Assembly: GCF_000218895.1 (NCBI RefSeq)
Contig: NC_015703.1
Span: 3,919,001-3,983,000 of the forward strand
DNA length: 64,000 nt
Reading direction: 5' to 3'
Source: Runella slithyformis DSM 19594
GTDB taxonomy: Bacteria > Bacteroidota > Bacteroidia > Cytophagales > Spirosomataceae
The position numbers were made by a program, and so were the translations under genes. This document shows, piece after piece, positions 1-64,000 of this stretch. Under the pieces are notes generated by a model. The model had not been told where the DNA came from. It ran no database searches and saw only the letters and a program-made list of their open reading frames with translations. Numbering within the stretch: the first letter of the stretch is position 1; each line of letters starts with the position of its first letter.

Positions 1-1028
1 ACCCGGACCTGAAAATAACGCCGGCCAAAGGCAAACGCATCGACGTTACGCCTGCGCTTTTGACCCAAATAAAACAGACCCAAGGCGTGAAGTTGGCCAC
101 GCAGGTCATTGAGGACAATGCTTTGGCGCGCTATGCCGATCGCCGCGTGGTCGTGAAGCTCAAAGGCGTGGACTCTACTTTTGAGCAACGGCATCAACTG
201 GACACCGCGCTGGTGTACGGCACCGTGCAGGTCATGGCCGACGGCGAGCCCAAAGCCGTGGTCGGTGCTACGGTGCAGCAATTGCTGGGCATCAATCCCA
301 ACGATATTCTGACCCCGCTCGAACTTTGGTACCCGCGCTCGGATACGCGCTCACTCAACCTCAATTCGCCGGATGCTTTCAATCAGCAGATCATTCGGGT
401 AGGCGGGGTGTATATGCTCGAACTGCGGTTTGACGATTACGTGATTGTACCGCTGGATTTTGCGGCCGAATTGCTCGACTACGGTACAAAACGCTCGTCG
501 ATCGAACTTCAGCTTCAACCCAACGCCGACGCCGACGCGGTCAAAAGCGACTTGGAAAAAAAGGTGGGAGATGCGTACGTGATCCGTACCCGCGACGAGC
601 AAAACGCCGATCTGCTGCGCGCCATTCGACTCGAAAAACTGTTTGTGACCGTCACCCTGGGATTGATCGTGCTGGTGGCGGCGGTAAATATTTTCTTCTC
701 GCTCTCCATGCTGGTTATCGAAAAGCGCGACGACATCAAAATGCTTTTTGCCATGGGAGCCACGCGCAGTCTGGTCAAGCGGATTTTTTTGTTTGAAGGC
801 GGGTTGGTGGCTTTTGCCGGCGCGGCGGTGGGGTTGATGTTGGGCGTGATCGTGTGTTGGGTACAGCAAACCTACGGCTTAGTGTCGATGGGCATGGTGA
901 GCTCACTGGTTGATGCCTATCCCGTCAAGATGGTGTGGCAGGATTTTGTCATTACGGGCTTGCTGGTCATTTCGGTTACCATCATCGTGTCGTTTTTACC
1001 CGCTAAACGTGCTGCTGAAATGGGGTAA
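1..1028 (+). CDS. FtsX/LolC-LolE-type ABC transporter permease, C-terminal part (5' end outside window)
   Basis: The reading frame is open from base 3 with no stop, so the gene enters from the left edge; the TTG at 60 is only an internal codon. The visible part is a periplasmic MacB_PCD-like domain followed by three predicted membrane segments, near codes for VTLGLIVLVAAVNIFF, GGLVAFAGAAVGLML and the last 20 residues. The segment after the first helix (LSMLVIEKRDDIKMLFAMGA) is the classic FtsX-family signature, and the late LEKLFVTVTL stretch is typical of LolC/E. By family it would be the permease of an ABC exporter, most probably lipoprotein release from the inner membrane; the ATPase is not in the window, so substrate is inference. 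Its TAA stop ends exactly where the convergent MBL gene's stop begins (no spacer). Confidence 0.85.
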   Translation, partial: PDLKITPAKGKRIDVTPALLTQIKQTQGVKLATQVIEDNALARYADRRVVVKLKGVDSTFEQRHQLDTALVYGTVQVMADGEPKAVVGATVQQLLGINPNDILTPLELWYPRSDTRSLNLNSPDAFNQQIIRVGGVYMLELRFDDYVIVPLDFAAELLDYGTKRSSIELQLQPNADADAVKSDLEKKVGDAYVIRTRDEQNADLLRAIRLEKLFVTVTLGLIVLVAAVNIFFSLSMLVIEKRDDIKMLFAMGATRSLVKRIFLFEGGLVAFAGAAVGLMLGVIVCWVQQTYGLVSMGMVSSLVDAYPVKMVWQDFVITGLLVISVTIIVSFLPAKRAAEMG

Positions 1029-1940
1029 CTACAATTCAATCACTTGGCCCTGCTTCGCTACTTGATAGCCTTCTTTGGCGGTTTGAATAAATTCCTTCGT
1101 TTCGGGTCGCAGCAACGGATTGGTGTGGTTGAAATGTGTAAAGTAGACCTTTTGCCGTTCGGAGGGGGGCAGCTTTTCCAATAACTTCATGGTTTCCGAC
1201 ACAAACGGGTGCGGTACTTCGCTCATGGGGCGGGGTATTTCGCCGTCGGCAAAGAAGGTGGCGTCAATAAACGCGTAATCGGCGGCTCTGACTACGTCGT
1301 TCAGGTCTTTTTTCCAAAGGTTCCACTTGTCGATGTCAGGAATGTAGACAAACGTTTTGTTGTTTGTTCGAATTCGAAAACCGACCGTTTCGGAATATTC
1401 GGCACGGTGCGGCACGGTAAACGGTTGGATTTTGATGCGCTCGTTCAATACGATCCAAGTGCTGTCGGTCATGGGGTGAAGGTCAATGTTTTTCAAACTC
1501 ACCAGCTGACTCCACGGGCCGTTGTTTTCCAGAAACCGCTGCATGAGCGGCATAGCGTAGACTTTCACGTTTTTGACCCCCAACGCCTCCCGTCCCAAGT
1601 GCATCAATCCCGTATAATGCCCCATGTGGGCGTGGGTCAAAAAAATGCCCGTCAGATCATTAGAGGTGTTTTTGGTGTGGGTTTTGAGCAGTTGTAACTG
1701 GTATTTAAAATCGGGCGTGGCGTCGATCAGCCAGCGCTGTTGGCTCTGCGGGTCCACGATCGCCAGACTCGTGACGTACAGCGGCGGGCGGCGTCCTTCC
1801 CAGGCGTCCAGACAGTTGGGCGTGTTGCATCCTGCCTGCGGATAGCCGCCGTCCTGGGTAACGCCCAAGACCAAAATGTAAGGTGATTGCCCATGGGCAA
1901 GGGTGCTGAAGAAAAGAAGAAAGCAGAAGAGAAGACGCAT
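1029..1940 (-). CDS. Secreted MBL-fold metallo-hydrolase, PqqB-like
   Basis: 303 residues with a signal peptide (hydrophobic residues 2-13, cleavage near AHGQ). The metal-binding motif THAHMGHYTG gives H103, H105 and H108; the usual Asp of HxHxDH is Gly, as in PqqB-like members. Further likely ligands are in TVPHRAEY, YIPDIDKW and YFTHFNHTNP. This family is found in Bacteroidota without any PQQ pathway, and no pqq gene lies nearby, so the substrate is unknown; a periplasmic hydrolase is the safe description. The start chosen puts the signal peptide at the N-terminus. It converges on the upstream permease with the two stop codons directly abutting. Confidence 0.8.
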   Translation of the reverse strand: MRLLFCFLLFFSTLAHGQSPYILVLGVTQDGGYPQAGCNTPNCLDAWEGRRPPLYVTSLAIVDPQSQQRWLIDATPDFKYQLQLLKTHTKNTSNDLTGIFLTHAHMGHYTGLMHLGREALGVKNVKVYAMPLMQRFLENNGPWSQLVSLKNIDLHPMTDSTWIVLNERIKIQPFTVPHRAEYSETVGFRIRTNNKTFVYIPDIDKWNLWKKDLNDVVRAADYAFIDATFFADGEIPRPMSEVPHPFVSETMKLLEKLPPSERQKVYFTHFNHTNPLLRPETKEFIQTAKEGYQVAKQGQVIEL

Positions 1941-2100
1941 ACATTAAAAAATAAGCGGTGTTTATTTGGTTTAAAATCAGGGCTAAAGCCAGGTCTGTTT
2001 ATTGGGTTTTGTCGGCCCCACGCTAAAGCATGGGGTTAGGGGAATAGGTAATTTGGGGCGGTAATTGGTGCTTCACCCTTGTTGGTTTTTTTTATCACTA

Positions 2101-2132
2101 ACCAACTTTCGACCGAATTTAGCTAAAACTTC
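2101..2132 (+). repeat. Direct repeat copy A beside the hsdR relic
   Basis: A 32-bp block (begins ACCAACTTTCGACC, ends AAAACTTC) recurs at 2727-2758 in the same orientation with 27 of 32 positions identical. In both places a GTTGTTGG-type sequence precedes it. The two copies lie on either side of the restriction-enzyme relic. Confidence 0.7.
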
Positions 2133-2137
2133 ACGCC

Positions 2138-2163
2138 GTTGTTGGTGTTTTTCCACCAACAAC
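2138..2163 (+). repeat. GTTGTTGGTG hairpin, terminator-like
   Basis: GTTGTTGGTG (2138-2147) pairs perfectly with CACCAACAAC (2154-2163) across a six-base T-rich loop. Its left 20 bases recur at 2491-2510 with one mismatch, at the beginning of the hsdR fragment's open frame. A shorter version of the stem (8 bp) is at 2704-2728. It sits just after the relic's stop and could act as a terminator or be a REP-like element. Confidence 0.6.
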
Positions 2164-2176
2164 CCCTCCTCCCTCC

Positions 2177-2566
2177 TCAATAATACTCCTTAATATACGC
2201 ATACGCCCGGTCAAAAAGCACCTGGTCTTTGTGGAGTTGGTATTTGAGGAGGGCTTTGCGGAGCGATTGCTGCACTTCGCGCTCGCCCGAGGTGGTTTTT
2301 TGCCAGCCCGGAAAATGAACCACGCGCACGATGGCGTCAATGTCATTGACGATGCGCTCCACCACCGCGGGCGTTTGGTCGGTTTTGAGCTCTAAGAACA
2401 ATTCCGACAGGGCCGCTTTGGGTGATTTTTCCTGCAAGGCTTCCATCAGTTCTTTTTCGGCCTGTACGGTTTCCTTGGCTATTTTGAGCGGTTGTTGGTG
2501 TTTTTCTACCATCTGTTGTTCTGCGCTTTTTTGAAAAAGATTATAGAATCCCCTCTTCAGGAATTA
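2177..2566 (-). pseudogene. Type I restriction endonuclease HsdR, C-terminal relic
   Basis: The last about 110 codons (ATG at 2512, stop at 2177) match the conserved C-terminal end of Bacteroidota HsdR proteins: a KTDQTPAVVERIV segment, FPGWQKTTSGEREVQ and the terminal LLKYQLHKDQ...YIKEYY. A full HsdR is about 1,000 residues with N-terminal nuclease and helicase domains; none is present, and the frame meets a stop at about 2566. No hsdM or hsdS is nearby. The first codons coincide with a copy of the local hairpin repeat (2491-2510), suggesting the truncation point lies at that repeat. Recognition rests on recall of the family, not on a search. Probably non-functional, though the 111-residue frame itself is intact. 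Confidence 0.7.
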
Positions 2567-2726
2567 TTCTTTCAATTATAGACTTAAAATATTGGGGCAA
2601 TTTCTTACTCTTTCGGATTTGTTCAGGTCATTTTTCTAATTTTTCGTTTGTATTGGGTTCTTTAGCGAGCAATGATAATTGCACCGTTGTAAGGTGTTTC
2701 GCCGTTGTTGGGTGTTCTCACCAACA

Positions 2727-2758
2727 ACCAACTTTTGACTAAATTTAGACAAAACTTC
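2727..2758 (+). repeat. Direct repeat copy B beside the hsdR relic
   Basis: Second copy of the 32-bp block of 2101-2132 (27/32 identical), preceded by the short stem GTTGTTGG (2704-2711) / CCAACAAC (2721-2728). It ends directly upstream of the ligA promoter elements. Confidence 0.7.
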
Positions 2759-2759
2759 C

Positions 2760-4909
<2,150 letters not shown>

Positions 4910-4931
4910 CGAAGAGTTTTCTGACGCGTCC

Positions 4932-4960
4932 TTTCTGATGTGCATAATTCAGTATATTTG
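4932..4960 (+). promoter_or_regulatory. Candidate promoter of the PIN toxin-antitoxin pair
   Basis: A perfect -7 element TATATTTG (4953-4960) with TTTC at 4932-4935, 17 bases upstream. It lies 14 bases before the antitoxin ATG, so the pair has its own promoter separate from ligA. Confidence 0.45.
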
Positions 4961-4974
4961 TAAAAATTAAGGCT

Positions 4975-5190
4975 ATGACGAGCATACATTTGGATACTCT
5001 CGGAGATAAATACCTCATTTCATTGGATAAATCCTCCTTTGATAAAGAATGGTTGATGGGGCTGATTGAGCGGCTAAGAATGGAAGAACTGGCCCATAAA
5101 CTCAACTTTGAAGAGGATATTGAGTCATTAGGGGAGGAGATCAAAAGCGATTGGTGGAATAAAAACAAGCAGCGTTTCATCAATGAATAG
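4975..5190 (+). CDS. Putative antitoxin of PIN-domain module
   Basis: 71 residues, acidic and predicted largely helical in the second half (LIERLRMEELAHKLNF, then ESLGEEIKSDW). It overlaps the PIN-domain gene by 8 bases, the standard arrangement of type II antitoxin before toxin. No DNA-binding fold could be recognised by eye; the assignment rests on size, overlap and partner. The ATG at 4975 follows a G-poor leader without a strong Shine-Dalgarno, which is normal for the phylum. Confidence 0.65.
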   Translation: MTSIHLDTLGDKYLISLDKSSFDKEWLMGLIERLRMEELAHKLNFEEDIESLGEEIKSDWWNKNKQRFINE

Positions 5191-5596
5191 AATTCCCGTT
5201 GTGATTGATACCAACGTCGTATTTAAAGCCCTTCGATTAAAACACTCCTCCATTCGGGGAGTTCTTAATCAAGGGACTTATCATTTTTATGCACCCAAGT
5301 TTCTGCTTATTGAGATTTTTAGACACAAAGAAAAACTTCTCAAAAACAATACCCAACTTGATGACGAATTTTATGAGTATTTAAATCTTCTTTTTCAGCG
5401 TATTACGTTTGTCAATGAGGATATTGTTTCCATTGGAAATTATATGGAAGCTTATCGGCTTTGCAAAGACATTGATGAAAAAGATGTACCGTTTGTAGCT
5501 TTGGCGATTCAATTGAATTGTGTGCTGTGGACGTATGACCAACCGATTCGGGAGGGATTAACGCAAAGAGGATTTAATCATTTTTTTGAGCTATAA
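5183..5596 (+). CDS. PIN-domain ribonuclease, putative toxin
   Basis: 137 residues. The N-terminal VVIDTNVVFKAL carries the first catalytic Asp (D9); E44 (LLIEIF), D101 (EKDVPFVALA) and D119 (WTYDQ) complete the four acidic residues expected of PIN nucleases. In such modules the toxin cleaves RNA and is neutralised by the upstream protein. The start overlaps the antitoxin end, suggesting translational coupling. All key residues are present, so it is probably active. Confidence 0.85.
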   Translation: MNRIPVVIDTNVVFKALRLKHSSIRGVLNQGTYHFYAPKFLLIEIFRHKEKLLKNNTQLDDEFYEYLNLLFQRITFVNEDIVSIGNYMEAYRLCKDIDEKDVPFVALAIQLNCVLWTYDQPIREGLTQRGFNHFFEL

Positions 5597-5615
5597 AGGT
5601 TTTATAATCACTGTA

Positions 5616-6149
5616 ATGAATCAACGTCTTATACTAAGCAGTCCGTTGTTTGAAATCATGGTCAGTCGCCTGTGCCAGCAACTCATTGAGAACCACGGCG
5701 ATTTTGCCGATTCGGCGGTGTTGGGCCTGCAACCGCGCGGTATTTTCTTTGCCGAGCGCATCGTCACGGAACTGCGGACCATTACCGGTAAGAATATTCC
5801 CCTGGGCTATTTGGATGCGACCTTCTACCGCGATGATTTTCGTCGCCGGGAGCAACTGAAACCCAATGCCACTAAAGTTAATTTTGTCATTGAAGGCAAG
5901 AAGGTGATCCTGATTGATGATGTATTGGCGACGGGCCGCATGGTGCGTGCAGCGCTGGATGCCATGCAGGCGTTCGGGCGTCCGCGAAAAGTGGAACTGA
6001 TGGTGCTGATTGACCGCCAATACAGCCGCGAGATTCCCGTAGAGCCTGACTATACCGGCATGAAGGTCAATACCCTTGATACGCAACGCGTGCAGGTCGA
6101 ATGGCGGGAGCAGGGCCACGGAGCCGATCGGATCTGGTTGGTGGATTAG
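5616..6149 (+). CDS. pyrR: PyrR-type phosphoribosyltransferase (pyrimidine regulator / UPRTase)
   Basis: 177 residues from the ATG at 5616; a TTG at 5586 in the same frame would overlap the toxin gene and is not needed. The PRPP-binding motif VILIDDVLATGR is at residues 97-108, preceded by the LGLQPRG segment and the YRDD flexible-loop region, all as in PyrR. In other bacteria PyrR attenuates the pyr operon by binding leader RNA and has uracil phosphoribosyltransferase activity. No pyr genes are adjacent, so the role here rests on family. The 20 bases between the toxin stop and this ATG leave no room for a separate strong promoter. Confidence 0.9.
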   Translation: MNQRLILSSPLFEIMVSRLCQQLIENHGDFADSAVLGLQPRGIFFAERIVTELRTITGKNIPLGYLDATFYRDDFRRREQLKPNATKVNFVIEGKKVILIDDVLATGRMVRAALDAMQAFGRPRKVELMVLIDRQYSREIPVEPDYTGMKVNTLDTQRVQVEWREQGHGADRIWLVD

Positions 6150-6200
6150 GTTTTTTTCCTTGGCAAAAATACTTTTTCACCGCCAAGTGTAGTGCCGTGA

Positions 6201-6220
6201 TAATGTTGGTGAAAACATTA
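6201..6220 (+). repeat. Small hairpin between pyrR and mazG-like gene
   Basis: TAATGTT (6201-6207) pairs with AACATTA (6214-6220) over a six-base loop. The bases that follow (TTAATTTCTGCGTTAATCTG, about 6232-6251) look like one of the simple intergenic repeats of this window. No gene is visible in 6150-6291. Confidence 0.4.
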
Positions 6221-6291
6221 CTATAAATAACCTTAATTTCTGCGTTAATCTGCGGGGATTCAATCGGCCCACTTCTGCGGGCAAAAAAAAT

Positions 6292-6645
6292 ATGACCATC
6301 GAACAAGCTCAACAGGAAGTAGATACGTGGATAAAGACCTACGGAGTGCGCTATTTCAGCGAACTCACCAATTTAGCCATTCTGACCGAAGAAGTGGGCG
6401 AACTGGCCCGCATCATGGCCCGTACCTACGGTGACCAATCGTTCAAAAAATCGGATTTGGATAAGTACCTGGCCGATGAAATGGCCGATGTGCTGTGGGT
6501 ATTGATGTGCCTCGCCAATCAGACCGGCGTAGACCTGACCGAAGCCTTTCAGAAGAATTTGGAGAAAAAAACAAAACGCGACGCCACGCGACACTTGGAA
6601 AATGAGAAATTGAAACGGAATGACGAGTTAACGAATGACGAATGA
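6292..6645 (+). CDS. MazG-like nucleotide pyrophosphohydrolase
   Basis: 117 residues, a single-domain MazG/dUTPase-like all-alpha NTP pyrophosphatase. The metal-binding EEVGEL motif (about 35-40) and the second-helix LADEMADVLWVLM motif (about 61-74) are intact. Such enzymes hydrolyse (d)NTPs to NMP and pyrophosphate in nucleotide-pool cleaning. The last residues (RNDELTNDE) are encoded by an ATTCGTCATT-family repeat at 6618-6659, so the natural protein probably ended a few residues earlier before repeat insertion. Confidence 0.85.
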   Translation: MTIEQAQQEVDTWIKTYGVRYFSELTNLAILTEEVGELARIMARTYGDQSFKKSDLDKYLADEMADVLWVLMCLANQTGVDLTEAFQKNLEKKTKRDATRHLENEKLKRNDELTNDE

Positions 6646-6659
6646 CGAGTTACGAATTA
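6618..6659 (+). repeat. GAATGACGAAT-family intergenic repeat, copy 1
   Basis: Tandem, slightly varied units of GAATGACGAGTTA / CGAATGACGAAT. It overlaps the 3' end of the MazG-like gene. Related copies are at 21903-21958 (reverse sense), 29271-29367 (both senses, forming a palindrome) and 34158-34180. Confidence 0.75.
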
Positions 6660-6727
6660 GTAAGTTTCTTAGTTCCTGCCTCTTACTTCTAAACTACTGC
6701 TTCCGGTATCTTACCTCTAACCTCCGA

Positions 6728-7546
6728 TTACTTACAGCTAAGCTCATAGGAGTAGACTGTTTCGCGCAAAACGTTGTTGTTTGATTTAGTTTTCAGCGTC
6801 CGCAGGGTAGGTACGCGCTTGTCATTGTATTGGTACGTAATATCTGTACTTTCTTTCAGTAATGTAAAATTCAGAGGATTACGACGGCTGTGCGCACGGC
6901 CGTTAAGTAAGTTCAGTACCTGCATTCCCTTCGAGAATGCATAGATATTGACTTTGTCGTCGTGGTCGCCATACTCGGCTACCAAGCTGTCCTTCGTTTT
7001 GCCGGGAACGCGTATCATCCACTTTTTGACGTTGGAGGCGGTATCATACTCCCACCTTGACGTAATACCTTTCGCTGACTGTAATTCGGCCACCCGCTGA
7101 TTGTCCTGAGTGTATACTAACTTCAATGTGTCTTGGGCCACTGCTCCCGAATTAAAGACCCGGAACGTATAAATTTTGTTCAATATTTTAGTATTGGAAT
7201 AGGCAGCTTCATAAATATAATTTTGATCCCGGGTTTCCAGATTGGTTTCCCGCAAACGGATCAGTGACTTATCTTTCGTATACTCAAAGGTATAGCGTTT
7301 AACCACCCGATTGGCGGATGTGTTGGCTGAATATTCAACCATACGTACCAACGTACGGGTAGAGTCATACTCATAAGTTCGGTACAGTACATTGTTGATA
7401 CGCTCGGAGAGCAATACACAGGTAGACAGCGCCGTAGAATCCACGGTCGGTGATATCTCATTGCCTTTGGGACGGCACCCTTTGAAGGTAACGAAGCCTG
7501 CTGATAAGAGAATGATCCCCCAATAAATAGTAAATTTATGATTCAT
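6728..7546 (-). CDS. Uncharacterised exported protein with YD-like strand repeats
   Basis: 272 residues with an N-terminal hydrophobic stretch (8-20) ending FKGC, a weak lipobox, so it may be an outer-surface or periplasmic lipoprotein. The rest alternates aromatic-rich beta strands such as RTYEYDSTRTLVRM, RYTFEYTKDKSL and SRWEYDTASNVKKW, reminiscent of single RHS/YD repeats or DUF4595-like proteins. I do not recognise a named family and propose no function. It stands alone, transcribed toward the mazG-like gene. Confidence 0.6.
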   Translation of the reverse strand: MNHKFTIYWGIILLSAGFVTFKGCRPKGNEISPTVDSTALSTCVLLSERINNVLYRTYEYDSTRTLVRMVEYSANTSANRVVKRYTFEYTKDKSLIRLRETNLETRDQNYIYEAAYSNTKILNKIYTFRVFNSGAVAQDTLKLVYTQDNQRVAELQSAKGITSRWEYDTASNVKKWMIRVPGKTKDSLVAEYGDHDDKVNIYAFSKGMQVLNLLNGRAHSRRNPLNFTLLKESTDITYQYNDKRVPTLRTLKTKSNNNVLRETVYSYELSCK

Positions 7547-7733
7547 AAATCAATGATGACGACAAAGTGAGAGCTTAACTCAATGATACGACAAATAAAA
7601 TGCCAAATAACCTTTTTTGTATATTTTGTCCTTTTTTTGCCGAAAAACAATCTATTTTCGGGTAAGTCGTTCAATGAGACGCCCTTGGGATAATTCCCTG
7701 CAAAAAAAGTGCCTTAATTTTAGAATTATTCAA

Positions 7734-7764
7734 TTTGTGTACAAACGGTCATTTATTACATTTA
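7734..7764 (+). promoter_or_regulatory. Candidate promoter of NUDIX gene
   Basis: TTTG (7734-7737), 19 bases, TACATTTA (7757-7764; one mismatch to TAnnTTTG). The start ATG is at 7771, so the transcript would have a very short or no leader. Confidence 0.4.
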
Positions 7765-7770
7765 TACTTC

Positions 7771-8271
7771 ATGGCTTCTTTTCTCTTTTGTCCATCCTGT
7801 GGAAAACCCCTTGAAACAGCGCAACTGAATCAACGGGAGCGCCTCGTTTGCTCCGAGGGTTGCGGCTTTGTTCATTGGGACAATCCTCTTCCTGTAGTAG
7901 GTGCCATCGTCGAATACGACAATGATACCGTCATTTTGATCCAAAATAAAGGCTGGCCTGCCGAATGGTACGGGATTGTAAGCGGTTTTTTAGAAAAAGG
8001 AGAATCACCGGAGGAGGCCGTTTTGCGAGAAGTAAAGGAAGAATTGGGATTGGCGGCAGAGATGGTGGAACGTCTGGGGGTCTATTCTTTTTTTCAGCGC
8101 AATGAACTCATCATCGCCTATCACGTTCGCGCTTCGGGGGAGATTCGGATGGATGAAGAAGAACTCCAAGCCTATAAGATCGTTCCGATACAAAAGCTTC
8201 GACCATGGCCATTTGGCACGGGCCTAGCCGTGAAGGAGTGGTTGGAGAAGAGGGATGAAATACAGGAATAG
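7771..8271 (+). CDS. NUDIX hydrolase with N-terminal zinc ribbon
   Basis: 166 residues from the ATG at 7771. A four-cysteine zinc ribbon (C7, C10, C27, C31) is followed by HWDNP and a complete Nudix box, G72 to G93, containing REVKEELG with the metal-binding glutamates. The layout resembles small NudC/ADP-ribose-type enzymes that hydrolyse nucleoside diphosphates linked to another moiety. Exact substrate cannot be read from sequence. A strong hairpin terminator follows 30 bases after the stop. Confidence 0.88.
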   Translation: MASFLFCPSCGKPLETAQLNQRERLVCSEGCGFVHWDNPLPVVGAIVEYDNDTVILIQNKGWPAEWYGIVSGFLEKGESPEEAVLREVKEELGLAAEMVERLGVYSFFQRNELIIAYHVRASGEIRMDEEELQAYKIVPIQKLRPWPFGTGLAVKEWLEKRDEIQE

Positions 8272-8300
8272 GACCATTTGTTAAAGCCTCATATAACAAG

Positions 8301-8329
8301 ACACCCCGCAGGCACTGCCTGCGGGGTGT
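8301..8329 (+). terminator. Bidirectional hairpin terminator
   Basis: ACACCCCGCAGGC (8301-8313) and GCCTGCGGGGTGT (8317-8329) form a perfect 13-bp stem with a 3-base loop. It sits between two convergent genes and is followed by a T-rich run (GATTTTTA) on the plus side. Confidence 0.85.
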
Positions 8330-8344
8330 TGAGATTTTTATGTA

Positions 8345-11300
8345 CTATTTTTTCCCTTTCTTTGTTTGTTTAACGGTAAACGGAATGCACAGGTCTTCAG
8401 GACAGCAGTTGACGCCCGGTTCAATGATGATGGGGCAACAGCCGCTTGCCGGACAGGACTGATTGGTGGCCGTGAAAGTGTAGGTGCCGACCTCGCTGAT
8501 CAACAGGAAGTTTCCTGAGCCTATTGACGTACTGCCGCCGTTTTTAAACCATTGTACATTGGTGTATTTGGTCGGTATATTGACCTCAGCTTTTTCGCCG
8601 GGGCAGAGTTTGACAGGTACGGTAAAGCACTGACGGTCGATGTCATCTTCTCCCTCATTACCATTACCCGGCGTGGAATCAACGTCTTTTTCGTTGGTTT
8701 TGCTGATCTCGGCTGTGTTGAAGTGTACACCTTCCTGTGTGGCTTTGACTTTGTAAGTGAGTGTGACAGTGTCACCGTTAGCGGCGATGTTGCCGATGGT
8801 CCACTTGATCACATTGCCGCTGATAGCCGCACTTCCGCGAGAAGCGATGAAACTGCCCGTCTGGAACTGCACGGTAGTAGCAATGGAGTCGGTGACTTCC
8901 ACGCCGGTGGCTCCGGTGTTTGACTGATTATATACTTTCAGGGTATAGGTAAGTACATCCCCGATTTGGGCGACTTTGGTATTGATCAACTTTTTCAACG
9001 CCAGATCCACTTCTTTGGTACAATCCTGAACCGTCACTACTACGGGAGTCCTTGGGTTCTGTTGGCAGTTGGTTGTCACCCCGTTAAGCTGTACGTAGAA
9101 AGTGTCGGTTACCGAGGCTAGGCCTGTGGGTTTGAAGTTTAAGCCGGTACTCAATACGCTGCCGCCGGTAGCATTGGCATACCAAGTTGCTGTTACGCCT
9201 TGGGTGTTGTTGCCAATGATGGTCACGCTCAAATTGGGGAATAGGCTGTCTTTGCATACAATGGCATTGTGAGTCAGCACATTTACGGTAGGACAGGCGC
9301 AGTTGGGGACCATAATGCTGACGGTATCACGGCAAGCCAATGAATCTGACTGAGTTTGCAGTATAAACCGGTATTGTCCGGGGGCGGTCATGCCGCTTAC
9401 CAATCCTGCCGGGGTAGTAACGCTGACTGTGGTGTTGGGTTGAACACTCAACACTTTCCATTTCTGGCCTGCAAGGGCATCCACCAAGTTGGCGGTGGAA
9501 GGAGCAGTAGTCCCACATACTAACGTTTGGTCAGGACCTGCGTTGGGTTTGATACAAATAGTGGCTGGTAATAAACCTGCATCTACTGTCAAGTTATTGG
9601 TCGCCAAGCTGTCAGCCGGCGATGACGTACCGCTCAACACTTTGGGGTCGAGGCTTACTTTACCTGTAATCCCCGTAGTTTTATCGGCGTCTGAGTCGTT
9701 TTTATCAGTCGTACCCGCTGCCGTGCTGTCTTTAGCTGTAAAGGCATTGCAATCAGCCGGTAGCGTTGATTTAACAAATTGTACTAAATAGTCACCTTTG
9801 GGCAGATTAGAGAATAAATACTTTCCGCCGCCCGCGGTGGTGGTGCTGTCGCGCTTGCCGGTTGGTGTGCCTGCGGAAGTTGCATTCCACAGAATCACTT
9901 TTATGCCATTAACACCTGCTTCGCCTGCATCCTGCTTGCCGTCTTTGTTGGCATCTTTCCAGACATAGTCACCGATAGAGCCCAGTGGCACAACACAGGT
10001 AGGGACAATCACTGCGGCGGTATCGGTACAAACAATACCCCCTCCTGTGATTGAATAAACAAAACGGTATGTACCTGCGGCAGTCATACCTGCAACAGCA
10101 CCTGTCGTTGGATTGATAGTGGCCGCTGCCGGATTTGCCGGGCTGCCGATAGGTGCCCAGGTGCCACCTGAAGTAACGGCGTTCAGGGTAGCTGTGGTTG
10201 CGGTAATACCCGAAGGAGAACATGTCAGTGTTACATCCGGTCCTGCATTGGGTTTGACACAGCCTGTACAAGGTTGTACGGTTATAGCGACTGTATCTGC
10301 GCAACTGCCAACAGTATAAATAAATCTGTAAGTACCTGCATTTACCATTCCTGAAACGGCTCCTGCATTTGTGACTGTTGCGGTAGCCGGATTATTAGCT
10401 ACTGCTGACCAGGTACCCCCGGCCGGTGAAAAACCGGCCAATGATGTGCTCGTTTGAAGTGTTCCGGCCACAGGGTCGGCACAGGCTAAATTTTTGTCTC
10501 CTCCGGCATTTGGCTTCGCGTTGACCGTTACCTGAACGGTATCTGTGCAGTTTGACACAGTGTAAATAAAGCTGTAGGTACCGGTGGCGGTCATACCGGT
10601 TACGGCACCTGTTGAGGTAACGGTCGGCGTTGTACCCGTAGGTTTGGCGTCAACTGTCCAACTGCCACCGGCAGGACTGAATCCGGTGAGACTTGTAGCG
10701 GTTAGCGGTTGACAAATTGATTTGTCTGCTCCTGCATTAGGTTTGGCATTTCGTGTGACTGAAACGGTGTCTGAACAACCGCCCTGTACTGTGTAGATAA
10801 AGTTATAAACACCCGCAGCAGTCATTCCGGTTACGGCACCTGTACTGCTCACTGTTGCCGCAGAAGGGTTTCCTGTTTGTGCACTCCATGTTCCGCCTGT
10901 TGGGGTAAAGCCCGTAAGTGCAGCAGTTGTAATGGGAGCACAAATTGTTTGATTTATTCCTGCATTGGGTTTTGTGCAAAGACAACTTACCGGATTTACC
11001 GTAATGGTCGTATCTTTATAACAACACTCACCAATGTAAAAACGTATTTTATACGTAGCTCCTGCATTAGGAACGCTCGTTTGAAGATCGAAAGGGAAGG
11101 TGCTTCCGATGGCCGTAGCAGTAGCGAAGGTGGTATCGCCTGTCCAGGCGCCGGTGCCTGTTTTTACTCTGAATTTGGTAAAAGGTGCAATAGCAGCTGA
11201 CAAACTGACTTTTCCGTTGTTTTGGCTGGTAACGCCGCTGCAAGTGGGAGGTGTAACTGTAATTTTATTACCGATAGATGGGATTACACAAACAAATCCG

Positions 11301-14035
11301 GCGTCATAGGTATGATTTACTTTTCCTGAAGTAGTAGTACTGAAGCTGATACTGAACGCCCCGCTTGCAAATGCTACGTCCGAGTCATTTTGGGTATTGC
11401 CGTTGTTGGCGGTTGAATTTTTGGTGGTAGCTTCAAACTGACCCAAACCTGCGACATTTAACAGGCTTCCTGTTAATTGCCCTTCTCCAAAAACAATTCT
11501 GTAGGCTGTGTTTTCCAGTAAGGTCGTGTCAGCACCTGTGCCTGTCCAGCCTGAACCTAATCTTGATTTCGAAGAAAAGTAATATTCACCATTAGTGGTT
11601 GTCTTGGTAGTGGCCAACTTGGATGTGCCTTTATAAAGTGTAACGTTTATACCTGCGAGCGGTTTTTCGCAGGCTTCCTGTACGCCATTTTTGTTGGCGT
11701 CGTTCCACACGTAGTTACCGATTTCTAAATAGTTAGGCAGATCACAGGTCAATTCAAGGTCACCCAGACCGGTTGATTTAGCAAATGTGCCTGCATCCTG
11801 ATCGGTAACATATAAGAGAAAACCGGCAGTAGCATCCGAATCGGGTTTACCTGTGTCATTGTTTAAGTATTTTACTCCACCCGCATTAACGGTGCCGCCG
11901 GCATCTCTATTAAGCGGGTCCATTGCAGTTAATATTACCTTTCCACTGCCGGGACGTAAAGCTAACGCACCAAAGGCCTGTTCTGAATGGTTGAGTTTTC
12001 CACTAAATGACAACCAATCGTCGTTGTAAAATTCACCAAATCCCGGCCCTTGGTTATTACTGGGGTCAGACCCGGTAATACCGTCCACTTTGCCGTTATT
12101 TTCCAAAATAAAAGTAGAGCCGGACTTGGCAGCCCTTAAAATATCTCCCCCCGAAAATGCACTGTATAGATTAGTGGTTCCGGTGGGGGCGTAATTTTTG
12201 AATCCGGTTTGTAAGCCGGTACGGTCTGCAAGGCCCAAAATCATAGAACCATCTATGTCAAACTCAATGTCTGAGAGTATAGGTTGGGGATAAATGATCC
12301 GATATGAATCTGTATTTGTACTGAAACTGCCTGTATTGAGGTCGTTAAAATCGTCAGACCAATTATTCCAAATTCCTAACTTAAGGAGTGGGGCATTAGC
12401 TGAAGCTTCAGATAGAAATACGGGGCCTTTAGGATAGGTAAGCGGAAAGTTGAAAATCTCTGTAAAAGTAGTAGTAGCGGGGTCAAACGACTGGATTATG
12501 GCCCTTAAATTAGACGTAGTTGTGGAGGTTTGTCCATCACAAACGGTACCTACGTACACTTTTCCCTGATACACTTTTAAACCAAACGGGCGATTACTTC
12601 CGCCTGAACAAACAGTTGGTATGGCATAGCTGCCGGCCAGCGTTGGAGTGGCACCTGAGATGTTCAGCTTGTAGAGTTTTTTGTCATGTAAATTGGTAAA
12701 GTACAGGAATTGGCCATCCTCCGATATCTCTAAATCACCGATACCTGCTTTTCCTACCAATGCAAATGCCGCTTGGTCATTGCTTGGGCCACTCAAAGTA
12801 GTGGGTAAGCCGCGACTCGAGTTTGAAGGAATGGTACCCAAATTGATACTTAGTGGTGCAGCTTCTAAGTCAACGTAGGTAGATGTGGTATTCGTGATCA
12901 TATTAGTAACATAAATACCGCCGAGTCCGGCAGGTCCCAGGCCGGAGTGTCTCCGTAAAACGGCGGAGGTAAACAGACGTTCTTTGTACTTATCGTAAGC
13001 AATACCCCACACACTGCCAATTTTAGCTGCATCTGCCAGAACGGTAACGGCAGTGGCGTCTTTAGGTCCCGTTTTCCCATACTTAAAAGACACCAAAGCA
13101 TCCCCCGAAGCTGTCGCCGAGCCGGATGTTAATGGGTTACCGTTTACAAAACAGGAAGTGACGATACGGGGAAAATTCTGGCAATAGTCGCTGGGGTTGA
13201 GAATTCCTAAGTCGACATTGCAATCAGGTGCTTTTATGAACTGTACGGTTGTCCTGTTGTCCGTGCCGGAAAGGGTTCCCTGGCCTGCATAGGAAGCGAG
13301 ATTACTAAATTCTACCCGAACAGGATACGCCTTAGCGGGAACATTAAAAGAATACTTGCCAAAACTGTTGGTGGTTGTGGTACCTACCAACGCGCCATTG
13401 CAATCAAATATTTTGACAGTAACCCCCGATAGCCCCTCGTTGTCAGAAATCCCCCCTGCTTCGCCTTTTTCTCGCACACCATTGGCATTATAGTCAAAAA
13501 ACACTGTCCCACCGAGTTGTCCGGCAGGGCAGGCAGTAGTTTGACAAGCCGCAGGAATATTAAAAGGGGCACTGGTTGCAGTACAGGTTGAGTTGAATCT
13601 TGCCGTCACAGTTTTGCCCGTTGAACCGTCTGCCGGTACTTCAAATGCCACTACTTGGGGAGAGCCAATGAATACGGTCGTATTGAAAACGGTTCCGTCG
13701 GTCCCTTCATAGGAGGTAGCAATATTCCCTATTTGAATAGTTCGGGTAGCAGGTACACTCCCTGCGGGGCCTGTAACCGTGATCTGTCCACCTGAAGGAG
13801 GATTGGCCCAGGCCACTTCAACGCTTATGGTAGCCTTTGAGCTTCCGGAAGACAGGTAACAGCCGGATACCGTGGGTTTAAGAGTGATGGAGCATTGAGC
13901 CTGTAAGGTGTTAGTACCTGCAGTACCTATCAACAATACAAGTTGGAAAAAAGCCAAAGGCAGCAAAATTGCTAACCGATGAATTTGCCTTGTCCAATAC
14001 TTTTCAAGAAAATGCGGGGTAAAATAGTTTTGCAT
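8345..14035 (-). CDS. Giant SdrD-B / DUF11 repeat surface protein
   Basis: About 1,896 residues from the ATG at 14035, which gives a clean signal peptide (RLAILLPLAFFQLVLLIG ... LQAQC). The frame stays open to an ATG at 14308 (and 14212), which would add up to 91 hydrophobic residues. Domains: SdrD-B collagen-like beta domains at about 172-260, 770-860 and 1350-1440 (each with a DxNxNGxxE-like calcium motif, e.g. DANKNGVQE); a middle beta-propeller-like region with WGIAYDKYKERLF; five 55-75-residue repeats beginning KPNAG and containing a GGTW core and AGTYRFIYT-like strand (about 1017-1340 and 1497-1570); a DUF11 domain (about 1675-1800). The C-terminus is cysteine-rich, ending CIPFTVKQTKKGKK, not a canonical T9SS tail. 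Probably a cell-surface adhesin or sheath protein. Confidence 0.85.
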   Translation of the reverse strand: MQNYFTPHFLEKYWTRQIHRLAILLPLAFFQLVLLIGTAGTNTLQAQCSITLKPTVSGCYLSSGSSKATISVEVAWANPPSGGQITVTGPAGSVPATRTIQIGNIATSYEGTDGTVFNTTVFIGSPQVVAFEVPADGSTGKTVTARFNSTCTATSAPFNIPAACQTTACPAGQLGGTVFFDYNANGVREKGEAGGISDNEGLSGVTVKIFDCNGALVGTTTTNSFGKYSFNVPAKAYPVRVEFSNLASYAGQGTLSGTDNRTTVQFIKAPDCNVDLGILNPSDYCQNFPRIVTSCFVNGNPLTSGSATASGDALVSFKYGKTGPKDATAVTVLADAAKIGSVWGIAYDKYKERLFTSAVLRRHSGLGPAGLGGIYVTNMITNTTSTYVDLEAAPLSINLGTIPSNSSRGLPTTLSGPSNDQAAFALVGKAGIGDLEISEDGQFLYFTNLHDKKLYKLNISGATPTLAGSYAIPTVCSGGSNRPFGLKVYQGKVYVGTVCDGQTSTTTSNLRAIIQSFDPATTTFTEIFNFPLTYPKGPVFLSEASANAPLLKLGIWNNWSDDFNDLNTGSFSTNTDSYRIIYPQPILSDIEFDIDGSMILGLADRTGLQTGFKNYAPTGTTNLYSAFSGGDILRAAKSGSTFILENNGKVDGITGSDPSNNQGPGFGEFYNDDWLSFSGKLNHSEQAFGALALRPGSGKVILTAMDPLNRDAGGTVNAGGVKYLNNDTGKPDSDATAGFLLYVTDQDAGTFAKSTGLGDLELTCDLPNYLEIGNYVWNDANKNGVQEACEKPLAGINVTLYKGTSKLATTKTTTNGEYYFSSKSRLGSGWTGTGADTTLLENTAYRIVFGEGQLTGSLLNVAGLGQFEATTKNSTANNGNTQNDSDVAFASGAFSISFSTTTSGKVNHTYDAGFVCVIPSIGNKITVTPPTCSGVTSQNNGKVSLSAAIAPFTKFRVKTGTGAWTGDTTFATATAIGSTFPFDLQTSVPNAGATYKIRFYIGECCYKDTTITVNPVSCLCTKPNAGINQTICAPITTAALTGFTPTGGTWSAQTGNPSAATVSSTGAVTGMTAAGVYNFIYTVQGGCSDTVSVTRNAKPNAGADKSICQPLTATSLTGFSPAGGSWTVDAKPTGTTPTVTSTGAVTGMTATGTYSFIYTVSNCTDTVQVTVNAKPNAGGDKNLACADPVAGTLQTSTSLAGFSPAGGTWSAVANNPATATVTNAGAVSGMVNAGTYRFIYTVGSCADTVAITVQPCTGCVKPNAGPDVTLTCSPSGITATTATLNAVTSGGTWAPIGSPANPAAATINPTTGAVAGMTAAGTYRFVYSITGGGIVCTDTAAVIVPTCVVPLGSIGDYVWKDANKDGKQDAGEAGVNGIKVILWNATSAGTPTGKRDSTTTAGGGKYLFSNLPKGDYLVQFVKSTLPADCNAFTAKDSTAAGTTDKNDSDADKTTGITGKVSLDPKVLSGTSSPADSLATNNLTVDAGLLPATICIKPNAGPDQTLVCGTTAPSTANLVDALAGQKWKVLSVQPNTTVSVTTPAGLVSGMTAPGQYRFILQTQSDSLACRDTVSIMVPNCACPTVNVLTHNAIVCKDSLFPNLSVTIIGNNTQGVTATWYANATGGSVLSTGLNFKPTGLASVTDTFYVQLNGVTTNCQQNPRTPVVVTVQDCTKEVDLALKKLINTKVAQIGDVLTYTLKVYNQSNTGATGVEVTDSIATTVQFQTGSFIASRGSAAISGNVIKWTIGNIAANGDTVTLTYKVKATQEGVHFNTAEISKTNEKDVDSTPGNGNEGEDDIDRQCFTVPVKLCPGEKAEVNIPTKYTNVQWFKNGGSTSIGSGNFLLISEVGTYTFTATNQSCPASGCCPIIIEPGVNCCPEDLCIPFTVKQTKKGKK

Positions 14036-14533
14036 ACGAATGGATTTTAAGCGACGCTGATATTTTTCTGAAAACTCAGGTTGTACGCTCAAAAAGGCAG
14101 CAATGATTATGCAAAAAACAGCCTGGTGGGGTAGGGATATATACCAACAACAGGGAAAGAATGCAAACGACAAAATAAGGCTGTATAGTTTATTTTGCGA
14201 TAGATTTTCCATTGGAATGAAGGTCGTATTGCCCTCTGATGGTTGCGTAAATTTATGCTGTTTTAGGCTGTTGCAGAGGTGCCCGGCTATGCTCAAAGAG
14301 TGTGCCAAAAGACAGTCGGTGTTTGTAGCCTTTGTGTATCTTTAGTGAGAAAATCAACACTAACGTGCCGGGGAAAAGAAAAAAATGACCATTTTTGAAT
14401 ACATTACCGACAATAGCCGGTGTAGGTTTGGGTGCTGTAAAATTCGGGGAATTTCATAAGTTGGAAGGTTCCGGGCAGCAGTGATGTGTAATGCGGAAAA
14501 GCCCGCATCGTTGGGGGCGTATTCCGAAGAAAT
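14036..14533. other. Gap between surface protein and histidine kinase
   Basis: The 3' part (14036-14308) is the in-frame extension of the surface-protein gene and would encode two extra hydrophobic segments if an upstream ATG were used. The remainder (14309-14533) holds no recognisable gene; it presumably contains the surface-protein promoter. Confidence 0.5.
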
Positions 14534-16399
14534 TTAAATTATATTCTCCGCCGGCAGCCTTACTTCGAATGTGGTTCCCTTTCCTTCCACGCTCCTTACA
14601 CTGATACTGCCCCTGTTACGCTTCACAAAACGCCCCACCGTAATAAGTCCCATCCCCATACCATCTTGGCCGATCTGGGCTTTTTGGGGAGCATCAAACA
14701 CACGCTGGATCACGGCCGCTTTCCGTGCAGGTATTCCGCCTGCATCGTCGGTAAACTCTAACACTATGGCAGGGGATTGAACTTTGGCGGAAATACGTAA
14801 ATTGCCTGCTTGCGAAAGAGCCTTAAAGGAATTGTCTATCAGGTTTCGTACGATCAAATCAAACGCATTGGGGTCAACATAAGCCATAAGGTTTTTGTCG
14901 ACAACTATTTCAAAACGAACGTTTTTTAGGATGTTTACCCCTGCATATAAATCCACAATATCCTGTACTCGCTCATAAACAGGCAAGGGTTCAGGCTCAT
15001 AAGGCAGCGATTCCTGCTGCGACATGGCCCAAGCCACTAAATTGTCAAGCATTTTTTGAAGCCGTACCCCTGACTCGTCGATGGCTACTGAAAGCTGTTC
15101 GATAGCCGTGTAGTTTTGCCTGCGTAAATGAAACCCTATCAACGCTTTAATACCTTGAAAAGCGTACATCGGGCGGCGCAAATCGTGTGCTACAATGCCA
15201 AACAGCTGATCGCGGGCTTTGGTAAGGTTGTGAAGGTGAGTATTGGCTTGGCGCAGGCGCAATCCCAGATACCCTAACACCAAAGCTACGACCACCGCTA
15301 TGCCCAACAGGGTCAGAATAAAACGATTGCGGTTTGCTGTTTTGACTTGTTCAAGGGTTAATTCGGCTATTTGCTTTTGCTTATTTTCGGCCTGAAATTC
15401 AATCAATTTTTGCTCGCGTTCCCGAACGTAAATAGTATCCTGTATCATTATAATACTGTCTGCATAGCTCAAAGCTTCTTTGTAGCGACCTCTGCGTGCC
15501 ATTTCTTCTTTAAATGATATATACAGATTCAGTAAGTCGAAAGGGTCATAAGTGTTGGGATTATAACGAATCAGTTTTGCAACTTTCCTGCTTAAAGCCA
15601 ATCGCTCATCGTAACGCCCCAAAAACTCGCAATCGTTGGCTAAGTTTTGAGTACGCGTAATAATTTCATTGATTTGATCGGGTTTGAGCCGTGCCAAAAT
15701 CGCTTTATTAAGGGCGTATGAGGCGGCATAGTCTTGCTGATAATAATAGGTGACAGCGAGAAAACCTTTGAATAAATTCACCGCATATTGGTACTGAGGA
15801 TTGTTTTCGCACAAATGAAGGGCTGCTTTGATTAATCGTATGATGGCTTTGTTGTCACCGTCGGGTTTGCCGGCTAAAAAAAAATGCTCGCTGCCCACAA
15901 CATCTAAATAGTCATGGGGATTAAATCGAGCGCTTAGCAATTGCTTTGCTCTGAGCAGGTAGTTCTTAGCGGCATATCTGTCGCCTTTTTCCAGCAGAGT
16001 TACATCATAATTTGAGTACACTAAACTCGTAAGTACATAAATTATTCCCGAGGTATCTTTCAGAGCCTCAAATTTGCCTAAGATTTTGAGTTTATCTTTG
16101 ATAGTTGCACTATTCTGATGTTCGCCAAATATTTTTCCAACGGGGTGATTGAGGCGTTGCGATAATCGGGTAATTTCGGTGGTATGCCGTTTTAGCCGAT
16201 TAAGAAACATATAACCATATGTTCTCTCTAACCGTATCAGATTTTTCAACCGTTCCTCGGTAAGTTGAGGGTGAGTTTTCAGCCAATTTTCGAGGCTGTC
16301 AACGTTGTTGGTGGGATACGTATCGGAAAAAGTGAAATGTTGTGCGTGAGAGGGCGAGAGAAAGATACCCAAAAACAGGGTATACAGTACTTTGTACAT
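14534..16399 (-). CDS. Exported TPR sensor histidine kinase
   Basis: 621 residues: signal peptide (1-20, cleaved after SHAQ), a periplasmic helical TPR-like region (about 30-340), one membrane segment (about 364-386, FILTLLGIAVVVALVLGYL), a short coiled coil, HisKA with phospho-acceptor H405 in VAHDLRRP, and HATPase_c with N box (LIDNSFKAL), DDAGGIP and GMGMGL motifs. This architecture is common in Bacteroidota for kinases partnered with LytTR regulators. The cognate regulator gene ends 65 bases upstream, so the two form an operon with regulator first. Confidence 0.9.
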   Translation of the reverse strand: MYKVLYTLFLGIFLSPSHAQHFTFSDTYPTNNVDSLENWLKTHPQLTEERLKNLIRLERTYGYMFLNRLKRHTTEITRLSQRLNHPVGKIFGEHQNSATIKDKLKILGKFEALKDTSGIIYVLTSLVYSNYDVTLLEKGDRYAAKNYLLRAKQLLSARFNPHDYLDVVGSEHFFLAGKPDGDNKAIIRLIKAALHLCENNPQYQYAVNLFKGFLAVTYYYQQDYAASYALNKAILARLKPDQINEIITRTQNLANDCEFLGRYDERLALSRKVAKLIRYNPNTYDPFDLLNLYISFKEEMARRGRYKEALSYADSIIMIQDTIYVREREQKLIEFQAENKQKQIAELTLEQVKTANRNRFILTLLGIAVVVALVLGYLGLRLRQANTHLHNLTKARDQLFGIVAHDLRRPMYAFQGIKALIGFHLRRQNYTAIEQLSVAIDESGVRLQKMLDNLVAWAMSQQESLPYEPEPLPVYERVQDIVDLYAGVNILKNVRFEIVVDKNLMAYVDPNAFDLIVRNLIDNSFKALSQAGNLRISAKVQSPAIVLEFTDDAGGIPARKAAVIQRVFDAPQKAQIGQDGMGMGLITVGRFVKRNRGSISVRSVEGKGTTFEVRLPAENII

Positions 16400-16464
16400 A
16401 TTATGCGTATTGTTTGCTCAAAAATACCCCATACAGCGTTTATTTTTGTATAAACGGGCATATT

Positions 16465-17160
16465 TTATGGTATAATCCGAGTCAGTCGGGCAATGGTATT
16501 ACGGCGGTAGGCACGGCCGATGGGAAGGGTCTTTCCATGGGTAACGATAATGCCGGCCGTCAGATCCATGCGCTTCACAAAATCCGTATTGACAATAAAG
16601 GATTTATGGATTTGCAGAAATCGGTCGTCGAGCGTTGCGGTTAGGTTTTTGAGGGATGATTTGTAAGAGTATACCCTATCGGTGGTATACACTTTCATGT
16701 AATTGCCGTCAGCCTCTATGTATAGGATCGCATCGTAAGCAAGCGCAATTTTTTGTTTGAATTTGCCCAGTACCTCCAGTTGTTTGGGGGCACCAAGCTT
16801 GGTAACGGTGCCCGGCTTCACCATTGCGCGAATCGCGGCAATAAGGGTGAGCCCGTGAAAAGGCTTGACAATAAAGGTGCTGTTGGAGATTTGCAGGGCT
16901 TGATCAAGCAATAGGTGGCTTGCATAGGCTGTCATAAAAATAACCGGATAGGTGCGATCGGTATTCGTGAATAATCGGAACCCAATTCCATCGGTCAACA
17001 GGATATCAGATACTACAAGGTGAGGGGGACGAGTAAGGAGTTTGGTACGGGCTTCCTCCAGCGTACCGGCAAAATCCAACCGCACCTCGGGCAGGTCATC
17101 GAGCATTAACTCCAGTTGTTGCTGCCATACTTTATCGTCTTCTATGATTAAAATATCCAT
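16465..17160 (-). CDS. LytTR-family response regulator
   Basis: 231 residues from the ATG at 17160 (MDILIIEDD), preferred over an ATG 45 bases upstream because it starts right at the first receiver strand. Receiver: acidic pair E7/D8/D9, phospho-acceptor D52 in LVVSDILL, and the conserved lysine in FIVKPF. LytTR DNA-binding domain from about residue 130, with ILYIEADGNYMKVYT and FLQIHKSFIVN signatures. Acts with the downstream TPR kinase; its targets are not visible. Confidence 0.93.
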   Translation of the reverse strand: MDILIIEDDKVWQQQLELMLDDLPEVRLDFAGTLEEARTKLLTRPPHLVVSDILLTDGIGFRLFTNTDRTYPVIFMTAYASHLLLDQALQISNSTFIVKPFHGLTLIAAIRAMVKPGTVTKLGAPKQLEVLGKFKQKIALAYDAILYIEADGNYMKVYTTDRVYSYKSSLKNLTATLDDRFLQIHKSFIVNTDFVKRMDLTAGIIVTHGKTLPIGRAYRRNTIARLTRIIP

Positions 17161-17570
17161 ATTAGGGTAAAGTGGTATCAAAAGTACATACGTACTCCTG
17201 TACAAATGTGATTTTTAAATTAAGCAGTATAGTATAATATGGTGATGAACGACAGAAAAGATACACGAACGACGTAGTGTTGGCTGTTGTTTATATATTT
17301 TGTGGGTTTTTGGCATTGTTTGGTAAAAATTGACTTGGATTTTATACCGATATGACTGATGCCTTGTACAGATAATATCCCTGTTTAAAGATGCTGTTAA
17401 TCATGAATGCCAATTTTTTAACCATAGATGAGCGGGATACAGCATGGTATCGGAGGATATTCCCGTTTTCAGAGTGCTCTGACCCACACATATAGCGAGC
17501 CAAAATACCAAAGCGTTTATTGCGTGGCTGTTAAGTCAATCTATTCTTTTTGAATTAAGGTTTTTAAGAT
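17161..17570. other. Regulator promoter region and empty stretch
   Basis: No gene is seen in these 410 bases. Next to the regulator start there is a minus-strand TACTTTTG element (plus 17179-17186), a perfect match to TAnnTTTG, and an overlapping inverted repeat AGTAC-4-GTACT (17183-17196) that could be an operator. Confidence 0.45.
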
Positions 17571-17771
17571 TTGGGCTTTATCCGGGCTCATCCGGAGAAA
17601 AGAAGGGAGCGTGCCGCTTACCTGTTGAGTGAGGGATACTCGTGCTGCGAAGTATCCCGAATGGTTGGCTATGGCGCAAAATCGTCCATTAAGTTTAATC
17701 TCATGTTTCAGCGACATTATGGAATGACGCCTAAAAAGTACCAAATGGAAAAAAAACGGGAAATGGGGTAA
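17571..17771 (+). pseudogene. AraC-type helix-turn-helix fragment
   Basis: 66 codons beginning with TTG directly after an in-frame stop. The translation RRERAAYLLSEGYSCCEVSR and VGYGAKSSIKFNLMFQRHYG followed by MTPKKYQ matches the C-terminal HTH of AraC/XylS regulators. The first HTH helix pair and any ligand domain are missing, so this is most likely the tail of a decayed regulator, although a very small HTH protein cannot be excluded. Confidence 0.55.
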
Positions 17772-17794
17772 GGGAATGCAAAATGCAGGCCTGA

Positions 17795-17843
17795 CAAGTC
17801 AACGGGCGGCAATTCTATGAAAGAATTGCCGTCCGTTGACTTG
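17795..17843 (+). terminator. Bidirectional hairpin terminator
   Basis: A 22-bp stem (17795-17816 with 17822-17843) with one G-T mismatch and a 5-base loop, between the AraC fragment and the convergent PspC gene. Confidence 0.8.
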
Positions 17844-17856
17844 TTGACTTCGTTAT

Positions 17857-20406
17857 TTATTCACCCTGCCGATGAATGCGGCTGGCACCGCTGCTGTTTG
17901 ATTTTAGGTTGGGGATATTGCCCAGATTGACCTTACTCACCCCTGAGGCCTCTACATCGCCGTTTTGAATGGACATGTGTACGGCATCCAGGGAGCATGC
18001 ACCGGCCAGATCCGCTTCGAGTGTGGTGGCGCTGCCGTGCAATTCTACTTTGGATGCCCCTGCTATGTCTAATTCTATTTTTTTAGCGGTAACATCAATG
18101 TACGTTTTGGATGCTCCGGAGATGTCCACTTTCAGCGTTCCTGCATTTCTGAAGTCTACCACCTTCCCTAAGGTAGCGCCCGAGAGGTCAATAGCCTCAA
18201 TGTCCGGAACGGTGATCGTGATTCCCACGCGCTTGTTGCGTTCAAAAAGCTTGACTTTTCGACGGTTTTCAACCCGAAGTGTACCGTCTTCCACTTTTAC
18301 TTTCACGTCGTCGAGGTCGCTTTCACGGCCGTCGGCTACTACTTTATAGAGGTCTCCTTTTCGAATGGTTACCACAAAAGCACCGCTGATTTTCACTTTG
18401 CTGAAATTGGTTACGTCAAACTGCTTGACCATTTCGCCCTTGGCATCAAACGACCGGTCAAAGGCTTCGTTCAGTCCCGACTCAATGCCGTCGCTGAGTT
18501 CGTCCAGATCGTGAGAGTCATCGTGGTTCTCAGAATTGTCAGTATTTACTGAGATAGGGCGGTCGAGACAGACCAGACCGGAATCGCGTTTGATGGCCCA
18601 ACGAATATTTTTAAACATTTCTTCGTTGATGTCCAAATCGTACTCATTCCGGATCTGATTCCGGACACCCCAGAAGTTATCGTAAAAATCACGGGTCATG
18701 CGGAAGGTTTTGTCATAAGGGAAATACAACATCAGCCGTACACTTTGCCCGCGAAAACGGGGAGCTTTGTCTGAAAGACTGAAATCTTCGTCAAAGACCA
18801 GCGTAGAATCACTCTGTACAATATTGTACACAATGGCGGAAGCGTTGCGCTCGGCATCCCGGCGCGAACGTCCCTGCGACTGAAACGTGAACTCAACTTT
18901 GGCATCACTGCTTTCGTAGCCTTCCAGGTCCAGTTGGGTGTTGTTGTAACCGTCGTTGGAATGGTTTTCATTGACATCCAGCAATACGGGCGTTTGCGGC
19001 AGTTTATACGTCTGTTCTTTTTCAACGGTTCCTTCCCGACGGAAGTTGGCCCCATAGCGGAAGCCGAAGACGGTACTTCCCAAAAGACCGGCCAAAAAGA
19101 GCCCAAGGAAGGTTTGCCAAACGGTCGGGGTAAATTTATTTTCTTTGGTCAATAAAGAAATTCCCAACCAAGCCAGCGTGGCAAAAGGAACGCCGATGGC
19201 GAGGAAAGCAAATACGTAGGCGACCGGTGAGACTTCTCCAATGAAGAAGTTGAGTGGCATGAGCTCGTTATCAATTTGACCGAAATCCCACGTACCGAGA
19301 CCGAATACGGCAAACAGCGCCGTGACCAGACCCAGTAATGCGCCCGCACCGGTCATGAAGAGGATGATTCCCGCAAAAATACGCATAATCACCACCAGAA
19401 ATTTCATGAGGGGTGTTAGGCCGCTGAACACCAATGCTACGGCACGAAAGGGAAATAAAAGCAGTTTGGTGGCGATGTTTTCTTCTTTCTGCTCGGGTTG
19501 CAGGGCTTTTTTGACGTTTGTTTCGATGTTTTCGAGGGTGATGGGCTGCCCTTTCATTTCCATTTTTTCCGTCAACGTATTGGCCTTCGGTGTGATGAGC
19601 CACAGAATGATGTACAGCAAAAAGCCGGTGCCGAAAAATAGTATACTTAATACCCAAAGAAAACGCACCACTCCCAGGTCCACGCCAAAGTAAGCGGCTA
19701 CCCCGGCCGCTACTCCACCGACCACTTTCTGGTCGGGGTTGCGGTAAAACTTCTTGATATTTTTGTCTTCTTCCAGTACATCGGAGCCGGGGAAAGATAT
19801 CCAGCAGGCAATGTATAATAAAAAGGTGAATCCGCTCAAAGGACCGAAAAACTCAGCAGTGTCGCCTCCGAATATCCCGCCGCCGATGGCCGGTAATCCC
19901 ATAAAGAAAAACAGGAACAGCAAACGTACGAAAAGCGGGTCAACGTTGAAATGATGGGCAATGCCCGCACAAACGCCGCCCAATAATTTACGTTTGGTAT
20001 CGCGGACGAGCTTTCGTGAAGGGGCATGCGCCGTACTTTTGGGAGCGGTCGGCTCAGCACTTCCCGCTGCCGATGACCCGAAGCCTGCGGAGGCTTTACT
20101 GTCGGCGGCGGCCTGCGCGGCCAGGTCTTCTTCTTCTTCAATGGCTTCAAAATCGGCCACTGTTCCCATACTTTTGATGAGCTCCTCGACATCTTCCAGC
20201 GCAATCACCTGCTTTTCGGCAGCTTTTTGCTTATTCAGAAACTTCTCCGCAATGCGGCCTTCGATGTCAGAGATGATCTCTTTGCTGTCTTCGTACGAGG
20301 CAAAGTACTTCTGGATGGAGTTTAGGTAATTCCGTAATTTATCGTACCCGTCTTCTTCGATATAAAAAATCAGACCGGCGATATTGATGCTGATAGTCTT
20401 CTTCAT
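17857..20406 (-). CDS. PspC-domain membrane protein with C-terminal GIN (DUF2807) domain
   Basis: 849 residues. An N-terminal cytosolic region (1-100) has SDIEGRIAEKF and ALEDVEELIKSMG helices. Two PspC modules follow (KLLGGVCAGIAHHFNVD from about 142 and KVVGGVAAGVAAYFGVD from about 225), each with membrane helices, then three or four more membrane segments (about 310-470), a periplasmic linker, and from about 660 a right-handed beta-helix GIN/DUF2807 domain with repeated V-DISGASK-like turns. PspC modules are linked to envelope stress. It is preceded by a PadR gene 45 bp away, so it is probably repressed by that regulator. Confidence 0.88.
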   Translation of the reverse strand: MKKTISINIAGLIFYIEEDGYDKLRNYLNSIQKYFASYEDSKEIISDIEGRIAEKFLNKQKAAEKQVIALEDVEELIKSMGTVADFEAIEEEEDLAAQAAADSKASAGFGSSAAGSAEPTAPKSTAHAPSRKLVRDTKRKLLGGVCAGIAHHFNVDPLFVRLLFLFFFMGLPAIGGGIFGGDTAEFFGPLSGFTFLLYIACWISFPGSDVLEEDKNIKKFYRNPDQKVVGGVAAGVAAYFGVDLGVVRFLWVLSILFFGTGFLLYIILWLITPKANTLTEKMEMKGQPITLENIETNVKKALQPEQKEENIATKLLLFPFRAVALVFSGLTPLMKFLVVIMRIFAGIILFMTGAGALLGLVTALFAVFGLGTWDFGQIDNELMPLNFFIGEVSPVAYVFAFLAIGVPFATLAWLGISLLTKENKFTPTVWQTFLGLFLAGLLGSTVFGFRYGANFRREGTVEKEQTYKLPQTPVLLDVNENHSNDGYNNTQLDLEGYESSDAKVEFTFQSQGRSRRDAERNASAIVYNIVQSDSTLVFDEDFSLSDKAPRFRGQSVRLMLYFPYDKTFRMTRDFYDNFWGVRNQIRNEYDLDINEEMFKNIRWAIKRDSGLVCLDRPISVNTDNSENHDDSHDLDELSDGIESGLNEAFDRSFDAKGEMVKQFDVTNFSKVKISGAFVVTIRKGDLYKVVADGRESDLDDVKVKVEDGTLRVENRRKVKLFERNKRVGITITVPDIEAIDLSGATLGKVVDFRNAGTLKVDISGASKTYIDVTAKKIELDIAGASKVELHGSATTLEADLAGACSLDAVHMSIQNGDVEASGVSKVNLGNIPNLKSNSSGASRIHRQGE

Positions 20407-20451
20407 GGCAATGGATGCTTGCGCACCGGTTAACAGTTTGTCCGTTAATGG

Positions 20452-20823
20452 TTATGAGTTAGTGGGCTGTTGCTCATTTTGGGTTCCCAGGTCCTGTGTT
20501 TTCAACACGATCGTATGCACAGAGTCAGAAAGCTCGACCCATGTTTTTTGCATTTCCTCCAGAAACTGTTTGCCCGTATCGGTCAGTATATAATACTTTC
20601 GCGGCGGTCCGGAGGAGGATTCGACCCATTTATAATCAAGGAGGCCCGAGTTTTTAAGCCGGGTCAGCAGCGGATAAAGCGTGCCTTCTACCACCATAAT
20701 TTTGGCGGAGGTCAGTTCATCGAGCATATCGGAGGCGTATACTTCCCCCCGAGAAATGATGTGCATGATGCAGAATTCCAGGATTCCTTTGCGCATTTGC
20801 ACTTGAGCGTTCTCAATATTCAT
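20452..20823 (-). CDS. PadR-family transcriptional regulator
   Basis: 123 residues from the ATG at 20823 (MNIENAQVQMRKGILE). The open frame continues upstream into a palindromic repeat, so longer starts are rejected. Winged-HTH motifs typical of PadR are clear: LEFCIMHIISRGEVYASDML, VVEGTLYPLLTRLKNSGLL, and the wing GPPRKYYILTDTGK. It lies 45 bases upstream of the PspC gene on the same strand; PadR-PspC pairs are common and the regulator usually represses its own operon. Confidence 0.93.
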   Translation of the reverse strand: MNIENAQVQMRKGILEFCIMHIISRGEVYASDMLDELTSAKIMVVEGTLYPLLTRLKNSGLLDYKWVESSSGPPRKYYILTDTGKQFLEEMQKTWVELSDSVHTIVLKTQDLGTQNEQQPTNS

Positions 20824-20875
20824 GCTGTGGTCATGTTTTGGAAATTTTTGATTGAACGTCATGGCTGTAAAAAAT

Positions 20876-20964
20876 AAGTAGTGAGTAGTCAGGAGTGAGT
20901 AGCGAGAATTTTTAAATTTATTGTATTCACTCTCTTCACTCCTCACTCCTGTCTCCTCACTCCT
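20876..20964. repeat. Imperfect long palindrome upstream of padR
   Basis: The left arm (20876-20906, AAGTAGTGAGTAGTCAGGAG...) and right arm (20928-20964) are inverted copies with about five mismatches over 28-30 bases, separated by an A/T-rich loop. Both arms are built of GAGTGAGTAG-like units. A similar design with different units is seen at 28471-28552 and 29271-29367. It may influence the padR leader. Confidence 0.75.
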
Positions 20965-21205
20965 TGTTAAAATGGCTGTGTTAATAGGTAATCAACAGTA
21001 CAAAGTTAATGTAAGGTACTTTGCGATGCAAGGTACTTGGTTAATTTTGTGAGTTTTATTTTGGAAGCGGTAAAAATCAGGGATGAACGGCAGAAAAACA
21101 GGTTACAGTAAGCAGTTTGCAATCAAGACATCATTGCCACAAGATTTAATCGTAAATTTGCCGGTAGTTACTGCCGACTGTTCACTGCAAACCGCCAACT
21201 TATTC
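20965..21205. other. padR-marC divergent intergenic region
   Basis: An A/T-rich stretch near 20990-21060 is the likely site of the padR and marC promoters. The frame open from 21083 does not look like part of MarC, which normally starts near its first membrane segment. No other gene is seen. Confidence 0.45.
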
Positions 21206-21775
21206 ATGCATTCCGTCAATTTTAAAGAGATACTTTCCGTGACGTTGATTTTATTCTCCGTCATTGATATTCTGGGCTCCATTCCGGTGATCATTGATCT
21301 CCGAAAAAAAGCCGGTGCCATCAATGCCCGCCGCGCCACTTTGGTTTCGGGCGGGATGATGATCGCGTTTTTGTATTTGGGGAAAGAAATTCTCAAACTT
21401 TTTGGGGTGGATGTGGCTTCTTTTGCCGTGGCAGGGGCGCTGATCCTTTTTTTAATTGGGCTTGAAATGATTCTGGGGCGTAATATTTTTAAGCATGATA
21501 CCGTCCACAGCAACGCTACTTCCATCGTACCGATCGCGTTTCCGATGATTGCCGGGGCCGGTACCATGACCACTATTCTGTCGCTGAAAGCCGCCTATCA
21601 GGAAGTCAACATTATCATTGCGATTTTGATCAATCTGGTGTTTATCTATCTGGTACTGCGCTCATCGGCTTGGATCGAGGGACTGCTGGGTGCTGCAGGA
21701 ACGGATGTATTACGCAAGATTTTCGGTTTGATCTTAATTGCCATTTCCATCAAACTTTTTCGGAGTACACTCTAA
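21206..21775 (+). CDS. MarC-family integral membrane protein
   Basis: 189 residues from the ATG at 21206 (MHSVNFKEILS), chosen because the first helix follows at once and family members start there; an upstream ATG at 21083 would add 41 polar residues. Six membrane segments are apparent. The family motif IDILGSIPVIIDL after helix 1 and the IVPIAFPMIAGAGTMTTIL signature in the middle are clear. MarC proteins were once linked to antibiotic resistance but their function is unproven. Confidence 0.9.
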   Translation: MHSVNFKEILSVTLILFSVIDILGSIPVIIDLRKKAGAINARRATLVSGGMMIAFLYLGKEILKLFGVDVASFAVAGALILFLIGLEMILGRNIFKHDTVHSNATSIVPIAFPMIAGAGTMTTILSLKAAYQEVNIIIAILINLVFIYLVLRSSAWIEGLLGAAGTDVLRKIFGLILIAISIKLFRSTL

Positions 21776-21780
21776 GGGAC

Positions 21781-21816
21781 TTCTTCACGCAGAGAAGCAA
21801 AGGAGCAAAGCCGCAG
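21781..21816. repeat. CACGCAGAGAAGCAAAGG-type simple repeat
   Basis: The sequence TTCACGCAGAGAAGCAAAGG and following resembles a simple intergenic repeat seen in several bacterial phyla. It lies just after the marC stop. Recognition is from memory. Confidence 0.35.
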
Positions 21817-21902
21817 TGCTTTTTGCCGCTTTTCATGAATTTTACTAAAATGAAATGATGTTGACGTAATCTTTCGATTGTTATATATTGATAAAACGCT
21901 TC

Positions 21903-21958
21903 AATTCGTAAATCGCTTATTCGTCACTCGTCATTCTTTCATTCGTCATTCTGTTAAC
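21903..21958 (+). repeat. ATTCGTCATT-family repeat, copy 2
   Basis: Several ATTCGTCATT/TTCGTCACTCG units in series. In the frame of the following gene they would read RLFVTRHSFIRHSVNRL, showing that the upstream part of that open frame is repeat, not protein. Confidence 0.75.
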
Positions 21959-21967
21959 CGACTGAGT

Positions 21968-22732
21968 TTGGACATACTTATCGCTTCGTTTGCCGCCTTA
22001 CTGGCGGGTTTTGTAGATTCCATCGTTGGGGGCGGTGGGTTGGTGCAGGTGCCCGCGCTTTTTATTTTATTTCCGCATTTTTCGGTTTCACAGGTAATCG
22101 GTACCAACCGTTTTGCGTCGTTTGTGGGTACAAGTGTGGCGGGGTATCAATACGCCCGCAAAGTGGAAGTGCCCTGGCGCGTAGTTTGTATTACGGCGAG
22201 CGGTACCGCTGTGATGTCATTTCTGGGTGCAACCATCGCGAGTCATCTGAAAGCGGAAGTGTTGAAGCCGCTCATTCTGTTTTTAATGACAGCGATTGCG
22301 GTTTATTCGTTTTCCAACAAAACATTAGGGCAATATGAACGTGTATCGGTCTCCGTGGTTCGGCTGCAATGGTATGCGCTACTGATCGGGATGGCGATGG
22401 GTTTTTATAATGGATTTGTGGGGCCCGGTACGGGCAGTTTGTTGGTATTCGGTTTTGTGAGTATCATGGGGTATCAATTTTTACGGGCCTCGGCGGTGGC
22501 CAAGGTCATCAATGTGGTGGCAGACGTTGCTTCGCTGGCGTTCTTTATATGGAAGGGGTACGTTGAATTTGACATCGCCTTTCCCATGATGGCCTGCAAT
22601 GTATTGGGCGCGTATCTGGGCAGCCGGTTGGCGATTCTGCGCGGTAATACATTCATTCGTAAAGTGTTTTTGATCGTTATTTTTGGCCTCATCCTTCGTT
22701 TTGGTTACGATGTCTGGAGGCTGCTGAGCTAA
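21968..22732 (+). CDS. TSUP-family (TauE/SafE) membrane exporter
   Basis: 254 residues from the TTG at 21968 (MDILIASFAALLAGF), chosen over a TTG at 21878 because the intervening codons are repeat DNA. The N-terminal signature AGFVDSIVGGGGLVQVPALF and the mid-protein repeat GFYNGFVGPGTGSLLVFGF are diagnostic of the TSUP family; eight membrane segments are likely. Family members export sulfite, sulfoacetate or related anions; the substrate here is unknown. Confidence 0.88.
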   Translation: MDILIASFAALLAGFVDSIVGGGGLVQVPALFILFPHFSVSQVIGTNRFASFVGTSVAGYQYARKVEVPWRVVCITASGTAVMSFLGATIASHLKAEVLKPLILFLMTAIAVYSFSNKTLGQYERVSVSVVRLQWYALLIGMAMGFYNGFVGPGTGSLLVFGFVSIMGYQFLRASAVAKVINVVADVASLAFFIWKGYVEFDIAFPMMACNVLGAYLGSRLAILRGNTFIRKVFLIVIFGLILRFGYDVWRLLS

Positions 22733-22749
22733 TAATACAGGCTTTGGTC

Positions 22750-22773
22750 CTTTCGGGTTCTCAAACCCGAAAG
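22750..22773 (+). terminator. Hairpin after TSUP gene
   Basis: CTTTCGGGTT (22750-22759) and AACCCGAAAG (22764-22773) form a perfect 10-bp stem with a CTCA loop, 18 bases after the TSUP stop. It lacks a strong T-run, so it may be a REP-like element as well as a terminator. Confidence 0.6.
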
Positions 22774-22828
22774 TAGAGCGCAAACGGCTGACCTGAACTA
22801 CAGTTGCACATTACACCTAAATAACTCC

Positions 22829-22860
22829 TTCTTGAATTTTTTTGCTAAAAAATTCAAGAA
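22829..22860 (+). terminator. A/T-rich perfect palindrome upstream of araR
   Basis: A 14-bp perfect stem, 22829-22842 with 22847-22860 (TTCTTGAATTTTTT and its complement), with a 4-base loop. It is 58 bases before the araR ATG. It could be a terminator isolating the arabinose operon or an operator. Confidence 0.55.
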
Positions 22861-22894
22861 AATAATTTTATAATAATAAAAAAGCCTCTATTAT

Positions 22895-22911
22895 TGTGTT
22901 GTTTTGACACA
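22895..22911 (+). promoter_or_regulatory. Candidate AraR autoregulatory site
   Basis: TGTGT-N7-ACACA (22895-22911), a 17-bp inverted repeat six bases before the araR start. The position suits self-repression, but no second copy was found before araA or the transporter, so the assignment is weak. Confidence 0.3.
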
Positions 22912-22917
22912 TTTAGA

Positions 22918-23613
22918 ATGAACAGCTATTCGCATTCCACTCGACTTTTGGTGGCCATTGATTGTATCATCTTCGGTTTTGACGGTGAAGAACTGAAATT
23001 ACTGTTGATCAAACGCCGTTTTGAACCTGAAAAGGGCAAATGGTCGCTGATGGGAGGCTTTGTGAACGAAAAAGAGGATCTGGAAGTGGGAGCCGAGCGT
23101 ATCTTGCACGAACTGACGGGATTGCACGATATTTATGTAGAACAGTTACAGACTTTTGGCAAGGTAAATCGTGACCCGGTTGAACGGACGCTCTCCGTGG
23201 TGTTTTTTGCCCTGATCAATATTCACGACCACAACGCAGAATCGGTCGAAGTGCACAACGCCTGTTGGATCAGCTTGAAACAGATGCCGGCATTGATCTT
23301 TGATCATGAAAAAATGGTGCAAATGGCCCTTGAACGGCTGCGGTATAAAGCGGCATTGCATCCGATCGGATTTGAACTCCTGCCTGAGCAGTTTACCATT
23401 CCTCAGTTACAAAAATTATACGAAGCCATCTACGACCTGAAACTCGATCGTCGGAATTTCAGTCGAAAGATCCTGTCGACGGGACTGTTGTTGGATACGG
23501 GCGAGAAAAATGCCAACTCTGCCACCAAAAAGGCCGTCATGTATCGGTTGGACAAAGAAAGATACGAAAGTAAATTCAATCATTTTTGGTATTTCATGCC
23601 TGTAACCACTTAG
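22918..23613 (+). CDS. araR: AraR, NrtR-type (Nudix-related) arabinose regulator
   Basis: 231 residues from the ATG at 22918; a TTG at 22894 in frame is less likely. The N-terminal two-thirds is a Nudix-like ligand-binding domain (KLLLIKRRFEPEKGKWSLMG, then a Nudix-like GGFVNEKEDLEVGAERILHE with non-catalytic changes), and the C-terminal part is the NrtR winged-helix domain (FTIPQLQKLYEAIYDLKLDR, NFSRKIL). In Bacteroides the arabinose regulator AraR belongs to this NrtR family and is released by L-arabinose. The position directly before araB supports the same role; the inducer is inferred. Confidence 0.85.
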   Translation: MNSYSHSTRLLVAIDCIIFGFDGEELKLLLIKRRFEPEKGKWSLMGGFVNEKEDLEVGAERILHELTGLHDIYVEQLQTFGKVNRDPVERTLSVVFFALINIHDHNAESVEVHNACWISLKQMPALIFDHEKMVQMALERLRYKAALHPIGFELLPEQFTIPQLQKLYEAIYDLKLDRRNFSRKILSTGLLLDTGEKNANSATKKAVMYRLDKERYESKFNHFWYFMPVTT

Positions 23614-23621
23614 ATAGAGCA

Positions 23622-25262
23622 ATGCAGAATCAGTATGTCATTGGAGTAGATTACGGAACCGATTCGGTTCGTGCCTTGATTGTGAATGCCCATACGGGGG
23701 AGGCCGTTGGGACGAACGTTTTTGAATACCCCCGCTGGAAAAAAGGGCTCTACTGCGAGCCTGCCATTTCTCAATTTCGCCAACATCCGCTGGATTACCT
23801 GGAAGGATTGGAGCAATCCATCAAAGGTGCCTTGGTCGGAGTTTCCGAGGAAATTCGGCAGAACATCAAAGGAATATCAGTTGATACGACCGGCTCCACG
23901 CCCGTTGCGGTCAATGAAGACGGAATCCCCTTGGCTCTGTTGCCCGAGTTTGCCGATAACCCCAACGGAATGTTTATCCTTTGGAAAGACCATACCGGCA
24001 ACGCCGAAGCCGAAGAAATCAACCAACTGGCGCACCATTGGGATGTAGACTATACCAAATACGTCGGCGGGATTTATTCGTCGGAGTGGTATTGGGCCAA
24101 AATCCTTCGGACGATTCGGGTCGACAGTCAAGTGCGGACGCACGCTTTTTCGTGGGTGGAGCATTGCGACTGGATTTCGGCAGTATTGACCGGAAATACC
24201 AACCCGCTGACCCTCAAACGCTCGCGTTGTGCCGCAGGCCACAAAGCCATGTGGAATCAAGAATTTCACGGCTTGCCCTCGGAAGAGTTTTTAACCAAGT
24301 TAGACCCTAATTTAGCCGGATTGCGCCAACGCTTATTTAAAGATACCTATACTTCGGACGAAGCCATGGGAACCATTTCCTCGGAATGGGCTCAAAAATT
24401 GGGCATTCCTTCGGATGTGGTCATTGGCGTGGGAGCGTTTGATGCCCACATGGGAGCCGTAGGTGCTGAAATTGAGCCCTATACGTTTGTACGCGTGATG
24501 GGAACTTCCACCTGCGATATGCTCATTGCCCCCAACCATGAAATCGGGCATTTACTGATTCGCGGTATCTGCGGACAGGTGGATGGCTCCATTATTCCCG
24601 GTATGCTGGGCATGGAAGCGGGCCAATCGGCCTTTGGTGATTTGTATGCGTGGTTTCAGCAGGTGATCGTGGGGCCGGTACGGGAAATTCTGGGGGAAGA
24701 GGCTGCGTCAGCATTAAGTCAAAAACTGATTCCCTATTTATCCGAGCAGGCCGCCAAATTGCCCGTCAGGGAAAACGACCCGGTGGCCCTGGATTGGATC
24801 AACGGACGCCGCACACCCGATGCCAACCATACTTTAAAATCTACCGTTTCGGGCATGAATCTGAGTACAGACGCCATTAAGATATTCAAAGCGCTGGTAG
24901 AAGCGACCGCTTTTGGCTCGCGTGCGATTGTGGAGCGATTTTTACAGGAAGGCGTTCCCATCAAAAAAGTAATCGGTATCGGCGGGGTAGCCAAAAAATC
25001 ACCTTTTGTGATGCAGACGCTGGCCGATGTCCTCAACATGCCCATCAAAGTGGCGAGTTCAGACCAGGCCTGTGCGTTGGGGGCCGCGATGTGTGCGTCG
25101 GTCGCTGCCGGTATTCACCCCGCCATGAAAGCGGCACAGGAAGCCATGGGCTCCGGTTTTGACGCCGAATACCATCCCAACGTAGATAAAGTGGCTGTTT
25201 ATCAGACGTTATACCGGAAGTATCTGGCTTTAGGGGAATTCGCTGAAAAAGGGACTTTTTAG
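23622..25262 (+). CDS. araB: L-ribulokinase
   Basis: 546 residues from the ATG at 23622, eight bases after araR. FGGY-family kinase: N-terminal ATPase motif VIGVDYGTDSVRALIV, GISVDTTGSTPVAV, and the C-terminal adenosine region IGIGGVAKKSPFVMQTLADV with ASSDQACALGAAM. Length and domain order match ribulokinases (about 550-565). It phosphorylates L-ribulose to L-ribulose 5-phosphate in the cytosol. Translation probably couples to araR. Confidence 0.95.
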   Translation: MQNQYVIGVDYGTDSVRALIVNAHTGEAVGTNVFEYPRWKKGLYCEPAISQFRQHPLDYLEGLEQSIKGALVGVSEEIRQNIKGISVDTTGSTPVAVNEDGIPLALLPEFADNPNGMFILWKDHTGNAEAEEINQLAHHWDVDYTKYVGGIYSSEWYWAKILRTIRVDSQVRTHAFSWVEHCDWISAVLTGNTNPLTLKRSRCAAGHKAMWNQEFHGLPSEEFLTKLDPNLAGLRQRLFKDTYTSDEAMGTISSEWAQKLGIPSDVVIGVGAFDAHMGAVGAEIEPYTFVRVMGTSTCDMLIAPNHEIGHLLIRGICGQVDGSIIPGMLGMEAGQSAFGDLYAWFQQVIVGPVREILGEEAASALSQKLIPYLSEQAAKLPVRENDPVALDWINGRRTPDANHTLKSTVSGMNLSTDAIKIFKALVEATAFGSRAIVERFLQEGVPIKKVIGIGGVAKKSPFVMQTLADVLNMPIKVASSDQACALGAAMCASVAAGIHPAMKAAQEAMGSGFDAEYHPNVDKVAVYQTLYRKYLALGEFAEKGTF

Positions 25263-25270
25263 GAATTAAT

Positions 25271-25287
25271 AATGCAATTGTTGCATT
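25271..25287 (+). promoter_or_regulatory. Inverted repeat between araB and araA
   Basis: AATGCAA-TTG-TTGCATT, a perfect 7-bp inverted repeat nine bases after the araB stop. It may be a small terminator or operator within the 134-base araB-araA gap. Confidence 0.35.
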
Positions 25288-25396
25288 GAGATGTACTATT
25301 GGCATGGTTAATTCTGAAAAATGCCTTAAATGAGCCATAAACTTTTGGTGCTTGAACTCAAAAATCTATTAGATACTATCATTTTAATCGCCTAAC

Positions 25397-26881
25397 ATGC
25401 TGAAACAATTTGAAGTCTGGTTTGTCACGGGAAGCCAGCATTTGTACGGGGAAGAAACGCTGCGTCAGGTAGACGAGCACTCCCAAATCATTGCCGATTC
25501 ATTAAACGATTCTCCGCAAATACCCGTTCGGGTGGTGTTTAAACCCGTGGTGAAAACACCCGAGGAAATCTACGCGATTTGTCAGGAAGCCAACGTGGCT
25601 CCGAATTGTATCGGAATTGTGGCGTGGATGCACACGTTCTCGCCCGCTAAAATGTGGATTCGGGGGTTGAATATTCTCAAAAAGCCGCTGTTGCACCTGC
25701 ATACGCAGTTCAATCGAGACATTCCGTTCAACGACATTGACATGGATTTTATGAACCTCAACCAATCGGCCCACGGCGACCGGGAATTTGGGTTTATCAT
25801 GTCTCGGATGCGTCTGAATCGCAAAGTAGTTGTAGGACATTGGCAGCAGAACGACGTACTCCAAAAAATCAACGTGTGGAGTAGGGTAGCGGCGGCCAAG
25901 TACGAACTCCAAACCATGAAAGTGGTACGTTTTGGCGATAACATGCGTCAGGTGGCTGTCACCGAAGGCGACAAAGTAGCCGCCGAAATGACCTTCGGCT
26001 TTTCGGTCAATACCCACGGGGTAGGGGATTTGGTCAACTACATCAACCAAATTTCGGAAGCGGATATTTTTACCCTGATGCAGGAATACGAAGACACGTA
26101 TGAGCTGATGGATTCGCTCCGCAACGGCGGTTTTATGCGCCAAGCGTTGGTAGAAGCGGCGCGCATTGAGTTGGGATTGAAGGCATTTCTGGAAGAAGGC
26201 GGGTATTCAGCCTATACCAATACCTTTGAAGACCTGCACGGAATGCGCCAGCTTCCGGGCATCGGCTCACAGCGCATGATGGCAGCAGGCTACGGCTACG
26301 GGGGCGAAGGCGACTGGAAAACGTCGGCCATGGTCCGTGCCCTGAAAGTAATGGCAAGCGGCATGGAAGGCGGCAACTCGTTCATGGAAGATTATACCTA
26401 CCACTTCGACCCGGCCAATCCGATGGTGTTGGGTTCGCATATGTTGGAGATCTGCCCGACGATTGCCAAAGGTATCGTAAAATGCGAAGTGCATCCACTC
26501 GGAATAGGCGGCAAGGAAGACCCCGTTCGGTTGGTCTTTAATGCCGCCGCGGGTCCGGCAATCAATGTTTCTCTGATTGACATGGGCAACCGATTCCGCC
26601 TGTTGGTCAATGAAGTGGAAGCCGTAGAAGTAACCGAAGAATTTCCGAAGCTTCCTACGGCGCGGGCGCTCTGGAAACCGCACCCCTCCATGGAAGTGGG
26701 CTTGCAGGCCTGGATTTTGGCCGGGGGAGCGCACCATACCGCCTATAGTCAAAACCTCACTGCCGAATACATTGAGGATTTGGCCGAGATGTTTGGGGTA
26801 GAATTGGTCGTCATTGATAAAAATACCACCATTCGCCAACTGAAGAATGAGTTGCGCTGGAATGAAGCAACCCTTAAATAA
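25397..26881 (+). CDS. araA: L-arabinose isomerase
   Basis: 494 residues, close to E. coli AraA (500). The manganese-binding and catalytic residues line up: E304 (GGEGDWK), E331 (FMEDYTYHF), H348 (GSHMLEICP) and H447 (AGGAHHTAY). The N-terminus [15 protein letters not shown] is family-diagnostic. Converts L-arabinose to L-ribulose, the first step of the pathway encoded here. A 134-base spacer separates it from araB, which may hold a secondary promoter. Confidence 0.97.
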
Positions 26882-26923
26882 ACCTATTTTGTCACGCTGA
26901 AAGCGTTTTAATCTCCCTTTCCA

Positions 26924-28471
26924 ATGAAACATTTTCTAAAAAGTACAGGTATCATTGTCCTTTTGGCGTCAAATGCACTATTTGCCCAAAATCAAGTGAC
27001 CCTAAGTGCTGATTTGGGGAAACATACCATCAATCGGCATATCTACGGGCATTTTGCCGAGCACCTCGGTAAGTGCATTTACGGCGGGTTTTATGTAGGA
27101 GAAAACAACACCAAAATTCCGAATAAAGACGGAGTGCGTATGGACGTGGTCAATGCGTTGAAAAAGATGAAAATCCCCAACCTGCGCTGGCCGGGAGGGT
27201 GTTTTGCCGATACGTACCAATGGAAAGACGGCATCGGTCCCAAAGCCAACCGTCCCAAAATCGTCAATGTGTGGTGGGGCAACGTAACGGAAGATAACAG
27301 CTTCGGTACGCACGACTTCCTGAATATGTGTGAATTGATCGGTACAGAGCCGTATTTGGCAGGAAACGTGGGTAGCGGTACGGTGAAGGATTTGTCGGAT
27401 TGGGTACAATACGTCAATTTCAAAGGCGTGAGTCCGATGTCGGACCTCCGGGCTAAAAACGGTCGTCCGGAACCTTGGAAAGTACGTTATTGGGGTGTCG
27501 GAAACGAGGCATGGGGCTGCGGCGGCAACATGAAACCCGACTATTACGCCAATATTTACCGTCAGTATGCAACCTTCATGAATGCGTCATGGGAAAACAA
27601 CGAAAGTCTGTTCCGTATTGCTTCGGGCGCCAGTGACAATGATTACCAATGGACAGAAACGCTGATGCGGGAGATTCCGCATAAGATGCTCGAAGGTATT
27701 GCGGTGCACCATTATTCGGTGATCGACTGGAAGCAAAAAGGGCCTTCCACCACGTTTACCGAAGAGCTGTATTTCAAAACCATGAAAGAAGCACTGCTGA
27801 TGGATGAACTTATCACGCGCCACAGCACCGTCATGGATAAATACGACCCTGTTAAAAAAGTGGCGTTGGTGGTGGATGAATGGGGCGGTTGGTATGATGT
27901 AGAACCCGGCACCAACCCCGGCTTTTTGTTCCAGCAAAATACCATGCGCGACGCCGTGTTGGCAGGCGCAACGCTCAATATTTTCCATAAGCACTGCGAG
28001 CGCGTACGTATGGCCAATCTGGCGCAGGTCGTCAACGTATTGCAATCGGTGATTTTGACCAACGAAGAAAAGATGATCCTGACGCCCACCTACCACGTCA
28101 TGGAAATGTATAACGTGCACCAGGATGCGACGATGTTGCCCGTGGCGGTTCAATCCAATGATTATGTGGTGGGCAACGAAAAACTGCCGGCGGTATCGGT
28201 ATCGGCTTCGCGCGATAAAAACGGACTGACGCACGTTTCATTGGTGAATATTGACCCCAACAAACCGCAGGAAATCACCGTCAATTTGCGGGGGATGAAA
28301 GCCTCCGGCGTGACGGGCAGGATTCTGACCTCGGCCAAAGTACAGGATTACAATAGCTTTGAAAATCCGGGCAAGGTACAACCTGCGTCATTCAACGGTG
28401 CCAATCTGAATGGAGAAGTACTGAAAGTCAAATTGCCGCCCGTATCGGTCGTGGTGTTGGAATTGAAATAG
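26924..28471 (+). CDS. Exported alpha-L-arabinofuranosidase, GH51
   Basis: 515 residues with a signal peptide (FLKSTGIIVLLASNALFAQ). The GH51 TIM barrel shows the acid/base E195 in GNEAWGCGG and nucleophile E319 in VVDEWGGWY, followed by the C-terminal beta-sandwich. GH51 enzymes release L-arabinose from arabinoxylan or arabinan oligomers. Many GH51 enzymes are cytosolic; here the signal peptide places it in the periplasm, so the sugar freed there would enter by the symporter encoded downstream. The stop is at the edge of a palindromic repeat. Confidence 0.95.
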   Translation: MKHFLKSTGIIVLLASNALFAQNQVTLSADLGKHTINRHIYGHFAEHLGKCIYGGFYVGENNTKIPNKDGVRMDVVNALKKMKIPNLRWPGGCFADTYQWKDGIGPKANRPKIVNVWWGNVTEDNSFGTHDFLNMCELIGTEPYLAGNVGSGTVKDLSDWVQYVNFKGVSPMSDLRAKNGRPEPWKVRYWGVGNEAWGCGGNMKPDYYANIYRQYATFMNASWENNESLFRIASGASDNDYQWTETLMREIPHKMLEGIAVHHYSVIDWKQKGPSTTFTEELYFKTMKEALLMDELITRHSTVMDKYDPVKKVALVVDEWGGWYDVEPGTNPGFLFQQNTMRDAVLAGATLNIFHKHCERVRMANLAQVVNVLQSVILTNEEKMILTPTYHVMEMYNVHQDATMLPVAVQSNDYVVGNEKLPAVSVSASRDKNGLTHVSLVNIDPNKPQEITVNLRGMKASGVTGRILTSAKVQDYNSFENPGKVQPASFNGANLNGEVLKVKLPPVSVVVLELK

Positions 28472-28552
28472 CAACCACATAGAATCATAGGTCACATAGA
28501 TTGGAAGTTACTTGCTCTTTATTCTATGTGACTTATGTGCCTATGCGGTTGC
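28471..28552. repeat. Imperfect palindrome between GH51 gene and araD
   Basis: A 30-base left arm (28471-28500) and 30-base right arm (28523-28552) match as inverted copies at 25 of 30 positions (GCAACCACATAG... and its complement), loop 22 bases. The transcript would form a long stem in the araD leader. Confidence 0.8.
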
Positions 28553-28569
28553 AGAAATATAGAAAAACC

Positions 28570-29268
28570 ATGTATACATCATTACAACAGGAATGTTACG
28601 AAGCCAATATGCAGCTGCCCAAATTGGGATTGGTGCTGTTTACGTTTGGCAATGTCAGTGCGGTAGATAGAGATAAGGCGGTCTTTGCCATTAAGCCCAG
28701 CGGCGTACCCTATGAATTGTTGAAACCCGAAGATATCGTCATCATGGACTACGATGCCAAGGTAGTAGCAGGTAGGATGCGCCCGTCGTCGGATACGAAA
28801 ACGCACGCCCTGCTTTACAAAACCTGGGACGATATCGGCGGTATCACGCATACCCACAGCACGTATGCCGTGGCCTGGGCGCAGGCGGGAATGGATATTC
28901 CGATCTTCGGCACCACCCACGCCGACCATACGCATCAGGACATTCCGTGCGCACCGGTACTGTCGGATGAAATGATTCAGGGCGATTATGAGTACGAAAC
29001 GGGTAATCAAATCTTTGGAGTGTTTGACGCCCGTAAACTGTCGCACAAAGAAATGGAAATGGTACTCCTGCAAAATCACGGGCCGTTTACGTGGGGAAAA
29101 ACCGCCGAGAAGTCGGTGTACAACGCGGCGGTGTTGGAAGAGGTAGCCCGTATGGCGTACCTGACCTTACAGATCAATCCCCAAACTCCCCGTATCAAAG
29201 ATACCTTACGCATGAAACATTTTGAACGCAAACACGGTAAAAATGCCTATTACGGACAAGGATGTTAA
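28570..29268 (+). CDS. araD: L-ribulose-5-phosphate 4-epimerase
   Basis: 232 residues from the ATG at 28570; the frame is open from 28501, but those codons are inside the palindrome. Zinc ligands H94 and H96 (THTHSTYA) and H170 (LQNHGPFTW) and the catalytic D119 and Y228 match the E. coli enzyme's positions. Converts L-ribulose 5-phosphate to D-xylulose 5-phosphate, completing entry into the pentose phosphate pathway. Confidence 0.96.
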   Translation: MYTSLQQECYEANMQLPKLGLVLFTFGNVSAVDRDKAVFAIKPSGVPYELLKPEDIVIMDYDAKVVAGRMRPSSDTKTHALLYKTWDDIGGITHTHSTYAVAWAQAGMDIPIFGTTHADHTHQDIPCAPVLSDEMIQGDYEYETGNQIFGVFDARKLSHKEMEMVLLQNHGPFTWGKTAEKSVYNAAVLEEVARMAYLTLQINPQTPRIKDTLRMKHFERKHGKNAYYGQGC

Positions 29269-29270
29269 CT

Positions 29271-29367
29271 TAATGACGAGTTACGAATGACGAATGTCGA
29301 ATTATAGGCTCTGATATTCGCATTCATAAACCCCATTCGTAATTCGTCATTCTGTTATTCGTCATTA
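29271..29367. repeat. Palindromic GAATGACGAAT-family element between araD and symporter
   Basis: The left arm (from 29271, TAATGACGAGTTACGAATGA...) and right arm (29334-29367) are inverted copies of the same GAATGACGAAT-family units, with one 2-base gap. It fills most of the araD-symporter spacer. Confidence 0.8.
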
Positions 29368-29396
29368 AAAAAACTCATTCCCAAATCCCTCCTCCC

Positions 29397-31052
29397 ATGA
29401 CCCTCGGACTTGAACCACTTGACTACGCTATCTTTCTGATTTATTTTGTGATTGTCTCAAGCTACGGCTATTGGGTATACAAGCACAAAGGCAAACAAAC
29501 CGCCGATTCCAAAGACTTTTTTCTGGCCGAAGGTTCCCTCACCTGGTGGGCCATCGGGGCCTCTATCATTGCTTCCAATATCTCGGCCGAGCAGTTTATT
29601 GGCATGAGCGGACAGGCATTTCAGTTGGGTATTGCCATTTCAGTGTATGAATTGCTGGGTGGCGTGGCGCTTATCATTGTGGCCGTGTATTTTTTACCGA
29701 TGTACCTCAACAACAAGATTTACACCATGCCGCAATTCCTTGCTAAACGCTACAATGAGCGTCTGGCAACGATCATGGCCGTTTTTTGGCTGTTTCTCTA
29801 CATTTTCGTCAATCTTACGTCTATCATTTATTTAGGAGCGTTGAGTTTGGAAAAAATGACAGGATTTGCGTTTATGCCCTGCGCCATATTCCTGACCACA
29901 TTTGCGGTTATCATCACCCTTGGTGGGATGAAAGTGATCGGTTATACCGATGTGATTCAGGTGGTTTGCCTGATTTTCGGCGGTTTGGCTACCACGTATC
30001 TGGCGTTGGATCTGTTGTCTGATAAAGTCGGTTCCGGTTCGGGTGTATTGGAAGGTTTGAGTTTGATTCGGGAAAAAGCCGACAGTCACCTGCACATGAT
30101 TTTTACGCCCGGGCAATACCAAGTCCACGACGGACGCGGCGGCTTTATTGACGCCTATAATCAGCTGCCCGGTATCATGATGTTTATCATCGGCGGGCAG
30201 TGGGTCAACAACCTCAACTACTTTGGCTGTAACCAATACATGACCCAACGCGCCCTGGGGGCCGACATTAACACTGCTCGTAACGGTGTATTGTTTGCCG
30301 CTTTCTTAAAAATGATGATGCCCTTTATCGTGGTACTGCCCGGTTTGGCAGCGTATGTATTGTTTCAGGAAAACGCCGATGCATCAATTGTGAACGGTAT
30401 TACCCAAAACGGAATTGTAAAACCTGACAATGCGTATCCTGTGTTGTTGAATCTCTTGCCGGTAGGGTTGAAAGGCTTGGCCTTTGCGGCCCTAACGGCA
30501 GCGATTGTGGCGAGTTTGGCCGGCAAAGCCAACAGTATCTCGACCATTTACATGCTCGACATTCACAATAAATTTTTTAACAAAAACCTCACCGAAAAAC
30601 AAACCGTATGGACGGGCCGGGTGGCGATTGTCGTGGCCTTCATCATTGCCCTGATTGTGAGCCCGCTGTTGGCTAATTTCGGACAGGCGTTTGAGTACAT
30701 TCAGGTCTACACAGGCTACATTTCGCCGGGCATTCTGAGTATCTTTCTCTTAGGGTTCTTCTGGAAAAAAGCCACGGCCAACGGCGCTTTGGCTGCAGCG
30801 GTATTGAGTATTGCCCTGTCGGCCATGATTGAGAACCTGTATCCCGAATTTCCGTTCCTCAACCGCATGGGCGTGGTATTCTGGATCTGTTCGGCCGTAC
30901 ACGTAGCCATCAGCTTATCGCAATCGAAAGGCAAAAACCAACCCAATGCCTTTGAAGTACGCCCCGAATGGTTTAAGGTTACGCCCGAATTTCGCTACGG
31001 TGCCATCGCCGTTGTGGTGACGTTCAGCTTGATTTATTGGATTTTTTGGTAG
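29397..31052 (+). CDS. Sodium:solute (SSS) symporter, probable arabinose uptake
   Basis: 551 residues with about 13-14 membrane segments. SSS/SGLT signatures include the N-terminal DYAIFLIYFVIVSSYGYWVY, FFLAEGSLTWWAIGASIIAS (sodium-site region of helix 1-2) and NISAEQFIGMSGQAF. It closest resembles the sugar-type SGLT branch. Position as the last gene of the arabinose operon points to L-arabinose, though no residue proves the specificity. Runs to a long tail with no further plus-strand gene. Confidence 0.9.
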   Translation: MTLGLEPLDYAIFLIYFVIVSSYGYWVYKHKGKQTADSKDFFLAEGSLTWWAIGASIIASNISAEQFIGMSGQAFQLGIAISVYELLGGVALIIVAVYFLPMYLNNKIYTMPQFLAKRYNERLATIMAVFWLFLYIFVNLTSIIYLGALSLEKMTGFAFMPCAIFLTTFAVIITLGGMKVIGYTDVIQVVCLIFGGLATTYLALDLLSDKVGSGSGVLEGLSLIREKADSHLHMIFTPGQYQVHDGRGGFIDAYNQLPGIMMFIIGGQWVNNLNYFGCNQYMTQRALGADINTARNGVLFAAFLKMMMPFIVVLPGLAAYVLFQENADASIVNGITQNGIVKPDNAYPVLLNLLPVGLKGLAFAALTAAIVASLAGKANSISTIYMLDIHNKFFNKNLTEKQTVWTGRVAIVVAFIIALIVSPLLANFGQAFEYIQVYTGYISPGILSIFLLGFFWKKATANGALAAAVLSIALSAMIENLYPEFPFLNRMGVVFWICSAVHVAISLSQSKGKNQPNAFEVRPEWFKVTPEFRYGAIAVVVTFSLIYWIFW

Positions 31053-31383
31053 GCGGATGCCGGTGAAGTGCCTCACGTTCTATATCAGTTTGGAGCGTGA
31101 GACATTTCTGTATCAGAAGTAAGCGTACCTGAAAGCAATAAGCCACTCATAATGAAGGTTTTATACCTACTTCGTCTCTTCATACAGGTGTTATTATAAA
31201 CTTCTAAACTACGATACCTCCGTTGGAAAAAAGAAAGATTGGAAGACTGCATAAATAAACCCGTATATGGTTTTTCGGAAGCACTCCCGTTCGCTTTTAT
31301 TATTTTGAAAGATAAAATGAGAAGGCGGATTCTCTTTCAAATACTATAAAAGCAGGATGGGCCAATGAAGGTATTAAAAAGTC
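31053..31383. other. Untranslated tail of the arabinose operon
   Basis: No coding sequence is evident. A/T-rich with several short ORFs lacking coding character. The first strong terminator hairpin for the operon is at 31384. Confidence 0.5.
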
Positions 31384-31410
31384 AAAAGGCGAGCACATGG
31401 CTCGCCTTTT
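31384..31410 (+). terminator. Bidirectional rho-independent terminator
   Basis: AAAAGGCGAGC (31384-31394) and GCTCGCCTTTT (31400-31410) form a perfect 11-bp stem with a 5-base loop and run of Ts on both sides, between the arabinose operon and the convergent small gene at 31433. Confidence 0.9.
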
Positions 31411-31432
31411 CGTTTGCTCAGGGGTTGGTTGA

Positions 31433-31699
31433 TCAGTTGTGTGATTCCTGCATCGGAACGTTGAGGATGGAAAGAGTTGCCATCAGGTCAATGGTCTCTG
31501 AGCCTGAACAATATGCCAGCGCCAATTTCAATTCGCGCTCAATGGTCTTAATTCGATTTTCCGACATTTTGATGTCTTCCTCATTGTGCTGATGTTGAAT
31601 GCAGTTTTGGTGGTAATTGATCTTGACTGCGGCCAGTGCTTCCAAAAGTGCCTTCGCACCGGCGGTTTCAAAGCGACCGTTAATGAGCGTCAGTTCCAT
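31433..31699 (-). CDS. Small conserved-looking protein downstream of isocitrate dehydrogenase
   Basis: 88 residues, soluble, mostly helical (KALLEALAAVKINYHQNCIQ, then ENRIKTIERELKLAL). It starts 11 bases after the dehydrogenase stop, so the two are probably one transcript. I recognise a type of short Bacteroidota protein beginning MELTLINGRF, without a known function. Shape suggests a two-helix bundle. Confidence 0.65.
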   Translation of the reverse strand: MELTLINGRFETAGAKALLEALAAVKINYHQNCIQHQHNEEDIKMSENRIKTIERELKLALAYCSGSETIDLMATLSILNVPMQESHN

Positions 31700-31710
31700 T
31701 GTGTGTCGGG

Positions 31711-33153
31711 TTATTGTCCTTGTCCTAATGAGTAAGCAGCTTTACCGTCAAATGTGTACAGGTTTTCCGTTTTAATTACGTCCAATTGGTGTTCAACGGC
31801 TTTTTCCAAAATTGCAATAATGTCTTTTGAAGAAACTTTTTGCTGATTCGTGGCCGTAAACCGACAGCGCCAATGATCGGTGCAGAAGGTTTCGGCGAAG
31901 CCTGCCGGCCATACTTTGATACCTCGGTTGGAAATCATTGACAGGGCCAGCGATTCGGTCGAAAATTGAGATACGATCTGCCCCAATTCGTCGGGATTCA
32001 GGCCGGGCCAGTGCAAAAATACATCTGTGCCCACGAGTTCTTTGGTGCGGGCAGGTTTGCGTACGTAAGGTTTGAGTTGAATTGCCGCTCCGGTGGCGTA
32101 GCTGACCGGGGCCAGTTGCTGCGGGAGTTGTCCCAACCGTTCTATAACGGCCTGGGCAAATTCTTTGGTACCTACTTTTTGTTGACTGTGACCTTCTTTG
32201 TAGATATCATAGGTATGAATGCCGTCTTCCAGTGTTTTCAGCCATGCATTCTGTATTTTTTCAGCTACTTCCGGCTGTCCGATGTGGTTAAGCATCAAAA
32301 TCGCACCCTGCAATAAGCCCGAAGGATTGGCCATATTTTGACCCGCCCGGCGCGGGGCCGAGCCGTGAATGGCTTCAAACATGGCGGCGTGCTCACCAAT
32401 GTTGGCCGAGCCGGCCAATCCTACCGAACCCGCAATTTGAGCGGCAATGTCGGAGATCACATCTCCGTAAAGGTTGAGCGTGACGATCACGTCGAACACT
32501 TCGGGTGTATCGGCCATTTTGGCCGAGCCGATGTCGATGATCCAGTGCTCTTTTTCGATCTCAGGATACTCGGCACCGATTTCATCAAAGACACTGTGAA
32601 ACAACCCGTCGGTTTGCTTCATAATGTTATCTTTAGTGAAACAGGTTATCTTTTTACGGTTATATTGACGGGCGTACTCAAAGGCATAGCGAATGATCTT
32701 CTCACAACCCGGGCGGCTGACCAACTTCAGGCATTGAATGACTTCGTCGGTTTGTTGGTGCTCAATACCCGCGTAGAGGTCTTCCTCATTTTCACGGATG
32801 ATGACCAGATCCATTTTGGGATGCTTTGAAGAAACAAACGGAAAATAACTGTGGCAGGGGCGAACGTTGGCGTATAGGCCAAGCATTTTGCGGGTGGTCA
32901 CATTGAGGCTTTTATATCCGCCTCCCTGCGGGGTGGTAATGGGAGCTTTTAAGAATACTTTATTTTGTCGGATCGAGTCCCAGGACGAAGCTGCTATGCC
33001 GGAGGTATTGCCCGACAGATACACCTTTTCGCCTACTTCAATGTGTTCAACTTCTATGTTTGCGCCGGCGGCAAACAGGATATCGAGGGTGGCCTCCATG
33101 ATTTCCGGGCCGATGCCGTCGCCGTTGGCAACGGTAATTTTTGTCTTGGTCAT
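31711..33153 (-). CDS. icd: NADP-type isocitrate dehydrogenase (Thermus-like, extended C-terminus)
   Basis: 480 residues from the ATG at 33153 (MTKTKITVANGDG). Isocitrate/isopropylmalate dehydrogenase fold: NGDGIGPEIMEATL, RENEEDLYAGIEH, the conserved lysine in FTKDNIMK, NLYGDVISDIAAQI and the cofactor loop EAIHGSAPRRAGQ. A C-terminal extension (about 350-480) as in Thermus isocitrate dehydrogenase is present. Produces 2-oxoglutarate in the TCA cycle. A divergent LysR gene starts 82 bases upstream and may regulate it. Confidence 0.9.
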   Translation of the reverse strand: MTKTKITVANGDGIGPEIMEATLDILFAAGANIEVEHIEVGEKVYLSGNTSGIAASSWDSIRQNKVFLKAPITTPQGGGYKSLNVTTRKMLGLYANVRPCHSYFPFVSSKHPKMDLVIIRENEEDLYAGIEHQQTDEVIQCLKLVSRPGCEKIIRYAFEYARQYNRKKITCFTKDNIMKQTDGLFHSVFDEIGAEYPEIEKEHWIIDIGSAKMADTPEVFDVIVTLNLYGDVISDIAAQIAGSVGLAGSANIGEHAAMFEAIHGSAPRRAGQNMANPSGLLQGAILMLNHIGQPEVAEKIQNAWLKTLEDGIHTYDIYKEGHSQQKVGTKEFAQAVIERLGQLPQQLAPVSYATGAAIQLKPYVRKPARTKELVGTDVFLHWPGLNPDELGQIVSQFSTESLALSMISNRGIKVWPAGFAETFCTDHWRCRFTATNQQKVSSKDIIAILEKAVEHQLDVIKTENLYTFDGKAAYSLGQGQ

Positions 33154-33203
33154 TTGTTGTTTTTTTTTGCAAAGTAAAATCACAGCGGCAATATATTTTT
33201 ATT

Positions 33204-33225
33204 TATATTTGTAATGATATGCATA
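33204..33225 (+). promoter_or_regulatory. lysR promoter element with overlapping palindrome
   Basis: A perfect TATATTTG (-7) at 33204-33211 is followed by TATGCATA (33218-33225), an 8-bp palindrome near the expected transcription start. This fits an autorepressed LysR promoter facing icd. Confidence 0.45.
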
Positions 33226-33235
33226 ATAAGTATTT

Positions 33236-34153
33236 ATGAATTTTACGCTTCATCAACTCAATATTTTCCAAACAGTAGTGCGGCTGAAAAGCATTACGAA
33301 GGCTGCTGAAGTACTTCACATGACCCAGCCGGCGGTATCCATTCAATTGAAGAATTTACAGGATCAATTTGATATTCCGTTGACAGAAGTGATTGGACGT
33401 CAGTTATATATCACCGATTTTGGCCTCGAGTTGGCTACCATTACCGAAAAAATATTGGTGGATGTAGATACCATTCAGCATAAAATGCGGGCGTATAAAG
33501 GCATTCTTTCGGGTACACTGCGCATGGCGGGAGTATCAACCGGAAAATACATTATGCCTTATTTTCTGAGTGATTTTATGGAGGAATACCAAGCCATTGA
33601 TTTGATTTTGGACGTCACCAACCGGGGAAAAGTCATTGAGAGCCTGGCTAAAAACGAAATAGATTTTGCGGTAGTTTCGGTGTTGCCCGCTCAGCTGGAA
33701 GTGGAAGAAGAAAAACTGATGCCCAACAAACTTTTATTTATCGGGTTGCCCGGCCGGCCGTGGCAACCCGAAAACGACGAGGGATTTGCTTCGATTCCGT
33801 TGATTCATCGTGAAGAAGGTTCCGGAACCCGGATGATCATTGACGCCTATTTTCAGGAACTGAAGGTAGCGCCCAAAGTACGCTTAACGCTTACCTCCTC
33901 CGAAACCGTCAAGCAGGCGGTTATTGCGGGATTGGGCGTGGCGGCTTTGTCAGTGTTTAGTTTAAAAAATGAATTAGAAAGAGGAGAAGTAGAGATACTT
34001 CCCCTGAAAGGCTTCCCGCTGATGTCAGAATGGCGGCTTATTTGGTTGAAAAATAAACGGCTGTCACCTGTTTGTAAAGCCTATTTAGATTTTATCCGAA
34101 CCCGTAAAAAAATCATTTTTGACCGTCATTTTTCATGGGCTAATCAGTATTGA
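33236..34153 (+). CDS. LysR-family transcriptional regulator
   Basis: 305 residues. N-terminal winged HTH (LHQLNIFQTVVRLKSITKAA, then LHMTQPAVSIQLKNL) followed by the substrate-binding domain (GTLRMAGVSTGKYIMPYFLS, GLGVAALSVF). The ligand-binding part resembles CbbR/CysB-like members. Divergent to icd with 82 bases between, so it probably regulates itself and icd; the ligand is unknown. Confidence 0.88.
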   Translation: MNFTLHQLNIFQTVVRLKSITKAAEVLHMTQPAVSIQLKNLQDQFDIPLTEVIGRQLYITDFGLELATITEKILVDVDTIQHKMRAYKGILSGTLRMAGVSTGKYIMPYFLSDFMEEYQAIDLILDVTNRGKVIESLAKNEIDFAVVSVLPAQLEVEEEKLMPNKLLFIGLPGRPWQPENDEGFASIPLIHREEGSGTRMIIDAYFQELKVAPKVRLTLTSSETVKQAVIAGLGVAALSVFSLKNELERGEVEILPLKGFPLMSEWRLIWLKNKRLSPVCKAYLDFIRTRKKIIFDRHFSWANQY

Positions 34154-34157
34154 ACCG

Positions 34158-34180
34158 AATGATTCGAATGACGAATAATT
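34158..34180. repeat. GAATGACGAAT-family repeat, copy 4
   Basis: GAATGATTCGAATGACGAAT, directly after the LysR stop. Confidence 0.6.
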
Positions 34181-34221
34181 TGAGCGGGCCGCGGCGGTGA
34201 CGAAGTACGGATTTTGTCAAC

Positions 34222-35124
34222 TCACTCCTCTGTTCGTCCATCCTGTTCATGGATCGTTTGGATTAGGTTTTGCAGGGCGGTGTGTCGTTCGGGGGTTGTT
34301 TCCGGAAACGACATCTTCATGTTTTTGAGTTCTTCGATTAATATCTGTCCCACCAGCAGCCGCATGTTTTTTTTGTTGTCGGCGGGCACTACGTACCAGG
34401 GGGCTTTTTCGGTGGCGGTGGCGTTGATGGCTTCCTCGTAAGCATTCATGTATTCTTTCCAATAGGCCCGTTCTTTGATGTCATCTTCTTCAAATTTCCA
34501 ATTTTTGGTGGGGTCTTCAATGCGTTCGATGAGCTGCCGGCCTTGTTCCTGCTGCGAAATATTCAGGAAAAATTTTACGACCCTAATCCCGTTGTGATAC
34601 AGGTATTTTTCAAAATTGACAATGTCATTGTAACGCTGTTTCCACACTTTGTTCAAATCTTTGGTTACCTCTTTGGGAAGGCGCTGAGATTTGGTCAAAA
34701 TCTCAGGATGAACTTTCACGACCAGTACCTCTTCATAATAGCTGCGGTTAAATATGGTGATGTTGCCGCGCTCCGGTAAATGAAGCAGGTGCCGCCACAA
34801 AAAATCGTGGTCTAATTCGTTGTCGGAAGGCCGTTTGAACGACTGAATTTTCACCCCTACGGGATTGACCCCGGAGAGCACGTGTTTGATGGTACTGTCT
34901 TTGCCGGCGGCATCCATTGCCTGAAAAATGACCAAAAGTCCGTAGCGGTTGTGCGCATACATTAGGCTTTGAAGTTCATCAATCGCGGTGCGGAAGTCGG
35001 CCAGTTGGGTAGTATAATCCGCCTTGTCTTTGTAGATGTCTTCTATTTTCGTGGCGGCTTTTTTTAGATGAAATTCAGCGGTACCATCATAGCGGTACTT
35101 GTCGGATTTGAAGGATTGAGACAT
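34222..35124 (-). CDS. ppk2: Polyphosphate kinase 2 family protein
   Basis: 300 residues. Walker A in FQAMDAAGKDSTIKH and the lid/Walker B region NITIFNRSYYEEVLV are PPK2-diagnostic, with FEKYLYHNGIRVVKFFLNIS and the KERAYWKEYMNAYEEAIN helix in the usual order. Such enzymes use polyphosphate to phosphorylate nucleoside mono- or diphosphates; which class this is cannot be settled by eye. No ppk1 or ppx nearby. Confidence 0.92.
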   Translation of the reverse strand: MSQSFKSDKYRYDGTAEFHLKKAATKIEDIYKDKADYTTQLADFRTAIDELQSLMYAHNRYGLLVIFQAMDAAGKDSTIKHVLSGVNPVGVKIQSFKRPSDNELDHDFLWRHLLHLPERGNITIFNRSYYEEVLVVKVHPEILTKSQRLPKEVTKDLNKVWKQRYNDIVNFEKYLYHNGIRVVKFFLNISQQEQGRQLIERIEDPTKNWKFEEDDIKERAYWKEYMNAYEEAINATATEKAPWYVVPADNKKNMRLLVGQILIEELKNMKMSFPETTPERHTALQNLIQTIHEQDGRTEE

Positions 35125-35331
35125 AGAGAAATGATGGTTTTAAGAGTGACAGGTATATCGGTATGCTACAGGCTCAGATGTCGAATATCAAAATGCTCTT
35201 ACCGGTTGTTATTTGTGATTTTTCTGTTTTGGTAGTTAAAAACAACACAATTCTATCCTTTAGCGCAAATAAAACTAAATTGTAGATATATTTTATGTTG
35301 ATTTAAGTAATAGTGCAACTTTGGCGCTGAA

Positions 35332-35361
35332 TTTGTAATGTAATCTGGAGGAGTATCTTTA
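35332..35361 (+). promoter_or_regulatory. Candidate promoter of the hybrid kinase operon
   Basis: TTTG (35332-35335), 18 bases, TATCTTTA (35354-35361). It is about 70 bases before the preferred start codon. Confidence 0.4.
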
Positions 35362-35433
35362 CTGCTATTTATCAATGTCTCAATGTTAAACACCGGTTTA
35401 GTCATGACGATAATGACTAACACTGTCTCTATT

Positions 35434-38400
35434 ATGAAACTCTCTATCTCTACATGGCTGCTGATTGGGTCAGGGGTCACCATTCTGTTAGGGGCGTTTT
35501 TGGGCGTGTCGTTTTCGAATACCATTCAACGTCAGTTAGACGAGGCGCATTGGGTAAAAGGAAAACATGAAACGGCTGCCCAACTTCTTACGCTTGAAAA
35601 ATTGTTGGTCGATATGGAAACGGGGCAACGTGCTTTCCGGAGTACAAATGAAAAAAGATTTCTCGAACCCTACAGCCGAGCCCGGGCCACCATTGGGCAC
35701 GTGGAAGATAGGCTCAATCAACTTCTGCAAAGCAGTCCTTCAAGATTGGCTACTTTAGAGCAAGTTCAACAGTCGATGCAGGGTTTGCTTCAATTATGGA
35801 GTGCTTCTATTGAGAAGACTGATAAATTGAGCCGCGGCGAAGTGATTGATCTTACGGATCAGGAACGAAATGAAATGGAAAAAGTAAGGGCTTTGGTAAA
35901 AAAAATATACACTGCCGAACAGTACGAGCTGACTCAGCGGGAGCTTGCCATCAAAACGGAAATTGAGAAAGTAACTCATCAGACAGTTTGGGGTACAGCG
36001 CTGCTTTTCTTTGTGGCTGCGGTTCTTACTTACTTCTATTTTCTGGAATTTAGAAGTCGTCGTAAAATTGAGAACCGGCTCAATAAAAATGTCACTGAAC
36101 TGGAAAGGCTTAATCAATCCGTTAACGAGCGAAATTGGTACCTGGCCGGATTGACCCTCATCAATGACTCACTTCAAAACACCACGGGATTGGAAGGAAT
36201 GGGCCAATCGGGCCTGAAAGCCATCACCGATTACCTGGAGCTTCCCGCCGGAGCATTATACACTTTTGATAATGATGACCGAAATCTGGCACTGATTGCC
36301 TCGGTGGCACTGCCTTCTCAGGTCTCTCAATCGTATGGATTAGGCGAGGGATTGGTGGGGCAGGCAGCAATGGATCGTCAAATACGCATCACAAGAGCAA
36401 TTCCTCCCGATTACTGGACAATCCAATCAGGCAGCGGAGGTGCTGCTGCGGGTCAAATCGCCTGTATTCCACTTTGGTACGGAAATGAACTGAAAGGGGT
36501 GATTGAATTGGCCTCCTTCACTTTTTTTACTGATTTACAAAAGGAGTTTTTGCGAAGAGTGTCCAATGATATTGCGGTATCAATCAATGATATACAGTCA
36601 AGAATAAAAATTGATCGCCTGTTGGAAAAATTAAAAGAACAAACTTTAATTTTGGAAAATCAGCAGCACGAGCTGCGTCAAACCAACGAAGAACTGTCGC
36701 GGCAGGCAGAAAGTTTATTGGCCTCAGAAGAAGAGTTGCGGGTACAGGAAGAAGAGTTGAGATACATTAACTCAGAGTTGGAAGAGAAAAATGAAGCGGT
36801 AGAAGTGGCAAGGGAGGCACTTTCACAAAAAGCAAAAGAGCTGGAAATAACAAGCGCGTATAAATCTGAGTTTTTAGCCAATATGTCGCACGAATTGCGT
36901 ACACCGCTGAACAGTGTGTTGATCTTAGCTAATATGTTGTCAGAGAATGCCTCCAATAATCTGACAGCCAAGCAGGTAGAGTACGCCAATGTGATTCGTA
37001 AGTCAGGCACAGACCTGTTAAAATTGATCAATGATATTTTGGACTTATCAAAAATTGAGGCCGGTAAAATTGATTTTCTGTTTGAAAGCACCCCCGTTAA
37101 TACTGTCGTAAATGATATTTCTCAATTGTTTGGTATTGTAGCCGAAGAAAAGGGAATAAATTTCCGGACACAGGTAGACCCGTCTGTTCCGGCGACACTC
37201 TACATTGACAAACAGCGTTTGGAACAGATTATTCAAAATCTATTGTCGAATGCCTTTAAGTTTACCCCCCAAAACGGAAATGTAACGCTTTCCTTTGCAG
37301 TGCTGGAACCACAGCAGAATTTTGCCAGTCAGGCCTTGAGACAAGCGGAACAGATACTGTTTATCGGAGTAGCGGATACAGGAGTAGGCATCCCGCCCGA
37401 AAAGCAGCAGTTGATCTTTGAGGCGTTTCAACAGGCAGACGGCTCTACAAGCCGCCGATACGGTGGAACCGGCTTGGGACTGTCGATCATCAAAGAATTG
37501 ATAAAACGAATGGAAGGCGAAATTCGGCTGCTGAGTGATGTCGGCAAAGGAAGTACTTTTCTGGTGTTTATTCCTCTCAAAACAAAAACTGTTGAAGCTT
37601 CGGAGAGGCAGGCTGAGCCGCAGATTTTAATGGAAAATCGTGCCTTGGTGCTAAACGCATTTCATAATGAGTTGGCCACTCCGGTCAGTATTGAAGATGA
37701 TCGGGAGGTTATTGAAAACAATGATTTTGTTATGCTGATCATTGAAGATGATCCACTGTTTGCCGGAATTGTAAGAGATCTGGCCCGCGAGAAAAATTAC
37801 AAAACAATTGTGGCAATGAAAGGCGATGAAGGAATGTTGTTTGCCCAAAAATACAAACCGTCGGCCATTATTCTGGATGTACAGCTGCCTGTCGTTGATG
37901 GCCGAAGTATACTTTCCTGGATAAAAAATGACGAACGGTTAAAGCATATCCCTGTGCATGTTATTTCAGGCTCTGATGCCTCCCAACTCTCGTTGGAAGG
38001 AGCACATGCATTTCTCCAAAAACCCGTCAAAACGCAGGATTTGGAGAAAGTATTTGGTCTGCTGGAAGCACAGTTGAACGTTAAGATTAAAAAAATATTG
38101 ATATTAGTCGGAGAATTTATCCAACGAAACTCGATCGGACAGGTGCTCGGAAATCGGTATCCGGACTTGGAATGGGAAGTGTTGACATCAGAAGAAGAAG
38201 CCGCTGACAGGGTTTCGTACGCAAGCTATGACTGCCTGATCGTAGACATGCGCAGGAATTTAACGCAGGGTATGGAAAAATTGGTGCGTATCAAAGAACT
38301 TTATGAGGCAAAAACCCTTCCCGTTATAGTCTACATTGATGAAGACCTCAATCAGACAGATGAGCGCCGGCTGAAAAAAATGTCCAGTGTCATCATCCGG

Positions 38401-38889
38401 GAATCTACGCAGTCAATGGAACGACTGATGGATGAACTCGAATTGTTTCTCTTTAAAGTGCATGAGGCAGAAACCAAAAAGCTGCCTCAACCCTCCGCAG
38501 CATTCAATAACCGAGGGTTGGAAGGAAAAAAGGTATTACTTGTAGACGACGACATGCGGAACGTTTTTGCGCTGAGTACTTTACTGGAGGAGCAGCAGAT
38601 GAACGTTATTACGGCCGATAACGGCAAAGAAGCCCTGGAGTTGTTGCGCCGGCATCCCGATACCTCCATAGTACTGATGGATATCATGATGCCGGAAATG
38701 GATGGCTATGAAGCAACTGCCCGGATACGCAGCGAATTGCGTCTGCCCAAATTGCCCATCATTGCCCTGACGGCCAAAGCTATGCCCGAAGACCGTGAGA
38801 AAGTGATGGCGGCCGGTGCATCTGACTATATTACTAAACCCGTAGATACAGGACAGCTCTTCTCGCTGATGCGGGTGTGGTTGTCATAA
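35434..38889 (+). CDS. CHASE3-GAF hybrid sensor kinase with three receiver-like domains
   Basis: 1,151 residues from the ATG at 35434 (MKLSISTWLL), which leads straight into the first membrane helix. Order: TM1; CHASE3 (LVDMETGQRAFRSTNEKRFL); TM2; GAF-type domain (about 250-390); coiled coil (about 400-470); HisKA with H486 (MSHELRTPLNS); HATPase_c; REC1 with D815 (ILDVQLPVVDG); a middle receiver-like domain (about 888-1010) with CLIVDMRRN; and C-terminal REC3 with D1083 (LMDIMMPEMDGYE). It overlaps nothing but sits 5 bases before cheR. Likely senses an envelope or intracellular cue and phosphorelays to the receivers and downstream genes. Confidence 0.93.
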   Translation: MKLSISTWLLIGSGVTILLGAFLGVSFSNTIQRQLDEAHWVKGKHETAAQLLTLEKLLVDMETGQRAFRSTNEKRFLEPYSRARATIGHVEDRLNQLLQSSPSRLATLEQVQQSMQGLLQLWSASIEKTDKLSRGEVIDLTDQERNEMEKVRALVKKIYTAEQYELTQRELAIKTEIEKVTHQTVWGTALLFFVAAVLTYFYFLEFRSRRKIENRLNKNVTELERLNQSVNERNWYLAGLTLINDSLQNTTGLEGMGQSGLKAITDYLELPAGALYTFDNDDRNLALIASVALPSQVSQSYGLGEGLVGQAAMDRQIRITRAIPPDYWTIQSGSGGAAAGQIACIPLWYGNELKGVIELASFTFFTDLQKEFLRRVSNDIAVSINDIQSRIKIDRLLEKLKEQTLILENQQHELRQTNEELSRQAESLLASEEELRVQEEELRYINSELEEKNEAVEVAREALSQKAKELEITSAYKSEFLANMSHELRTPLNSVLILANMLSENASNNLTAKQVEYANVIRKSGTDLLKLINDILDLSKIEAGKIDFLFESTPVNTVVNDISQLFGIVAEEKGINFRTQVDPSVPATLYIDKQRLEQIIQNLLSNAFKFTPQNGNVTLSFAVLEPQQNFASQALRQAEQILFIGVADTGVGIPPEKQQLIFEAFQQADGSTSRRYGGTGLGLSIIKELIKRMEGEIRLLSDVGKGSTFLVFIPLKTKTVEASERQAEPQILMENRALVLNAFHNELATPVSIEDDREVIENNDFVMLIIEDDPLFAGIVRDLAREKNYKTIVAMKGDEGMLFAQKYKPSAIILDVQLPVVDGRSILSWIKNDERLKHIPVHVISGSDASQLSLEGAHAFLQKPVKTQDLEKVFGLLEAQLNVKIKKILILVGEFIQRNSIGQVLGNRYPDLEWEVLTSEEEAADRVSYASYDCLIVDMRRNLTQGMEKLVRIKELYEAKTLPVIVYIDEDLNQTDERRLKKMSSVIIRESTQSMERLMDELELFLFKVHEAETKKLPQPSAAFNNRGLEGKKVLLVDDDMRNVFALSTLLEEQQMNVITADNGKEALELLRRHPDTSIVLMDIMMPEMDGYEATARIRSELRLPKLPIIALTAKAMPEDREKVMAAGASDYITKPVDTGQLFSLMRVWLS

Positions 38890-38894
38890 CAAAA

Positions 38895-39731
38895 ATGAAC
38901 CCACCGATACAACTCACCAACGAAGAATTGGGGGAGGTAATTCACCTCATACGTACTCAATACGGGTACGACTTCAGTGATTATGCTCGTGCATCGCTCC
39001 TTAGAAGAGTCAACCGGTGTATGAGTATTGCCGGGTTAAAAGCCGGTTATGAACTGAAATATCATTTAATCAACGACAAATCTTTTTTTGCATGGTTTTT
39101 AGAAACCCTGACGGTTAATGTCACGGAGATGTTCAGAGATCCGTCTTTTTACAAAGAACTCCGTGAAAAAGTGCTTCCTGCGCTTGCTTCGTATCCCATT
39201 ATCAAAATCTGGCATGCCGGGTGTGCTACCGGTGAAGAAGTATACTCAATGGCTATTCTATTGCAGGAGGCCGGCTTACTTAACCGGGCCAGGATTTATG
39301 CTACTGACCTAAATCCTGTCAATTTGGAAAGAGCAAGGCAGGGAATTATCCCTTTGAAACTGATCAAAGAATATACTGCAAATTATATACAATCAGGAGG
39401 GCAAAATGATTTTTCGTCGTATTATACCGCGCAATATGACAATGCCATTATTCACAAGGAGTACCGGGACTGTGTGTTGTTTGCACAACATAATTTGGTA
39501 GCTGACCACGTATTCAACGAATTTCAATTGATATGCTGCCGTAATGTAATGATTTATTTCAATCAGGAATTACAGAATAGAACCATTCATTTATTTCATG
39601 AAAGTTTATCTTTTTTGGGATATTTGGCGCTGGGCATTAAGGAGTCGTTGCTCTTTACGGATATAAAAGAACAGTTTGAAACAGTGAGTTTGGCAGCCCG
39701 GATTTACCGGCGGAAAAGTAAGATAAGATGA
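38895..39731 (+). CDS. cheR: CheR-type methyltransferase
   Basis: 278 residues from the ATG at 38895, 5 bases after the hybrid kinase stop. SAM-binding motif IWHAGCATGEEVYSMAIL, acidic ATDLNP and the CheR motif LICCRNVMIYFN are intact; an N-terminal CheR-N helical domain precedes. Methylates glutamates of chemoreceptors in classical systems, but no MCP, CheA or CheW gene is visible in the window. It overlaps cheB by 4 bases. Confidence 0.9.
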   Translation: MNPPIQLTNEELGEVIHLIRTQYGYDFSDYARASLLRRVNRCMSIAGLKAGYELKYHLINDKSFFAWFLETLTVNVTEMFRDPSFYKELREKVLPALASYPIIKIWHAGCATGEEVYSMAILLQEAGLLNRARIYATDLNPVNLERARQGIIPLKLIKEYTANYIQSGGQNDFSSYYTAQYDNAIIHKEYRDCVLFAQHNLVADHVFNEFQLICCRNVMIYFNQELQNRTIHLFHESLSFLGYLALGIKESLLFTDIKEQFETVSLAARIYRRKSKIR

Positions 39732-40303
39732 TCGAAAAAGGCGTTGATATTGTTGTCGTTGGCGGCTCAGCCGGATGCATTCCCGTAATTAGTGAGCTGA
39801 TAGAAGCACTTCCATACCCGTTTAATTTTAGAGTTGTTGTCGTAGTTCACCGTTCCAAAAATGTAATCAGTGAGTTGGAACAGATTCTTGCCCTAAAACG
39901 AAAAGAAATTATCATTAAAGAACCTGATGATAAAGAACCTATCCAAAAAAATTGTGTTTATTTGGCTCCTCAAAACTATCATTTGTTGATTGAAGCGACT
40001 CATGCGTTCTGCCTGGATTATTCAGAGCCGGTGTTCTACAGCCGTCCTTCAATAGATGTTACATTTGAAAGCATTGCAGAGGTATATACCGAAAAGACTG
40101 TGGCTATTTTATTGAGCGGCGCAAACGGTGACGGGGCCAAAGGCATGGCTGCGATTATTGCAAAAGGGGGGACCGGCATTGTGCAGGATCCTTCAACCGC
40201 CGAATACCCCGCTATGCCTCAGCTCGCCCTTGAGTATAATCCCGAAGCTGAGGCGTTGCCGCCTTCCCGAATCGTGACTTTCATGCAGACATTGAATTTA
40301 TAA
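39728..40303 (+). CDS. cheB: CheB-type methylesterase, catalytic domain only
   Basis: 191 residues. The catalytic triad is seen: S14 in GGSAG, H41 in VVHRS, D135 in GANGDGAKGM. The N-terminal receiver of classical CheB is absent, so this is a constitutive or partner-controlled esterase/deamidase. The 4-base ATGA overlap with cheR indicates coupling. Confidence 0.9.
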   Translation: MIEKGVDIVVVGGSAGCIPVISELIEALPYPFNFRVVVVVHRSKNVISELEQILALKRKEIIIKEPDDKEPIQKNCVYLAPQNYHLLIEATHAFCLDYSEPVFYSRPSIDVTFESIAEVYTEKTVAILLSGANGDGAKGMAAIIAKGGTGIVQDPSTAEYPAMPQLALEYNPEAEALPPSRIVTFMQTLNL

Positions 40304-40318
40304 ATCAATCAGTAAATA

Positions 40319-41422
40319 ATGCTAAACCCTAATCGAGACTTTACAATTCTTTTGGTTGACGACCGAGAAGAAAACTTATTGGCCCTGGAGGAAATGCTGG
40401 CCGGTGAGAACAGGGTTTTTATCAAAGCTGCTTCCGGCAATCAGGCCCTGCGCTATGCGCTCAAAAACGATAATATCGGCCTTATCATGCTGGATGTTCA
40501 GATGCCCGAAATGGACGGCTTTGAAGTGGCAAGACTCCTGAAAACAAACCAAAAGACAAAACATATCTCCATAATTTTTGTGACAGCCATCAATAAAGAA
40601 GAGCACCATATGCTGAAAGGATTTGATGAGGGAGCAGTGGATTATCTTCAAAAACCGCTGGATATCAATGTCACCAAAGCGAAAGTAAGGGTTTTTCAAC
40701 ATTTGTATCAATACCAACAGGAGCTGAAATATACCGCTATAGAACTCCAGCGGATAAACAGGCAGTTAGAAAAGTTTGCCTTTATCATTGCCCACGATAT
40801 GAAGTCACCGCTGACGGGGCTCATCGGTGCGCTGTCTTTATTGGAAATGAATGACGATGGAGACCTTTCAGGGGAGGAGTGCAAAGAATATATCTCTCAT
40901 TCCAAAGAGGCAGCCCTCTATTTGTCAAATATGATCAATGCACTGCTGGATTACTCCCGCAAAAGCCTGACCGAACAAACTGTCGAAGAAGTCAATGTGC
41001 AGGAAATGGTGGAGCAGGTAGTTCACCATTTGTTTTTACCTCCTCAAATTACTTTTCGATGCTTAACCCCTTTGCCAATCTTATGGACCAAAAAGTTAAA
41101 ACTTCAGCAAGTATTTCAAAACCTAATAAGCAACGCATTTAAGTACAATAATAAACCTGATGCTTTCATTGAGCTGGGATGTACGGAAAAGAGCGATCTG
41201 TTTGAGTTTTATGTACGCGATAATGGTCCCGGAATCCCGTTTCAGGACCATGAAAATATTTTTAAATTTTTCAGGACCTCCATTAATTTGGCTACTACAG
41301 AAAGCAGCACAGGTGTGGGGCTTTCCATTTTAAAATTATTGGTGGAAGAGCAGGGGGGTAAAATTTGGGTAGATTCTGACCCTGCGTCCGGCAGTACTTT
41401 TTATTTTGAATGGAAAAAATAG
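40319..41422 (+). CDS. Receiver-HisKA-HATPase kinase
   Basis: 367 residues: N-terminal receiver with D59 (MLDVQMPEMDG) and FVTA...QKPL motifs, a short coiled coil, HisKA with H159 (IIAHDMKSPLTG), and HATPase_c (LISNAFKYN, DNGPGIP, GVGLSIL). No membrane segment, so a cytosolic kinase likely controlled through its receiver, perhaps by the hybrid kinase upstream. Starts 15 bases after cheB. Confidence 0.92.
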   Translation: MLNPNRDFTILLVDDREENLLALEEMLAGENRVFIKAASGNQALRYALKNDNIGLIMLDVQMPEMDGFEVARLLKTNQKTKHISIIFVTAINKEEHHMLKGFDEGAVDYLQKPLDINVTKAKVRVFQHLYQYQQELKYTAIELQRINRQLEKFAFIIAHDMKSPLTGLIGALSLLEMNDDGDLSGEECKEYISHSKEAALYLSNMINALLDYSRKSLTEQTVEEVNVQEMVEQVVHHLFLPPQITFRCLTPLPILWTKKLKLQQVFQNLISNAFKYNNKPDAFIELGCTEKSDLFEFYVRDNGPGIPFQDHENIFKFFRTSINLATTESSTGVGLSILKLLVEEQGGKIWVDSDPASGSTFYFEWKK

Positions 41423-42236
41423 AGCACTCAGCCGAAAATCAAGCAGCGGACGTTTTACAGATGCCGTGAAAATATACCGGTAGTTTAAAATTGATTTTTT
41501 TTTGATTGGTAATTTATGCCGGGAAAAGAATAAAGACCATATATACATAATTAATTTTGGTTGGGCAAAAAGAATTATTAGGTGAGAAACCAAATGATTT
41601 CAATCAAAAAGGGTATATTTGTTGTACTTATATGGCTATAAATATTTTGCCGGTCACTCATACTGTTTCGGTTCGGATTCTCTTAATTATAACGGGCATA
41701 TTAAGTGATCTCAAAATGGTAGGCATATTTATTAAAATGTACTGTTTTCCACCGAACCGGGTCTTTTTTTTCAACGTTAGGCCTGTAAAAATTAATCTGT
41801 ATACGCTCCCTATACTCCATATATCGCTTACGATTGCTCGTTATTTGAGATGACACGCGTTATGAATTTTTCGTAAACGAAACTAAGCATACATCATTTT
41901 ATGAAGTAAAGGAAACGACTTTTTTTAACGAGAATGCCCTAAAAATCATATTGATTGACACAGAGGATCAGACGAGTGTGCCGGGTAAAGTGAAAAGAGA
42001 GTAACTAATCAGTATAAATTTAGCCGGTTTCGGTGATGTCAATCCACTGCAATCGCTGATTATTATACACATCACACAAATACGGAGTGTTGAAGGGTAA
42101 ATTCAATTATTATGTCGGGTAGCTTGTGTGATAAGAAGACCGTTTGAAAATTATTACAGCGTAAATGCAAATTCCCAAATTATTGACAACCACATCCAAC
42201 GTTTAATGAAGTAAATACCAAAAAAATTCAGTACTT
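41423..42236. other. 814-base gap, no gene supported
   Basis: A/T-rich spacer. The only open frames lack coding character; one stretch (41849-42004) has no stop for 51 codons (translating to NETKHTSFYEVKETTF...), but no start codon, and could be a degraded domain. The stand-alone receiver gene presumably has its promoter here. Confidence 0.5.
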
Positions 42237-42617
42237 ATGACTAACCGTTACAATGTTCTAATTGTTGAAGATGATGCGTTCATTCGTAAAGTTCTTCGTC
42301 AATCCCTAAAAAACGACTTTGAAGTAACTACCCACATCAATGGAATTGAAGCCATGAGCTGGCTTGAGCAGGGAAACCCTGTCGATGTGGTACTTACCGA
42401 TTTGCAAATGCCCTATTTAAACGGTCAGGATTTGATTCGAACCATACGTGCGAGTCCTATGTTCAAAAATCTGCCAATCATTATTTTATCCACTTTCGAC
42501 GATAGCAATACGCGTATAGCCTGTTTGGAACTGGGGGCTGATGATTTTATGACTAAACCCTTTAACCCCTTGGAAGTCAAGGCGAAAGTGTTGGCCGTCA
42601 TGCGGCGAACGAAGTAA
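42237..42617 (+). CDS. Stand-alone receiver protein
   Basis: 126 residues, a lone response-regulator receiver with acidic residues E11/D12/D13, phospho-acceptor D55 (VVLTDLQMP), S85/T86 and lysine K107 (TKPF). Contains the segment WLEQGNPVDVV, which is nearly repeated in the N-terminus of the next gene. It lies 70 bases before the phosphoglycosyl transferase and could be its partner. Confidence 0.92.
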   Translation: MTNRYNVLIVEDDAFIRKVLRQSLKNDFEVTTHINGIEAMSWLEQGNPVDVVLTDLQMPYLNGQDLIRTIRASPMFKNLPIIILSTFDDSNTRIACLELGADDFMTKPFNPLEVKAKVLAVMRRTK

Positions 42618-42687
42618 TCCGTAATACCTGTTCGGTTGTTACTAAAATACCTTTTTTTCAGCAATCCTATACCTTGAGAAAAGTCAA

Positions 42688-43848
42688 ATGGAGTCAGAAC
42701 CGGGAAAAAAAGGGTCGTTTCGAGTTGTGTTAATTGAAAACGATCCCGAGCGCATATCGTTGTTGAACAATGATTTTGGTGCACTTGTTGATATAATTAC
42801 AGAACCTGAATATACGCAGGCGCTTGATTATTTAGAAATGGGTAATCCCGTTGATTTAATCATCTGCAAAGACTCGGCGGGTTACAGTGATTTTTTGAAA
42901 TCGTTGCGGAAGAAAGTATACTTTCATTCCATACCGGTCATTCTGTTTAAGGAGCATGAAGAGACAGACCCCAAAGCCGTGCAAGGTCAGGTCATAGATG
43001 TGTTTTCGCTTCCGTATCCACTTGAAGCGCTTCAGATCAGGCTGAACTACCTCATTCAAAAAAAACAATACTCCGAAGCTGCCCGAACGCCTTACAAACC
43101 GACGCGTATCAGAAGTCCTTTTGGAAAAAGGGCATTTGATATAGTCGTTTCGGCAACAGCCCTTTTGATGCTGTCGCCTATTTTGGCAGTGGTGGCTGTT
43201 TTGGTAAAACTGGATTCAAAAGGACCTGTTTTTTATCGTTCAAAAAGAGTGGGAATGGGATATCGGATTTTTGATATGTATAAATTTCGAACCATGCGAA
43301 CCGATGCCGACAAAATGCTGGCGAACATGGCTTCCCTGAATATGTATAACGTGGCTCCTTCGGTACCTGTCAGTGATCTGTGCGAAGAGTGTCAACTGGC
43401 AGGTACGGAATGCCGGCAGGTACTGTTTCTTGATAATGAAAAGATTTGCGAGAAACTTTACCACCAAAAACAAAAGGCAAAAGCGACGTTCTCCAAATTT
43501 AAAGAAGATCCCAGGGTGACTAAATTGGGTAAATTTCTGCGCAACTCAAGTATCGATGAGCTGCCGCAGCTATTCAATATCCTTTTGGGAGATATGTCGT
43601 TTGTCGGTAATCGCCCCTTACCGCCGTATGAAGCTGAAAAACTTACTTCTACGGGCTATGCCCGTCGGTTTGCGGCTCCTGCCGGGCTCACAGGGCTCTG
43701 GCAAGTGACAAAACGCGGAAAATCAAAAGTGTCGGATCTGGAACGTATCCAATTGGATGTGCTGTACGCAAAAAAATACTCGTTCAAGACAGACTTGATC
43801 ATTATGATAAAAACGGTAAAGGCTGTTTTTCAAAAGGAGAACGTATGA
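42688..43848 (+). CDS. Initiating phosphoglycosyl transferase fused to a pseudo-receiver
   Basis: 386 residues. Residues 1-128 resemble a receiver: FRVVLIENDP (strand 1), YLEMGNPVDLIICKDS, VILFKEHE, FSLPYPLE; the phospho-acceptor Asp is replaced by K61, the switch Thr by Lys and the conserved Lys by Leu. The rest is a WcaJ/EpsL-type bacterial sugar transferase with the membrane re-entrant helix (about 148-175), FRTMRTDAD, catalytic D290-E291 (SSIDELPQLFN), GDMSFVGNRPLP and GLTGLWQV. A 40-residue insertion with C232, C235, C242 and C254 lies between FRTM and DPRVT. It would load the first sugar phosphate onto undecaprenyl phosphate. Confidence 0.92.
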   Translation: MESEPGKKGSFRVVLIENDPERISLLNNDFGALVDIITEPEYTQALDYLEMGNPVDLIICKDSAGYSDFLKSLRKKVYFHSIPVILFKEHEETDPKAVQGQVIDVFSLPYPLEALQIRLNYLIQKKQYSEAARTPYKPTRIRSPFGKRAFDIVVSATALLMLSPILAVVAVLVKLDSKGPVFYRSKRVGMGYRIFDMYKFRTMRTDADKMLANMASLNMYNVAPSVPVSDLCEECQLAGTECRQVLFLDNEKICEKLYHQKQKAKATFSKFKEDPRVTKLGKFLRNSSIDELPQLFNILLGDMSFVGNRPLPPYEAEKLTSTGYARRFAAPAGLTGLWQVTKRGKSKVSDLERIQLDVLYAKKYSFKTDLIIMIKTVKAVFQKENV

Positions 43849-44789
43849 GCGCGGTACCACTTGTCTCGTTTATCACCATCAATTATAATCAGGCTCAGGT
43901 AACGTGCGATATGCTCGAATCGACGCGCTTACTGACGTATCCAAACATTGAGATAATTGTGGTGGATAATGGCTCAGTGGAAGATCCAACGCCACTGATC
44001 CAAAAAGGTAACTATCCCAACGTTAAAGTCATTTTGACCAACGCTAATCTGGGTTTTTCAGGAGGCAACAATGCAGGCATCAAACAGGCAAAAGGAGATT
44101 ACTTTTTCCTGCTCAACAATGATACCATCGTTACGCCTACGCTGGTAGAAGACCTGCTCGCTCCGTTTGCGGCTGATTCATCGATTGGTATGACTTGCCC
44201 TAAAATTCGGTATCACGACCATCCTACAATTCTGCAATATGCCGGCTACCGACCCCTGGACCGACTCACCGGACGGACGTGGGCTATTGGTTTGCAGGAA
44301 GAAGATAAGGGCCAACACGATGTTTCCGGACCAACGTATTTTGCCCATGGAGCCGCTATGATGGTAAAACGGGAAGTTATTGAAAGGGCCGGCTCACTGG
44401 AAGACAGTTATTTTTTGTATTATGAAGAACTTGATTGGTCAGCCAGAATACGACGGGCAGGATTCAAGATATACTATGAGGCTAAAGCGTTGATCTATCA
44501 TCGTGAATCCATGAGTGTAGGCAAGGCCAACCCATTAAAAGTCTACTACCATACCCGCAATCGACTGCTTTTTATGCGGAGAAATGTGGCCGGAATGACG
44601 TTGATTGCTTTTTGTCTGTATTACTTTCTGCTGGCTTTGCCCAAAGCGGCCTTGGTGCATTTAGTGCGCGGGCAAACCAACTACCTGAAAGCCATCAAAG
44701 ATGCCGTAACCTGGAATCTGACCCACAAGGTAACCCAAAACGGAGAAATCATTCCGTCGGTATTGTTGGATAAGCCTTACAAAATATAA
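43845..44789 (+). CDS. Glycosyltransferase family 2, rhamnosyltransferase-like
   Basis: 314 residues, GT-A fold: SFITINYNQAQVTCDMLEST, VVDNGSVEDPTPL, FLLNNDTIVTP (DXD-like) and YEELDWSARIRRAGF. A C-terminal hydrophobic stretch (LIAFCLYYFLLALPKAALV) suggests membrane contact. Overlaps the phosphoglycosyl transferase gene by 4 bases (ATGA), so it probably adds the second sugar. The sugar is not determinable. Confidence 0.88.
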   Translation: MSAVPLVSFITINYNQAQVTCDMLESTRLLTYPNIEIIVVDNGSVEDPTPLIQKGNYPNVKVILTNANLGFSGGNNAGIKQAKGDYFFLLNNDTIVTPTLVEDLLAPFAADSSIGMTCPKIRYHDHPTILQYAGYRPLDRLTGRTWAIGLQEEDKGQHDVSGPTYFAHGAAMMVKREVIERAGSLEDSYFLYYEELDWSARIRRAGFKIYYEAKALIYHRESMSVGKANPLKVYYHTRNRLLFMRRNVAGMTLIAFCLYYFLLALPKAALVHLVRGQTNYLKAIKDAVTWNLTHKVTQNGEIIPSVLLDKPYKI

Positions 44790-44801
44790 TTCCTGCTGAA
44801 A

Positions 44802-46007
44802 ATGATTGAAATTTTACTTCTCGTTTGTATCGGCCTGGTAGTGTATACGTATCTCGGATATGGATTGGTGGTATGGTTGCTGATTCGCCTTCGCGGAAAG
44901 CGCTCTTCGTTCAAACCGGACGGCTTTTATGTACCCGACGTAACCCTGGTCGTACCGGCCTACAACGAACTTTCCTGCTTGCCGGCAAAAATCGCCAATT
45001 CATTGGAACAGAACTATCCTAAAATTCGATTTTTGTTTGTGACCGAAGGTTCGGATGACGGGTCAACGGAGTGGATCAAAATGCACTATGGCAGCAAAGT
45101 GGATGTGCTGGGAGGGACCGAAAGACGGGGCAAAGTGGCCGCCATGAATGAGGCCCTGAAGTACGTAAAAACACCCATTGTCATTTTTACCGATGCCAAT
45201 ACACACCTCAATAAGGACGCGGTGACGAATATCGTACGCAATTTTCAGGACCCGATCGTGGGAGCGGTCGCCGGAGAAAAACGCATTCTGACAAGCGAGG
45301 ATGAATCGGCCGCAGGGTCGGGAGAGGGCCTCTATTGGAAGTATGAATCGCAGTTGAAACGCTGGGATTCGGAATTGCACACCATTGTGGGGGCTGCGGG
45401 AGAACTGTTTGCAGTGCGTACTGAGCTGTACGAACATGTGGAGCCGGATACGATCCTGGATGACTTTATCATTTCGCTCCGCATTGCGGGCAAAGGCTAT
45501 AAGGTGGCTTATGAACCCGACGCCTATGCGCTGGAACATCCTTCGTTTTCGATATTGGATGAGCAAAAAAGAAAGATACGCATTGCGGCGGGCGGTTTCC
45601 AATCCATTGTTCGATTGAGTTATCTACTGAATCCTTTCAAATACGGCATTTTGTGCTTTGAATACGTATCACACCGGGTATTTCGGTGGGCGGTTGCTCC
45701 GATCTGTTTGCCGCTTATCTTTCTCCTCAATGGGTGGTTGGCCTACGTTGCCGTGCAAAAACCTTCTCCGGCCGGCAATGCCTGGGTCGTGCTGTTTGTG
45801 CTGCAATGTCTTTTCTACGGAGCGGCTTGGGTTGGCTATCAATTGGAACAGCGCCGGTTACGGTGGAAATTGCTTTTTGTTCCTTTCTACTTCACGTTTA
45901 TGAACGTGTGCGCATTGGCAGGATTGGTACGATACTTGCGCGGAAAACAATCAGGTACGTGGGAAAAAGTCCGGCGTGCCGATGATGCAGTGCTGAAAGC
46001 GCAATAG
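44802..46007 (+). CDS. Membrane glycosyltransferase family 2
   Basis: 401 residues with an N-terminal membrane segment (ILLLVCIGLVVYTYLGYGLV), a GT-A domain (VVPAYNELSCLPAKI, TEGSDDGSTEWI, IFTDANTHLNKDAV, ILDDFIISLRI) and three or four C-terminal membrane segments. This is the layout of processive-like or polyprenyl-linked inner-membrane GTs. It starts 12 bases after the previous stop in the same operon. Confidence 0.88.
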   Translation: MIEILLLVCIGLVVYTYLGYGLVVWLLIRLRGKRSSFKPDGFYVPDVTLVVPAYNELSCLPAKIANSLEQNYPKIRFLFVTEGSDDGSTEWIKMHYGSKVDVLGGTERRGKVAAMNEALKYVKTPIVIFTDANTHLNKDAVTNIVRNFQDPIVGAVAGEKRILTSEDESAAGSGEGLYWKYESQLKRWDSELHTIVGAAGELFAVRTELYEHVEPDTILDDFIISLRIAGKGYKVAYEPDAYALEHPSFSILDEQKRKIRIAAGGFQSIVRLSYLLNPFKYGILCFEYVSHRVFRWAVAPICLPLIFLLNGWLAYVAVQKPSPAGNAWVVLFVLQCLFYGAAWVGYQLEQRRLRWKLLFVPFYFTFMNVCALAGLVRYLRGKQSGTWEKVRRADDAVLKAQ

Positions 46008-46037
46008 GGGAGAAAAAAGCTTTGGAGGGCGAATCGG

Positions 46038-47504
46038 ATGCTAACTTTACTCAACAACGAACGATCAAGGTTTTGGCTTTACGGGCTTGCGGGCTTAGCG
46101 GGCGCGTCTATATGCGGTTATTTGATTGCTAAGCTGGGTATTGCAGGGGCAGGAGTTTCGGTGGTCATGCCAATCGCTTTTTTAATTTTGGTCAGCGTTT
46201 TTGTCGAGCCGCGCATAGGCCTGTTGTTATACCTTCAGCTCAATTTTCTGATCGGTGTTGTGGCCCGTTTTCTGACGATAGACGTACCGTTTGGAACCTT
46301 TATTGATGCTTCACTAATTCTTACCATGCTCAGTCTGATGGTCAATGCCAAGCGGTATGACTGGGGACGGCTGCACAATCCCGTTTTTTACCTGGTCGGG
46401 CTGTGGGTTTTTTTTACCATCCTTGAATTTTTTAATCCGGAAGCTCCCTATAAGCCGGCTTGGCTCTACAACTTTCGTAAATTTTCTCTCTATTGGATTT
46501 TAGCCACCTGTATCGTGTTGGTGGTCCCGTTCAGGAAATCCGACATTAAAATCCTGATTCGTACGTGGCTGTTTTGGTCCTTTTTAGGCGCCCTTTGGGG
46601 GTTTAAGCAACAGTACATCGGATTGACGGCCGGCGAGCAAAATTGGCTCAACATGGGGGCTGCCAAAACGCATGTGCTGTTTGGCGTTTTACGTATTTTT
46701 TCATTTTATACAGACGCTTCCCAATTCGGAGCCGAAATGGCCGCTACCACGTTGGTCTGCGTGATCTGGTTTTTTGAGGAAAAAAAGTGGACGTATAAGC
46801 TTGGATACCTTTTTTTAGCGTTGGTTTATTTTTGGGGATATGCACTATCCGGTACGCGCAGTGCATTGTTTGTACTGCTTGGAGGCTATGCATTCTATCT
46901 GCTTTTACGAAAAGATATTAAGAAGATGCTCATCGGGGGAGCCGTGGCGTTGCCGGTCTTTATCATTCTGATGTATACCAACATCGGTAGCGGTAACTAT
47001 CAGGTACAGCGGATGCGTACAGCTTTGCGACCCATGGAGGACCCTTCTTTCCTGTTACGACTTCAAAACAAACAAAAATTGGCTCTTCTAATGGAAAGCT
47101 TCCCCTTTGGGGCCGGGTTGGGCACTTCCGAAGCAGTAGGTCAGCGTTTTTCACCCAATCACTGGGCCTCTCAGATTGCACCCGATAGCTGGTATGTGAT
47201 TCTTTGGATAGAGACGGGCAAGGTTGGAATGACCCTTTATGTGATTATTTTGGTAAGCATCATTGCGTTTGGAATGTGGAAAGTCTGGCAAATAAAAGAT
47301 CCGTGGCTCTTCAAGATCATGGTTACCATGCTGGCGGAGTTGGGCGGAATCGCGGTAATGGCTTACTCAAACCCCGTTATGGGTCAGTTTCCTACGAGCG
47401 GAGTTATTTTTATCTCTATGGCAATGCTGTCCATCTGTACTCAGTGGGATACGGATACATCCATCGAAAGGCCCTTGCCCAAATCAGCGTTCATAAAAGT
47501 TTAA
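46038..47504 (+). CDS. O-antigen ligase/polymerase (Wzy-like)
   Basis: 488 residues with about 11-12 membrane segments and a periplasmic loop containing PFGAGLGTSEAVGQ followed by DSWYVILWIETGKVGM, the pattern of the Wzy_C/O-antigen ligase domain. In a locus with Wzx and Wzc-like genes it is probably the repeat-unit polymerase. Confidence 0.85.
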   Translation: MLTLLNNERSRFWLYGLAGLAGASICGYLIAKLGIAGAGVSVVMPIAFLILVSVFVEPRIGLLLYLQLNFLIGVVARFLTIDVPFGTFIDASLILTMLSLMVNAKRYDWGRLHNPVFYLVGLWVFFTILEFFNPEAPYKPAWLYNFRKFSLYWILATCIVLVVPFRKSDIKILIRTWLFWSFLGALWGFKQQYIGLTAGEQNWLNMGAAKTHVLFGVLRIFSFYTDASQFGAEMAATTLVCVIWFFEEKKWTYKLGYLFLALVYFWGYALSGTRSALFVLLGGYAFYLLLRKDIKKMLIGGAVALPVFIILMYTNIGSGNYQVQRMRTALRPMEDPSFLLRLQNKQKLALLMESFPFGAGLGTSEAVGQRFSPNHWASQIAPDSWYVILWIETGKVGMTLYVIILVSIIAFGMWKVWQIKDPWLFKIMVTMLAELGGIAVMAYSNPVMGQFPTSGVIFISMAMLSICTQWDTDTSIERPLPKSAFIKV

Positions 47505-47743
47505 GTCGTTAATTGTAACTTGTTTTGTTTCTATGAAACATCGCCGTACACGTTGGGGAATTGCGCTTTTTTAGGGATTCATATAGAGTCTTCAAATGGA
47601 AAAGGGTGGCATAAAAGCCTTGATCTTACCTATCTTCAACGGCAAAAACGATTGTTGCCCGCCTTTAGCGAGATCATTATTCGGGTCACTGATACGCTGG
47701 GTGGACTATGCGGTTTCGGAACTGAAAAAAATGAATTTATAAA
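47505..47743. other. Short region without a clear gene
   Basis: Two frames are partly open: one from 47520 (75 codons, no usual start) and a 49-codon frame from ATG 47597 (MEKGGIKALILPIFNG...). Neither resembles a known family. Might be a decayed sugar-transfer gene or leader. Confidence 0.4.
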
Positions 47744-48580
47744 ATGAAAGTTGCGCATTTAATTTTGGCACATGCCCAGCCTCGGCAACTCGCAAGGCTT
47801 ATTAATTCCTTACAGCATCCTGATGCCGATTTTTATGTACACCTTGACCTGAAAATAGATAAAAACCCTTTTGAAGCCATCATTCAAGGCAAAAACATCT
47901 TTTTTGTACAGCAAAGAGTGAAGGTACGTTGGGGGGCTTACAGTATGGTTCAGGCAACGTTAAACGGATTTGAAGATATATTGGCGTCGGGCGTGGCATA
48001 TCAGTACGTAAATCTGTTGAGCGGGCAGGATTATCCATTGCAAAAACCGGCAAAAATTCATTCTTTTCTGGAGGCCAATTACCCCAATCTATACATGGAA
48101 TTTCTGCCGGTCGAAGAAGAATGGAAGGAGGCGATTCCGCGACTGACCCGTTATCATTTGGTTAATTTTGATATTCCCTTAAAATACACAATCGAAGCCT
48201 GGATGAACAAAATACTGCCCAACCGAAAAATACCCGAACAAATGGTAGCCGTCGGGCGTTCGCAGTGGTTTACCATTACCCTGGACGCCGTTCGCTACAT
48301 TGTGGATTATCTGAAAAAAAAACCTAAAACGGTTCGTTTTTTTAAGCTGACCTGGGGGGTGGATGAACTTATCTTTCAGACCATTTTGTACAATTCTGCG
48401 CTGAAAACCACGATGGTCAACGAAAATCTGCGCTACATTGATTGGTCGGAAGGAAAAAGCAGTCCTAAGACGCTGACCATAGCCGATAAAGTGCTTTTAG
48501 AGAGCAGCGGAAAATTCTTTGCCCGAAAATTTAATGCCGAAGTGGATGAAGTAATTTTAAATCATCTGGATGCAGTCTGA
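47744..48580 (+). CDS. GT14 (core-2/I-branching-like) glycosyltransferase
   Basis: 278 residues: AHLILAHAQPRQLARLI, DFYVHLDLKID, RVKVRWGAYSMVQATL, NLLSGQDYPLQ and the C-terminal LTWGVDELIFQTIL are signatures of the beta-1,6-N-acetylglucosaminyltransferase-like family. Probably adds a branch sugar. Its TGA ends directly against the TAA of the convergent acetyltransferase gene. Confidence 0.9.
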   Translation: MKVAHLILAHAQPRQLARLINSLQHPDADFYVHLDLKIDKNPFEAIIQGKNIFFVQQRVKVRWGAYSMVQATLNGFEDILASGVAYQYVNLLSGQDYPLQKPAKIHSFLEANYPNLYMEFLPVEEEWKEAIPRLTRYHLVNFDIPLKYTIEAWMNKILPNRKIPEQMVAVGRSQWFTITLDAVRYIVDYLKKKPKTVRFFKLTWGVDELIFQTILYNSALKTTMVNENLRYIDWSEGKSSPKTLTIADKVLLESSGKFFARKFNAEVDEVILNHLDAV

Positions 48581-49216
48581 TTATTGAGTCACCGGCGCAG
48601 CAGTTGGTTTTTGCCAGTTGCCCGTGACCGAATTGTATTGTTTCAGAATACGGGCCGGATTTCCGCCCACGACCGAATACGGCGGAACATCCTTGGTCAC
48701 TACACTTCCTCCTGCCACGACCGAATGCTTTCCGATGGTCACTCCCGCCGTAATAACGGCATTGGCTCCGATCCAGCACTCTGCTTCGATCACAATGGGG
48801 CGTGTGGTAACGGGTTGACTGTGAATGGGTAACATAATGTCTTCGTAGACGTGATTCAAGCCCGACATGACTACGTGCTGTGCAATAATGACATCAGAGC
48901 CGATACTGACGGGGCCGATTACCACGGAACCGATCCCTACCGTACAATGCGCACCGATAGTGACGGCACCTACTCCGTTGTTTACCACGCTGAACGATTC
49001 GATGGTACTGTGCGCTCCCAAAGAGAACGCATTGAAGGGCAGCACATCCAGCCGAACGTTGGAGCGGATGGCCGAGGACCGATGCTTTTTGTGAATGAAC
49101 GGATTGACAAACCAGCTCACCCACCGCCGCGGACGGGCCTGCCCCTTGGGAATAAGCATTCGGTGTACAAAATGTTTGAGCGCGGGGCGGCTGTCCAAAT
49201 AGGATTTCAGACTCAT
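48581..49216 (-). CDS. Left-handed beta-helix acetyltransferase
   Basis: 211 residues with hexapeptide repeats (VTIGAHCTVGIGSVVIGPVS) and the DVIIAQHVVMSGLNHVYED catalytic His region, GANAVITAGVTIGKHSVVAGGSVV, and the terminal VVGGNPARIL typical of WcaF/Wbb-type sugar O-acetyltransferases. Convergent to the GT14 gene and overlapping the following GT by 4 bases. Confidence 0.9.
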   Translation of the reverse strand: MSLKSYLDSRPALKHFVHRMLIPKGQARPRRWVSWFVNPFIHKKHRSSAIRSNVRLDVLPFNAFSLGAHSTIESFSVVNNGVGAVTIGAHCTVGIGSVVIGPVSIGSDVIIAQHVVMSGLNHVYEDIMLPIHSQPVTTRPIVIEAECWIGANAVITAGVTIGKHSVVAGGSVVTKDVPPYSVVGGNPARILKQYNSVTGNWQKPTAAPVTQ

Positions 49217-50439
49217 TTTTTAGAGGGTATTTTTGAAAGAAAGCGATTTTCAATGGCCTGTATTAAATCTCCTACGGAATTTTCCCAGGAATGTTGGTGG
49301 GCAAAGGCAATGCGCTCACCTGCCGTCGAAAGTTCTTTGCCCCGGAGGATATCTTCAATGTGGGCGATGAATGCATCGGAGGTCTCGGCCAGATTGACAT
49401 GATCTTTAAACAACGACATGGTTTCGGTTTTGACGGCTACGATAGGCTTGCCCATGGCGAGGTATTCGTCGATCTTGCGCGGATAGTTGCCAATGGTGAC
49501 CTCGTTGAGCTTCTGAGGGTTGATCAGTACATCCATGCCCTCCAAATAGGCAGGGATCTGTTGGGGCGTTTTGGAGCCCAAAAAGTGAATATTCGGCAGT
49601 GTTTTTAAACGTTCAACGGGAAAAGAATCATCGGTAGATCCAATCAGAATAACCTGCCAATCAGGGCGTTGACGGGCTACTGTTTCGAGCAGTTCACCGT
49701 CTAAGCGCAGACCGGTGAGTGCTCCTGCGTAGCCGATGCGTGGATGAGGAATGGCTTGCAGATCAGCAGGAATGCCATCAATTTTGCCGGAATCAAAGAG
49801 TTGTAAATCACACCCCTGACCCACATATACCGATGTTGGATTGTATCGGCCGGCCTGATTGGCCAGATAAATGGAATTGCTGGCAATCATATCCACTTTT
49901 TTCATCAGCAAAGGCTCCAGACGCAGGCCGTGTTTGCGCCAAAAATCAACGGCCAGAAAATTGTCACGTAAATAATATACCGAGACCTTGGGCTGCAGCA
50001 GTTCTTTCATGAAAAAGCCCTGCAACATATCATTGTCATTGATCAAAATAAAAGAATCCCACCCCAGTTTTTGAACCGCAGCAATGATTTCACGGGCTAT
50101 TTTTTGGGTATTGATGCGATTGAACCAGTCGTACAGCGCTCCATCGGGCAGCCAATTGATAGAGGCAATCACCGACTCCGGATTCAAAACCCATAGATTA
50201 TTACCGTCCTGAATCAGGCGTTGGCCTTGATGTTTGGCCAGAAATTCACGACGCAGGGCTGCGCGGCCCGATTTTTGAGAGATAACGGCCGACCAATCCA
50301 GAGGGTCATTAACGAACAAAACCTGATGGGATTGGGATAATACCCGGGCCATATCCCGAATATTACTTCCTAAGTGGGTTTCTTCCCAAATTTGCCGGGA
50401 AGTGATGACAATATTATACTTTTTGGAGGGGACGGTCAT
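49213..50439 (-). CDS. Glycosyltransferase, GT-B type
   Basis: 408 residues. N-terminal half FVNDPLDW, LINDNDMLQGFFM and a C-terminal Rossmann half with RIGYAGALTGLRLDGELLE, HFLGSKTPQQIPAYLEGMD, NYPRKIDEYLAMGKPIVAV (the donor-site glutamate motif). Resembles TuaH/GT4-type enzymes. Forms a two-gene minus-strand operon with the acetyltransferase, inserted head-on within the polysaccharide locus. Confidence 0.85.
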   Translation of the reverse strand: MTVPSKKYNIVITSRQIWEETHLGSNIRDMARVLSQSHQVLFVNDPLDWSAVISQKSGRAALRREFLAKHQGQRLIQDGNNLWVLNPESVIASINWLPDGALYDWFNRINTQKIAREIIAAVQKLGWDSFILINDNDMLQGFFMKELLQPKVSVYYLRDNFLAVDFWRKHGLRLEPLLMKKVDMIASNSIYLANQAGRYNPTSVYVGQGCDLQLFDSGKIDGIPADLQAIPHPRIGYAGALTGLRLDGELLETVARQRPDWQVILIGSTDDSFPVERLKTLPNIHFLGSKTPQQIPAYLEGMDVLINPQKLNEVTIGNYPRKIDEYLAMGKPIVAVKTETMSLFKDHVNLAETSDAFIAHIEDILRGKELSTAGERIAFAHQHSWENSVGDLIQAIENRFLSKIPSKK

Positions 50440-50896
50440 CGTATTGTAAAATAGTTAAGGTATATTTTGTGCGGTTGAATGTTAGGTATATTTATTTTTT
50501 TTGTCAAAAAAAACCTGCGAAAATAAAGGGAATATTTTTGGCAAAAGACAAGGCGTTTTAACAATTTGGCATGGTTTTTAAGGGTAACGGTTAGCGGCAT
50601 CCGAGAGACTGATTTGCCTGTTTTTGAGGGGTAGTTTTAGAGGGTTAAAATAGTGTAACGTTTTCAAAATAAAGGAAGTAAGGTAGGTAAGTGATGTGAT
50701 CACAAATTAATTCGATAAATATATTATAGTTAATATTGGTAAGCAAGAGCAGTTTTATTTTTTGTTCAGGGTATGACAACCATTGACTGTTTACAACGTA
50801 TCTTTGAGGCTGGAAAAACCAAAAAATCAAATGACTGAAACCAATGTTCATGAATGAAAGGGCTTATTTTTTTCGGTATATATTTTAACTAAATGA
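50440..50896. other. A/T-rich promoter region between divergent polysaccharide operons
   Basis: 457 bases without a gene. Contains T- and A-tracts near 50491-50535 and A/T-rich stretches near 50700-50760, and must carry promoters for both the minus-strand GT operon and the plus-strand export genes. No specific element could be assigned. Confidence 0.45.
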
Positions 50897-51721
50897 ATGA
50901 CTATGTACTCTCATAAGCGGTCTTCCTGTTTATACACTTCATGTTGTCTGTTAATTCTTTGCGGAGTGTGTCTGTTCAGGCCGGTGTTCGGACAAAATAC
51001 TTTTTATCAAAAAGCGCCCGTTTCCACCATGAGAGGGTCAACATTAGGAGGTGTTGATTCACTGTACATCGACTTCAAGAAAGATATTGCCATACAGTTG
51101 TTGCCGTTTAATGACTTATTTGAGTTGGCACTCTCGCACTCTCCATTGCTGAATTTTGAAAAAGAGGTGTCCAATGCCCAACAGGCGATGTATAAACTGT
51201 CAAAATTGCAAAGCCTTCAATGGGTAACGGCGGGGGGGAGTTATTCGACAGGTAATCAGGCCATTATTTCAACCGGAGCAGGTACCACCGGTGATGCCAT
51301 CGGACAAATTGCGAACGGGTATCGGTTTGGACTGAATCTACAGCTCAGCCTGTATGATGTCGTTGGAAGAAAACACCTGCTTACACAGGCGAAAGCCAAT
51401 TACTTAGCTTCGCTCAGTCGTAAGGAAATTTTGGAGGTACAGTTGAAAAGAGAGTTAATAGATTTGTACCAGGACCTTGTGACGGCCCAGAAAGTGTTGC
51501 AGTTGCGATTGAAAGACCAGCAAACGGCGACTGTGGCGTATCAAGTTGCCGAAGTGGAATTCAAACAGCGAAAAATGAATGTAAATGACTATTCCGGTGC
51601 CGGCAAAAATTATTATGGTGTTTTATCCTCCGTTGAGGAGGCACGAGGGTCTTTTTTGAAATTTCTGTACAATCTTGAGGCACTGGTGGGTGTTCCCATT
51701 CAAAGCTTGAAACGAAAATAA
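50897..51721 (+). CDS. Half-size TolC-like outer-membrane protein
   Basis: 274 residues with a signal peptide (CCLLILCGVCLFRPVFGQ). One TolC/OEP repeat: long helix FDLFELALSHSPLL... with QAMYKLSKLQ, a strand region, and the second helix RELIDLYQDLVTAQKVLQLR ... VAEVEFKQRKMNV. Normal TolC-family proteins have two such halves (about 450 residues); here only one is present and the gene is intact. Probably a partner of the following co-polymerase for polysaccharide export. Confidence 0.75.
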   Translation: MTMYSHKRSSCLYTSCCLLILCGVCLFRPVFGQNTFYQKAPVSTMRGSTLGGVDSLYIDFKKDIAIQLLPFNDLFELALSHSPLLNFEKEVSNAQQAMYKLSKLQSLQWVTAGGSYSTGNQAIISTGAGTTGDAIGQIANGYRFGLNLQLSLYDVVGRKHLLTQAKANYLASLSRKEILEVQLKRELIDLYQDLVTAQKVLQLRLKDQQTATVAYQVAEVEFKQRKMNVNDYSGAGKNYYGVLSSVEEARGSFLKFLYNLEALVGVPIQSLKRK

Positions 51722-51730
51722 ATTTGAAGG

Positions 51731-53938
51731 ATGACATTCAATCATTTTATACGTCTTCTGAAAGAAAACATCCCGTGGATTATTCTGTTTCCACTCGTAA
51801 CGGCGGGGGCTGTTTATCTTTTTACCCGTAACGAACAAAAAGAGTACACGTCAAAAGCGACCGTTTATACCGGATTGGCCTCCGGCTATTCCATTCAGTC
51901 CGTTAATAAAACCGGAACCACCGATTATGCCACGATCAGTAATGCTTTTGATAACCTGTTGATTACCCTCAACTCGACCGAAACAAAGCGTCAGATCGGA
52001 CTTCGTTTATTGGAACAGCACATAATGTTGCAAAGACCCGACAGCCTCATTCTGTCCGAAGCCGGATTTAACCGTCTTCAGGAGATGATTCCCTCTACTT
52101 TTCGTCAGAAACTATTGGCTGATTTGGATTCCACCGGGCTGTTTCCTAAACTGAAGGCATTGGCCGTTGCAGAAACCGCCAATCCCATCAAAACGCTTGT
52201 AAGCAACCCCTATTCCTATTACTCTGCCGAAGGGATTGACAAAAAATTGAAGGCAAACCGAAAAAACAGCAGTGATATGATTGATCTGGAGTATGAGTCA
52301 GATGATAGGGGGGTGACTCGGCAAATGCTTGTTTTTGCGATTCAGGTACTGAATGAACGCTACATTTCTCTCAAAAGCGTTGATGCCAATCCGGTCATTG
52401 ATTATTACAAAGGAAGATCGCAGGAGGCCAGAAATAAACTTGAAGAAATCGAATCTAAATTACGGGAGTTTAATGTTAAGCATCAGCTTGTGAATTTTGC
52501 CGAAGAGTCCAAAAATACGGCGTTTTCCCGCGATGGTTTTGCCAAAGAATATACCACGGAGTTGATGCGTAACCGCGCCCTTAAAGCAGGGATGGATGCC
52601 CTTCAAAAACGGATGGGACAACAGGGTAATTTGCTGGTAATCAACGATGATTTGCTTCAAAAACAAACTGAGCTGCTGTTTGCCGAAACCGAGGTAGTGA
52701 GTGCTCAGTCAAGCGGGCAAAGCAATGGGCAGGTGAGTACGCTCCAGGCAAAAGCGGATATCATAAAAGAAGAGATGAAGGAAATCTCCCGCAGGTATTA
52801 TGCTGCGGGCAACTCCCCTGAATCTATCCCGCAAGATAAACTTGTGGATGATTGGCTCGCAAAAGTGATTGATTATGAAGAGTCCAATGCCCGGCTCGAT
52901 GTTTATAAAAAAAGATTGAGCGAATTTCAGTCAAAAATAAGTGAGTTCAGCCCCTTAGGCACAGATCTGCACCAATTACAGCGTGAACTCGACGTGGCCG
53001 AAAAGGAATATCTCGCCCTGACCTCTAGCCTGAATCAGGCGCAGATATACCGTAAAGATGTAGTGGACGAGGATTTGCTGAAGATAGTGGATTCGCCCAA
53101 CTATCCGATGATGCCCAAACCGAGCAAACGCCTTTTATTGGTTGTGGTAGGCTTTGCGGTTGGTTTCTTTATAGCCTTACTCATGACGGTTGTTCGTTTT
53201 CTGCTGGACAGCCGGCTTGACTCGCCTGAAAATGCCGAGGTAAAAATCGGCAAACCCGTGACCCTTGCTTTTCCTGTTGTGAAGAAACTGACGATTAATT
53301 CCAAGGAAAGCCGAGCCGCTATGAGTACGTTTGAGCAGTTGACCAATGCCATTAATATCGAAGTTTTGCAGTCAAAATCCCATATCCCGAACCCGCTGAT
53401 TGCAGTATTGAGTATGCGGTCAAAGCAGGGGAAGACATGGGTTGCCAATGGGTTGGCACGGGTATATGCCGAAACGGGTCAAAACGTAGCCTATTTTTAT
53501 CCTCAGAGTACGCAAAAGGAGGAAGCCTTTGAAGAAAACGGAGTGTACTTTTTTCCGTATTCTGTTCGGGCTGATTTTATGAATGTTTCTGATTTAACAG
53601 GATTGCTCGAAAACGGTACCTCTTTTGCGACTTCCCCCTATCATAAAATCATTCTTGAGCTTCCCCCTTTGGTCAGTAGCCCGCTGCCGCTGTATTTATT
53701 CAATAAATGCCATGTTTCGCTTTTGATTGTAGACTCAAACAGCATTTGGGGACGGAAAGAGAAACAATTGATGGAGCAATACAACAAAATATCTTTAGGT
53801 GCCTCATTAATTATTTTAAATCGTGTTGAAAAGGAGTATATTGATGCCCCAACGGTGAAAGAAGCTGAGCAAATAAGTACAAAACCTGAATTACTTTTAA
53901 AACCTCAACGAACATCCCCGTCTCCCTTCAACGCTTAA
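51731..53938 (+). CDS. Wzc/GumC-like polysaccharide co-polymerase with degenerate kinase domain
   Basis: 735 residues: Wzz domain with TM1 (15-31), long periplasmic coiled-coil region (about 200-440), TM2 (LLLVVVGFAVGFFIALLMTV), then a cytosolic domain (about 540-720). The Walker-A-like segment is S561-MRSKQGKT-W570, lacking the usual first Gly of the BY-kinase loop, and the Walker-B-like strand is ILELPPLV without the expected Asp. No tyrosine cluster at the C-terminus. It likely controls chain length but is probably not an active tyrosine kinase. Ten bases after the TolC-like gene. Confidence 0.85.
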   Translation: MTFNHFIRLLKENIPWIILFPLVTAGAVYLFTRNEQKEYTSKATVYTGLASGYSIQSVNKTGTTDYATISNAFDNLLITLNSTETKRQIGLRLLEQHIMLQRPDSLILSEAGFNRLQEMIPSTFRQKLLADLDSTGLFPKLKALAVAETANPIKTLVSNPYSYYSAEGIDKKLKANRKNSSDMIDLEYESDDRGVTRQMLVFAIQVLNERYISLKSVDANPVIDYYKGRSQEARNKLEEIESKLREFNVKHQLVNFAEESKNTAFSRDGFAKEYTTELMRNRALKAGMDALQKRMGQQGNLLVINDDLLQKQTELLFAETEVVSAQSSGQSNGQVSTLQAKADIIKEEMKEISRRYYAAGNSPESIPQDKLVDDWLAKVIDYEESNARLDVYKKRLSEFQSKISEFSPLGTDLHQLQRELDVAEKEYLALTSSLNQAQIYRKDVVDEDLLKIVDSPNYPMMPKPSKRLLLVVVGFAVGFFIALLMTVVRFLLDSRLDSPENAEVKIGKPVTLAFPVVKKLTINSKESRAAMSTFEQLTNAINIEVLQSKSHIPNPLIAVLSMRSKQGKTWVANGLARVYAETGQNVAYFYPQSTQKEEAFEENGVYFFPYSVRADFMNVSDLTGLLENGTSFATSPYHKIILELPPLVSSPLPLYLFNKCHVSLLIVDSNSIWGRKEKQLMEQYNKISLGASLIILNRVEKEYIDAPTVKEAEQISTKPELLLKPQRTSPSPFNA

Positions 53939-53964
53939 CCGATTTAAAAGTCCTTTACTACGTT

Positions 53965-55401
53965 ATGAGTACGACCAAAAAAGCCATTGATGGAGGGAAG
54001 TGGATCACTGTTTCTACCGTTGTTTCTACCGTATTTCAATTTGTACAAGTCACTATTCTCGCCCGATTGCTTGATCCTGCCATTTTTGGGGTGGTAAGCG
54101 TCAGTACCCTGATCATCAATTTTTTCTACATTTTCAGTAATCTGGGTTTTTCCAATTCCATCATTTATAAACAGGAGAATGACCAAAAAGCCCTCTCGAC
54201 GCTCTATTTTTTGAGTCTCCTGATGGGTTTTTTTATATTCCTTATCGTCTATTTCAGCTCGCCGCTTATCATAGCGTATTATAAAGAGCCCCGGCTTGAT
54301 AAGGTCATAAAGTTGGCTTCGCTGTATTTTGTCATTATCTATTTCGGTCAGATCTACCTGTTTCTGTTGCAGAAAGAACTGCGATTTAAATCCATTGCCA
54401 TCATGGAAATCGTGGGAGCGGTGGTCGGAGCGGTCACTGCTATTACTTTGGCTTACAATGGTTTTGAAGAGCTGTCGCTGATTTATGGCCAACTGGCCAT
54501 GCACATCGTACGTACAGCCATGCAAATTGCTTTTGGGTTGAAGTTCTTTTTTCCTTCGCTGTACTTTAATTTGGGAATGATCAAAGAGCACATTCGTTTT
54601 GGGATGTATAATGTAGGCGATGGGCTGCTGGGTTTTATTCAGGGCAATGCCGATACCATTGTGGTAGGAGGGGTGCTGGGGGTTAAATCGTTGGGGTTTT
54701 ATACCGTAGCCGCCCAATTGGCCGTTTTTCCCATTACAAAACTTAACCCCATCATTTTGCAGGTGGCTTATCCCTTGCTGGCCAAAATGAAAGACCGGGA
54801 TTCGGAACTCCGAAAGTCGTACCTCAAAATTTTGGACCTGATCAGTTACCTCAATCTGCCTTTGCTGGCAGGCTTGTTTATAACAGCCAACAGTGTTATT
54901 CCGCTGTTGTACGGTACGGGCTGGGAGCCAACAGTTCCGCTGATCAAGATTTTTGTTTTTCAGAGTTTTTTCAGCTCGCTGGCACATCCGCTGTATACTA
55001 TAGCTTTTACAAAGGGAAAGCCCAACCTGCTGTTTTACCTGAATTTAGTCACGCTTATTATCAAGATTCCATTGCTTTATTTCTTTGGAAAATACTGGGA
55101 AGTGACCGGTATTGCGTTTGCGTTTCTGACGGCTACCTTCATTTATTTGGTACTGAACTTTATGATCGCTCATTCATTGATCGGACCGTTTTTGAAAGAG
55201 TTTCTGACCAATATCAGCAAGCCGCTGCTGTTTTGCCTGCTCATGGTCGGCGGTGTGTTTCTGTATCAACAGTCGGTTGGCAGTGAGGGCCCGGTCCATA
55301 CCCTGATTCAGATTGCCATTGGCGGGGCTATTTTTGGGGTGCTGACGTTGAGATTTAAACTTTCTTTGGCTGAAATAAAAAATTTCAGGAAGACTATATA
55401 A
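53965..55401 (+). CDS. wzx: Wzx-like flippase (MOP superfamily)
   Basis: 478 residues with about 12-14 membrane segments; ARLLDPAIFGVVSVSTLIINF in the N-terminus and GDGLLGFIQGNADTIVVGGVLG in the middle are typical of lipopolysaccharide-type flippases. Would flip the lipid-linked repeat unit to the periplasm. Follows the co-polymerase by 26 bases. Confidence 0.88.
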   Translation: MSTTKKAIDGGKWITVSTVVSTVFQFVQVTILARLLDPAIFGVVSVSTLIINFFYIFSNLGFSNSIIYKQENDQKALSTLYFLSLLMGFFIFLIVYFSSPLIIAYYKEPRLDKVIKLASLYFVIIYFGQIYLFLLQKELRFKSIAIMEIVGAVVGAVTAITLAYNGFEELSLIYGQLAMHIVRTAMQIAFGLKFFFPSLYFNLGMIKEHIRFGMYNVGDGLLGFIQGNADTIVVGGVLGVKSLGFYTVAAQLAVFPITKLNPIILQVAYPLLAKMKDRDSELRKSYLKILDLISYLNLPLLAGLFITANSVIPLLYGTGWEPTVPLIKIFVFQSFFSSLAHPLYTIAFTKGKPNLLFYLNLVTLIIKIPLLYFFGKYWEVTGIAFAFLTATFIYLVLNFMIAHSLIGPFLKEFLTNISKPLLFCLLMVGGVFLYQQSVGSEGPVHTLIQIAIGGAIFGVLTLRFKLSLAEIKNFRKTI

Positions 55402-55409
55402 AACACAGT

Positions 55410-56510
55410 ATGAAACACCGGTTCCGAATATTGGACACTTTCAGGGGGATATTTGCCTCCATGGTCGTGTTTTTTCACCTGGCCGATTTTGCAGATACCC
55501 CCTTGCTCAACAATGACTTTGTCCGAAATTCGGATATGTTTGTTGATTTTTTTTTCGTGCTCAGCGGGTTTGTGATTGCCTATAATTACCAATCATTTTC
55601 CAAAACGGAAGATATAGGTATGTTTCTGCAAAAACGACTCTACCGTATCTATCCGCTGCATGTACTGATGTTGTTTGCTTTTTTATTCATTGAATTGGTA
55701 AAAGGATCGCTTTCTGCCTATGTGCAGGTCAATCAGCCGGTGGGTCAAAACAATAACCTGTATTCGTTCCTCACGTCTTTGTTTCTGATTAATTCGGTCA
55801 GGATGCCGGGTATTAATGACGTAAGCTGGAATATTCCGAGCTGGTCCATCAGTGCCGAAATGATTTCATATGTGGTGTACGGCCTGTGTCTGTGGCTAAT
55901 GTACAAATGGAAGATGCTGCGCCAAAAATTTACTTTCTTTTTACTGATTACCTTGTTGGCTTTTACTGCTATGGTATGGACCAACAATAGCTTTCGACTC
56001 AATTATAGTTTTGATTACGGTTTTTTACGCGGCATTATCGGTTTTTTTATCGGGGCTTTTTGTTACGGTATTTTTGATCGGTCATTTGCCTATTTCAAAA
56101 ACCTGCCCAAACTGTTTTTCGATTGTGCGGAAGTACTCGTGATGGGCGCGATTATTTCCATGATTTATTTCGGTGCCTACCTTAAAGAAGTTGGCGGCGT
56201 GTATGAAGTGCTGTTTTTTGTATCTATTCTGATTTTCTCATTTGAGCGCGGTGTGGTATCCGATGTACTGAAAAAATCCGTATTTTTGGATAAAGTAGGT
56301 TTGTACAGCTACTCAATTTACATGACTCATGCGCTGTTGATAAGCCTTTTTAACGTTCTTTTTGTCCGAATATTAAAGTTTCCTCCTTCTGCATACGTAT
56401 ACTTGGTTTTTGCGAATTATTACCTGATTTATAAAGTATCAGAGTGGACCTATAAGCACATAGAAATGAGGTTTAAAGTCAGAAAAAAAACGGCTGTATC
56501 GACCGTTTGA
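55410..56510 (+). CDS. Acyltransferase-3 family membrane protein
   Basis: 366 residues with about 10 membrane segments. The N-terminal RGIFASMVVFFHLADF motif with the essential His and DFFFVLSGFVIAYNYQ identify the OafA/YrhL-type family, which O-acylates sugars in the envelope. Starts 8 bases after wzx. Confidence 0.9.
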   Translation: MKHRFRILDTFRGIFASMVVFFHLADFADTPLLNNDFVRNSDMFVDFFFVLSGFVIAYNYQSFSKTEDIGMFLQKRLYRIYPLHVLMLFAFLFIELVKGSLSAYVQVNQPVGQNNNLYSFLTSLFLINSVRMPGINDVSWNIPSWSISAEMISYVVYGLCLWLMYKWKMLRQKFTFFLLITLLAFTAMVWTNNSFRLNYSFDYGFLRGIIGFFIGAFCYGIFDRSFAYFKNLPKLFFDCAEVLVMGAIISMIYFGAYLKEVGGVYEVLFFVSILIFSFERGVVSDVLKKSVFLDKVGLYSYSIYMTHALLISLFNVLFVRILKFPPSAYVYLVFANYYLIYKVSEWTYKHIEMRFKVRKKTAVSTV

Positions 56511-56566
56511 GGGTATGTTGATATCGTAAAATTTGTTTTTTTTGATTACTCCTAACCAACGTTGCT

Positions 56567-57472
56567 GTGAATAATTCTTTACTGCCCTCCTGGCTTTCCA
56601 AACATTTATTTACGTATTCACCCGACAGTGTCTCTCCGGAGGTCATTGCTGATATACGGGCCCGTTTGAGTAAATTTCGGGCAGAAGATCCCGAAATATC
56701 CATCGTCATTCCCGCATACAATGAAGAAGCGAATCTGCTGAATATGCTTTCCTCCTTAGGCGATCAAAATACAGCTCGAAGTGTGGAGTTATTGGTAGTC
56801 AACAACAATTCTGCCGATCGTACGCAGGAGTTGCTGGACCTGTGCGGTGTACGCTCGATCTTTGAAAAGCAACCGGGCGTGGCCTATGCCCGACAATCGG
56901 GATTGCTGGCGGCCAAAGGGCGTATCATTGCCAATGCCGATTCAGACTGCCTGTATCCGGCGGGATGGGTCGAAGCGATCACGGCTCCGTTAAAAAACCC
57001 GGCCATTGCCTGTGCGTACGGGTTATATTCGTTTTTGCCAAGCCCGCATTCGTCTCGGTTGGCACTGGCCCTGTATGAAAAAGCGGCACACCTGCTCAAT
57101 CGGGTGCGCAATCGGCACCGTTCTTACATGAACGTATACGGATTTAATTTTGCCTTTCGCCGGGCTGACGCGCTGGCGGTGGGCGGATTTGAGACCGACT
57201 CGGGGCGGGAAGGCTCCGTGGCGGAATTGATCGCCGCCGGAGAGGCCCCCCCGCCTTCAGGGCGCTGTGAAGATGGGTTGATGGCGCTGGCTCTGCAAAA
57301 TCAGGGAAAAGGAACAACGTACCGGGTAACGGATCCCAATGCTAAGGCTTGGACCAGTGACCGGCGATTGGTAGCGGAAGGAAGTTTGCTGAAAGCATTT
57401 ACCAACCGTTTTTGGGGAGGAATTCAGGATATCGGCCTTTTTTTATCACCGACAGAGAAAAGATCATCCTGA
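56567..57472 (+). CDS. Glycosyltransferase family 2
   Basis: 301 residues from the GTG at 56567 (no earlier start in a plausible position). GT-A motifs ISIVIPAYNEEANLLNMLSS, VVNNNSADRTQELL and NADSDCLYPAGWVEAI are clear; the acceptor region contains CEDGLMALAL. Function within the polysaccharide locus is inferred from position. Confidence 0.85.
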   Translation: MNNSLLPSWLSKHLFTYSPDSVSPEVIADIRARLSKFRAEDPEISIVIPAYNEEANLLNMLSSLGDQNTARSVELLVVNNNSADRTQELLDLCGVRSIFEKQPGVAYARQSGLLAAKGRIIANADSDCLYPAGWVEAITAPLKNPAIACAYGLYSFLPSPHSSRLALALYEKAAHLLNRVRNRHRSYMNVYGFNFAFRRADALAVGGFETDSGREGSVAELIAAGEAPPPSGRCEDGLMALALQNQGKGTTYRVTDPNAKAWTSDRRLVAEGSLLKAFTNRFWGGIQDIGLFLSPTEKRSS

Positions 57473-57486
57473 AAAATATACCGGGT

Positions 57487-58494
57487 ATGATTACGAATTT
57501 CCATAAGATGAATCGTAATTGGAACAGAATCGTTGGTTCATTTCTGATATGTTTTGTCGGGGGGTGTATGGCAGGAGGAAGGGGAGGGGAACTGACCGCC
57601 CAAAGCTGTGATGCCGGCAGTGGAAACATCGTCAGCAGTCGTACGTTTGGTGCGGGCCCGGCAGGGGCTCTGCCGGAGGGGTTTACAAATTATACGTATG
57701 TACCCGACGATTGCCCCAATGACGGATTTTATACTGTGGCGGATTTTGTCAATGGGGCGTGCTATACCAATAGCTGGCACCATGTGCGTGAGGATCATAC
57801 ACCCGGCGATGTAAAAGGCAATATGTTGCTCATCAATGCCCCTTATCCGGGAGAGATCTATCGGGAAACCCTCCGGGGATTGTGTACCAAAGCGACCTAT
57901 AATTATTCCTTTTGGATGGTCAATTTTAACATCATATTTCCGGCAGGAACCTGTGGTTTTGAAATACCCAATGACCCGAATATTACCCTTCAAATTGAGT
58001 TGCCGAATGGCCGGGTGATAGGGAGTTTTGTGACAGGTGTTGTGTCACGTACAACGTCACCTGTTTGGCGCTCGTTTGGTCTGAATTTTTCCATTCCGGC
58101 CATGCCGGAGGAAATAACCGACGTAGTGGTCCGATTGATTGATACGGGGGAGGGCGGCTGCGGAAACGACTTTGCCCTGGATGATCTGGTGCTTAAGCGG
58201 TGTACAGATTGTGAGAGCCCGGGGGTGTATGTGCCGGATGTATTTACGCCCAACAACGACGGTATCAATGATGTACTGGATATCTATTTGAGCAATGTGG
58301 CCGCGTTTGAGTTTATGGTGTATGACCGGTGGGGAAGTGTCGTTTTTGTCAGCAAAGACCCGTCTGTTAAGTGGGATGGGCAATTTAAGGGGGTTGCTTC
58401 GCCGGAAGGTGTGTATACGTGGTCAATGACCTATGAGTTTACGGGCTCTCCCCAAAGGTATACCAAAAACGGCCGGGTGGCACTGTTGCATTAA
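57487..58494 (+). CDS. Exported protein with CHU_C (T9SS type B) C-terminal domain
   Basis: About 335 residues from the ATG at 57487 (alternative ATG 57508 closer to the signal peptide FLICFVGGCMAGG). The middle is a beta-sandwich with cysteines, and the last about 90 residues are the gliding-motility-associated C-terminal domain with VPDVFTPNNDGINDVLDIY and VYDRWGSVVFVSKD, the type B sorting signal of T9SS. It would be secreted to the surface; its job beside the polysaccharide genes is unknown. Confidence 0.88.
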   Translation: MITNFHKMNRNWNRIVGSFLICFVGGCMAGGRGGELTAQSCDAGSGNIVSSRTFGAGPAGALPEGFTNYTYVPDDCPNDGFYTVADFVNGACYTNSWHHVREDHTPGDVKGNMLLINAPYPGEIYRETLRGLCTKATYNYSFWMVNFNIIFPAGTCGFEIPNDPNITLQIELPNGRVIGSFVTGVVSRTTSPVWRSFGLNFSIPAMPEEITDVVVRLIDTGEGGCGNDFALDDLVLKRCTDCESPGVYVPDVFTPNNDGINDVLDIYLSNVAAFEFMVYDRWGSVVFVSKDPSVKWDGQFKGVASPEGVYTWSMTYEFTGSPQRYTKNGRVALLH

Positions 58495-58532
58495 CCGAAA
58501 CCAACCTTTTATTAATCTATCTATCTGTTTGT

Positions 58533-59324
58533 ATGTCAGTTGCTTCCAATCATTTTTCAGGCGTTACGCTACTCATCACCCATTACAACCGCAGCGGCTC
58601 TCTGGAGCGTTTGTTAAAGACTTTTCAAAGTTTACGGTGCGTATTTGATGAAATTGTGGTCTCCGACGACGCCAGTAAACCCGAACACCGAGAGGCCCTG
58701 GAAGTGCTGAAAGAACAGTATGGATTTACGCTGGTATCGACCCCTAAAAACAAAGGTTTGGGCAATAACATCAACAAAGGGCAGGTGGCCGTGAAGTCGC
58801 CGTATACGCTGTATGTGCAGGAAGATTTTGTTCCTAAGCCTGCCTTTGTGACGCATTTTAAGGATGCGTTGGCGTACATGAAAGCTGATGTAGAACTCGA
58901 CATTGTTCGTTTTTACGCCTATTTTGCGTACCCTTATCTGAAACCTTACGGCAAAGGCTATTCGTTGATGGAGTTCAAGCCTTGGCTTTGGAATGCCGAT
59001 CACCTGAAGTTTTACTATTACAGCGATCATCCTCATTTGCGCAGAAGTACCTTTTTTGACAAATTCGGTAAGTATCAAGAAGGCATTCAATCCGACAGAA
59101 CGGAGTTTTTGATGTGTTTGTCGTTTATCAAGAAAAAGGGGAAGGGTTTGTTTTTTAATGAGTTTACTACGCTGTTTGACCAAAAAAATACCGGCGATGA
59201 GCCCAGTACCATACAACGAAGCAGTTGGCGAGAAAGCACCAACCCGTTTTTTCTGGCGGTGAGGTGGTTTTACCTGAAATTCAGGCTGCTGAAAAATACG
59301 TTCGAACTGGCTACTTTTAAATAA
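58533..59324 (+). CDS. Glycosyltransferase family 2, paralogue 1
   Basis: 263 residues. VTLLITHYNRSGSLERLLKT, VSDDASKPEHREAL and TLYVQEDFVPKPAF give the GT-A nucleotide-binding and acceptor motifs. Closely similar to the next gene; the two probably arose by tandem duplication. Confidence 0.88.
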   Translation: MSVASNHFSGVTLLITHYNRSGSLERLLKTFQSLRCVFDEIVVSDDASKPEHREALEVLKEQYGFTLVSTPKNKGLGNNINKGQVAVKSPYTLYVQEDFVPKPAFVTHFKDALAYMKADVELDIVRFYAYFAYPYLKPYGKGYSLMEFKPWLWNADHLKFYYYSDHPHLRRSTFFDKFGKYQEGIQSDRTEFLMCLSFIKKKGKGLFFNEFTTLFDQKNTGDEPSTIQRSSWRESTNPFFLAVRWFYLKFRLLKNTFELATFK

Positions 59325-59410
59325 AGCTGACCGTCAGCCGGTAGTCAGCAATTTATATGGAGATGGTACAGATATCCGGTAATCAATAAAATAGGGTGGT
59401 TTAGAGCCTG

Positions 59411-59450
59411 CAATACTCAATACACAGTACTCAATACTTAATTCTTAATC
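59411..59450. repeat. ACTCAATAC-type simple repeat
   Basis: CAATACTCAATAC and GTACTCAATACTTAA units lie between the duplicated GT2 genes. Confidence 0.5.
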
Positions 59451-59456
59451 TTTCCA

Positions 59457-60242
59457 ATGGCTAAAGCGGTCAATCATTTTCCCGGCGTTACGTTGCTCAT
59501 TACACATTACAATCGAAGCAGCTCGTTGGAGCGTTTATTACAGGCATTTGATGACATTTCCTGTTCCTTTGAAGATATTGTGGTTTCGGACGATGCCAGC
59601 AAGCCCGAGCACCGGCAGGCGATGGAAGACATGCAGAAAAGCTTTTCGTTTCGACTTATTACCGCGCCTAAAAACAAAGGCTTGGCCAACAACCTTAACA
59701 AAGGTCAGGAAGCGGTCAAAACGCCCTACACGCTGTACGTGCAGGAAGACTTTATCCCCAAGCCCGCTTTTATTGCCAAACTGAATGATGCCGTCGGGTT
59801 TATGAATGAGGATGCATCGCTGGATATGGTCCGTTTTTACGCGTACTACCCTTACGCGCATGTGGAGCCTTTTAAAAGTGGATTTTCGCGCATGATCTAT
59901 AAACCGTGGTCCGTTAAATATGATAAGATATACTATTACAGCGATCATCCGCACTTGCGGCGCAGTACGTTCCTGCAAAAATTCGGGCCGTATGTGGAAG
60001 GTATCAAATCGGATAAGGCTGAATACCTGATGTGCCTTTCGTTCATTCAAAACAAGGGTAGGGCATTGTTCTATGATGATTTTAAGGGATTATTTGATCA
60101 GGTCAATTCTAACAATGAGCCCAGCACCGTACAACGTGATAACTGGCGGCAGCAAAGCAACAATCCGCTGATACGAATGGCACGCACGCTGTACCGCCAA
60201 GTAAAATACAATTACGACCTGCGCTTTACCCGCCCGCATTGA
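59457..60242 (+). CDS. Glycosyltransferase family 2, paralogue 2
   Basis: 261 residues. Motifs shared with the previous gene: VTLLITHYNRSSSLERLL, VSDDASKPEHRQAM, KNKGLANNLNKGQEAVKTPY. Last gene of the plus-strand polysaccharide cluster, followed by a strong terminator. Confidence 0.88.
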   Translation: MAKAVNHFPGVTLLITHYNRSSSLERLLQAFDDISCSFEDIVVSDDASKPEHRQAMEDMQKSFSFRLITAPKNKGLANNLNKGQEAVKTPYTLYVQEDFIPKPAFIAKLNDAVGFMNEDASLDMVRFYAYYPYAHVEPFKSGFSRMIYKPWSVKYDKIYYYSDHPHLRRSTFLQKFGPYVEGIKSDKAEYLMCLSFIQNKGRALFYDDFKGLFDQVNSNNEPSTVQRDNWRQQSNNPLIRMARTLYRQVKYNYDLRFTRPH

Positions 60243-60282
60243 CGTGAAGCATATTGGGAGAATCGAGGCTTCGAACCGGCCT

Positions 60283-60338
60283 GCCTATCAACAAAAGTCC
60301 CCGTGAAGTACTCTTCACGGGGACTTTTGTTGATAGGC
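60283..60338 (+). terminator. Bidirectional hairpin with a 26-bp perfect stem
   Basis: GCCTATCAACAAAAGTCC... (60283-60308) pairs without mismatch to 60313-60338 around a TACT loop. It lies between the convergent GT2 gene and the glycoside hydrolase gene. Confidence 0.9.
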
Positions 60339-60353
60339 TTTATTATGTATTCA

Positions 60354-63300
60354 TCAGGGTGCTTTAACGATTTTACGGAAAGCGCGCTCATTGCCTTGGC
60401 TGACCTCTATGATGTATGCGCCCGGTAACAACTTTGACACATCGATCTTTTCGGAAAACGCAGCGGTCGTTTTGGAGAATGACGCTTCGCGATGAAGAAT
60501 GCCCAAATTAGCGTTGAATATTTTTACCTCTAATGGCTCGGGATTGTTGCTTTCAAAAGAGATCATTACGTAGTCTGTCGATGGATTAGGGTAGACGGTT
60601 ATGATATCGTGTAATTTCGCGTGCTCGGTCTCCAACGGATTGGGTGCAAACATTGCGTTGGTTTGGACACCTACCCGCGCCACTGCGACAGAAGAAGAGT
60701 CGGCAGTAGCGGTTGTTACCTGATCAGAGGCAACAACAAATACGGGGGTTTCGGTCACGGTGAGAGTCAATAGCCCCTGCACTGTATTCACCGCTTCTAC
60801 CTGCATGGAATCGCTTCCGATGGTCGGTTTGTAAATTTTGGCGGAAGTGGCACCTCCCAAATTCAGCGTTGCGGTGCCGGTACGGCCTTTTTCATCGGGA
60901 ATGACCAAGACATAGGCAGATTTGCCATTGAGCTCATAGCGGTCGATGATGGGGTCGTTTTGAAGGGTTTCTTTATAAATGTATTTCCCGAATCGACGAT
61001 TGGTTTGGTACAAAAAGTCGGCAGCCGGCTTGCGGGTTCGGTCGCCGTTGAGCAAACCCGAAGAGCCGAATTGAGATGGATTGTTGATGTCGTAATCGTA
61101 GGTTTGGTAAAAATATACCCGCTCAACACCTTTACGGGCGTACAAAAGCGCATTTCTCAGTGTCCAGTCGGCTTGCGTCTGCAGAATCGAGCGATTGCCG
61201 ATGGCAATGGCTTTCAGCGGACTGCCCTGATTGACATCGTAGCCGGTTTCGCTCATCCATACGGGCATATCCTGGGCGTACTGTTGCGCAATCCGAATGA
61301 AGTTTTGGGCCACTTCCGCGGCTTTTGACACTTCGGGTGCCACTCCGCGCGTGCCGGTACCGTCTTGAGTAGACGAAGAATTGTCGGGGTAAAAATGGTA
61401 GTTGATGACGTCCCAGCACAAATTAACGCTTCCGTCGGGTTTATATCCTCTGAATTCTTTGCACCAGTCGATCATGCCTCTGATGTAGTCGATGCCAATG
61501 AAAGGCGAGGCAAGCCCGGCCATCACAACCTTCATGGAAGGGTCCGCATTTTTTACGCCCACCCCGGGACCCATTGTATTTTTATGTCCGTCGTAAAAAG
61601 CGGATAGATTGGCGGCGTATTCGCGGCCCGTTTGATAGGCTTTACGGCCTTTCCACCATTTGTCGCGCTCGTTGTCGCATTCCATGTATTTGATCAGATT
61701 CAGTCCGATCTTTACCACATTGATACCGTCGCCGTTCCACCGCTGACTTGGGTCTACGCTCAACAGGGCAGGGTTTACGTTGGGATTATTGCCATAACGG
61801 GCGGCGTATTGAAACGCCAATTTGGCTTGTTCAATGTACGAAGCAGGGACAGAGAAGTTTTTTCCGTAGCGGACCGGCACATTTTCCGAGTCCCTTTCGC
61901 CTTCAGGATAAGTAGCTTCCAGCCACGGTGGAATGGTTTTCAGGCAGCCTACTACGTTCATTCCTTCCGCTTTGAGGCGAGCATACAGGCCGTCATAGTC
62001 CCAGCTGCCGCTGTGAGTAGGATTGAAGGTGTACTTCCCTTCATTAGGCTCTAATTTATCCCAGTCGGCGTAATGCCGTATTCCGCCGAATGTTTTCATG
62101 GCGCGGAGTTTGGTTTCGCTGATGGAGTTATCCCATGCTTCCTGGAAATCCCACTCGAACGCATTGACGCCGAGCATATCTTTTAACGGAATGGATTTCT
62201 GACGATAGGGGCCGTTGGAAGGAGCTGTTGGCGGCGTATAGGTACCGTACAATTCCATTTCATTGGGATACCCCCACCACGCATTGATGACCAAATAGCG
62301 GGCGTTGGTGATGGTCAGATCCAAATCGAACGTATTGGGCCGATCAGCGTAAGGGCCTACCCAGCTGTTGTAGCGCTGTCCGGTGAAGCTTGCCAGGGGA
62401 ATCCGCTGCCAGTCATTGGTAATGACGGAGAGCGTCATAGGCTTATCGGCAAATGAGCCTTCGCCATCGAAAAATTTAATGCGGTCGATCTTCATTTGTT
62501 CGCCGGGCAACAACGGATAATAGGCATCGTAGTTTTCCAGAACCTTACTGTAGCCGGTATGAACCGCAACGTCGGTAATGCCGTCAAAGAGCCCTTCCAA
62601 TCCTTTCGAGACATTGTTAAGCTGGTACCAGCGATTGGCCTGAATGGGTATTTTCGTGCCTGCATAATAGGCCGTGACTGCCTGAGTTCTGGAAACGGGT
62701 GCAGCCGCCAGATAGTTTGTATTACCTTCCTGTGAGGCGGTAATCACCGCTGAGCCTATAGCGTGTATCGTCGCTTTCCACAAACCTGTAGCGTTGGAAA
62801 CAGAAACGATTGAAGGGTTGGACGAGGTAAAAGTAATAGGTGTTTGAGTGTTATTGCCGGTAGCGTTTAAGTTAAACGGAGCATCGCCCACCATTTTTTG
62901 GGGAAGTTCCGCAAAATTGATCACTGATTGGGGAAGAGGGGTAGAAGAAGTGTCGGGTTTGCTTACGTCAAACCAGTTGAAATTCCAGTTGCCTTTGACA
63001 GCATAGATCCGCAATTTCTGACTCCCGGCCGGAAGAGATACAATGGTCTCTACGGTCTTCCAATCCTGCCAATCCCAGGTTTGGGGAGGGGTGATGGTTG
63101 CCAAGACATTTCCTGCTGCGTTTCTAAGCTGAATTTGGGCAGTTCCATAGGGATTGGTGACCCGGAATTTGAACTTATAGGAACCCGACGTCGGTATTTT
63201 TACATTGTAATCAATCCAATCGTTGTCGTCGATCCAACTCACATTCTGCCCTCCGCCGATATCATTGGCATTTTCTAATTGAATACCGCTCATGACATCG

Positions 63301-64000
63301 TAGCTTTCAGCTTCAATTTTACCGATCGGACGCCCTTCAACGGCTTCAAGCCAGTTGAAGTTCCAGGCGCCATACTTGGCATAGATTCTGAGCCGCTGCG
63401 GGCCGGCGTTCAGTTGAACAAGGGCTGTGCTCGTGCTCCAGCTTTGCCAGCCGCCCGTAATAGGTAAGACCGCAGTGCCGATCACGGTTCCGTTTGCCGT
63501 TTTTATTTCGATGGTGCCGTCGCCATAGCCTTTGGCGGTTCTGAAACGAAGCGAGTAAGTGCCTGTAGTGGCTACGTTTACATCGTAGTCAAGCCAATCA
63601 TTGTCGTCGATCCAGCCTACGTTGAGCCCACCCCCAATATCTTGGGTATTTTCGGTGGCAATGCCACTCATGGCATCATAGTTTTCAGCCTCTGTTTTTC
63701 CCGGAAAAGTGTTGTATTTTGCTACCTCAAACCAGTTAAAGTTCCATGAGCCGTACTTAGCATATATACGCAGGGTTTGTGTGCCGGCCGTTAGCGGAAT
63801 GATCAATTTGGCATTACCCCAGCTTTGCCAGCCACCCGTCAAAGGCAGGACCACCGAGCCGAGCACTGTGCCGTCGGCTTTTCGTACTTCAACGGTACCG
63901 TTGCCAAATCCCTTGGCTACCCTTAAATTAAAGGCATACATCCCGTTGGAGGGAATACTGACCTTATAATCAAGCCAATCATTGTCGTCGATCCAGCCTA
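60354..64000 (-). CDS. Secreted CBM6-repeat glycoside hydrolase with T9SS type A tail (5' end outside window)
   Basis: The frame is open to the last base, so the ATG at 63941 is internal. From the visible N-terminus: three CBM6-like beta-sandwich repeats, each with an IDDNDWLDY motif (about 63715-64000 partial, 63340-63712, 62960-63330); a bacterial Ig-like linker (about 62640-62960); a discoidin-like region (about 62230-62640); a clan-A-type TIM barrel (about 61060-62200) with likely acid/base Glu in ECDNERD and nucleophile Glu in WMSETGYD; and a T9SS type A sorting domain (60354-60610; ITVYPNPSTDYVMISF ... PGAYIIEVSQG). The closest CAZy family is uncertain. It is a surface or released polysaccharide-degrading enzyme. 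Confidence 0.88.
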   Translation of the reverse strand, partial: GWIDDNDWLDYKVSIPSNGMYAFNLRVAKGFGNGTVEVRKADGTVLGSVVLPLTGGWQSWGNAKLIIPLTAGTQTLRIYAKYGSWNFNWFEVAKYNTFPGKTEAENYDAMSGIATENTQDIGGGLNVGWIDDNDWLDYDVNVATTGTYSLRFRTAKGYGDGTIEIKTANGTVIGTAVLPITGGWQSWSTSTALVQLNAGPQRLRIYAKYGAWNFNWLEAVEGRPIGKIEAESYDVMSGIQLENANDIGGGQNVSWIDDNDWIDYNVKIPTSGSYKFKFRVTNPYGTAQIQLRNAAGNVLATITPPQTWDWQDWKTVETIVSLPAGSQKLRIYAVKGNWNFNWFDVSKPDTSSTPLPQSVINFAELPQKMVGDAPFNLNATGNNTQTPITFTSSNPSIVSVSNATGLWKATIHAIGSAVITASQEGNTNYLAAAPVSRTQAVTAYYAGTKIPIQANRWYQLNNVSKGLEGLFDGITDVAVHTGYSKVLENYDAYYPLLPGEQMKIDRIKFFDGEGSFADKPMTLSVITNDWQRIPLASFTGQRYNSWVGPYADRPNTFDLDLTITNARYLVINAWWGYPNEMELYGTYTPPTAPSNGPYRQKSIPLKDMLGVNAFEWDFQEAWDNSISETKLRAMKTFGGIRHYADWDKLEPNEGKYTFNPTHSGSWDYDGLYARLKAEGMNVVGCLKTIPPWLEATYPEGERDSENVPVRYGKNFSVPASYIEQAKLAFQYAARYGNNPNVNPALLSVDPSQRWNGDGINVVKIGLNLIKYMECDNERDKWWKGRKAYQTGREYAANLSAFYDGHKNTMGPGVGVKNADPSMKVVMAGLASPFIGIDYIRGMIDWCKEFRGYKPDGSVNLCWDVINYHFYPDNSSSTQDGTGTRGVAPEVSKAAEVAQNFIRIAQQYAQDMPVWMSETGYDVNQGSPLKAIAIGNRSILQTQADWTLRNALLYARKGVERVYFYQTYDYDINNPSQFGSSGLLNGDRTRKPAADFLYQTNRRFGKYIYKETLQNDPIIDRYELNGKSAYVLVIPDEKGRTGTATLNLGGATSAKIYKPTIGSDSMQVEAVNTVQGLLTLTVTETPVFVVASDQVTTATADSSSVAVARVGVQTNAMFAPNPLETEHAKLHDIITVYPNPSTDYVMISFESNNPEPLEVKIFNANLGILHREASFSKTTAAFSEKIDVSKLLPGAYIIEVSQGNERAFRKIVKAP

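Follow-up and report, generated by a model that had tools for sequence, protein, structure and literature searches.

PleD of Caulobacter combines two receivers with a GGDEF domain. For receivers of the OmpR/PhoB class, phosphorylation-driven dimerization through the α4-β5-α5 face is established. Fusions of receivers to small monotopic phosphoglycosyl transferases (monoPGTs) were reportedly seen in an earlier sequence survey by O'Toole et al. from 2021. Control of a phosphoglycosyl transferase (PGT) by a stand-alone receiver is already published: in Myxococcus xanthus, the phosphorylated single-domain receiver EpsW stimulates EpsZ, an exopolysaccharide-initiating PGT (PMC12802240). Passages of the same paper propose that EpsW acts directly on the catalytic domain or the membrane helix of EpsZ, mention in the discussion an earlier sequence survey of receiver domains fused to small monoPGTs, and name the sharing of limited undecaprenyl phosphate among glycan pathways as an open question (PMC12802240). 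Part of PMC10942596 describes large monoPGTs of the WbaP/EpsZ type as carrying a four-helix bundle and a PF13727 domain ahead of the catalytic domain.

The locus described here resembles EpsW/EpsZ in that a single-domain receiver is encoded beside, and would control, a PGT predicted to initiate exopolysaccharide synthesis. EpsZ, according to passages of PMC12802240, is a large monoPGT that has a bundle of transmembrane helices and an additional domain in the cytoplasm; the PGT described here, by contrast, is small and carries what is predicted to be a dead receiver. The surveyed fusions of receivers and small monoPGTs belong to the same fusion type, as far as the sentence citing them tells. 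The element that may be new is the combination of a live neighbouring receiver with a dead fused one; among the papers listed by a literature search, with most subscription papers outside its reach, none gave an account of this combination in Bacteroidota. The arrangement suggests that, in bacteria with such PGTs, a phosphate signal may switch polymer synthesis through the pairing of a live and a dead receiver.

The window, i.e., the whole 64,000-nucleotide stretch that was analysed, comes from the 6.9 Mb genome of Runella slithyformis DSM 19594; the nearest named relative of its PGT is found in Runella aurantiaca (87% identity over the best segment). Rfam models at gathering thresholds gave 0 matches in the window. 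The relevant features are as follows.

35383..41422, forward strand: candidate signalling cluster of a CHASE3-GAF hybrid histidine kinase, CheR, a stand-alone CheB and a REC-histidine kinase (domain scan)
42237..42617, forward strand: live receiver, a single-domain response regulator of 126 aa (Pfam Response_reg, E 6.6e-27; residues by alignment)
42399..42401, forward strand: codon of D55, the predicted phosphoacceptor of the receiver; Asp in 91/92 other receivers of the genome
42543..42545, forward strand: codon of receiver D103, the OmpR/PhoB interface Asp, 4 residues before the conserved Lys (alignment)
42585..42587, forward strand: codon of receiver K117, the OmpR/PhoB interface Arg/Lys, 10 residues after the conserved Lys (alignment)
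42688..43848, forward strand: small monotopic PGT of 386 aa with a predicted N-terminal pseudo-receiver (Pfam Bac_transf, E 2.2e-60)
42688..43083, forward strand: predicted pseudo-receiver domain, PGT residues 1-132 (hhalign, AlphaFold2, Foldseek)
42868..42870, forward strand: K61, in the place of the lost phosphoacceptor Asp (alignment)
42997..42999, forward strand: D104, equivalent to receiver D103; least variable column of the N-domain (Asp in 46/49)
43039..43041, forward strand: R118, equivalent to receiver K117; second least variable column of the N-domain (Arg in 41/49, Lys in 4)
43126..43833, forward strand: PGT catalytic domain, residues 147-382 (Pfam Bac_transf, motif alignment)
43845..44789, forward strand: glycosyltransferase of family 2, with a start that overlaps the PGT stop
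44802..46007, forward strand: second glycosyltransferase of family 2 (ORF list and domain scan)
46038..47504, forward strand: Wzy_C (O-antigen ligase family) protein, a candidate polymerase (Pfam, E 2e-8)

The receiver and PGT open reading frames, both on the forward strand, are 70 bp apart; the first-pass annotation had their outer limits and this spacing right, and the two similar strings that it had singled out, WLEQGNPVDVV and YLEMGNPVDLI, are both present. Because its start overlaps the PGT stop, the first glycosyltransferase probably belongs to the same operon as the PGT. The PGT is followed by two family 2 glycosyltransferases, the Wzy_C protein and a Branch-type enzyme, so that the receiver/PGT pair heads a polysaccharide cluster.

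The live receiver scores 94.3 bits against Response_reg (PF00072), above the Pfam cut-off of 30.2, and its alignment displays a complete phosphorylation set (the acidic pair E11/D12, D55, S85, and K107) together with the charged interface set of OmpR/PhoB receivers (R93, D102, D103, E113, K117, and R124). Its best matching stretch in the PDB is the first receiver of PleD (E about 1e-23 for the whole chain). In the PGT, Bac_transf (PF02397) covers residues 147-382. D151 and P164 of the DX12P motif and the D290/E291 dyad are invariant in 23/23 aligned sequences; the meaning of these motifs is taken from passages of PMC12802240. Domain, DX12P motif and DE dyad together place the enzyme among the small monotopic PGTs. 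The parts typical of large monoPGTs are absent, Bac_transf being the sole Pfam match in the protein at E <= 10, and an identification of the N-domain with the PF13727 domain of large PGTs is likewise ruled out by the lack of a Pfam match. A full-length AlphaFold2 model contains the receiver fold and one long helix (residues 145-176), with an uncertain domain arrangement (pTM 0.47).

The first-pass annotation had read the PGT N-terminus as a receiver that has lost its phosphorylation residues, and several comparisons agree with it. As a single sequence, the N-domain of the window has no match to Response_reg in Pfam and only weak matches elsewhere (the PleD model of NCBIfam, E 2.5e-4; PleD in the PDB, E 0.0066); the domain search that had been suggested for it gives nothing for the window sequence and a match at E <= 0.01 for 14/32 N-domains of relatives. 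A profile of these 32 relatives detects PleD at E 1e-20 (whole chain, with the second receiver as the best stretch) along with 233 further PDB entries at E <= 0.01; among the 60 listed, most are named response regulators. The N-domain family aligns with the family of neighbouring receivers over 132 columns at 99.7% in hhalign. AlphaFold2 predicts the order β1-α1-...-β5-α5 with a short α4 (pLDDT 82, pTM 0.76), and a Foldseek search with this model, a structural comparison of the kind that had been suggested, has receiver structures among the 50 matches listed. An N-terminus without similarity to receivers is ruled out by the profile search against the PDB, the predicted topology, and Foldseek.

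In the alignment with the live receiver, D55 corresponds to K61 of the PGT, S85 to K88, and P108 to P109, so that L108 occupies the place of K107. The first ~132 residues of the PGT are thus, according to the structural model and the alignment, a receiver fold devoid of the phosphoacceptor, the switch Ser/Thr, and the conserved Lys. The loss extends to the whole family: none of the 62 non-redundant N-domains keeps the full Asp/Ser-Thr/Lys set, whereas 59/67 non-redundant neighbouring receivers retain theirs. The decay is graded, since Asp still stands at the acceptor position in 14/62 N-domains. For instance, the N-domain of L215 retains Ser and Lys with Glu replacing Asp, and those of L220 and L221 possess the Asp.

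The pair is widespread in Bacteroidota. A scan of genome contigs for the PGT left 80 loci, and in the best 28 of them (L031-L058) a receiver lies upstream in every case; the taxa are Runella, Arsenicibacter, Larkinella, Spirosoma, Fibrisoma, Mucilaginibacter, and bins assigned to Bacteroidetes or Bacteroidales. The PGT profile matches 32/296 genomes of the phylum at E <= 1e-60 and 50/146 genomes of the order at E <= 1e-80, with the N-domain present in a part of them. Among 92 distinct Bacteroidota loci (reduced from 110 by requiring distinct last 150 residues, so that close relatives still contribute to the counts), a receiver gene on the same strand, upstream and within 400 bp, accompanies 71/71 PGTs with an N-domain, an adjacency that distinguishes them from EpsW/EpsZ, and 13/21 bare PGTs. 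Six loci had entered the set through a receiver match (L013, L014, L018, L019, L022, and L024); without them the counts are 66/66 and 12/20. A PGT was called bare when fewer than 95 residues precede the catalytic domain, a cut-off that leaves 5/21 members with 44-63 residues in that stretch; L060 is a fragment. As a receiver also adjoins most bare enzymes, the N-domain would not be the receiver's only route to the PGT.

The N-domain and the neighbouring receiver appear to share a common origin to the exclusion of the other receivers of the genome. An N-domain profile ranks the neighbour first among the 93 receivers of the genome and continues to do so after removal of three Runella-group rows (65.6 bits vs 58.6 for the next, L119). 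In a tree with 34 of the genome's own receivers (hand-chosen rows: 19/49 N-domains, 26/53 neighbouring receivers, and 34/92 own receivers), the N-domains form one clade joined to the neighbouring receivers with support of 99/98. The same topology is obtained with 86 own receivers (34/49, 47/53, and 86/92 rows, respectively, near-copies and long branches removed), at an SH-aLRT of 99.7. An unpruned tree of 183 rows with the long branches kept (44/49, 47/53, and 92/92) gives neither a single N-domain clade nor, for most N-domains, a junction with the neighbouring receivers; even there, the N-domains of L215 and L216, which show the least decay, fall inside the neighbouring-receiver clade with support of 99. 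The outside receivers in all three trees come from the single genome of Runella. The phylogeny that had been suggested for both receivers agrees with their relationship in its two pruned versions and not in the unpruned one.

The N-domain might alternatively descend from another, unrelated receiver, its likeness to the neighbour reflecting a general OmpR-like resemblance. The unresolved unpruned tree would fit this explanation, as would the closeness of the runner-up L119 and the single-sequence rankings, in which the cognate receiver comes first for only 9/32 N-domains and within the top five for 17/32 (against a background of 92 Runella receivers). The high support in both pruned trees and the position of L215 and L216 make such a descent very unlikely.

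Ancient duplication followed by fusion is the likely origin of the N-domain, rather than a recent local event. The first-pass annotation had proposed a local duplication with subsequent fusion; the shared origin stands, but the duplication was neither recent nor confined to this genome, as the pair is common to many Bacteroidota. A recent duplication within this genome is ruled out by the presence of the pair in many families. The string on which that proposal was founded, in the form GN..D, occurs in 33/53 neighbouring receivers, 8/49 N-domains, and 1/93 receivers of the genome (the neighbour itself), a distribution that makes it a family signature; GNPVD is kept in 5/49 N-domains (Runella, Arsenicibacter, and Fibrisoma). 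The duplicated neighbouring receiver would have been fused to a small PGT with a receiver gene already beside it, and N-domains would later have been lost in some lineages. The trees give no order for these events, nor does the catalytic-domain tree, in which the N-domain-bearing L040 is labelled bare, give one for bare and fused PGTs.

The decay of the N-domain is selective, as judged from the aligned sequences: the phosphorylation residues are lost, and a pair of dimer-interface residues is kept. In receiver numbering, Asp103 together with Arg/Lys117 is found in 54/62 N-domains and 54/67 neighbouring receivers, as opposed to 18/92 other receivers of the genome. According to passages of PMC4117788, PMC4773095, and PMC8329863, the equivalent Asp97 and Arg111 of RstA lie 4 residues before and 10 residues after Lys101, the same spacing as here. 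These sources also describe the Asp-Arg pair as the conserved salt bridge between monomers that is central to OmpR/PhoB dimers, formed in the α4-β5-α5 dimers of RstA, KdpE, and VanR, and report that PhoB and PhoP turn monomeric upon mutation of the corresponding interface residues (PMC4117788, PMC4773095, PMC8329863). The locus is comparable to OmpR/PhoB in that the live receiver possesses the charged interface set and the dead one the central pair; it differs in the lack of a DNA-binding domain and in the missing phosphorylation residues of the dead receiver. The conserved interface residues fit a heterodimer of the live and the dead receiver, a reading made from sequence conservation.

The remaining interface positions are distributed unequally between the partners. 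Other charged and hydrophobic OmpR/PhoB interface residues are present in the live receiver and mostly lost in the N-domains. With near-copies included, the Ile/Leu patch of α4 is kept in the receivers and not in the N-domains, and an aromatic residue in α5 occurs in 64/73 N-domains vs none among the 85 receivers listed of 86. Distances among the N-domains correlate with those among the receivers beyond what the catalytic domain explains (partial r 0.40, 56 pairs, 0/2000 permutations as high), in a test run without a second linked gene as control. Strict covariation is absent: 9/49 receivers lack D103, and their N-domain partners keep Arg or Lys in 8 cases. Among the 53 neighbouring receivers, those of L009, L049, L052, and L055 have Glu at the acceptor position and also lack D103; three of the N-domains in these loci carry Asp at the acceptor position. 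Glu stands at the acceptor in 7/67 neighbouring receivers of the larger set.

Since the Asp-Arg pair is symmetric, N:N homodimers would fit it equally well, and the main rival explanation regards the N-domain as a phosphorylation-independent module for homodimerization of the PGT through its own α4-β5-α5 face, with the receiver acting elsewhere (e.g., on the catalytic domain or another exopolysaccharide protein). The reciprocal pair would also close such a dimer, large monoPGTs are dimers (according to part of PMC12802240), and the receivers beside bare PGTs suggest that the N-domain is perhaps dispensable to the receiver. A hetero-pair is better suited to N-domains that lost the α4 patch and gained the α5 aromatic while the receivers kept the patch, and not one of the 71 N-domain PGTs is without a receiver neighbour; the homodimer is thus considered somewhat unlikely.

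Another possibility is that the receiver makes direct contact with the catalytic domain or the membrane helix, the mode of action proposed for EpsW, with the N-domain being a relic or scaffold and the Asp-Arg pair an internal contact. In the NsrR model, the equivalent pair makes an intramolecular contact (part of PMC4773095), so the conservation of the pair may be structural. The bare PGTs with an adjacent receiver point in the same direction, since the target of the receiver may there be the catalytic domain, and so do the N-terminal parts that are short or highly degenerate in L257, L262, and L019. The selective conservation of the pair across the N-domains is unlike that of a relic, and direct binding as the sole mode of action appears unlikely.

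On balance, the probable reading is a two-gene switch in which the phosphorylated receiver would dock on the dead receiver of the PGT and thereby control the initiation of exopolysaccharide synthesis. A histidine kinase would phosphorylate the stand-alone receiver at D55, and phosphorylation, by extension from the OmpR/PhoB class, would render its α4-β5-α5 face competent for dimerization. Instead of or besides pairing with itself, the live receiver would then pair through this face with the dead receiver of the PGT. The conservation pattern suggests reciprocal salt bridges of live D103 and K117 with dead R118 and D104, respectively, as well as packing of the dead α5 tyrosine (Y121) against small α5 and hydrophobic α4 residues of the live partner. 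Docking might be relayed through the long α5, which runs toward the re-entrant membrane helix, and could alter the activity or the oligomeric state of the PGT; activation is the most likely outcome, a guess by analogy with EpsW/EpsZ.

Overall, the order of parts would be that of PleD (live receiver, dead receiver, enzyme), except that the live receiver has a gene of its own. PleD likewise combines a live receiver and an enzyme with a second receiver, in which Asn aligns with the acceptor position; it differs in the kind of enzyme and in that the live receiver of the locus is a separate protein. The extension to a class of switches throughout Bacteroidota, in which a phosphorylated receiver would obligately heterodimerize with the dead receiver of an initiating PGT, is more tentative and falls somewhat short of probable. 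Heterodimerization of receivers is rarely reported for transcription regulators, as stated in part of PMC2586830. If the proposal is true, a membrane enzyme of glycan synthesis would be gated directly by receiver heterodimerization, in what amounts to a PleD divided into two proteins. The idea would be the same as in the PGT control of Myxococcus, in a distant phylum and with a built-in candidate docking domain. This candidate domain, the unbroken pairing in all 71 N-domain cases and the named residues make the mechanism directly testable.

The cluster at 35383..41422 is a candidate for the input to the receiver, a link that is positional only; the ~800 bp between it and the receiver (41423-42236) contain short ORFs only. 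Gene sizes and order upstream of the pair are similar in L031 and L034 (with a domain scan of the first protein for L034). The ORF that precedes the receiver gene in L226-L228 and L213 encodes receiver and HPt domains; in L226-L228 it additionally codes for a kinase ATPase domain. These ORFs could constitute ready parts of a phosphorelay. In L226-L228, the kinase ATPase-REC-HPt protein, the single receiver, and a bare PGT are consecutive. A receiver-bearing ORF of at least 180 aa within 1.2 kb upstream was found in 7/77 loci whose flank measured 450 bp or more; most flanks were ~1 kb, plain kinases would be missed by the search, and the Runella REC-kinase (~815 bp upstream) lay beyond the Runella flanks used. 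Given this low number and the short flanks, the kinase gene in many loci either lies elsewhere or escaped the search.

Two further observations concern the PGTs. In L093 (5332-6681), from a Chloroflexi bin, a receiver bearing a hydrophobic segment at its C-terminus (by eye) lies directly 5' of a bare PGT, which is followed by a Wzz-like gene (by eye); the pair may be a separate instance of the same receiver-PGT logic. The catalytic domain in the window contains an insertion with four cysteines, CxxC-x6-C-x11-C (43381-43449, PGT residues 232-254). It might be a metal site, and the pattern is present in 54/73 family members vs 0/12 outgroup PGTs.
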